Shown piece after piece: positions 1-22,000 of a stretch of DNA of 22,000 bases. Numbering within the stretch: the stretch's first letter is position 1; the number at the start of each line of letters is the position of its first letter. Location of the stretch: the IMG/VR virus record IMGVR_UViG_3300032287_003646, positions 1 through 22,000 of that record. One strand, given 5' to 3'. The notes beneath the pieces were generated by a model, which was given only the letters and a program-made list of their open reading frames with translations, ran no database searches and had not been told where the DNA came from. This DNA comes from a virus. A program made the translations under genes and the position numbers.

Positions 1-211
1 CTGGATCACCAAAGTCTTTCAGTACTTCTTGCAATGAATCAATCGCATCAAGCATATAATCTTTTTGGTCATCAGTAAGGTGTTCTGTCGCATTGATATC
101 TATCAATGTTTTCTCTATTAACTGAAGCTTAACCTCGGCGTCAGCTTGAATCACTCGCTTGTTACCATCACGTGTGATGATAATCCTTGGAACAAAATAG
201 AGTTGATGCAT
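1..211 (-). CDS. Hypothetical protein, C-terminus cut by window edge
   Basis: The minus-strand frame opens at an ATG (209-211) and stays open to the left edge, about 70 codons. It begins MHQLYFVPRIIITRDGNK and continues as a charged, probably helical stretch. A GAGGA Shine-Dalgarno sequence overlaps the TGA stop of the upstream RlpA-like gene, about 7 nt before this start, so the two are probably co-transcribed. I do not recognise the family, and the C-terminus lies outside the window. Confidence 0.7.
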   Translation of the reverse strand, partial: MHQLYFVPRIIITRDGNKRVIQADAEVKLQLIEKTLIDINATEHLTDDQKDYMLDAIDSLQEVLKDFGDP

Positions 212-218
212 GGGGTCC

Positions 219-545
219 TCAGTAATGAATGTGTACACGAGCAATGCCATCCACTGGAACACCCAGTATTTTGGCAGCTCGATAGCTTAGGTCAATGCTG
301 TCACACTCACATCGATCTGTGATTGGAACAACCAATGACCTACCTTTGTACTGCACATTGACTCGTGTGCCGCATGGCAACCAAGGATGTGCAGCACTAA
401 CCTTGTTATCACGGTAGATTCCACCGCAATAGTCTGGTCTACCGTCATAATAGGAATGATAGACTGTGGCAATCACTGGTCTTGCCTGTGCTGGTAAGCA
501 GTTCAGTACTGCAAGAGTGACGAGGAATAGTCTTGAAGTAATCAT
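219..545 (-). CDS. Exported RlpA-like double-psi beta-barrel protein
   Basis: 108 residues. Residues 1-21 form a signal peptide (hydrophobic core LFLVTLAVLNCL, AQA cleavage site). The rest matches the RlpA-like double-psi beta-barrel: SAAHPWLPCGTRVNV (50-64), ITDRC (75-79), IDLSYRAAKILGV (84-96). In bacteria RlpA cleaves denuded peptidoglycan glycans in the periplasm. The catalytic His of the AAH motif is present (His53), but counting back 11 residues to the expected catalytic Glu gives a Gly, so this copy may bind rather than cut glycan. Four Cys (40, 59, 79, 81) could form disulfides. It probably acts in the host envelope, in lysis or wall modification. Fold fairly sure; activity uncertain. 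Confidence 0.82.
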   Translation of the reverse strand: MITSRLFLVTLAVLNCLPAQARPVIATVYHSYYDGRPDYCGGIYRDNKVSAAHPWLPCGTRVNVQYKGRSLVVPITDRCECDSIDLSYRAAKILGVPVDGIARVHIHY

Positions 546-570
546 GTGTCAATGCAATGGGATAGTCCTA

Positions 571-623
571 TAAAGATCAAAGGATTCCCTGGTAGATCTT
601 TACGGGGGTGTGGGGGGTTGGTC
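571..623. repeat. CCCTGGTAG stem-loop plus G-rich tail, copy 1
   Basis: An 8-bp inverted repeat, TAAAGATC (571-578) and GATCTTTA (595-602), encloses a loop containing TCCCTGGTA. A G-rich tail, ACGGGGGTGTGGGGGGTT, follows. The same loop and tail recur at 3280-3329 with different stem bases. It lies between the divergent starts at 545 (minus) and 674 (plus). It could be an RNA structure or a protein-binding site. Confidence 0.55.
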
Positions 624-673
624 AGTAGTTATCCGACAGAACCCGGTGATAGACTGATTAAAACATTAGATAC

Positions 674-1339
674 ATGGCACCGTTTAAACCAGATCTTGTA
701 CGATTAAATGAGACACCATTCAATGAATACACAGATTTTTATAAAACTCCAGCGTTAAATATTGGAGTACAAAATAAACCAATCTATACTCCACAGCCGG
801 CTGATCCAAGTTCATTTGAAGCGCTGTTAAATAAATCACGTGGAACTTTTAATCAAAGTCAAATTGGAATTGCCAATCAAATTAATCCAGCATATGGAGC
901 AGTATTAGGCATGGCAACTGGCAATCCTTTTACATTAAAAGATAACAGTGGGATAGCAACTATAACTCCTGGTGGACAATTAATGTTGCAAACAAATTTA
1001 CCAAATACATTTGATGAGCAAGGTAATCCAATGGTAAATCCCAAAGGTTGGAGATTTGGTATTGATGCCGCTAACCAAAGTGCTTCAATTGGTAAAGGCA
1101 TCTTTGATTTATCGGCTGGGATTAAGACTACACCACAGGGGACAACTGAACCAATAGTGCAACTAGAATTTGATACAAAACTTAATAACTCACAAGGCAT
1201 TCAGCCAGTAAATATGCAACGGTTTTTAAATCAACTTGAAGAAATTGATCTTCGCAATGCTGCTCTTGAAGGTGTTCGAGATGCTCACATACAAGATGAA
1301 ATTAATTCTATGCGTTTACCGCAGGCTCGTTATTGGTAA
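674..1339 (+). CDS. Hypothetical plus-strand protein, possibly virion-associated
   Basis: 221 residues starting MAPFKPDLVRLNETPFNEY. It is rich in Asn, Gln, Pro and Gly, with no signal peptide or membrane segment. The C-terminal third (from about residue 180) is helical and charged. It is one of only two plus-strand genes in the minus-strand left arm, and visibly more AT-rich than most neighbours. Its composition is closer to late-module proteins such as the one at 14524. A late or virion-associated role is only an inference from strand and composition. No clear Shine-Dalgarno precedes the ATG. Its end overlaps the convergent gene at 1330-1509 by 10 bases. Confidence 0.72.
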   Translation: MAPFKPDLVRLNETPFNEYTDFYKTPALNIGVQNKPIYTPQPADPSSFEALLNKSRGTFNQSQIGIANQINPAYGAVLGMATGNPFTLKDNSGIATITPGGQLMLQTNLPNTFDEQGNPMVNPKGWRFGIDAANQSASIGKGIFDLSAGIKTTPQGTTEPIVQLEFDTKLNNSQGIQPVNMQRFLNQLEEIDLRNAALEGVRDAHIQDEINSMRLPQARYW

Positions 1340-1509
1340 CGTGCTTTGGTAGTATCAACAGTACAGCTGTAAACGTAACTTTGCTTTTGGCAATAGTATG
1401 TTTGACTGTAATGCTGATAGATAACTTGGCTTGAATCTTGGTACATAACAATACCAAATCCAAGATACTGGCTTAAGCAAGCAATGCTTGCACACATAAA
1501 GTTGATCAT
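1330..1509 (-). CDS. Small Tyr/Cys-rich protein with hydrophobic N-terminus
   Basis: 59 residues from an ATG at 1507-1509, preceded by a good Shine-Dalgarno (CTGGAGAAAACA then ATG). It begins MINFMCASIACLSQYLGFGI, a weak signal-anchor-like segment, then becomes Tyr/Gln/Ser-rich with two spaced Cys (residues 40 and 49). It is the last gene before the convergent plus-strand gene, whose end it overlaps. It resembles the secreted Tyr-rich protein at 4997-5248 in composition, not clearly in sequence. Family unknown; export is an inference. Confidence 0.6.
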   Translation of the reverse strand: MINFMCASIACLSQYLGFGIVMYQDSSQVIYQHYSQTYYCQKQSYVYSCTVDTTKARYQ

Positions 1510-1527
1510 TGTTTTCTCCAGTTTTAA

Positions 1528-1722
1528 TTACGTGTGCTCACCCATATCAGCACGGTATGCTTCATCGTATAACCAACCAGTACATTGGTTGGTACCAAAC
1601 TCTTGCACCATGCGTTTACGTATGACTTCTAGCATGGCACCATAGTCTGACCAATCCATTTGTGGTGCAAGCCCACGACTGATTAGTTCACATTCCATGT
1701 CACGCCACAATGGTGCAGTCAT
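1528..1722 (-). CDS. Hypothetical 64-residue protein
   Basis: Starts MTAPLWRDMECELISR. It is predicted helical with a charged middle and ends EAYRADMGEHT. It follows the HNH endonuclease gene after 3 bases, with an AAGG-type ribosome site inside that gene's 3' end. The endonuclease probably sits as an insertion between this gene and the acidic gene at 2243-2596. No family recognised. Confidence 0.7.
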   Translation of the reverse strand: MTAPLWRDMECELISRGLAPQMDWSDYGAMLEVIRKRMVQEFGTNQCTGWLYDEAYRADMGEHT

Positions 1723-1725
1723 TGG

Positions 1726-2241
1726 TTAATACCTTGGAACGTATTCTTTAAATAGTTTTGTAGCTTCTTTGTTATATTGCGCACAAGCTTCTTCTATTGT
1801 ATTGAAATAACCTAAATTAAAATGTTTGTTATTATAAGTAATTTGTGCTGTCCATTTCTGTTTAGCATCAACCCAGCAAACTCCTTTGTATCCACTTGTA
1901 TTTGTTCTATTCTTATTTCTATTTGCAGAGTTTTGACTACGTGTTGCAAGACGTAAATTCAATGGGTTGTTATTGGATTTGTCTTGATCAATATGATCTA
2001 TGTCAAAATCTTTAGGATCAATTTTATTGTGTAAATAATAAACAATACGATGACAGTAATATTGTTTTGACATGAATCTGATTTTCCAGTAACCATTTGA
2101 TACATCTTTAGTTCCAGCTTTGGTATTAATTTGCACTCTGTTACTTGTAGGTAACAACCAAATTAATCCTGAAGTAGATTGATTGCAAACTTTAAAATGT
2201 TTTTCTAAAGTCTGTACGCAAGGTAATGGTTGGTAAGTCAT
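1726..2241 (-). CDS. HNH-AP2 homing-type endonuclease
   Basis: 171 residues. HNH region: His64 (YYCHRIVYYLH), Asp82-His83 in DIDHID, then NNNPLNLRLATRSQNSANR (90-108), as in HNH_3-type homing nucleases. An AP2-like DNA-binding domain follows at about 116-164 (GYKGVCW, ... FNLGYFNTIEEACAQY). Such proteins nick or cut a specific site and spread their own gene by repair. The gene is visibly much more AT-rich than the flanking genes, which suggests separate acquisition. It starts one base after the stop of the gene at 2243-2596, so it probably relies on that gene's transcript. The key residues look intact, so it is probably active. Confidence 0.9.
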   Translation of the reverse strand: MTYQPLPCVQTLEKHFKVCNQSTSGLIWLLPTSNRVQINTKAGTKDVSNGYWKIRFMSKQYYCHRIVYYLHNKIDPKDFDIDHIDQDKSNNNPLNLRLATRSQNSANRNKNRTNTSGYKGVCWVDAKQKWTAQITYNNKHFNLGYFNTIEEACAQYNKEATKLFKEYVPRY

Positions 2242-2242
2242 T

Positions 2243-2596
2243 TTAAACTAAGCCCAAAATACTTAACCAGGAATCTACATGATCAGGTTCTACTTCATCC
2301 CCGCAGGGCGTGTACGCGATTGAGTCGAACACTTGCTCTTCGATGTCTTCAAGGTCTGGGACAGTGTACCATCCTGCAAGTTCGTCGTGTTCTTCACTGC
2401 TGTAGTTGTCTCCTTGTGGAGCCCAGAAGCAACGCAAGATTCCATGCTTGTTGCGGTAGACATCTCCGTTGTACGGGACTGCTGGCGCTCCTGGGTAGGT
2501 GACTTCAACTGGGTACTGTTCACTTCCTTCTTCTTCGGTAAGGGGTTCGTAGCCAAAGGCTTGGCCAATGAGCTGTTGTTCCGACGTAAGAGCCAT
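2243..2596 (-). CDS. Acidic hypothetical protein, 117 residues
   Basis: The chosen ATG at 2594-2596 (MALTSEQQLIGQAFGYEPL) is preceded by CGGAGATTGCATC, a clear Shine-Dalgarno; the frame is open 21 codons further upstream without support. The protein is strongly acidic, with YNGDVYRNKHGILRCFWAP in the middle and a C-terminal half rich in Asp/Glu (DLEDIEEQVFDS). An acidic DNA-mimic or regulatory role is conceivable but not shown. A second minus-strand frame (2290-2706) overlaps most of this gene. Confidence 0.75.
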   Translation of the reverse strand: MALTSEQQLIGQAFGYEPLTEEEGSEQYPVEVTYPGAPAVPYNGDVYRNKHGILRCFWAPQGDNYSSEEHDELAGWYTVPDLEDIEEQVFDSIAYTPCGDEVEPDHVDSWLSILGLV

Positions 2597-2706
2597 GATG
2601 CAATCTCCGTAATGAGTTGGATGAATAGAATGCTGAGGCAGTAGATGACACCGATACACACAGTGAGTGTATCGTATGTGTCAATGGACTTTGCTTTGCT
2701 TGTCAT
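2290..2706 (-). CDS. Single-TM protein overlapping the next gene out of frame
   Basis: Starts MTSKAKSIDTYDTL at 2706 with an ATGA overlap on the stop of the upstream gene, the usual mark of translational coupling. Residues about 13-40 (LTVCIGVIYCLSILFIQLITEI) form a convincing TM helix followed by basic residues. The tail from about residue 45 to the stop is Ser/Thr/Lys/Gln-rich and lies wholly inside the 2243-2596 gene in another frame. Either this is a membrane protein with a disordered, overlapping tail (as in Rz/Rz1-type gene pairs), or only the first 110 nt evolved as coding sequence. The N-terminus is supported; the tail is doubtful. Confidence 0.5.
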   Translation of the reverse strand: MTSKAKSIDTYDTLTVCIGVIYCLSILFIQLITEIASWLLRRNNSSLAKPLATNPLPKKKEVNSTQLKSPTQERQQSRTTEMSTATSMESCVASGLHKETTTAVKNTTNLQDGTLSQTLKTSKSKCSTQSRTRPAGMK

Positions 2707-2897
2707 GAACAATCCTCCGATTGTGTTGTGTTGATTTGCTGACATTCTGATGGTTGATCTTCCGACCAGATCATTGGAATATCATCTTGTTCATCTAGTT
2801 CTTCTTGCATGGCCATACGTTGATAGTACGCCATGTCAGCTAGTTCTTCCCAATGATCAGACCATTCTTGATCAAAACCTGATACTGGTTGTGACAC
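2703..2897 (-). CDS. Acidic hypothetical protein, GTG start
   Basis: 64 residues, beginning M(GTG)SQPVSGFDQEWSDHWEELAD. The GTG at 2895-2897 is chosen because GGAGGT lies 6 nt upstream, one of the strongest ribosome sites in the window. The protein is acidic, with many Gln, Asp and Glu and no TM segment. It heads a cluster 2897-2703, 2706-2290, 2596-2243, then the HNH gene. No family recognised. Confidence 0.7.
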   Translation of the reverse strand: MSQPVSGFDQEWSDHWEELADMAYYQRMAMQEELDEQDDIPMIWSEDQPSECQQINTTQSEDCS

Positions 2898-2956
2898 TGA
2901 GTTACCTCCGAATGAGTGTGAGTTGAGCCAGTTTTACGTCATAGCTCAGGACGTGT

Positions 2957-2985
2957 TTGGCTTAGTTAAGAACTTGTAATAACAT
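2957..2985 (+). promoter_or_regulatory. Candidate sigma70-type promoter for the gene at 3008
   Basis: TTGGCT (2957-2962), a 17-nt spacer, then TAACAT (2980-2985), 22 nt before the ATG at 3008. Both hexamers are imperfect. The site lies in the divergent gap between a minus-strand start (2897) and a plus-strand start (3008). Confidence 0.35.
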
Positions 2986-3007
2986 AGAGTTACACAAGGA
3001 ATTAACA

Positions 3008-3280
3008 ATGGATTTAGCTGGCAAGTATATTACAAAATTAAATAATGAACGACTAATTGCATATCCAAATGAAAGCCATCCCCATGGTGAACAAGTAATG
3101 ACAAAAGATGTTGTCAATAAATATAAAATGGGAGATCATTTGGTTGATGGCGGACCAGGATTTGGATTGTTTTGGGCAAGCGCTATACAAGACATACGCT
3201 CACTACAACCCAAACCCCTGGAACACGCAATGCAAATGATACAAATAGACAACGCACGTTTAGATGCGTTAAATAGATAA
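3008..3280 (+). CDS. Hypothetical plus-strand protein, 90 residues
   Basis: Starts MDLAGKYITKLNNERLIAYP after an AAGGAATTAACA leader, an acceptable ribosome site. It has a Gly-rich centre (LVDGGPGFGLFWASAIQ, about 47-63) and a helical C-terminus ending IDNARLDALNR. Like the gene at 674 it is AT-rich, on the plus strand within the minus-strand arm, and next to a copy of the CCCTGGTAG stem-loop, which begins at its stop codon. Function unknown; the two may be a related pair of insertions or moron-like genes. Confidence 0.65.
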   Translation: MDLAGKYITKLNNERLIAYPNESHPHGEQVMTKDVVNKYKMGDHLVDGGPGFGLFWASAIQDIRSLQPKPLEHAMQMIQIDNARLDALNR

Positions 3281-3329
3281 CAGCCTTCTCCCTGGTAGTG
3301 GCTGTCACCACGGGGTGTGGGGGTTAGTC
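3280..3329. repeat. CCCTGGTAG stem-loop plus G-rich tail, copy 2
   Basis: ACAGCC (3280-3285) pairs with GGCTGT (3300-3305) around a loop with TCCCTGGTAG, followed by CACGGGGTGTGGGGGTT. Loop and tail match copy 1 (571-623), but the stem bases differ while pairing is kept. It lies between the convergent ends of the genes at 3280 and 3334, so here it could also act in termination, though no T-run follows on either strand. Confidence 0.55.
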
Positions 3330-3333
3330 TCTG

Positions 3334-3696
3334 TTACCCTTCAAGGTGCCAAGTAATAGTTGACTTACCTTTCTTAATAGTTATGATTACACTTTGTTCC
3401 CTTGAAACAATAGTTACATAATCAGGGTTTACAATACCCATTTGCTCGGTCAATATTTGTGACTTACGTGACTGATCTAATTCCAATGAAAGAATTTCTA
3501 CAATATCGTGGGGGCTAATACGACCACCTTCCATCCAAAAACTACCGCTATTTGTATAACTATATCCATCCACTGAGTGTGTATATATTTCGTTTCCATC
3601 TATTACTCCATCATATATACCAATCTTTCCACTACGAAACTTAACTTTTTGCCCTGGTACACAGGTGTTGAGATTGATGCCAGATTGAATGGTCAT
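3334..3696 (-). CDS. Hypothetical beta-rich protein, 120 residues
   Basis: Starts MTIQSGINLNTCVPGQKVKFRSG, coupled by an ATGA overlap to the stop of the gene at 3693-3929. The first half is rich in Gly, Tyr and Ser with alternating hydrophobic residues (KIGIYDGVIDGNEIYTHSV), suggesting beta strands. The end, SVIITIKKGKSTITWHL, also looks like beta strand. No signal peptide. It is the last gene of a four-gene overlapping cluster (4398-3334). Family not recognised. Confidence 0.72.
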   Translation of the reverse strand: MTIQSGINLNTCVPGQKVKFRSGKIGIYDGVIDGNEIYTHSVDGYSYTNSGSFWMEGGRISPHDIVEILSLELDQSRKSQILTEQMGIVNPDYVTIVSREQSVIITIKKGKSTITWHLEG

Positions 3697-3929
3697 GCTA
3701 GTACCGCGTCAGTGTGGGTGGTTAGTTCTTGTACGGTAACGACACCGTACTCATGCATATCGTCAAGTGTTAACTCGTCGATAGGCTCGTAGTCATCAGT
3801 CTGGTTCTCAATTACTTCGCATCCCACCTCTTCGAGTTGGTCAGTGAAGCTAGACCAGTCTATAGCAGTGCCGTAGACATGGGCATAACGCCCTGTCATA
3901 TCGGCAATCAATGCAACATAACTTTGCAT
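3693..3929 (-). CDS. Acidic hypothetical protein, 78 residues
   Basis: The start used is ATG 3927-3929 (MQSYVALIADMTGRYAHVYG), which shares one base with the stop of the small TM gene upstream (TAATG) and has CGAGG a few bases before it. The frame is open 14 codons further but without a ribosome site. The protein is acidic, especially DDYEPIDELTLDDMHEYG. Its own stop overlaps the next start as ATGA. No family recognised. Confidence 0.72.
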   Translation of the reverse strand: MQSYVALIADMTGRYAHVYGTAIDWSSFTDQLEEVGCEVIENQTDDYEPIDELTLDDMHEYGVVTVQELTTHTDAVLA

Positions 3930-4087
3930 TAGTAACCTCGTGTAGTGGTTTGAATGTATGCAGCAGAACAATTTGTCCGCTGCAATGTAGCAAAAGCTGC
4001 CGTTATAATGCCGATTAAAATGGCATAGGCTAAGATTTTGCTACTGTAATACTTAAATGAATCCATGGGATGCATTTGAATTTTCAT
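3929..4087 (-). CDS. Small single-pass membrane protein, 52 residues
   Basis: ATG at 4085-4087 overlaps the stop of the preceding gene (ATGA), and its TAA overlaps the next ATG (TAATG), so it fits between two coupled genes. Residues about 18-36 (KILAYAILIGIITAAFATL) form a TM helix, with a short basic/polar N-terminus before it and a polar tail with one Cys. Size and topology would fit a small envelope, holin-like or exclusion protein, but nothing identifies one. Confidence 0.68.
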   Translation of the reverse strand: MKIQMHPMDSFKYYSSKILAYAILIGIITAAFATLQRTNCSAAYIQTTTRGY

Positions 4088-4398
4088 GGTGTAATCCAGT
4101 CGTAATCACTTGGTTCATATACTGATTCGGACCCATCGTATTCTTCAATACGATAAGGGCCAAACACTTCTGCAATTCTTAAATCAGAACCAAGACCATT
4201 AGCTTTCTTGCCAAGTTCTTCTACAACTTGCACTAAGATTGGATTGTGACGAGCACAATCATATAAGTATGCAAAATCGTTGTGAAGACTGTTGACACTA
4301 GCTTCGCCTGTGAATCCTAACTCTTGCATTCTTGTTAAGGCTTCAACAGAAATGCTGAACCCTCCATAGCTACTGTTGTAAACAACTTTGGTAAGCAT
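4084..4398 (-). CDS. Conserved phage hypothetical protein, 104 residues
   Basis: Starts MLTKVVYNSSYGGFSISVEA after AAGGAGATTTA, a strong ribosome site. The pattern (KVVYN..YGGFSIS at the start, then NPILVQVVEELGKKANG at about 53-69 and YRIEEYDGSESV near the C-terminus) is one I recall from hypothetical proteins of many unrelated phages; no function is established to my knowledge. It leads the overlapping cluster 4398-3334. Its start follows a UUCG stem-loop element (4423-4475) by 24 nt. Confidence 0.8.
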   Translation of the reverse strand: MLTKVVYNSSYGGFSISVEALTRMQELGFTGEASVNSLHNDFAYLYDCARHNPILVQVVEELGKKANGLGSDLRIAEVFGPYRIEEYDGSESVYEPSDYDWITP

Positions 4399-4422
4399 TA
4401 AATCTCCTTAAGTAAAGTGTGC

Positions 4423-4475
4423 GCAGAACCTTGTGAGTTCTGCAGAAAGGGCCGAAGCCCTTAGTGCAGACTTCA
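4423..4475 (-). promoter_or_regulatory. UUCG-capped intercistronic hairpin, copy 1
   Basis: Read on the minus strand, it starts at the TGA stop of the gene at 4473-4730. TCTGCA pairs with TGCAGA, then a CT/TC internal loop, then AAGGGC pairs with GCCCTT around a UUCG tetraloop closed by C-G. The 3' arm can instead form GCAGAAC with GTTCTGC (7 bp). Compared with copies 2 and 3, stem and loop changes keep the pairing and the UNCG class. No T-run, so not a standard terminator. Confidence 0.7.
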
Positions 4476-4730
4476 GTCAGCTATACCATACTCGCGTTCC
4501 CATTTGATGAGATCACGATTGGTGTTAACTTTCTGTTCAAGTACCATGCAGATGGGCATTAGATCAGAGAACTGAGCCATGCCATCTTGGTACCTATAGA
4601 ACAACTCTAGTGCCTGCTGCCGAATCTCTTCGATAGACCAATCAATGCACGGGTGTGCACTGGTTGAGTCCCGACGAGCCAGCAGCCGAGCACGCTGAGT
4701 CAGTAGCTCTTCAACGTAGGATACTTCCAT
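4473..4730 (-). CDS. Helical hypothetical protein, 85 residues
   Basis: Starts MEVSYVEELLTQRARLLARR. It is predicted mostly alpha-helical and mixed-charge, with no membrane segment. The ribosome site is weak (CAGGTCAACC then ATG). It is flanked by UNCG stem-loop elements on both sides: 4776-4824 before its start and 4423-4475 beginning at its stop codon. No family recognised. Confidence 0.72.
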   Translation of the reverse strand: MEVSYVEELLTQRARLLARRDSTSAHPCIDWSIEEIRQQALELFYRYQDGMAQFSDLMPICMVLEQKVNTNRDLIKWEREYGIAD

Positions 4731-4775
4731 GGTTGACCTGAGTTAAGTAGAACGAGGGCAGTACAGATGTACTGA

Positions 4776-4824
4776 GCAGACATGAAGTCTGCAGAGAGGG
4801 CCGTAGCCCTCAGTGCAAACATCA
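4776..4824 (-). promoter_or_regulatory. UACG-capped intercistronic hairpin, copy 2
   Basis: On the minus strand: TGA stop (4822-4824), GTTTGCA pairing with TGCAGAC, CT/TC internal loop, GAGGGC/GCCCTC with a UACG tetraloop. The stop codon itself can pair with a downstream TCA. The GCAGAC arm can alternatively pair with GTCTGC (loop TTCAT). A further 6-bp hairpin, CAGTAC/GTACTG, follows. Plus-strand 4776-4825 is identical to 5270-5319 over 50 nt. Confidence 0.75.
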
Positions 4825-4992
4825 GTCTTTAGCTATATACTCCATGCACCACTCTGGTAAATACACCAATGGAAATTGAGCAACTCTATTTCCATCTGCT
4901 TGTATTACAGGTGCATGTCGATGACAAGTTCCTGATGTAATGTGACCTAGATTTTCGGTAGGCTCAAAAGCTTTGCAGTTAGTGCAATCCAT
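4822..4992 (-). CDS. Small Cys-rich putative zinc-binding protein
   Basis: Taken from ATG 4990-4992 it is 56 residues: MDCTNCKAFEPTENLGHITS, then GTCHRHAPV, FPLVYLPEWCMEY. Cys-x2-Cys near the N-terminus, Cys-x-His/Arg-x-Ala-Pro in the middle and a Trp-Cys near the end match a small phage protein type I recall with CxxC...C.R.AP...WC, probably binding one metal ion. This start lies 4 nt after the stop of the upstream gene and gives the usual short N-terminus. An upstream ATG at 5034 (adjacent GAGGT) would add 14 residues and overlap the preceding gene. Function unknown. Confidence 0.72.
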   Translation of the reverse strand: MDCTNCKAFEPTENLGHITSGTCHRHAPVIQADGNRVAQFPLVYLPEWCMEYIAKD

Positions 4993-4996
4993 GTTC

Positions 4997-5248
4997 TTAG
5001 TAGCAATAAGTGTTGACATTACCACGTGAGTCATACCTCACTTGGCAATTAACTGAGTAACCCTGGGGACCTTGGTAATACACATTGTAATTACCATTGA
5101 GTGTCTGCCTTACGGTAGACATGCCCCCTTGGGAGTTATAACAGTTGTATCCACCACCATAAGTGGAGTTACACCTTGTATAGTATTGTGCATGCACCGC
5201 ACTAGGCGCTGCAATAATACACAACACACTTAGCATTAGCGAACGCAT
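4997..5248 (-). CDS. Small secreted Tyr/Asn/Gly-rich protein
   Basis: 83 residues with a clear signal peptide (MRSLMLSVLCIIAAPSAVHA, cleavage after residue 20). The mature part, QYYTRCNSTYGGGYNCYNSQ and onward, is rich in Tyr, Asn, Gly and Gln with four Cys, suggesting a small disulfide-bonded extracytoplasmic protein. There is no Shine-Dalgarno; the start follows UACG element copy 3 by 21 nt. Exported to the host periplasm or surface by inference; role unknown, with superinfection exclusion or lysis accessory as possibilities. Confidence 0.75.
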   Translation of the reverse strand: MRSLMLSVLCIIAAPSAVHAQYYTRCNSTYGGGYNCYNSQGGMSTVRQTLNGNYNVYYQGPQGYSVNCQVRYDSRGNVNTYCY

Positions 5249-5269
5249 AACAAATAGTTAGCAATGGAA

Positions 5270-5318
5270 GCAGACATGAAGTCTGCAGAGAGGGCCGTAG
5301 CCCTCAGTGCAAACATCA
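5270..5318 (-). promoter_or_regulatory. UACG-capped intercistronic hairpin, copy 3
   Basis: Identical to copy 2 over 50 nt (5270-5319 against 4776-4825) and placed the same way: it begins at the TGA stop (5316-5318) of the upstream gene and ends about 21 nt before the next ATG. It has the same two mutually exclusive pairings (outer stem with the stop-proximal arm, or the downstream GCAGAC/GTCTGC hairpin). Confidence 0.75.
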
Positions 5319-5555
5319 GCAAGCTGACTGTGCCATGCGATCATAGTCCGCAATGTCTTCTAGCAATTGCAGATGCTTTTCTGCCTGGAACCATTGGTTG
5401 ACAGACATTACTGCCAACAGTGGTACAGTCACCTCATCTGACTCATGCCACTCGCTAAGCAAATCCATGGCATACTCTTGAGCTTGTAGCTCAGTTTCAA
5501 ATAGCTCTGGTTGTCCGTTGACAACACAGACATAGGCATTCTTGATCTTAGACAT
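5316..5555 (-). CDS. Hypothetical protein, 79 residues
   Basis: ATG at 5553-5555 gives MSKIKNAYVCVVNGQPELFE. A TTG at 5588 would add 11 residues, but those only translate the GCCACAC hairpin of the upstream RNA element (the same peptide-like string appears before the gene at 6232), so I reject it. The protein starts with a short strand-like segment (AYVCVVNGQPELFETELQAQEYAMDLL), resembling small phage proteins that begin with such a strand and a helix. The C-terminus is helical. No Shine-Dalgarno; 12 nt from the hairpin. Confidence 0.72.
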   Translation of the reverse strand: MSKIKNAYVCVVNGQPELFETELQAQEYAMDLLSEWHESDEVTVPLLAVMSVNQWFQAEKHLQLLEDIADYDRMAQSAC

Positions 5556-5567
5556 TGAATTGAATAG

Positions 5568-5635
5568 GCCACACTCAGTGTGTGGCAATGCTGAGTAGGG
5601 GGATTCGATCCCCCGGCATCACGCCTGGTACTCAG
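5568..5635 (-). promoter_or_regulatory. tRNA T-arm-like intercistronic element, copy A
   Basis: On the minus strand: CTGAGTA (containing the upstream gene's TGA stop), a 3-bp mini-hairpin GGC/GCC, then GGGGG-ATCGAAT-CCCCC, a 5-bp stem with a 7-nt T-loop-like loop, then TACTCAG closing the 7-bp outer stem. ATT and a 7-bp hairpin (GCCACAC/GTGTGGC) follow, ending 12 nt before the next ATG. There is no D-arm, anticodon arm or CCA, so it is not a working tRNA. Confidence 0.72.
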
Positions 5636-5814
5636 AATGGAAATGAATCAATCTCTAAAAGGTCTTGCTCCCAGTCATCAAAAGACTGGAAATAAGCCTG
5701 TGCTTGCTCTTCTGTCAAGTAATGCTTCTCGCATCCTTGGAAATAAGTGTCCGCAAATGTGTGATCACAGTCAGCATCAAAAGGATTGCGCTTGACTCGA
5801 ACGGAGTAATACAT
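5632..5814 (-). CDS. Acidic hypothetical protein, 60 residues
   Basis: ATG at 5812-5814 gives MYYSVRVKRNPFDADCDHTF. The frame is open much further upstream, but that stretch runs antiparallel through another gene and looks non-coding. Three aromatics, two Cys (16, 28) and an acidic C-terminal half (SFDDWEQDLLEIDSFPF) stand out. The beta-like start plus helix suggests a small alpha/beta fold. The start has no Shine-Dalgarno and lies 15 nt after element C; its stop codon sits inside element A. Confidence 0.68.
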   Translation of the reverse strand: MYYSVRVKRNPFDADCDHTFADTYFQGCEKHYLTEEQAQAYFQSFDDWEQDLLEIDSFPF

Positions 5815-5829
5815 GGTGTGTTGCGTAGA

Positions 5830-5897
5830 TGCCACGGTATTGTGGCAATAACTGGCCAGGGGTTTGCACCCTGGCACCCGCTTTAACGGATCAGCTA
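5830..5897 (-). promoter_or_regulatory. tRNA T-arm-like intercistronic element, copy C
   Basis: On the minus strand: TAGCTG (reaching into the TGA stop of the gene at 5891-6118) pairs with CAGTTA with one G-U; a mini-hairpin CCG/CGG; then CCAGGG-TGCAAAC-CCCTGG, a 6-bp stem with a 7-nt loop keeping the C56, A57, A58 and Y60 pattern of T-loops. TGCCAC/GTGGCA follows and ends 15 nt before the next ATG. The plan matches copies A and B despite different stem sequences. Confidence 0.62.
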
Positions 5898-6118
5898 TCC
5901 AGCATTTCGTCCACGTAGGACTTAATGACCTGGAGGTGATCGGCAGTAAGTGTCTGGCTATGGCCATGCTCAAGCAGATCAAGGATCTGAAGCATGACCT
6001 TATCCCCAGCCTCTTGCCGAGTCGGTACGCCACACATATCGTAAATCTCTTCTTGCGACATCGCAGTGATGTCAACGCAATCAAGGTTACGAACGGTGAC
6101 GGTGGTGGTGTTAGCCAT
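5891..6118 (-). CDS. Hypothetical protein, 75 residues
   Basis: ATG at 6116-6118 (MANTTTVTVRNLDCVDITAM), preceded by CGGAGCTACC, a clear Shine-Dalgarno; six further upstream codons are open but unsupported. A Thr/Val-rich beta-like start is followed by an acidic helical region (MSQEEIYDMCGVPTRQEAGD) and a C-terminal helix. Its stop lies in element C. No family recognised. Confidence 0.74.
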   Translation of the reverse strand: MANTTTVTVRNLDCVDITAMSQEEIYDMCGVPTRQEAGDKVMLQILDLLEHGHSQTLTADHLQVIKSYVDEMLDS

Positions 6119-6231
6119 GGTAGCTCCGTGAAACACTTGGGCTTACGCTGCTGAATTGCAGCTGCCAAGCAGGCTACCGATGGATTACCACCGAGTTGTC
6201 TGCTACGTTTAACGTCCAGCTTGACGGTAGA

Positions 6232-6396
6232 TCAAATAATAGGCGGACGCTTGATTTCAGGCTCTGGTTGAATCCAGTCAGCTAACTTACATCGTACTGC
6301 CCGGATGTCAGCCTGAATCATTTCCTTAGTCTGATCCTTCTCTAGTTTGACTGCTGTTGCCAGCAATACATTAGACAGGAACTTACGTACGGCCAT
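6232..6396 (-). CDS. Small helical protein, 54 residues
   Basis: ATG at 6394-6396 (MAVRKFLSNVLLATAVKLEK), with GGAG 5 nt upstream. The longer open frame to 6462 only translates element B. It begins with an amphipathic or weakly hydrophobic helix and continues as a charged helix, ending in Pro/Ile (EIKRPPII). It starts 12 nt after the last hairpin of element B, the same distance as the gene at 5555 has from element A. Function unknown. Confidence 0.68.
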   Translation of the reverse strand: MAVRKFLSNVLLATAVKLEKDQTKEMIQADIRAVRCKLADWIQPEPEIKRPPII

Positions 6397-6408
6397 GATG
6401 CTCCATAA

Positions 6409-6477
6409 GCCACACTCAGTGTGTGGCAATACCAAGTAGGGGGATTCGATCCCCCACCTCACGGCTTGTTACTTGGT
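6409..6477 (-). promoter_or_regulatory. tRNA T-arm-like intercistronic element, copy B
   Basis: On the minus strand: ACCAAGTA (overlapping the upstream TAA stop), a mini-hairpin GCC/GGT, GGGGG-ATCGAAT-CCCCC, then TACTTGGT closing an 8-bp outer stem. ATT and GCCACAC/GTGTGGC follow. The outer-stem bases differ from copy A, but every pair is kept, while the T-like arm and last hairpin are identical. This covariation argues for selection on RNA structure. Confidence 0.74.
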
Positions 6478-6672
6478 AGCGTAACCGTTATCTGTGCACC
6501 AATCCATGTGGATGTAATGTGCAGATGCAGGCCAGTCGTGTGTACGACACTGAAGTGCTGTAGCTTTATCAAGTTGCGCAACGCCTACTGTTGCCAGTAA
6601 TGCTGTAGCTCCTACACATGCCACTACCATGGCAATAAATAGAGCTGCAACTTTGTTAGGTGAAACGATCAC
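6469..6672 (-). CDS. Small membrane protein, GTG start
   Basis: 67 residues from GTG at 6670-6672, chosen because AGGAG lies 7 nt upstream. Residues about 8-33 form one TM helix (AALFIAMVVACVGATALLAT). The C-terminal part has QCRTHDWPASAHYIHMDWCT, with two Cys and several aromatics/His in a spacing (C..HDWP..AH..HMDWC) I recall from small membrane proteins of other phages. Probably anchored in the inner membrane with the Cys-containing tail outside. Role unknown. Preceded by a long structured leader. Confidence 0.75.
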   Translation of the reverse strand: MIVSPNKVAALFIAMVVACVGATALLATVGVAQLDKATALQCRTHDWPASAHYIHMDWCTDNGYATK

Positions 6673-6830
6673 GGGATTACTCCTGTGTGTGCGGTGCCTA
6701 TCTCCGCTGGAGGCAATAGCTAAAGGGAGAGTTGCACTCCCTCCTGCAATGATGCAGGGGACTACCCTTAGCCTGGGCTACCATTCTGTACCGCGAAAGC
6801 GGGGGATTGTAGCACACCCTAATTACGAGC
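6673..6830 (-). promoter_or_regulatory. Structured leader of the GTG gene
   Basis: 158 nt without a gene, but with much pairing potential: GCTAAAGGG near 6719-6727 against CCCTTAGC (6766-6773); an inner hairpin CCTGCA/TGCAGG with a 4-nt loop; CTCC/GGAG next to the ribosome site; and CCGC/GCGG around a 4-nt loop just after the putative start of transcription. I could not match it to a known riboswitch. It may regulate the gene at 6672 or be a small RNA. Confidence 0.4.
6806..6814 (-). promoter_or_regulatory. Extended -10 promoter candidate
   Basis: TGCTACAAT on the minus strand matches an extended -10 (TGnTAnAAT). No good -35 lies at the usual distance. It lies between the 16-bp palindrome (6831-6846) and the structured leader, a sensible start for transcription of the genes from 6672 leftwards. 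Confidence 0.4.
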
Positions 6831-6846
6831 GATACGAATTCGTATC
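6831..6846. repeat. Perfect 16-bp palindrome
   Basis: GATACGAATTCGTATC reads the same on both strands. It lies 3 nt after the stop of the gene at 6850-7113 and about 17 nt upstream of the TGCTACAAT promoter candidate. As RNA it folds to a 6-bp hairpin with an AATT loop, extendable by AGC/GCT around a one-base bulge. It could be an operator or a stop-proximal hairpin. Confidence 0.6.
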
Positions 6847-6849
6847 AGC

Positions 6850-7113
6850 TTAGTCCATATAGGTAACGGAGCCGAAGCTCCAGGTTGGGTAGAAGGTCTT
6901 CTCCCACAAATCTGGGCAGATGCTTCCCTTTGCTAGGACTTGCTGCACAAGCAGCTTGGCACGCTCGGGATCTCGGCCATTGAGTGATAAGCCTAGCTTA
7001 TCACTCCATTTGATATACACCCTGGACCCATGCGACCACACCTTCGTGTACTCGCGCAGCTTCCATCTTGTAACCTTCGCTTCCACTCCGCTCTCAACTG
7101 TCGCTGTCGTCAT
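6850..7113 (-). CDS. Hypothetical protein, 87 residues
   Basis: ATG at 7111-7113 (MTTATVESGVEAKVTRWKLR), with CGGAGAAGAGT upstream as ribosome site. The frame is open 39 more codons, but that segment holds two hairpins and lacks a ribosome site. The protein is basic and aromatic in the middle (WKLREYTKVWSHGSRVYIKW), with a helical PERAKLLVQQVLAKG segment. Small nucleic-acid binding is possible but not shown. It heads the 7113-to-left series of genes. Confidence 0.7.
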   Translation of the reverse strand: MTTATVESGVEAKVTRWKLREYTKVWSHGSRVYIKWSDKLGLSLNGRDPERAKLLVQQVLAKGSICPDLWEKTFYPTWSFGSVTYMD

Positions 7114-7133
7114 ACTCTTCTCCGGGTTGATTT

Positions 7134-7162
7134 GAATTGAACGAAACCTACACGGTTTCTCT
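7134..7162. repeat. Diverged TACAC-loop hairpin repeat, copy 1
   Basis: GAATT, then GAAACC-TACAC-GGTTTC (7143-7159), a 6-bp hairpin. A related sequence occurs at 7221-7249 with the same 5-nt loop. Confidence 0.45.
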
Positions 7163-7188
7163 CTTAATCCCTTCAGCTGCTTCTCAGG

Positions 7189-7203
7189 GGCGGCGAAGCC
7201 GCC
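7189..7203 (-). promoter_or_regulatory. GC-rich hairpin in the leader
   Basis: On the minus strand GGCGGC-TTC-GCCGCC, a 6-bp GC-only stem. No T-run follows, so it is not a standard terminator. It lies about 75 nt upstream of the ATG at 7113 and probably stabilises or regulates the leader. Confidence 0.45.
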
Positions 7204-7220
7204 TCTTCTTACAACCAACG

Positions 7221-7249
7221 GAATTAACAAAGCCTACACGCCTTTCTTT
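7221..7249. repeat. Diverged TACAC-loop hairpin repeat, copy 2
   Basis: GAATT, then AAAGCC-TACAC-GCCTTT with one C-C mismatch. It aligns to 7134-7162 with one gap; stem bases differ while the loop is the same. Confidence 0.4.
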
Positions 7250-7352
7250 TTTCCTCCCCCCAACGTAGTCTGGTGGGTGGTTGGAGAAGAGTCAGGAAAA
7301 TCTATTACCTACTTGGAGGTATATAGGGCCGACTTTTAAGTAAAACGTTAAT

Positions 7353-7381
7353 TTTGTAATGGTTTTACCCACTTAGCCCAA
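7353..7381 (-). promoter_or_regulatory. Candidate sigma70-type promoter for the early arm
   Basis: On the minus strand TTGGGC (7376-7381), a 17-nt spacer, then TACAAA (7353-7358). It lies directly after the terminator of the gene at 7446 and upstream of the gene at 7113, so it could start the early transcript. Match only moderate. Confidence 0.35.
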
Positions 7382-7391
7382 ATATTTACAC

Positions 7392-7416
7392 AAAAAATCC
7401 AGGGTGTTAACCCTGG
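7392..7416 (-). terminator. Rho-independent terminator after the gene at 7446
   Basis: On the minus strand CCAGGGT-TAAC-ACCCTGG (7399-7416), a 7-bp stem, followed by ATTTTTTG. It lies about 30 nt after the stop of the gene at 7446-7658, so it should end that transcript. Confidence 0.75.
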
Positions 7417-7445
7417 AAATAAAATTATTTTTCCCTAATTAGGAA

Positions 7446-7658
7446 CTAAACTTCCCGTGAACGCTTGTAGGCTGCTGCTGCCCCCTTGGCGGCACTAAAC
7501 GCTTCGGTATCTGGGTACTCATATGCAATTTTTTTGCTGTTTTCAGAAATAAAATTACGTACATCCGTAGAATTTGCCCCGCGATCAGCTAGATCAAAGG
7601 CGGCACTCTTGACTTTTTCAAGTTCTTGTACTTTTTTTACCCGATCTTCAATGTTCAT
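7446..7658 (-). CDS. Small charged protein, 70 residues, own transcription unit
   Basis: Starts MNIEDRVKKVQELEKVKSAA. Mixed-charge and helical, with an Ala-rich C-terminus (AFSAAKGAAAAYKRSREV). No TM segment. It has its own terminator (7392-7416), and an 18-bp inverted repeat ends 4 nt before its ATG, so it appears to be a single-gene unit at the divergent switch point between the two arms. That position would suit a small regulator, but no DNA-binding motif is recognisable. No Shine-Dalgarno. Confidence 0.72.
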   Translation of the reverse strand: MNIEDRVKKVQELEKVKSAAFDLADRGANSTDVRNFISENSKKIAYEYPDTEAFSAAKGAAAAYKRSREV

Positions 7659-7662
7659 TGTG

Positions 7663-7680
7663 GTGAATTGGCTAATTCAC
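7663..7680. promoter_or_regulatory. 18-bp inverted repeat in the divergent control region
   Basis: GTGAATT-GGCT-AATTCAC, a perfect 7-bp inverted repeat with a 4-base centre. It lies 4 nt upstream of the minus-strand start at 7658 and about 45 nt upstream of the plus-strand TATAAAATA motif. It could be an operator or an RNA hairpin at the start of the gene at 7658. Confidence 0.5.
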
Positions 7681-7724
7681 TTGATAATACCTACTATACA
7701 ACCGATATTTTTGAATTTTTACCG

Positions 7725-7733
7725 TATAAAATA
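7725..7733 (+). promoter_or_regulatory. Late motif TATAAAATA before the 1104-residue gene
   Basis: First of nine plus-strand sites matching NNTARAATN, 33 nt before the ATG at 7767. It resembles a -10 (TAAAAT) or the T4-type late box TATAAATA with an extra A. No -35 hexamer is evident. Confidence 0.5.
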
Positions 7734-7766
7734 CTAACAAGAGCAAAAAATTACTAATAACCTCAA

Positions 7767-10700
7767 ATGCCCCTGTCACCTGCTGATTTTTACGCTTACA
7801 GCCGCGCAACAGGGGCTCCTGTCGCTGAAACACCCGAAGAACGTGCGCGGCAAGCCCCTGATGTGTACGCATTTCGGCAGTCGCAGCTCCAGGGTCCACA
7901 ACAATCTGATCAGGGAGGGTTTAATGTCCTGGATGCTATTGGCAAAACTGCCCTTGCCGCCGGTGCTCTTGCCGGTGGTATTGGTTTATACCGTGGCCTT
8001 CGTGGCAAAGGAGCTGTCCAACAAGTAAAACGCCCTGGGACACCAGCTACGGCGCCATCTGTGCGTCAACCTGTGGAGCGTGTAGCAAACCTCACCAAAA
8101 CTGCACCAGCACCTTCTCAAGCACCGCCTACAACGCGTCCTGTTGCGGCTGTGGTAACGGAAGCCAAGCCAAACCTTGGCGTACAGGTCACAAATCTTAA
8201 CACACCAACACAAGTTCAATCAGCTGCTCCAGTTTCTAAACAACCTTTAGCCAATGAGTTTCTTTATTCACAAATAAACAAAATCCTTGGGGATGCACCA
8301 AACGAAGATATTGTTGCAATTTCTAAACTTCGCCCATTCAGTCAATCACAATTAACAGTATCAAGCGGTCTTGATGCAGGCGATCGTTTTATTGAAGAGT
8401 ATGCACCGGAGTACGAAAAACTTGTACGTGGACAAGCTCGTCAGGATGCTGACGTTGCCCGAAGGGTACGTGCACATCAAATGCAAGTACAAGGCAAAGC
8501 CGAACGAATTCTTGCGGACCTTAAACAAGAGGCCTTGGCAGAAAGCAGACTTACTCCCACAGAAGCTAAGCCCAACCTTGGCGTACAAATGGTTAATTTA
8601 CCAACAGTTGAAGAAACCCAGCCGTTGGTCACAGCAACCAAGGAACGCATGGTGCGTCGCAATGGACGCATGGTGCCATTAAGCAGTGTTTCTAATCAAA
8701 CACGTCCAGCAGTACGTAGTTCACAATCTTTCTTAACTGAAGCAGTTCAACCTAGTGAAGAAGTACTTAATCAGCTAGCTGCAGATTACGAAACCCGATC
8801 GGCAACTAATATCGCAGGTCAAAACGCTGGTGAAACAATGGTTGACCAGCACAACACTGAAGCTCTTCAGCATTCTTATCAATCTGTTTCCGCTGTTAAT
8901 TCATCGGAAGATCAAATGACAGGGCGGATAAAGCACGCTCTTCAACAAAATCCAGATCTAGACATGAGTCAGATTGAAGTCCTGGAAGATATTGCAGAAT
9001 ACAACTATCAGCAAGGCATGGAGCAGCCTAGTCCTTATCCTGCTTTTGATACATCTGAAAACTATCCTTCTGATTCTGCAATTAATATTGCTGCTACGCA
9101 AACAACTGGTCGTGTTCCCAATGATCAAGCAGAGGGCAATGCTGCTTCAAGTGCCCAACGCTTTTTGGCTCGTGAAAGAATGGAAATTGCTTCTCAATTA
9201 GGAGAACAAAATCTTCCAGTTTCCCCTGGAAGAATTGAAGCAGAACTTAATCGTCGCCTCGGTTCGCAAGCGTCAGAATATGGACCATACTATACTCGTC
9301 GCAAACAAGCGCTACAAATGGGCGCAACATATGGCGAAAAGTTTTTTGAAAATGTAAACGAACAAAACGTCAACGTAGCCGGCGTTAATTTCCCTGCTTC
9401 ATCAAGTGATTTTAGGCAAGCTGTATTAAATGAAGACACAGCTACTCGCGCTGAAGATTATGTCACACGGCGTCGCAACCAACAAAAAGATTGGCTGGGA
9501 AACATTCGCCTAGAAGCAGAACCCAAAATTAATCAAATTCTTGTAGAACGTCAAAATATTGCACGTGAAACAGCTGGTAAATTAAAAGAACAGCAAGCTG
9601 CCCTTCTTGCCGCAGGTGATACTCAAGGTGCAGCTTATGCAGAACGTCAAATCCAAAACATGCGCGAGATATGGAAAGATCCATTTCTTGGTCAGCATCG
9701 AGAAGATGAAATGAAAAAATTGTCAGCACAAGTTAATCGTGCCTCCGGAAAAGCTTATGGAAATATGGAGGATATTCAAAAACGTTTTCCAACTGCATTA
9801 GCTAGTGATGTTGACGAAAACAAACGCATCTTCTTCCAAACCTCAAGTCCTAAAGGAACCAAGGCAGATATGTCAATGTTAGATCCCACGTGGGAAGACA
9901 TTAACGAGCCTGTTGAAGACGTGGTTCTTTCCATGGGGGACATAAATCCTTATACGGTTGAGTTGCGTTCAGGCAGGCGCCCAACGGTTGAAAATGTTGG
10001 AGCTTACGGAGAAAATCTTGAACCTCAAAAAATGCAGGCAGCTAGTGGCACTGCCATTAGAGGAGTAAGTGGTATTCCTTTTATAACGGAATCTTCTGCA
10101 GAACCAATGAGTGCTTCTGCTGCAGAACAATCACGTAAAGCTGCTTATGTTGCAAGTCTTCAACCAGTAGAAAAAACCCTGGAGGAAACTCAAAAACAGT
10201 CCGCGCAAAAATTTGTGGACAAATATAAAGGAGGTATTGGCTTGTATGGAGAAGTTGTAGAGGGTTATCCAGAAGGCGCTGTAACTGAAACAGGCGAGTA
10301 TACCGAGCTTGCCAAACAACAACCATCACTTGTTTACAATAAATATGGTGAAGTAGATCAAGCCGCAAACGCTCCTTCAACTTGGTCTCAATACTCAGAC
10401 GAAGCTCTTAACGAGATGTCGTTGATGGGTAACCCAAGGATGAAGCATATGGCACAAAAAACTCTTATGCAACGAGAGTCGGTACGTGCTAGCGAAAATG
10501 CTCGCCTTGGCCGCGTTGACTACACAAGTCAAGCAGTAGCAGCTAAGACGGGAGGAAAGCGTTTGGCTGCTGCGTTAATAGATCACAAGGAAAGAACAGG
10601 CCAAGCCTTGCGTCCCGAAAATGCTGTAGATTTTGCAGCATCAATTGCGCAGCAAGAAGGTACAGATGTTAATTCTGTTCTTCGTGAAGCCAATAACTAT

Positions 10701-11081
10701 TCACGTAGTCTTGGCCAGACTTCCGAATGGACCTTAATTCCCAAAGCCGCAGCAGAAGAAGCAAATAGGTATTTCCCCTCCGCTGGAGAGACTGTCCGTA
10801 ATCGCCGTCAAGAACAAGTTGCACCTCCTGCTCCGCAGCAAGCTAACCTACAACAAACAGCTGCTCGCACATTGTTTTCTTCTGTTCCTGATGAACGCCA
10901 ACAAGCTGGAGTTCAACATTTAGCTAATTACATTTCTTCTGCCGCTAAACGTGTAGACCAACCTTTAACTTGGCAAGGTAATACTAAGCTTAAGGGAGTG
11001 GGCAATAATGCTTTAATGCCTTACTCTCCTCCTTCTGAAGGAATGATTCAAGCACTTATGCTGCAAGCCCGGAGGCGCTGA
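7767..11081 (+). CDS. Very large late protein, probable virion or internal protein
   Basis: 1104 residues, no homolog recognised. A hydrophobic Gly/Ala stretch (about 53-76, LDAIGKTALAAGALAGGIGL) is followed by a Pro/Ala/Val/Gln-rich linker to about 280 and a long helical, Gln/Glu/Ala-rich body. A 14-residue motif starting TEAKPNLGVQ occurs twice (131-144 and 265-278). No signal peptide and no visible enzyme motif. Size, position at the head of the late module and composition fit an internal, ejected or tail-length protein, but a true tape measure usually lies near tail genes, which are absent here. No Shine-Dalgarno; the next gene follows 2 bases after its stop. Confidence 0.85.
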   Translation: MPLSPADFYAYSRATGAPVAETPEERARQAPDVYAFRQSQLQGPQQSDQGGFNVLDAIGKTALAAGALAGGIGLYRGLRGKGAVQQVKRPGTPATAPSVRQPVERVANLTKTAPAPSQAPPTTRPVAAVVTEAKPNLGVQVTNLNTPTQVQSAAPVSKQPLANEFLYSQINKILGDAPNEDIVAISKLRPFSQSQLTVSSGLDAGDRFIEEYAPEYEKLVRGQARQDADVARRVRAHQMQVQGKAERILADLKQEALAESRLTPTEAKPNLGVQMVNLPTVEETQPLVTATKERMVRRNGRMVPLSSVSNQTRPAVRSSQSFLTEAVQPSEEVLNQLAADYETRSATNIAGQNAGETMVDQHNTEALQHSYQSVSAVNSSEDQMTGRIKHALQQNPDLDMSQIEVLEDIAEYNYQQGMEQPSPYPAFDTSENYPSDSAINIAATQTTGRVPNDQAEGNAASSAQRFLARERMEIASQLGEQNLPVSPGRIEAELNRRLGSQASEYGPYYTRRKQALQMGATYGEKFFENVNEQNVNVAGVNFPASSSDFRQAVLNEDTATRAEDYVTRRRNQQKDWLGNIRLEAEPKINQILVERQNIARETAGKLKEQQAALLAAGDTQGAAYAERQIQNMREIWKDPFLGQHREDEMKKLSAQVNRASGKAYGNMEDIQKRFPTALASDVDENKRIFFQTSSPKGTKADMSMLDPTWEDINEPVEDVVLSMGDINPYTVELRSGRRPTVENVGAYGENLEPQKMQAASGTAIRGVSGIPFITESSAEPMSASAAEQSRKAAYVASLQPVEKTLEETQKQSAQKFVDKYKGGIGLYGEVVEGYPEGAVTETGEYTELAKQQPSLVYNKYGEVDQAANAPSTWSQYSDEALNEMSLMGNPRMKHMAQKTLMQRESVRASENARLGRVDYTSQAVAAKTGGKRLAAALIDHKERTGQALRPENAVDFAASIAQQEGTDVNSVLREANNYSRSLGQTSEWTLIPKAAAEEANRYFPSAGETVRNRRQEQVAPPAPQQANLQQTAARTLFSSVPDERQQAGVQHLANYISSAAKRVDQPLTWQGNTKLKGVGNNALMPYSPPSEGMIQALMLQARRR
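8157..8187 (+). repeat. Internal coding repeat, copy 1
   Basis: Encodes TEAKPNLGVQ. It matches 8559-8589 with a few mostly third-position changes, 402 nt apart and in the same frame. This indicates an old internal duplication, or a short binding motif, in the 1104-residue protein. Confidence 0.6.
8559..8589 (+). repeat. Internal coding repeat, copy 2
   Basis: Second copy of the TEAKPNLGVQ coding segment (residues 265-274). The following residues also resemble copy 1 (V-N-L after two changes). Confidence 0.6.
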
Positions 11082-11083
11082 TC

Positions 11084-11293
11084 ATGGCTGACAAAAAAGA
11101 AAAAAAGTGGATTCAAGACGCTGACATCAAAGAGGGTGCTTTTACTGCTAAGGCAAAAAAGAAAGGCATCACTTCGGCGCAGCTACAAGAAAACGTATTG
11201 TCTGATCCGGATAAGTACGATGAAAAGACAGTAAAGCAAGCCAACCTTCGCCGGACTCTAGTAGGATTACATAAGAAGAAATCTAAGGCATAA
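11084..11293 (+). CDS. Small basic Lys-rich phage protein
   Basis: 69 residues. MADKKEKKWIQDADIKEGAF, then TAKAKKKGIT, PDKYDEKTVKQANLRRTL and a Lys-rich end. The KWIQ...(K)xGAFTAKAKxxG...DPDKY...VxQAxLxxTL pattern is one I recall from small proteins encoded near virion genes in diverse phages; their function is not established to my knowledge. Strong Shine-Dalgarno (GGAGG, 8 nt before the ATG), unlike most late genes. Possibly a nucleic-acid-associated virion component. Confidence 0.78.
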   Translation: MADKKEKKWIQDADIKEGAFTAKAKKKGITSAQLQENVLSDPDKYDEKTVKQANLRRTLVGLHKKKSKA

Positions 11294-11298
11294 GTCAA

Positions 11299-11883
11299 AT
11301 GTTGTTTGAAGAAGAACGCAGTGATCCTAGTAAATACATAGGAATATTTAATGACGGCAAAATTAAAAAATCCTTTGGAGATAATTATCGAGTAAAAGCA
11401 AGCGAAGGTATCGGCGGCCAATACCCCTGGAACCCAGGTCGAAACAATGAACAAGATATTCTCAATAAAATACAATCTCAAAAAATCACACTCAACCCGC
11501 GCCTTGGAAAAGTTGATAAAGAAGCACCATTAAATCATCAACTATTTATAGGACTTGGTCGTTTTGTACGCGATGAAAACTATGATTTTCAAGCCGGCAG
11601 GCCATTGACCAATCACACACCAAAAGACAACCCAGACTTTAGTGATATTTGGATGGCTTCTTACAAAATTAGTCCTACCATTCCGCCGGATAAACGAGCA
11701 AAAAATCGAATGCCTTCTGCATCAAATCCAGATCCAAATGGATACATCAGACAACTTGCAGAGAGACAAGCTACTAATGACGTGGAGGGAGAACCTTCAA
11801 CCGCTGCCCTGCTAAGCGATAAAAAACTTACAGAAGTAAGTACTCCTGCTGGATCGGCAGAAGAAGAAACAAAAACAAGTTGA
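11299..11883 (+). CDS. Hypothetical late protein, 194 residues
   Basis: Starts MLFEEERSDPSKYIGIFNDG. The N-terminal half is mixed; from about residue 130 it is Pro/Ser/Lys-rich and ends in an acidic Ser/Thr/Glu tail (AGSAEEETKTS), probably disordered. No TM segment or enzyme motif. It follows the small basic gene by 5 bases and looks co-translated with it. Probably virion-associated by position only. Confidence 0.75.
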   Translation: MLFEEERSDPSKYIGIFNDGKIKKSFGDNYRVKASEGIGGQYPWNPGRNNEQDILNKIQSQKITLNPRLGKVDKEAPLNHQLFIGLGRFVRDENYDFQAGRPLTNHTPKDNPDFSDIWMASYKISPTIPPDKRAKNRMPSASNPDPNGYIRQLAERQATNDVEGEPSTAALLSDKKLTEVSTPAGSAEEETKTS

Positions 11884-11892
11884 AATATAATA
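11884..11892 (+). promoter_or_regulatory. Late motif AATATAATA
   Basis: Contains a perfect TATAAT; 17 nt before the ATG at 11910. One of six sites 17-21 nt from their start codon. Confidence 0.45.
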
Positions 11893-11909
11893 AATAAAAA
11901 GGTAGCGAT

Positions 11910-12533
11910 ATGGGACTTAGAAGCGCTATGGCCGGCATGGCCCGAAATGTTGTCAATAAACTTGAAGCCCCTGTGGCAGCGCAAGTTGGTACTCAGGCAG
12001 CAAGGCGCGGCATGTCTGATATGAGCAAGGCCATTCTTAAAGATTCAATTCCAAGTGCAGTTTTAACCACAGGATTTAATCTTATTGCAGGTGCCAATCC
12101 ACTGACTGCCCTGGCGGCAGGCGCAATTGATCTTGGTATAAACTACGGCGGCCTTCAGTTAGCTGGTAAATACTCCCCTGGCAACCTAGGTAAATTGTCT
12201 TATACGGACCCAAGAACAAAAGAGCTGGTAGAACACAATCAATTTATTCCTTCTCGTATGCAACGTGGCATACAAATGGTTGCGCCAATTGCATCAAGTC
12301 TTGCAATCATGCCTTTAATTCAAGCGCAAGAACAACAGCAACCAGAGCAAATGGATCAGACCGTCTCAACTAATCAACAAATTATGCAACGCCAATACAT
12401 TAATAATCTACAAAATCAAACGCTTTCCCCTGGGACTAACTTTCAAATGCAAGGGCTTGAATCTACGCTGGATCCAGCAGCACAAGATTTTGAAATTGCC
12501 TTAGCCATGATGGCAAACACGGGAGTACGGTGA
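11910..12533 (+). CDS. Gly/Ala-rich late protein, likely membrane-interacting
   Basis: 207 residues, starting MGLRSAMAGMARNVVNKLEA with an AAAAGG ribosome site. Hydrophobic small-residue stretches at about 48-86 (AVLTTGFNLIAGANPLTALA and on) and 121-138 (IQMVAPIASSLAIMPLIQ). The C-terminal third is Gln/Met/Asn-rich. Like its neighbours it is not a classical membrane protein but looks like glycine-zipper-type internal virion proteins that insert into the host envelope on ejection. Its stop overlaps the next start (GTGA). Confidence 0.78.
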   Translation: MGLRSAMAGMARNVVNKLEAPVAAQVGTQAARRGMSDMSKAILKDSIPSAVLTTGFNLIAGANPLTALAAGAIDLGINYGGLQLAGKYSPGNLGKLSYTDPRTKELVEHNQFIPSRMQRGIQMVAPIASSLAIMPLIQAQEQQQPEQMDQTVSTNQQIMQRQYINNLQNQTLSPGTNFQMQGLESTLDPAAQDFEIALAMMANTGVR

Positions 12534-13573
12534 CCTCCATGAGCGCACTTGATCGTGTTTTAAATTTTGGCAAAAGCCTAAAAGAAGGCTATACCACTGC
12601 TGCGGAAATGATGTCCGCAGCTGGAGATAGGGGACATAGCATCTTCAATCCTACGTTTTATCGTGAACTCAAAGCAGGCGCTCCCGAGCAAACAGTACGA
12701 AGAATTGTAGCAGATCCCGGAACTAATATCGGCAGGCCTCAACAAGTTGTTACATCTCCTGGAAGGGATCCTATTTCTTTAACAGAAACGCCCGGTAAGT
12801 TTTTAGGGGCTTATACAGCACGCCTGTTAACAGATGTTGGAAATGATTCCACTAGGCGTTTTTATTGGCGCTACAACCATCCTTTAGCAATTGCAGATAA
12901 AGTTCTTGAAAATGCTATTGGAGAAAAAGTTGCACAAAAACTTACTCCAACGCAACGAGCTTTAGTTAATTTGGGAGCGGTTGCACCAGCTGCTGCATCC
13001 ATGGGAGTCTATGATATTACAAATCCGGAAGAACAATTTAGGCCTAAAGGCTACACACAAGAATACTCGGCACTTGGTTCAGGTGATCGCAGGATATCTG
13101 TTCAACCAGGACAAGAATTGTTTGATCGCTTCTTTTTGCAACGCCAAGGGGATCCTTTGAAGTATGCAACTGCAAAGGCAGAAATTCCTGAGCTAACTCC
13201 AGAGCGTTACGGTAACTATATGAATTTTCGGTATCAAGATAAAGGATTGCTTGGCCTGGGACTTGTTAAGGCAACCCCTGAAAATTTACAGGGTGTTCCA
13301 GAGGCTAGGATTCTTAACATACCCGTAAGTGTCCCTACAGTTACCGCAATTGCTGGTGGAGCGGCTGCATTGCGTTATGCCGGACAAAATAAAGTTAAGC
13401 CAGGGAAAATGGCACTAGCAGGCCTAGCTGGTTCCACCGCTGGAGCAACAGTGGGCAATCTTGTGAATGAAGTAATTGCCATGGCAAACCGACCCAAGCT
13501 CCCCGACTTACATCAGTACCAAGAGCAATACGGCATGAATTTTATTAATGATTCTCAGCAAGGAATAAGCTGA
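12530..13573 (+). CDS. Late protein with C-terminal Gly/Ala-rich hydrophobic segments
   Basis: 347 residues. The GTG at 12530 overlaps the preceding stop by 4 bases and has GGGAG just upstream; an ATG at 12539 is an alternative. Residues 1-260 are soluble and mixed, with PTQRALVNLGAVAPAAASMG at 140-159. Two small-residue hydrophobic stretches lie at about 267-283 and 293-318 (KMALAGLAGSTAGATVGNLV). The tail is Tyr/Gln/Asn-rich. No homolog recognised. It forms a coupled pair with the upstream gene and is probably an internal or ejected protein. Confidence 0.8.
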   Translation: MTSMSALDRVLNFGKSLKEGYTTAAEMMSAAGDRGHSIFNPTFYRELKAGAPEQTVRRIVADPGTNIGRPQQVVTSPGRDPISLTETPGKFLGAYTARLLTDVGNDSTRRFYWRYNHPLAIADKVLENAIGEKVAQKLTPTQRALVNLGAVAPAAASMGVYDITNPEEQFRPKGYTQEYSALGSGDRRISVQPGQELFDRFFLQRQGDPLKYATAKAEIPELTPERYGNYMNFRYQDKGLLGLGLVKATPENLQGVPEARILNIPVSVPTVTAIAGGAAALRYAGQNKVKPGKMALAGLAGSTAGATVGNLVNEVIAMANRPKLPDLHQYQEQYGMNFINDSQQGIS

Positions 13574-13580
13574 TAAAATT
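13572..13580 (+). promoter_or_regulatory. Late motif GATAAAATT
   Basis: Overlaps the stop of the preceding gene; 26 nt before the ATG at 13607. Weakest match of the series, with T at the last position. Confidence 0.35.
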
Positions 13581-13606
13581 AATGTATTGAAAGATAGTTT
13601 GTAAAC

Positions 13607-14518
13607 ATGGTAGCGCCTTTCCTATATGGTCCCGGCGGGCAAACTCCCGAGCAAATGCAGGTTATTGAACAAATTGCACAGCGTAAGCAATCTTCTCAAG
13701 GGCAAGCGCCGGGGTCTCCATCCGCTTGGGGTCTTAACTTAGACGGTGCAGGGATGTCGGCTAAGTTTGATGCTTATATGCAAAGATTGCGAGCAGTACC
13801 TGGTCAGATAACTGAAACAGTTCAAAATATTCCTTCAGGCGCTAAAACTGCCGCAAGCCGCACCGCTCGTTATGCTCCTGGCGCTGCCGTTGCTTTAGGT
13901 CAATTTGGTCAAGGCAATATTCTTGAGGGCCTTGGTGCAGGTGCTGGCACTGCTGTTGCCGGTAAACTATTGCAAGGCGTTGGAAGAGGCAATCCGCTTC
14001 TTGGTGGTGCACTCATGGTTGGCGGCAGCCTGCTAGGAGGAGGTATTGGTAGTGCTGTAGGCCATGCCGTTAGTGGGATCGGTGGCCAGCTCGCCGGGGG
14101 CCTTGGGCAGCTTATGGGGGGCGCTCAGGCTACCGCACAGAACGTTGCTAATACCGTAGGAGGTGTTCAGCGGGAAGCAGGCACCTCTGCTGGTAGCGGC
14201 AAAGAGGTAGGACTTGGTGGCATGAGTGACCAGGAGTTCAACCGCCTTAAGGCCCTGGAGCAAATGGGAATCAATACTAAACTTTCCTATGCACAATCAA
14301 TGATGCCGCTAATTAACCAACAGAAGCAAAACGATTTTGTGCGCTTCATGCAAGCCAATCAACAACAAGGTCAGATTACTGGCGCACTTAATCGTCAAGC
14401 CCGTGCTTATGATTTGGTTTCTCAGTCATCTGCTGAAAATACCGCTATTACTCAACAGATGCTTGCATCTAATCTTTACGGTCAGGTTGCAGGAAACTTT
14501 GCCAGCGCTCGCGCTTAA
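13607..14518 (+). CDS. Glycine-zipper late protein, 303 residues
   Basis: N-terminus MVAPFLYGPGGQTPEQMQVI, helical to about 90. An 80-residue Gly/Ala/Leu-rich core follows (about 92-172, e.g. GGALMVGGSLLGGGIGSAVG), repeating small residues in glycine-zipper spacing. The C-terminus (about 210-303) is a Gln-rich helical region with NQQKQNDFVRFMQANQQQGQ. The core suggests helix packing in a membrane or pore; this fits proteins that cross the envelope during DNA ejection, but I see no homology that proves it. No Shine-Dalgarno. Confidence 0.8.
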   Translation: MVAPFLYGPGGQTPEQMQVIEQIAQRKQSSQGQAPGSPSAWGLNLDGAGMSAKFDAYMQRLRAVPGQITETVQNIPSGAKTAASRTARYAPGAAVALGQFGQGNILEGLGAGAGTAVAGKLLQGVGRGNPLLGGALMVGGSLLGGGIGSAVGHAVSGIGGQLAGGLGQLMGGAQATAQNVANTVGGVQREAGTSAGSGKEVGLGGMSDQEFNRLKALEQMGINTKLSYAQSMMPLINQQKQNDFVRFMQANQQQGQITGALNRQARAYDLVSQSSAENTAITQQMLASNLYGQVAGNFASARA

Positions 14519-14523
14519 TAGCT

Positions 14524-15063
14524 ATGGGATTTAGAGTTGATCCAGCCGAAGCTTTTAGGGGCATCCAACCAGGTTCTGCTCCAGGGCTTTTTAGTTCAAA
14601 TTTAACTAATGCAATTCCATTGGCTAAATTTAAATACAGTTTTCCGGAGTTAACTACCCCAACCACAGCCTCTACTGGTGTTCCGGGAAATCTTCCACCT
14701 GGAATGAGTGCTTCTGATTATGGGTTTTTTACTGATCCTAAAATTCCTAGTGGCGTCAAAGAAATTAAAGCTTTAATGCCACCGCAGCGCACTTTAGAAG
14801 AAGATAAAGCTCGTTGGCAAGCACAAGCAGATTTTATGACACAATTAGAAAATGCCCGTGGGGATAGAACGCAGCAATATGCGCTTGTAAACAGCATAAT
14901 GAATTCACTGGGAAGTATTGGTAGAAATGTTGGTTCCAGGTATGGATCTGATCCTGATTCTGTAGCAGCAGCTGCTCAACGCATGGCAGCACTATCCGCA
15001 GGTGCATCACAAAGCCTGGCGCCTCTTCCTAATATTCCAGCGGTCAGATATTACAATGTCTAA
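14524..15063 (+). CDS. Hypothetical late protein, 179 residues
   Basis: Starts MGFRVDPAEAFRGIQPGSAP, 5 bases after the previous stop. The first 100 residues are Pro/Gly/Thr-rich and probably extended. A helical part then follows (RTLEEDKARWQAQADFMTQL) and an Ala-rich C-terminus ending NIPAVRYYNV. No membrane segment. Position and composition suggest a virion component. Confidence 0.77.
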   Translation: MGFRVDPAEAFRGIQPGSAPGLFSSNLTNAIPLAKFKYSFPELTTPTTASTGVPGNLPPGMSASDYGFFTDPKIPSGVKEIKALMPPQRTLEEDKARWQAQADFMTQLENARGDRTQQYALVNSIMNSLGSIGRNVGSRYGSDPDSVAAAAQRMAALSAGASQSLAPLPNIPAVRYYNV

Positions 15064-15067
15064 TTGC

Positions 15068-15076
15068 TGTAAAATA
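15068..15076 (+). promoter_or_regulatory. Late motif TGTAAAATA
   Basis: 18 nt before the ATG at 15095, followed by an A-rich leader ending AAACCA, as in the leader at 15665-15692. Confidence 0.5.
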
Positions 15077-15094
15077 TAAAAAGCAATTAAACCA

Positions 15095-15652
15095 ATGAAA
15101 TTTATCTGGGACACAAGCAATAACCTGGGAGACTATAACACTTTCTCGGGTAGCAAAAAATCCTATGCAAATGTCTTTGGTTCAAACAAGGAGAAAGGAA
15201 TGGCAGTAAATCCGTTTACAGTAGGTGTAGCAGGAGCTTTTTCTCTTGCTAACGGTCTTATTGGTGCTGATGCACAAAATAAATCCATCGGTTTGCAGAT
15301 GGATATGGCGGCACGCGCTCAGGAATTTCAAGAGCGTGCTTTTGCAACTAACGCTCTTCAGCAACGCTGGGGCGCAATTGAAGTTCCCGCTTGGCAACAA
15401 TACCTACAAGGTAACGCAGCACTTAAGCAACAAAATATTTTTGATCCAAAACAAATGGCTTTGGAGTCAGATCGTTATGGTTTTAATCTTAAAGACGAAC
15501 TTTCTCCTGATGCCTTAAAATACACACAAAAGAAAAACAGGGATACCCTGGAAAATGCAATCAAAGCTCAAGGCGCAGCTGCTGAACGGCATTTTGGCTA
15601 TTCAACTCCCAGTCCTTTTGCATTCTCAAATCCTTCATATTCCGTAGGTTAA
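15095..15652 (+). CDS. Late protein resembling internal/ejection proteins; two possible starts
   Basis: 185 residues from 15095, 150 from an internal ATG at 15200. The first ATG has the conserved late leader; the second (MAVNPFTVGVAGAFSLANGL) has a good Shine-Dalgarno, AAGGAG with 6 nt spacing, and directly begins a hydrophobic Gly/Ala segment. A helix rich in Gln/Ala/Met follows (SIGLQMDMAARAQEFQERAF). The hydrophobic start plus Gln/Ala helix reminds me of T7 gp14-like ejection proteins, at a low level of certainty. Confidence 0.75.
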   Translation: MKFIWDTSNNLGDYNTFSGSKKSYANVFGSNKEKGMAVNPFTVGVAGAFSLANGLIGADAQNKSIGLQMDMAARAQEFQERAFATNALQQRWGAIEVPAWQQYLQGNAALKQQNIFDPKQMALESDRYGFNLKDELSPDALKYTQKKNRDTLENAIKAQGAAAERHFGYSTPSPFAFSNPSYSVG

Positions 15653-15664
15653 GTCTTAAGTTGT

Positions 15665-15673
15665 ATTAAAATA
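15665..15673 (+). promoter_or_regulatory. Late motif ATTAAAATA
   Basis: 19 nt before the ATG at 15693; the leader then reads AGCATAAACCA, shared in part with the leaders at 15095 and 17745. Confidence 0.5.
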
Positions 15674-15692
15674 AAAAAAAGAGCATAAACCA

Positions 15693-16577
15693 ATGGGTGG
15701 TCAACCTACTTATGAACGTCCAACTCCTGATCCGACAGTTCAGGCGCTTAATGCGCATACGTTAAAACGTTTGCAGCATGATGAAGCAATAAAAGATGCT
15801 CAAGATCTTGTTGATAAACAAAGAGCAGAAGCGGTAGTAACTACTGGCAAGGAAGGTTTTAATTCTTTTCTTAGCAATCTAAAAAACAGATATAGCTCTG
15901 GTCTTGAAACCACACAAGGAGCTAAAGCGGCCTACGACAAATACGTTGCAGATTACAACTTAGGCAAGGACTTTTCTGGTGCATCTGAATTTAATAATTT
16001 TTACGCAACTACCACAAACAAGGAAGCAGGTGACCGCACCTATCTAGCAGGACAAACTTACAGGGATCTCCTGGGACGTGAGGCAAAAGCTGATGAGCTT
16101 GAGAGATTTAATACTAGTGCCACCCATGGTTTTACCCTTGGGATGCTTGCTGATAGCCTTAAAAATTCAGATGAATACAAACAAAGCGCAAGTTATTTTG
16201 CTAGCCCAGCAGAAGCTGAAGCTTCTTTTAAATATGGAACACAAGTTCGTGATGCAGCAGGCAAGAAAACTGGCAAATATTCTTATACATTTAATCCCAA
16301 AACAAGTCCTACCCTTGACAGCGGCTCCTTAAAAGCAGGTGGTATTTCTTTTGGCGAGTCACCTACTACAATTACTGGCACACCAGAAGAAATTGAAGCT
16401 GCAAGAAAGAAGGAAGACATGAAAACCACCTTCTTGTACAACGCAGGGCTTGCCAACCTTCAAGGGCAAATTGAAAAAGAAACCACTAAAATTAAAAATG
16501 CTGGCGCTAAGGAAGTTGCGCAAGTTCAAGGGCAAGGTCAATTACTATCAAACCTTACCTCAGGTTTTTGGGGATAA
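15693..16577 (+). CDS. Late protein with a DUF4214/linker-like motif
   Basis: 294 residues. Residues about 118-166 read YRDLLGREAKADELERFN, then GFTLGMLADSLKNSDEYKQS, matching the DUF4214 pattern (YR.LLGR..D...L..F......G..L..LA..L..S.EY), related to phycobilisome linker-type repeats found in surface and phage proteins. N-terminal region charged and helical; C-terminal region has Ser/Thr/Gly beta-like stretches, then EIEAARKKEDMKTTFLYNAG and a helical Gln-rich end. No TM segment. Probably a structural or adhesion-like virion protein. The motif is clear; the role is inferred. Confidence 0.8.
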   Translation: MGGQPTYERPTPDPTVQALNAHTLKRLQHDEAIKDAQDLVDKQRAEAVVTTGKEGFNSFLSNLKNRYSSGLETTQGAKAAYDKYVADYNLGKDFSGASEFNNFYATTTNKEAGDRTYLAGQTYRDLLGREAKADELERFNTSATHGFTLGMLADSLKNSDEYKQSASYFASPAEAEASFKYGTQVRDAAGKKTGKYSYTFNPKTSPTLDSGSLKAGGISFGESPTTITGTPEEIEAARKKEDMKTTFLYNAGLANLQGQIEKETTKIKNAGAKEVAQVQGQGQLLSNLTSGFWG

Positions 16578-16592
16578 GTGCAGATTTAGGTT

Positions 16593-16601
16593 TGCTATGA
16601 T
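16593..16601 (+). promoter_or_regulatory. Extended -10 candidate TGCTATGAT
   Basis: TG, one base, then TATGAT, 23 nt before the ATG at 16625. This differs from the TARAAT series but may serve the same purpose at this junction. Confidence 0.35.
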
Positions 16602-16624
16602 TTAAACAGTTAACCAAGATTGAC

Positions 16625-16912
16625 ATGGCTTTACCCGATATTTCAGCCAATGAATATTACAGGCAGGCTCTAGCAAAAAGCCAAAGTGCTGACGCAGATA
16701 CTAAATCTAGTGGTCAAGCTGAGCTTGATGATATTTACAAGCAACGTTACCAGCAAGAGTATGGTGGCATGGGTGCCGCTGCCCTTGGTGATTTTAAAAC
16801 TCTTCTTGGTCGCCTGGAAGGTTCTAAAATTCGTCAGCAACAAGCTAAAGATATCTCGGCCCGCCCGAACATCTATGCTACTGGCCTTGCTAACATGATG
16901 GCTAATTTCTGA
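16625..16912 (+). CDS. Small helical late protein, 95 residues
   Basis: Starts MALPDISANEYYRQALAKSQ. Ala/Gln/Tyr-rich, with QRYQQEYGGMGAAALGDFKT in the middle and a Gln/Lys-rich helix (GSKIRQQQAKD) before an Ala/Met-rich end. No TM segment or enzyme motif. No Shine-Dalgarno. Probably a minor virion or assembly protein. Confidence 0.72.
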   Translation: MALPDISANEYYRQALAKSQSADADTKSSGQAELDDIYKQRYQQEYGGMGAAALGDFKTLLGRLEGSKIRQQQAKDISARPNIYATGLANMMANF

Positions 16913-16938
16913 TTTATTAATTGCTTAGGTAAAGAAAA

Positions 16939-17226
16939 ATGGCCGTTGATCTTAGTTATCAAAATGACCCCCGCTGGGGGAGTTTTACGGACGAAGAAAA
17001 ATCGGCCTATGATAAAGAACGCCTTAAGCAGGACTACAATCCGACGCTTACGGAAGATCAACTCAAAGCGTACAAGGATACTGCTGCAGTAAGCTACGAA
17101 TACAAAAAGAAGCAGCTTGAAGACACCCGTGCCCAACAGGAAGCTCTTAACGCCCAAAGACAGCAGTATAGTCAACAAGACGAGGCTAGAGACTACCAAC
17201 AGGCCAACCAAGCTTATCGATATTGA
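16939..17226 (+). CDS. Small highly charged coiled-coil protein, 95 residues
   Basis: Starts MAVDLSYQNDPRWGSFTDEE. From about residue 45 it is a strongly polar helix (YEYKKKQLEDTRAQQEALNA and on), rich in Gln, Arg and Glu, a likely coiled coil. It ends QANQAYRY just where the next gene's recognisable sequence begins, in the +1 frame. A scaffold or packaging accessory is possible. No Shine-Dalgarno. Confidence 0.72.
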   Translation: MAVDLSYQNDPRWGSFTDEEKSAYDKERLKQDYNPTLTEDQLKAYKDTAAVSYEYKKKQLEDTRAQQEALNAQRQQYSQQDEARDYQQANQAYRY

Positions 17227-17713
17227 GCTGTTTGATTCTTGGGCAGACAATTTAGATTCGTCTACTCAAGAGTCATTTTACTCTTTTGCTTCTGAAAGTT
17301 ACTCCGTAATTGAGTGTTACCTCTATGCCCGCTTCCTTGGGTATAGAGGTAGTATTGTTGCGTGCGATGAATGGGTTAAAGATCGATATGATAAGCCAGA
17401 TTACCGCAAGGTACTGGCGAATGAAATCGATGAAATGCAAGAAGATATTCGTAAATTGCGGGATGCAGTTGAAAATTCTGTCGTAAAGCGTGACGCAGGT
17501 GTTGCTCGCATTGCTCAAATGCAAAAAGAATTGCGTGGCACAATTGCTCAGATGGAAGAATTTACTTCTGCAAAAGATCGCAAGGGCCTGTTGATGGCTG
17601 GTGCGGATAGGGCCATTCGTGAGATCATGTTTATTTTTAAAGATGATCCCATTGAATTACCGTTGCACGAAGCCACAATGAGCGTATGGGCACGCATGCA
17701 ATTAGAAGAATAA
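17117..17713 (+). CDS. Candidate small terminase subunit (start uncertain)
   Basis: The convincing protein begins near 17222 (ELFDSWADNLDSSTQESFYS) and runs 163 residues. It has a compact helical N-terminus with a helix-turn-helix-like YARFLGYRGSIVACDEWVKD, a coiled-coil-like centre (EIDEMQEDIRKLRDAVENSV to MQKELRGTIAQMEEF) and a C-terminal part, like small terminases (DNA-binding, coiled coil, tail). It lies just upstream of the large terminase, which it would help bind DNA and start packaging. No ATG, GTG or TTG exists between 17129 and 17222 in frame; starts at 17117 (TTG) or 17129 (GTG) would overlap the previous gene by about 100 bases, and at 17222 only an ATT is available. Identity is an inference. 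Confidence 0.6.
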   Translation: MKTPVPNRKLLTPKDSSIVNKTRLETTNRPTKLIDIELFDSWADNLDSSTQESFYSFASESYSVIECYLYARFLGYRGSIVACDEWVKDRYDKPDYRKVLANEIDEMQEDIRKLRDAVENSVVKRDAGVARIAQMQKELRGTIAQMEEFTSAKDRKGLLMAGADRAIREIMFIFKDDPIELPLHEATMSVWARMQLEE

Positions 17714-17716
17714 TGT

Positions 17717-17725
17717 TCTAAAATA
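17717..17725 (+). promoter_or_regulatory. Late motif TCTAAAATA
   Basis: 19 nt before the ATG at 17745. The leader contains AGCATAAA, as in the leader of the gene at 15693. Confidence 0.5.
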
Positions 17726-17744
17726 AAAACAAAGCATAAATCTC

Positions 17745-17918
17745 ATGCCTGCTCCCGTACCCCCCAAAGGCAAGCCTCCCGCCGGTAAAGCTGTTCCCCC
17801 TAAGGGCAAGCCTGGCGCAGAAGGTAAGGCACCCGCTGGTAAAGCTGTTCCTCCCAAGGAAAGCCCTAAGGACAAGATGGCTCGTCTGCGGGAAATGCAA
17901 AACAAAAAGAAAAAATAA
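17745..17918 (+). CDS. Lys/Pro/Ala-rich basic protein with internal repeats, 57 residues
   Basis: Starts MPAPVPPKGKPPAGKAVPPK. A unit of the form K-(A/P)-P-A-G-K-A-V-P-P-K occurs twice (about residues 10-20 and 28-38), and the DNA units are clearly related. The end is Lys-rich (MQNKKKK). It resembles histone-H1-like basic tails: disordered, highly positive and likely to bind DNA non-specifically. It could be packed with, or help condense, phage DNA. No standard Shine-Dalgarno; late motif upstream. The next gene starts 2 bases after its stop. Confidence 0.72.
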   Translation: MPAPVPPKGKPPAGKAVPPKGKPGAEGKAPAGKAVPPKESPKDKMARLREMQNKKKK

Positions 17919-17920
17919 CT

Positions 17921-18373
17921 ATGGGCGCTACTTCTAAATACCCTACTTCTGGTGACGGTGGCAGCAATGCCACCGGTTTTTATCAGAATGCAATGCAAAA
18001 TGCAAAGCAACAGGTAGCCAATGTTGGGCAAACGCAACAAGCGCAAGCCAAACCAGGCCAGCCACCTAATGCCCCTGGGGATGCAAGCAGTTCCTTGGAT
18101 GCATACAACAACTATATGGCAAGAACTGGGCCGCAAAATAATCCTCCTTTTCGTCGGAGCCAATCTGAGGCTGCCCCGCCACCCAACTACAGTGCAATTT
18201 TTGGCGGCGATTGGAATACACAAGCATCTGCGGCTCCTGCCATGCAGCCCCCTGGAAGCGCCCCACAGCCCCCTGGAAACACACCGCCTACTCAACAGCG
18301 CACACGCCCCGGTCAAAAGCCTCCGCAGGGCATTACAATGGGTGCTGGACGTGCCAGCCGTTCCTTTGAGTAA
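17921..18373 (+). CDS. Disordered Pro/Gln/Gly-rich late protein, 150 residues
   Basis: Starts MGATSKYPTSGDGGSNATGF. A Gln/Asn/Ala-rich helical part runs to about 50, followed by Pro-rich disordered sequence with near-repeats (PPGSAPQPPGNTPP). No recognisable domain. Its TAA overlaps the ATG of the next gene (TAATG). It sits between the basic 57-residue protein and the small gene before the large terminase, probably in the packaging/DNA-binding group. Confidence 0.72.
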   Translation: MGATSKYPTSGDGGSNATGFYQNAMQNAKQQVANVGQTQQAQAKPGQPPNAPGDASSSLDAYNNYMARTGPQNNPPFRRSQSEAAPPPNYSAIFGGDWNTQASAAPAMQPPGSAPQPPGNTPPTQQRTRPGQKPPQGITMGAGRASRSFE

Positions 18374-18525
18374 TGGCTTCTTCTAAGATGCCACCAGAGC
18401 TTCTTGCTCGTTTTACCAAGCGTGAAGCAAAGAACGAGGACGGCAGTGATATGGATGACAAGCAAAAACGTAAGGCTGCCCTGGAAAAAGCACGCCAATA
18501 TAAAGAACAGAAATCTAAGAAGTAA
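18373..18525 (+). CDS. Small basic helical protein, 50 residues
   Basis: ATG at 18373 shares one base with the preceding stop. MASSKMPPELLARFTKREAK, then a DMDDKQKRKAALEKARQYKE helix and a Lys-rich end (QKSKK). The C-terminal pattern, a charged helix ending in Lys, resembles that of the 57-residue protein nearby (MARLREMQNKKKK) and the 69-residue one at 11084. Possibly nucleic-acid-binding. It ends 32 nt before the large terminase. Confidence 0.68.
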   Translation: MASSKMPPELLARFTKREAKNEDGSDMDDKQKRKAALEKARQYKEQKSKK

Positions 18526-18557
18526 GTTAGTATTTAGGTAGTAACTACAACTACCAG

Positions 18558-20084
18558 ATGCCTTCCTACTTACATCTTGCTTACCGTAGGAATGCACGTG
18601 CTGTTGCAAAAAATCATCAAATTAAAGAAGTTAGAAATATTGAGCAAATTCAAAAAGCTCGTGATGATTTTGGTTACTTTTGTGACTACGTAGCAGATAA
18701 GCCTCCCGCAGATCACCATAAAGATTGGCACAAGCATTTCGTAACAGATACCGATAGTGCCTGCCTTACAAAAATAGGTGGTCCCAATATTGATTTGCTT
18801 GCTCCCCGTGGATCAGCAAAGTCCACAATCCTAGGTTTGTTTACCGCCTGGGCCATTGGTGTACATACCACTGCCAAGAAGCCTCTTCAAATTCTGTATC
18901 TTTCATACACCGTAGATATTGCTCGTTCTAAGTCTGCAACTATTAAACGCATCATCGAGAGCAAAAGATATCAAGAAGTATTTCCAACTGTACGCCTTCT
19001 AAAGAACGTAACCAGTAATGAGTATTGGTCTATTGACCATCGCTTTGCAGGTATTGATACCACTGGTGATGAACAGTTTACCTTATGTGCCGCAGGCCTT
19101 AAGGGCTCAGTGACCTCCAAGCGTTCACACTTAGTTTGTATTGATGACCCTATTAAATCTGCCGCGGACATTAGTAATCCTGACATTCGTAAAACCATGC
19201 AGGATAACTGGAACGCAGTGATTGCTCCTACCATGTTTGAAGGTGCGCGAGCTATCTGCCTTGGCACTAGATTCAGGCATGATGATATTCATGCAACAAC
19301 CTTCAATGAACAAAACAATTGGACCCAAATTGTCCTTTCCGCAATTCAAAATGATCCAAAAACAGGAGAAGAGATTTCCTATTGGCCGTCCCAGTGGTCA
19401 CTAGAATACCTGAAAGAAAAGAAACGGCAAGCACCTATTGCTTTTTCGTTTCAATACATGAATCAAATCGTCAGACAAAATGAGCTATCACTGGCGCCAG
19501 AACTTATTGTTAAGGCAGAAATTGCAACAGAGTTTGATGCCTTGGGAATTGGCGTTGACTTGTCTGCGGGCATTAAAGAAAAGAATGATTACACGGTATT
19601 TGTCCTTGGCGGACGAATAGGAGATGTTATCCATATTATTGATTACAGACGTATTCGCGTCATGGGCAACCTAGAAAAACTAGATGCCCTAAAAGAACTT
19701 CTTAATGATTGGTCTATTATTGGCCAAGATATGAACGGTAATTTTTTCCCAACTTATTCAACATGTGACATCTGGTCTGAAGCCGTACAATACCAGGCCT
19801 CACTGGAAGCAGACTTCAAACGTGTCTGCCTTAATAACGAAAGTCTCTACAACTTGATTTGGCATCCAGTGAAAGGGTTCCGTGCAGATAAGCTTGCGCG
19901 ATTCCGTGGCATTATAGGCATGTTTGAAGACAGAAAAATCATCTTCAACCGGTTTAGAAACTTCACTAATCTCTTCGAGGAACTCACAAACTTCGGAGTA
20001 AGTGGGCATGACGATTGTGTCGACTCTCTTGTTTGGTTAGTTACTGGATTGGCAAGGAAAGGAGACCTTCACCTTGATTACTAA
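18558..20084 (+). CDS. terL: Terminase large subunit (packaging ATPase and nuclease)
   Basis: 508 residues, full length. ATPase: Walker A PRGSAKST (83-90, Lys88), Walker B HLVCIDDP (191-198, Asp196/Asp197), coupling motif LGTR (235-238). Nuclease (RNase H-like): first acid Asp334 in GIGVDLSAGIKEKNDYTVFV, second Glu408 in WSEAVQYQ, third cluster GHDDCVDSL (483-491). All key residues expected of a working enzyme are visible. With the small subunit it pumps DNA through the portal and cuts it to headful or specific length; the packaging mode cannot be read from the sequence alone. The portal lies downstream, past three small genes. No Shine-Dalgarno. Confidence 0.96.
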   Translation: MPSYLHLAYRRNARAVAKNHQIKEVRNIEQIQKARDDFGYFCDYVADKPPADHHKDWHKHFVTDTDSACLTKIGGPNIDLLAPRGSAKSTILGLFTAWAIGVHTTAKKPLQILYLSYTVDIARSKSATIKRIIESKRYQEVFPTVRLLKNVTSNEYWSIDHRFAGIDTTGDEQFTLCAAGLKGSVTSKRSHLVCIDDPIKSAADISNPDIRKTMQDNWNAVIAPTMFEGARAICLGTRFRHDDIHATTFNEQNNWTQIVLSAIQNDPKTGEEISYWPSQWSLEYLKEKKRQAPIAFSFQYMNQIVRQNELSLAPELIVKAEIATEFDALGIGVDLSAGIKEKNDYTVFVLGGRIGDVIHIIDYRRIRVMGNLEKLDALKELLNDWSIIGQDMNGNFFPTYSTCDIWSEAVQYQASLEADFKRVCLNNESLYNLIWHPVKGFRADKLARFRGIIGMFEDRKIIFNRFRNFTNLFEELTNFGVSGHDDCVDSLVWLVTGLARKGDLHLDY

Positions 20085-20086
20085 AG

Positions 20087-20095
20087 TTTAGAATA
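20087..20095 (+). promoter_or_regulatory. Late motif TTTAGAATA
   Basis: 21 nt before the GTG at 20117 and just after the terminase stop. One G replaces A in the TARAAT core. Confidence 0.45.
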
Positions 20096-20116
20096 ATAAT
20101 AAAAAGAGTTTTGACC

Positions 20117-20410
20117 GTGGGACCAGAATATTTAGCTTTACTTGTTACGCTTGCCATCTCAGGCGTAACTGGCGGTACTTGGACCGCTAATAAAATTCTA
20201 GGACGTTTTTCAGATCGTGCACGGCAAATTCATTCGGCTGTCGAATCGCAAGAAAGAAAATTAGAAAATTTAGAAGAAAAAGTAAATAGGCTTCCATTGG
20301 ACTACGTTTTAAAAGTTGATTTTCTTAGGGAAATTAAAGAAATGCACGACAATTTCAAACAAATCAATATGAAGCTTGATAAACTTGTTGAAAAGCTTTT
20401 GGCAAAATGA
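20117..20410 (+). CDS. Small N-terminal TM plus coiled-coil protein
   Basis: 97 residues from GTG at 20117, chosen over a TTG at 20111 because AAAGAG is then about 8 nt upstream. Begins M(GTG)GPEYLALLVTLAISGVTG, a single TM segment, followed by a charged coiled coil (ESQERKLENLEEKVNRLPLD and KQINMKLDKLVEKLLAK). Placed between terminase and portal. The topology would suit a holin- or spanin-like lysis protein or a packaging accessory; nothing decides it. It overlaps the next start by 4 bases (ATGA). Confidence 0.78.
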   Translation: MGPEYLALLVTLAISGVTGGTWTANKILGRFSDRARQIHSAVESQERKLENLEEKVNRLPLDYVLKVDFLREIKEMHDNFKQINMKLDKLVEKLLAK

Positions 20411-20589
20411 GCTACATCTTGGAAGTACAAGAAGACAAAAACGGTGAGCAGTTTGTCATATTTCCGGACGACATCATAGACGATCTTGGTTGGCAAGAGG
20501 GTGACATTCTGGAATGGAAGCTGAAGGGTAATGGAATAATCTTAAGCAAACTTAACGACAGTGCTGGTTACGAGGTTATAGAAGAGTAA
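20407..20589 (+). CDS. Small AbrB/MazE-like protein
   Basis: 60 residues. MSYILEVQEDKNGEQFVIFP, then DDIIDDLGWQEGDILEWKLK and a closing strand (GIILSKL). The pattern of a strand, FP(D/E)..., LGW.EGD.LEW and a final strand matches the AbrB/MazE-type swapped-hairpin fold, and similar 50-60 residue proteins are, as I recall, frequent in cyanophages. The N-terminal basic DNA-contact residues of true AbrB are weak, so DNA binding is not sure. Coupled to the upstream TM gene by ATGA. Confidence 0.75.
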   Translation: MSYILEVQEDKNGEQFVIFPDDIIDDLGWQEGDILEWKLKGNGIILSKLNDSAGYEVIEE

Positions 20590-20593
20590 AATA
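20585..20593 (+). promoter_or_regulatory. Late motif AGTAAAATA
   Basis: Overlaps the TAA stop of the preceding gene; 19 nt before the ATG at 20613. Confidence 0.45.
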
Positions 20594-20612
20594 AAAACAA
20601 CGGAATAAAAAA

Positions 20613-20993
20613 ATGTTTTACCCAATGTACCTAGGCGGTGGTGATGTTCCTGGAATGGGAGGCAATAATAGCTACTTGGCGCAAGCGCGACCAAATCCAC
20701 TAACCGATCCAAGAAATAAAATCAAATACGGCGAAGGGTGGGGCCTTGGACCAACGCTTCCATTTACGGAACCAGAACGCGGCCCTCAAAATTGGAAACC
20801 ACTTCTGCCTCCTGGTCAGCCTTCAGTTCCGTTAGCATATGCAAATGGCTCACCGCCTATGGGCAATGCTGGTGTGGACGCAAAAGCTTTAGCTGATTTT
20901 CAAACTCTTCTTGACCAAGACACAGAAGCACGCCCGTGGAACAACCCAAAACCACAGATTCCAGTTGGGTTTGTAAGGTCTGGGCTTTATTAA
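20613..20993 (+). CDS. Gly/Pro-rich hypothetical late protein, 126 residues
   Basis: Starts MFYPMYLGGGDVPGMGGNNS. Mostly Gly, Pro and Asn with aromatic residues, so probably extended; a short helix (DAKALADFQTLLDQDTEARP) comes near the end. No domain recognised. Placed between the AbrB-like gene and the portal; a head- or packaging-related role is inferred from position only. Only a weak ribosome site (CGGA). Confidence 0.72.
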   Translation: MFYPMYLGGGDVPGMGGNNSYLAQARPNPLTDPRNKIKYGEGWGLGPTLPFTEPERGPQNWKPLLPPGQPSVPLAYANGSPPMGNAGVDAKALADFQTLLDQDTEARPWNNPKPQIPVGFVRSGLY

Positions 20994-21026
20994 TGACAAA
21001 TGAAAACAAAAAAGCTCAACAAAACT

Positions 21027-21035
21027 GTTAAGATA
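21027..21035 (+). promoter_or_regulatory. Late motif GTTAAGATA
   Basis: 26 nt before the portal ATG; one G in the core. A weak AAAGGGG lies closer to the start and may be the ribosome site. Confidence 0.35.
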
Positions 21036-21061
21036 CACAAAGATAAAGGGGCTAGTAGTTA

Positions 21062-22000
21062 ATGGCGGTCGATGCAAAAGCCAGATTAAAAGAAATTATT
21101 GACGCTACGGTCGAAAAAGATGGGTCGGCGCATGTCGATACCATGGTCGTTGGGTCGCACTTGGCGCAAATGAAAATGTTCGGCATCCGTCAGGGTGTCG
21201 AATTTTTTCCTTCTCAAGATAACTTTGGCAACCAACGTAAAGATTTTCTTGATCGTGTAATTAAATACAACCAGCTAGATACCAGGCTTGATTCTATTTG
21301 GGATTATTTTTTGTGTGATGGAAAAGGCATTTTTTACATTCGCCCTACTCAGTCCAACTATCGTCTGTACTATTTTCGTAACCATGAATATCGTAGCTAT
21401 TACAACGTTGATGGCCAGCTGGATGAAGTCGTAATCATTTATAGCTACAAAGTTAAAAAGGGTAATGGCTTTGGCGATAACATTGCAGTAAGCAATATTA
21501 CAGGTACGCAAACTCTTGGTGCGCAAGGAGCCAAGCGTTACATCAGGCTTTCAATTAAGCGACGCACTATCGAAGAAACGCATTCAGAAGGCGAAATGTC
21601 TTTTGATATGCCAAACTATACCGCTCTTGGTCGCACCAAAAAGTTTGATAACACCCTCGGATTTATTCCCTGCGTAGAAATTTTTAACAACCCCAAGGGC
21701 TTCTCAACCGAAGGCACAGGTGAATTTGATGCTTTTGCTTCTCACATTACTACGCACGATGAATTAGTCCGCACCATGCGGAAAAATGTTCAGTTCTTTG
21801 GTAATCCAACTCTTCTTTCTTCCAGGCCCAAGACAGACCTTATGGAGTCAGGTTCAGACTCCGCTGTTCAGCGTCCATCCATCGCAGCAAACTCAGGTTT
21901 TGGAAGCCTTGGTGCATTAAGCCGTTCTACATTCAAGGCCGATCCCATTGGCCGAAGCAGTGTAGATGGTCAGATTCGCGTGCCACGGGTCATTGCAAAC
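21062..22000 (+). CDS. Probable portal protein, C-terminus outside window
   Basis: 313 codons open from ATG 21062 to the right edge. Begins MAVDAKARLKEIIDATVEKD. The FLDRVIKYNQLDTRLDSIWD region followed by a beta-rich part (IFYIRPTQSNYRLYYFRNHE, VVIIYSYKVKK) looks like the portal stem/wing arrangement. An AFASHITTHDELVRTMRKNV helix and PTLLSSRP match a pattern common in portals, where a helix precedes a loop naming a fixed substrate. Portals form the dodecameric channel that docks the terminase. Assignment rests on this pattern and on the gene order after terL; I do not recognise a specific family. Confidence 0.65.
   Translation, partial: MAVDAKARLKEIIDATVEKDGSAHVDTMVVGSHLAQMKMFGIRQGVEFFPSQDNFGNQRKDFLDRVIKYNQLDTRLDSIWDYFLCDGKGIFYIRPTQSNYRLYYFRNHEYRSYYNVDGQLDEVVIIYSYKVKKGNGFGDNIAVSNITGTQTLGAQGAKRYIRLSIKRRTIEETHSEGEMSFDMPNYTALGRTKKFDNTLGFIPCVEIFNNPKGFSTEGTGEFDAFASHITTHDELVRTMRKNVQFFGNPTLLSSRPKTDLMESGSDSAVQRPSIAANSGFGSLGALSRSTFKADPIGRSSVDGQIRVPRVIAN

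Follow-up and report, generated by a model that had tools for sequence, protein, structure and literature searches.

A putative portable RNA element with a paired stop codon and two alternative folds at small-gene junctions of S-EIV1-like cyanophages

Known structures at stop codons and gene junctions

Transcription and translation attenuators are built on alternative 1:2 and 2:3 pairing, and the early-gene junctions of phage T7 carry RNase III processing hairpins. Structure just after the stop codon has been described under the name of ribosome termination structures (RTS), which lower re-initiation in a synthetic Escherichia coli operon and are found between genes separated by more than 25 nt (Chemla et al. 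2020, Nat Commun 11:4827; PMC7518266; also reviewed in PMC12548453). In the take-off hairpin of T4 gene 60 (PMC11194080), the stop codon itself lies within a short hairpin.

The element described here has three arms, in which arm A pairs with arm B (stem P1) or arm B pairs with arm C (stem P2), and since arm B is shared, the two folds are mutually exclusive. Like RTS, it is a stable structure right after a stop codon, with the first fold outside the footprint of a stop-bound ribosome. However, RTS are a statistical property of unrelated sequences, whereas the element is a homologous, covarying RNA family in which, unlike in RTS, the stop codon is paired, the register is fixed and two exclusive folds are conserved. 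It resembles attenuators in its three arms, where a ribosome on the first would be expected to let the second pair with the third, but it follows an open reading frame (ORF) instead of standing in a leader and shows no terminator, covered start site or gene-specific context. The T7 hairpins are likewise intergenic, with an internal loop, between small phage genes; the element adds to this a second conserved fold and an embedded stop codon. It shares with T4 gene 60 a stop codon in a hairpin but has no conserved take-off codon, and its downstream genes are separate, with start codons of their own.

Three copies in the window

The window is the whole 22,000-nucleotide stretch analysed, taken from a 22-kb virus record (IMGVR_UViG_3300032287_003646), and is a fragment of an S-EIV1-like cyanophage. 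Synechococcus phage S-EIV1 (KJ410740) is the sole annotated phage with DNA similar to it, and the layouts match: small genes occupy the strand opposite to the terminase and its neighbours. The window's terminase is on the plus strand (phrog_38, E 1e-76), and all three copies of the element lie in a run of very small genes on the minus strand. Among these small genes is also a 171-aa ORF (1726-2241, minus strand) that by eye is like an HNH homing endonuclease. The features of the region are as follows.

5316 to 5588, minus strand: ORF ending at the stop codon of copy 1; start codon uncertain
5270 to 5319, minus strand: copy 1, full element; stop TGA 5318-5316, arm A 5314-5308, inner hairpin P1b 5305-5300/5295-5290 with UACG loop 5299-5296, arm B 5287-5281, stop partner UCA 5279-5277, arm C 5275-5270
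4826 to 5268, minus strand: 443-nt cassette of two small genes (4997-5248 and 4822-4992) between the identical copies 1 and 2
4776 to 4825, minus strand: copy 2, identical to copy 1; stop TGA 4824-4822, arm A 4820-4814, P1b 4811-4806/4801-4796, arm B 4793-4787, UCA 4785-4783, arm C 4781-4776
4473 to 4730, minus strand: 85-aa gene between copies 2 and 3, whose relatives served as the anchor for comparison
4423 to 4476, minus strand: copy 3, diverged; stop TGA 4475-4473, arm A 4470-4465, P1b 4462-4457/4452-4447 with UUCG loop, arm B 4444-4437, UCA 4436-4434, arm C 4429-4423
4084 to 4398, minus strand: ORF starting about 24 nt past copy 3

A preliminary description of this DNA had proposed three minus-strand hairpins here, each beginning at a stop codon. 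All three are present, and their z-scores against dinucleotide shuffles (-3.5, -6.2 and -4.8) put them above chance. The build it gave was found three times: the TGA is followed by an outer stem, then by an internal loop of CU/UC, and then by an inner stem of 6 bp capped by UUCG or UACG. In every copy, as claimed, the 3' arm of the outer stem doubles as the 5' arm of a second hairpin. The TGAs terminate real ORFs, of 85, 70 and 90 aa. Copies 1 and 2 share an identical 51-nt block (CTGATG...GTCTGCT) and are thus not independent. Since two of the three copies are identical, the covariation proposed within the window comes down to a single A-U/G-C exchange, which stands, and extends no further. 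The identical block runs from 1 base before the stop codon to 1 base past arm C, which indicates that the stop codon is part of the unit. Two things had not been noticed: the UGA of the stop is base-paired to a UCA, and the element belongs to a family.

Two conserved exclusive folds and a paired stop codon among relatives

The strong evidence for the element is comparative and comes from relatives in IMG/VR, freshwater cyanophages akin to S-EIV1, not from the window copies. A pattern search for the element led to five contigs; the 85-aa gene as query led to 29 loci in viral contigs, and a further pattern gave 35 (relatives are cited below by L numbers). Among 28 junctions upstream of the 85-aa gene, chosen via the protein alone and not by structure, 22 carry the element and 1 more has a slightly degraded copy that the scan missed. 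A sequence-blind scan with a light signature yielded 111 copies, about 99 of them unique, with 33 distinct A/B/C arm sets; a few of the 99 are probably chance matches (for example, L069 1300-1379, within coding-like sequence), and because many copies are related, there are fewer independent events than sequences. Sequence-blind scanning placed the three-arm arrangement at 95 sites on the gene strand and 24 on the other, and at about 13 sites on both strands combined in dinucleotide-shuffled DNA. In cellular genomes, no copy was found at the sensitivity of a protein scan and a DNA-pattern scan of genome contigs. Rfam gave no match in the window at gathering score, none for the element at relaxed thresholds either, and only one ordinary tRNA over 134 kb of relatives; ARAGORN found no tRNA within the window. 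No description of this element was found in a literature search that covered few subscription papers.

Comparison across these relatives shows that both folds are conserved. Over the 33 arm sets, 95.5% of P1 cells and 99.0% of P2 cells are paired, and partners shuffled 5,000 times reach at most 91.4% and 89.9%, respectively; because the scan demanded both stems, these percentages are partly a product of detection, and the detection-free checks (the junctions of the 85-aa gene and detection by P1 alone) are weaker than they are. Arm sets such as GTTTGC/GCAGAC/GTCTGC, TCCTGC/GCAGGA/TCCTGC, GACTAC/GTAGTC/GGCTAC, GCCTAC/GTAGGC/GTCTAC and CTCTGC/GCAGGG/CCCTGC (A/B/C) show that a change in arm B is accompanied by change in both A and C, so that compensation spans three arms. 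In a 39-sequence alignment of P1 together with the stop-codon helix (P0), 91.8% of cells are paired, with a covariation score of 0.309 versus 0.145 when shuffled and 34 cells changed on both sides versus 9.3 in shuffles; sliding the register by 1 to 3 columns drops pairing to 30 to 47%. When sites were detected by P1, the inner hairpin and TGA but without P2, a P2 stem of at least 6 bp followed in 67 of 163, and in 18 after the downstream 24 nt were shuffled; the matches that lack P2 are mostly visibly unrelated chance matches. Masking arm A gave P2 in 70 of 70 folds; in the unmasked RNA, P1 was the more stable, by a median of 2.2 kcal/mol (range, -1.1 to 8.1). The preliminary description had claimed two folds that exclude each other and had suggested a covariance search in relatives; the claim is well supported by the masking and by that comparison, P1 and P2 both covarying over the 33 arm sets. 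Two exclusive pairings that are both conserved are also what a three-arm attenuator would present.

Arms A and C are identical in only 7 of the 33 sets, and 27 of the 38 differences between them still allow pairing with B by G-U wobble (chance, 1/3; p=2e-6), which is the signature of an RNA and not of a DNA repeat. A DNA repeat and nothing more is therefore an unlikely account of the copies. As a separate observation, the palindrome GATACGAATTCGTATC, found in the window at 6831-6846 near the start of the small-gene run, is the inner hairpin of many three-arm copies (L013, L016, L021 and others).

The pairing of the stop codon and its fixed register likewise emerge from the comparison. In 68 of 99 unique copies, the first base of an ORF stop lies exactly 9 nt ahead of arm A's anchor base, and the stop and the triplet facing it are UGA/UCA in 54, UGA/UUA in 12 and UAA/UUA in 2. 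The ORFs ending at elements use UGA in 80 of 101 cases, versus 18 of 42 in part of S-EIV1. The middle base of the stop and its partner are G-C in 76 copies, G-U in 14, A-U in 4 and A-C in 0 (Fisher p=0.001, a value that comes from few UAA-like cases among related sequences). Between this helix and P1, most copies have a pyrimidine-pyrimidine mismatch. P1b begins at nucleotides 13 to 16 in 99 of 99 copies, numbered from the first base of the stop or of whichever triplet stands in its place. E. coli ribosomes halted at a stop codon leave mRNA trimmed 12 nt downstream of the codon, a point read there as the edge of the ribosome (PMC3834316). The trim corresponds to position 15, and so a ribosome at the stop should open P0 and P1 and spare P1b. 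The earlier proposal that a ribosome ending at the TGA would cover the first arm thus finds good support in both the geometry and the comparison. With the 15-nt footprint set aside, a placement chosen in this analysis, the next 40 nt fold at -6 kcal/mol or lower, the energy required of RTS, in 98 of 99 copies (median, -16.3 kcal/mol); at other ORF stops in the same contigs the median is -5.8 kcal/mol and 49% reach -6.

Junction context, proposed function and rival explanations

The comparison also shows the element to be portable. Several copies occur per genome, adjoining at least 7 upstream and at least 8 downstream protein families, and the two-gene cassette between copies 1 and 2 is absent there in L010-L012 and present in L004. 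Upstream of the 85-aa gene, the element is replaced by a T-loop tRNA-like module in 3 genomes and by an H-type pseudoknot in 2 genomes and S-EIV1 itself. No element was found at stops that the following gene overlaps (TAATGG or TGATGG), such as those in L012, L013 and L015-L017. In three-arm copies, the next ATG is 48 to 225 nt from the stop (median, 83.5), beyond the 25 nt of RTS, and lies a median of 24 nt past arm C (quartiles, 20 to 29), outside both folds. The frame before it is open in 79 of 91 cases, a count that says little because the spacer is short and CA-rich. A Shine-Dalgarno-like motif is absent at 87 of 110 next starts. Intrinsic termination was rejected, there being 0 terminator-like sites in 4300-5700 and a T run in 1 of 111 copies. 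With no such site in that region and the start beyond arm C, neither fold blocks a terminator or a start in the manner of an attenuator.

A P1-only sister class, TGA-N-GGTTAC...GTAGCC-N-TCA, has the paired stop and P1 but lacks a conserved arm C, and shows covariation of its own (GGTTAT/ATAGCC and GGTTAA/TTAGCC).

L020 3813, L021 3771, L023 3956, L029 3582, L034 3788, L004 10184 (reverse strand) and others: sites of the P1-only class

These sites lie at the ends of ORFs and have no gene start nearby, and the palindrome GATACGAATTCGTATC often comes after them; in 14 copies, which probably represent one or two orthologous junctions, the next ORF starts 224 to 522 nt away. The contrast with three-arm copies offers a hint, suggestive only, that P2 serves a nearby start.

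Other RNA modules were observed at junctions of these genomes. A second, larger family consists of tRNA-like three-way junctions with a T-loop (TGCAAAC or ATCGAAT), seen in the window at 5588-5635, 5840-5905, 6420-6480 and 6705-6790 (minus strand), at L003 12000-12066 and in many relatives; the closing stem usually holds the stop codon (93 of 128 candidates), and Rfam gives only a sub-threshold 19-bit tRNA match (E 1.9). After the T-loop module stands an H-type pseudoknot, GCCTCCA[GCGG]AGATAGGCA[CCGC], with a compensatory variant [GGG]/[CCC] (window 6691-6714, minus strand; L011 near 5175; L003 11755-11777), which alternates with a GCCACA..TGTGGC hairpin. Another likely intergenic pseudoknot, CAGAG[GGATGCGT]CTCTGTAATA[ACGCATACATCC], occurs at L005 4966-5003, L006 3851-3893 and L008 near 1710-1670 (minus strand). 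A recurrent pseudoknot-like junction with compensatory variants, ACGTCC[TGAACC]ATGACGTTAAACT[GGTTCA], is found in the window near 2925-2955 (minus strand), in L005 near 7298, in L006 near 5569 and at L003 12486-12520, and replaces the three-arm element before the 85-aa gene in L003, L025 and L037.

We favor, at a probability of roughly 0.5, the reading that the element is a portable bistable ribosome termination structure, which we infer would flip on termination and insulate neighbouring genes. The resting fold would be P0, P1 and P1b, that is, UGA:UCA, a 1x1 mismatch, a 6- to 7-bp A:B stem and a variable P1b cap. A ribosome terminating at the UGA would cover the stop and arm A, with P1b remaining folded at its leading edge, and the freed arm B would pair with arm C to form P2, 20 to 30 nt upstream of the next start codon. 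A structured barrier would then stand between the stop and the next start whether the ribosome is present or absent, though P1b alone might suffice for this. Most likely, the barrier would prevent a ribosome that has terminated from drifting on or re-initiating in the next gene, where fresh initiation would find an unobstructed landing site; the 3' side of the message would probably be protected as a side effect. The many gene pairs served, travel with a cassette, replacement by other structures and absence at overlaps argue for such a generic barrier between neighbouring genes.

An unlikely but serious alternative is that the element acts in mRNA processing or stability, with P0-P1-P1b as a nuclease site, for example, for RNase III, or as a barrier to 3' exonucleases that guards the ORF and its stop, and with P2 maintaining the barrier while a ribosome occupies the stop. 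A hairpin of about 16 or more bp with an internal loop, beginning right at the stop and located at small-gene junctions, would suit this role, as would the trimming of E. coli ribosomes halted at a stop to +12 (PMC3834316) and the copies without arm C where no close gene follows. However, the total helix length varies widely (inner segment, 22 to 61 nt), and the covariation of arm C with B is not predicted by RNase III specificity.

Regulatory coupling appears rather improbable. Here translation of the upstream gene would set P2 and so raise or lower downstream initiation, as in an attenuator acting on translation. The exclusive 1:2 and 2:3 pairings of near-equal energy, the tight spacing from arm C to the next ATG and the absence of arm C where no start follows closely are in keeping with it, but the next start region takes part in neither fold, and the service of many unrelated gene pairs, with other structures swapped in, points to a generic role. 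The switch on a particular downstream gene envisaged in the preliminary description is for the same reasons unsupported: the element has its many families on either side and moves with cassettes, other structures take its place at one orthologous junction, and the next start lies beyond the second hairpin. A general junction element, a termination structure or insulator that possibly also protects the mRNA, fits better.

A recombination seam or mobile repeat, in which selection acts on a DNA repeat that shuffles cassettes and the RNA folds are incidental, is very unlikely. It would account for the several copies in each genome and for the identical 51-nt copies flanking a cassette that some relatives lack, but the A/C differences are wobble-compatible, the stems persist through sequence change, the strand bias is that of the genes and the stop codon keeps a fixed register; recombination may occur at copies as a by-product. 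A signal for translational bypassing or stop readthrough, like the T4 gene 60 take-off hairpin and suggested by the UNCG-capped hairpin with a stop codon at its base, was rejected as barely credible, since a conserved take-off codon was looked for and the last sense codon proved variable (GAC, TTC, AAC, GTC and others), and since the gene that lies downstream starts at an ATG of its own and does not depend on which gene lies upstream.

More tentatively, and at somewhat less than even odds, a toolkit of interchangeable RNA modules may punctuate the polycistronic mRNA of these phages, in which three-arm hairpins and tRNA-like T-loop junctions take the stop into a helix, H-type pseudoknots stand right behind it, and the fold of the three-arm class is reset by each terminating ribosome. 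If so, this would be the first case of a homologous RNA family that is organised around stop codons and senses termination. What is known of structure behind stop codons is mostly a statistical trend; here it takes the form of a discrete covarying family. With about 100 natural variants in a fixed stop register, with and without the second hairpin, the question of how stop-codon structure governs the fate of the ribosome would become directly testable by compensatory mutation, and the element would offer compact insulator parts for operons.

Follow-up and report, generated by a model that had tools for sequence, protein, structure and literature searches.

Several described systems place tRNA-shaped or otherwise structured processing marks within long transcripts. 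In mitochondrial tRNA punctuation, tRNAs lying between the genes of a long transcript are excised by RNase P and RNase Z. The phage elements described here are the same kind of tRNA-shaped mark between genes, but they are not tRNAs, are only about 45-50 nt long, overlap the stop codon of the upstream gene and are predicted to be cleaved. Phage RNAs that are not tRNAs and are nevertheless met by tRNA maturation enzymes include the C4 antisense RNA of P1/P7 and M3 RNA; C4 forms an Rfam antisense RNA family (RF01695), which the cyanophage elements do not match, and the latter stand serially at gene junctions. Mimicry of the T-arm/acceptor helix is also shared with the tRNA-like structures of plant RNA viruses (TYMV type), yet these occupy genome 3' ends, are pseudoknotted and carry a CCA for aminoacylation, whereas the phage elements are internal and have neither an acceptor pseudoknot nor CCA. 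In eukaryotes, tRNA-processing enzymes cut the long RNAs MALAT1 and NEAT1 at a tRNA-like fold, giving mascRNA and menRNA, which unlike the phage elements are cloverleaf-like and occur once per transcript. The early region of T7 carries serial RNase III sites between its early genes; these are serial structured cut sites too, but long hairpins and not tRNA mimics.

The elbow and the stack of T-arm and acceptor stem are recognised by RNase P as well as by RNase Z (PMC4919913, PMC4810234). Bacterial RNase Z contacts the T-arm and acceptor stem and cuts directly after the discriminator base, where CC or CCA strongly suppresses it, and the majority of RNase Zs studied require that the 5' end be mature (PMC7479834). 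Our literature searches found no description of the element reported here: punctuation by tRNA-shaped marks and RNase P substrates of phage origin have precedents, whereas the serial, stop-codon-embedded minihelix form has none, within the literature searched.

Results

Four tRNA-like elements in a viral early region

The DNA analysed is a 22 kb virus fragment (the whole stretch is called the window below) whose early region is related to that of Synechococcus phage S-EIV1 (KJ410740), and a megablast search of the whole window against phages gave no match. Late genes including terminase occupy the plus strand, and the tRNA-like elements sit within a minus-strand series of small genes. A preliminary description had placed three such elements on the minus strand, all of which are present at those positions; a fourth copy at 6773-6718 had been missed, and the window thus holds four. 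They have a common plan, in which an outer stem encloses a T-arm with a 7-nt T-loop; the short linker ahead of the T-arm is usually a mini-hairpin, and element 4 has a longer one. In all four the 3' outer strand adjoins the T-arm with zero gap, as in a tRNA. After it come one or two bases and UU, and next a downstream structure, which is a hairpin in elements 1-3 and an H-type pseudoknot in element 4. The earlier wording of a 5-6 bp arm, in part one base away from the outer strand, had to be corrected for element 2, in which the arm has 7 bp (GCCAGGG/CCCTGGC) and abuts directly.

Element 1 (type A, 5591-5635, minus strand as all that follow) comprises the outer stem CTGAGTA/TACTCAG, the mini-hairpin GGC-GTGAT-GCC and the T-arm GGGGG[ATCGAAT]CCCCC, with the loop in brackets. 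It overlaps the TGA stop (5634-5632) of the small ORF that lies between it and element 2 (5632-5814), and directly after CA-UU comes the hairpin GCCACAC-ACTGA-GTGTGGC (5568-5586). Element 2 (type B, 5849-5897), with the outer stem TAGCTG/CAGTTA, the linker ATCCGTTAAAGCGGGT and the T-arm GCCAGGG[TGCAAAC]CCCTGGC, overlaps the stop codon TGA (5893-5891) of a small ORF at 5891-6136, which likely starts at an ATG near 6119; the hairpin GCCAC-AATACC-GTGGC (5831-5846) stands directly after UU. Element 3 (type A, 6431-6477) pairs ACCAAGTA with TACTTGGT in its outer stem, has the T-arm GGGGG[ATCGAAT]CCCCC and overlaps the stop codon TAA (6471-6469) of the small gene at 6469-6672, a homologue of S-EIV1 AHV82202; its downstream hairpin is GCCACAC-ACTGA-GTGTGGC (6409-6427). 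Element 4 (6718-6773) has the outer stem GGCTAAG/TTTAGCT, an extra hairpin CCCTGCATCATTGCAGG and the T-arm GGGAG[TGCAACT]CTCCC, lies in the leader before a small gene, where no listed gene has its stop codon, and is followed by the H-type pseudoknot GCCT-CCA-GCGG-AGAT-AGGC-A-CCGC (6691-6714). RNA folding of the elements alone returned the proposed structures, with z values of -3.5, -3.6, -4.3 and -3.2. A covariance model trained on type B scored element 2, itself among the training sequences, at 74.0 bits and element 4 at 14.6 bits (E 0.066).

Another gene junction of the window (6231-6120, minus strand) carries a different structured-looking element (ACCGTCAAGCTGGACGTTAAACGTAGCAGAC...) that has no T-loop; a similar sequence lies 3' of a type-B element in viral locus L015, and related CTGAGTATGAC..TTAAA..CTCA repeats occur between the early genes of S-EIV1.

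ARAGORN found no tRNA or tmRNA in the window, and Rfam at gathering scores gave no match, to c4 antisense RNA or any other family, in the window or at the elements of P-SSP7, Syn5, MyraDee, SA-TP2 and Odin described below. Under relaxed thresholds the one relevant weak match was that of element 3, which aligned end to end with the Rfam tRNA family RF00005 at 19 bits, below the gathering score of 29. With this score, the negative ARAGORN result and the absence of D and anticodon arms, ordinary tRNAs were rejected as an explanation.

A family across several phage groups

A search for related proteins with a large structural gene yielded few loci, and two DNA patterns were used instead, which retrieved at least 80 and 66 viral stretches, together at least about 125 distinct loci. 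The relatives amount to at least about 215 non-redundant elements in at least about 125 viral contigs and in the T7-like cyanophages P-SSP7, Syn5, 9515-10a, NATL2A-133 and S-CBP2. A descriptor made of the T-arm and the abutting outer stem gave 284 high-scoring matches in 1.2 Mb of related loci compared with 2 in dinucleotide shuffles; a few of the 284 are real tRNAs, whose linkers are much longer. A chance origin of the plan is excluded.

Type A combines the linker ACCAGGCGTGATGCC with the loop ATCGAAT and type B the linker ATCCGTNAAAGCGGGT with TGCAAAC, while cyanophage NATL2A-133 has a short-linker form, AGCTG-AAGGTGTA-GCGAGGG[TTCGACT]CCCTCGC-CAGCT. Generally the linker, which takes the place of the D and anticodon arms, measures 9-16 nt in most elements and is usually a mini-hairpin. 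When the loop was left free and only stems and tail were required, the recurring loops were all of T-loop type (TGCAAAC, ATCGAAT, TGCAATC, TTCGATT, TTCGACT and others); the 7-nt loop with C56, a purine at 57 and A58 is that of an acceptor/T-arm minihelix. Types A and B seem to be interchangeable, because the homologue of AHV82202 is followed by type A in the window and the S-EIV1 gene by type B, about 45 nt downstream. Strong type-B copies are present in 17 of 20 large virus records (75-88 kb), at one to three per record, and where a record has several they lie inside about 1.3 kb.

The training set of the covariance model included S-EIV1, S-CBP2 and the window; in P-SSP7, which was not part of it, the model matched positions 20631-20679 (E 1.1e-9), where the element stands upstream of capsid gene 10 and closes a short open reading frame. 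Within P-SSP7 20522-20679 a glutamine-II riboswitch directly precedes this short ORF, whose stop lies inside the tRNA-like element, upstream of the major capsid gene. A further P-SSP7 copy (975-1044) stands before the first annotated gene, the Syn5 copy before the capsid gene at no known stop codon, and a less regular one before the capsid gene of P60, while those of 9515-10a, NATL2A-133, S-CBP2 and P-SSP6 are found where early genes end. Forms with 12 bp right at gene ends occur in the mycobacteriophages MyraDee, Odin and Journey13 and in Streptococcus phage SA-TP2, and BLAST matched Odin's element in Adzzy and Superchunk. SA-TP2 again has its stop codon, here TAG, at the outer stem, with UU behind it; the mycobacteriophage copies have no UU after them. 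MyraDee additionally holds, at 40-112, a fold of 73 nt, the size of a tRNA, which lacks CCA and may be a degenerate tRNA. Many BLAST matches in Streptococcus and Mycobacterium were T-arm matches, often to annotated tRNA-Leu genes; of the few examined, SFi18 and 2972 gave no element. One real tRNA-Leu(UAA), mostly with encoded CCA, is present in several S-EIV1-like contigs (L010, L032, L048, L051, L056, L066, L072, L086, L104 and others).

No copy was detected in T7, lambda, Pelagibacter phage HTVC011P, S-CBP4, S-RIP1 or the Streptococcus phages 2972 and SFi18, which is weak evidence of absence because the strict threshold also misses S-EIV1, P-SSP7 and Syn5. An exact-pattern test with type B for host or prophage copies in 84,980 bacterial and archaeal genomes gave no match.

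Covariation identifies a sense-strand RNA

Pairing was scored on the named structure in 60 distinct type-B elements, in which 98.2% of the cells are paired and both sides changed in 10 of 15 pairs. Compensated cells numbered 194 versus 55.4 (sd 9.6) after shuffling, with 0 of 500 shuffles as high, although these counts are not probabilities, since the sequences are related. Covariation reached 0.586 versus 0.168 in shuffled data, and slid controls were far lower. In the seven-pair T-stem GC, CG, AU and UA all appear at single positions. The fetch pattern for type B had fixed the linker, the loop and, of the stems, only the G next to the loop, and the invariance of linker and loop is therefore partly ascertainment. 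For type A the pattern fixed the inner four T-stem pairs and the outer stem alone counts for pairing; about 27 distinct outer stems were found, nearly all of which pair at the best of several offsets, a choice that flatters pairing. The conclusion of covariation is safe because many pair types are involved and the pairing survives across unrelated upstream genes.

The wobble pairs tell which strand is folded: 94 type-B cores contain 74 G-U pairs and 3 A-C combinations, and G-U pairs would be A-C mismatches on the opposite strand, therefore the selected molecule is mRNA-sense RNA. The elements are thus tRNA-like RNA structures of the sense strand. The outer stems that had been reported to pair and covary on the basis of three copies do so in independent sequences, which also strongly support the likeness to a tRNA acceptor/T-arm and the role at gene junctions; homologues lacking covariation, which would have spoken against the preliminary description, were not seen. 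What it presented as three copies in a single phage is instead a family across several phage groups.

A tRNA-like ruler between stop codon and downstream structure

In a tRNA, 7 and 5 bp add up to a stack of 12 bp that is followed by one discriminator base. The T-stem and outer stem of the non-redundant elements together have 12 bp in 116 of 215 and 11-13 bp in 200 (93%), and the sum stays constant when the split between them varies (7/5, 6/6, 5/7). The T-loop lies 13 nt from UU in 182 and 14 nt in 29 of these elements, which had been picked for their TTRC tail. A second set (n=221) was chosen without a tail filter, for at least 11 of 12 pairs. Here the unpaired base after the 12th pair (N73) is A in 160 elements, about 95% have UU within 1-2 nt beyond N73, and CC is nearly absent; of the real tRNAs found in these phages, 10 of 12 have an encoded CCA. 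The abutment of T-arm and acceptor with about 12 bp in total is that of a minihelix, and the stack also has the elbow-to-cleavage distance of an RNase P substrate. The 3' flank, with an unpaired discriminator, no CC or CCA and a downstream U, is that of an RNase Z substrate; a downstream U is reportedly favourable for this enzyme (Pellegrini et al. 2012). RNase P substrates prefer G1:C72 and U-1, and neither preference is clear on the 5' side of the elements (-1: A66 C60 T57 G13; +1: A91 G52 T40 C13; 72: T139).

Counting open frames of at least 40 codons, an upstream ORF stops within -12 to +40 of the element's 5' end in 201 of 212 cases compared with 29% of random positions; the stop is TGA in 156, and in 119 its offset of +2 or +3 places it within the outer stem. 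A canonical RNase P cut would remove this stop in 185 of the 201 (about 92%). On the other side, right after UU, a hairpin is present in 114 and a pseudoknot in 91 of 214 tails (together 205), and the next start codon usually follows 30-50 nt further downstream. Stem 1 is paired in all of the 77 pseudoknots parsed and stem 2 in 72 of them, by alternatives such as GCGG/CCGC, GTGG/CCAC, GCAG/CTGC and AGGG/CCCT. The form GCCY-NNN-GCGG-AGAT-RGGC-A-CCGC, with a covarying second stem, occurs before start codons at window 6714-6691 (minus strand) and in 91 relatives, and this H-type pseudoknot may be a separate translation or stability element. At type-A and type-B loci the downstream start often has a second small hairpin, which contains the start codon together with a Shine-Dalgarno core (ACAGGAGAATCCTGTG) and recalls sequences associated with starts in mycobacteriophages.

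Discussion

We interpret the elements as minimal tRNA mimics within polycistronic mRNA that would be processed by host RNase Z, with or without RNase P, and assign this reading a probability of roughly 60%. In this reading pared-down tRNAs punctuate the message: each gene junction concerned has an acceptor stem and T-arm, a linker replaces the D and anticodon arms, and the host tRNA 3' maturase RNase Z would recognise elbow and helix and cut after the unpaired discriminator base. Such a cut would leave the stop codon on the upstream message and give it a blunt tRNA-like 3' end resistant to exonucleases; the message released downstream would carry, two bases in from its 5' end, a hairpin or pseudoknot. 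Cleavage on the 5' side may be the work of RNase P, chiefly at times when the stop codon is free of the ribosome; a terminating ribosome would cover the outer stem, and translation may in this way gate folding. The preliminary description had proposed an RNase P- or RNase Z-type substrate, and the anatomy fits either enzyme, but RNase Z is favoured because the 3' side consists of one base and UU, never CCA. The RNase Z reading is weakened because most RNase Zs studied require a mature 5' end, whereas the elements are preceded by an mRNA leader that would first have to be removed by RNase P, and such trimming would strip 185 of 201 stops. The 5' side without a clear G1:C72 or U-1 preference and the mycobacteriophage copies without a following UU also speak against processing.

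A wider version, to which we would not quite give even odds, is that a translation-gated, RNase Z-cut minimal tRNA punctuation operates in cyanophages belonging to two or more unrelated lineages, and also in some phages of actinobacteria and streptococci. In this version the RNase Z cut would perhaps be followed by CCA tailing, yielding separate protected messages, processing would sense ongoing translation of the upstream gene, and the copies in actinobacterial and streptococcal phages would be due to convergence or exchange.

The strongest competing view, in our opinion unlikely, holds that the T-loop is merely a compact stable loop and that nothing reads the element as a tRNA. Setting stoichiometry in operons is a known function of 3'-UTR stem-loops (PMC8219983). 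The stable folds at or after stop codons and the hairpin or pseudoknot that stands opposite them agree with this view, and a stable 3' structure could suffice without cleavage. However, a plain stability hairpin needs neither a T-loop nor a sum of about 12 bp with a movable split, nor a gapless junction of T-arm and acceptor, nor a fixed N-UU 3' flank without CCA. We also doubt that RNase P is the main enzyme, with a cut at +1 that deliberately creates non-stop messages and switches early genes off via trans-translation. RNase P does measure the T-stem-loop/acceptor stack from the elbow (PMC4919913), and the phage C4 and M3 RNAs as well as some mRNAs are known substrates (PMC11143913), but the bases at -1 and +1 show no preference, the conserved features are mostly on the 3' side, and the loss of a stop codon is costly.

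Quite improbable is a primary role in translation, in which stop or next start would be hidden or exposed, termination coupled to (re)initiation, or an intergenic tRNA mimic placed in the ribosome. The stop inside the outer stem of most copies and the second structure preceding the next start codon would suit it, yet that start is usually 30-50 nt away, the tRNA-like ruler is left unexplained, element 4 and the Syn5 copy are off known stops, and P-SSP7 975-1044 precedes the first annotated gene. In temperate phages T-arm sequences typically serve as attachment cores, and the same element types stand beside different small genes across genomes, with type A or type B after the same gene, as a site acting at the DNA level would have it, be it an attC-like ssDNA recombination site, an integration site or a relic tRNA gene for module exchange. 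Such a function is nevertheless very improbable, since the ratio of G-U to A-C of 74:3 and the single orientation to genes indicate selection on sense-strand RNA; the outer stems lack a conserved core box, and real tRNA relics would have neither compensated outer stems nor moving 5/7 splits. Integron attC sites proper, which fold from bottom-strand ssDNA and bear core boxes, do not resemble the elements and are rejected by the wobble asymmetry. Intrinsic transcription terminators, suggested by GC-rich stems 3' of genes, can practically be dismissed, because a U-run is lacking (tail UUGCC/UUACC), several elements stand in series between same-strand genes, and a terminator scan detected none of them.

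Taken together, the elements constitute an RNA family that Rfam does not contain, found in phages that infect marine and freshwater cyanobacteria, the laboratory models P-SSP7 and Syn5 among them. If cleavage is confirmed, mitochondrial-style tRNA punctuation would enter phage biology, the elements would indicate how little of a tRNA a maturation enzyme needs in vivo and could provide compact processing tags for cyanobacterial engineering, and the splitting of early and capsid messages in these phages would be explained.
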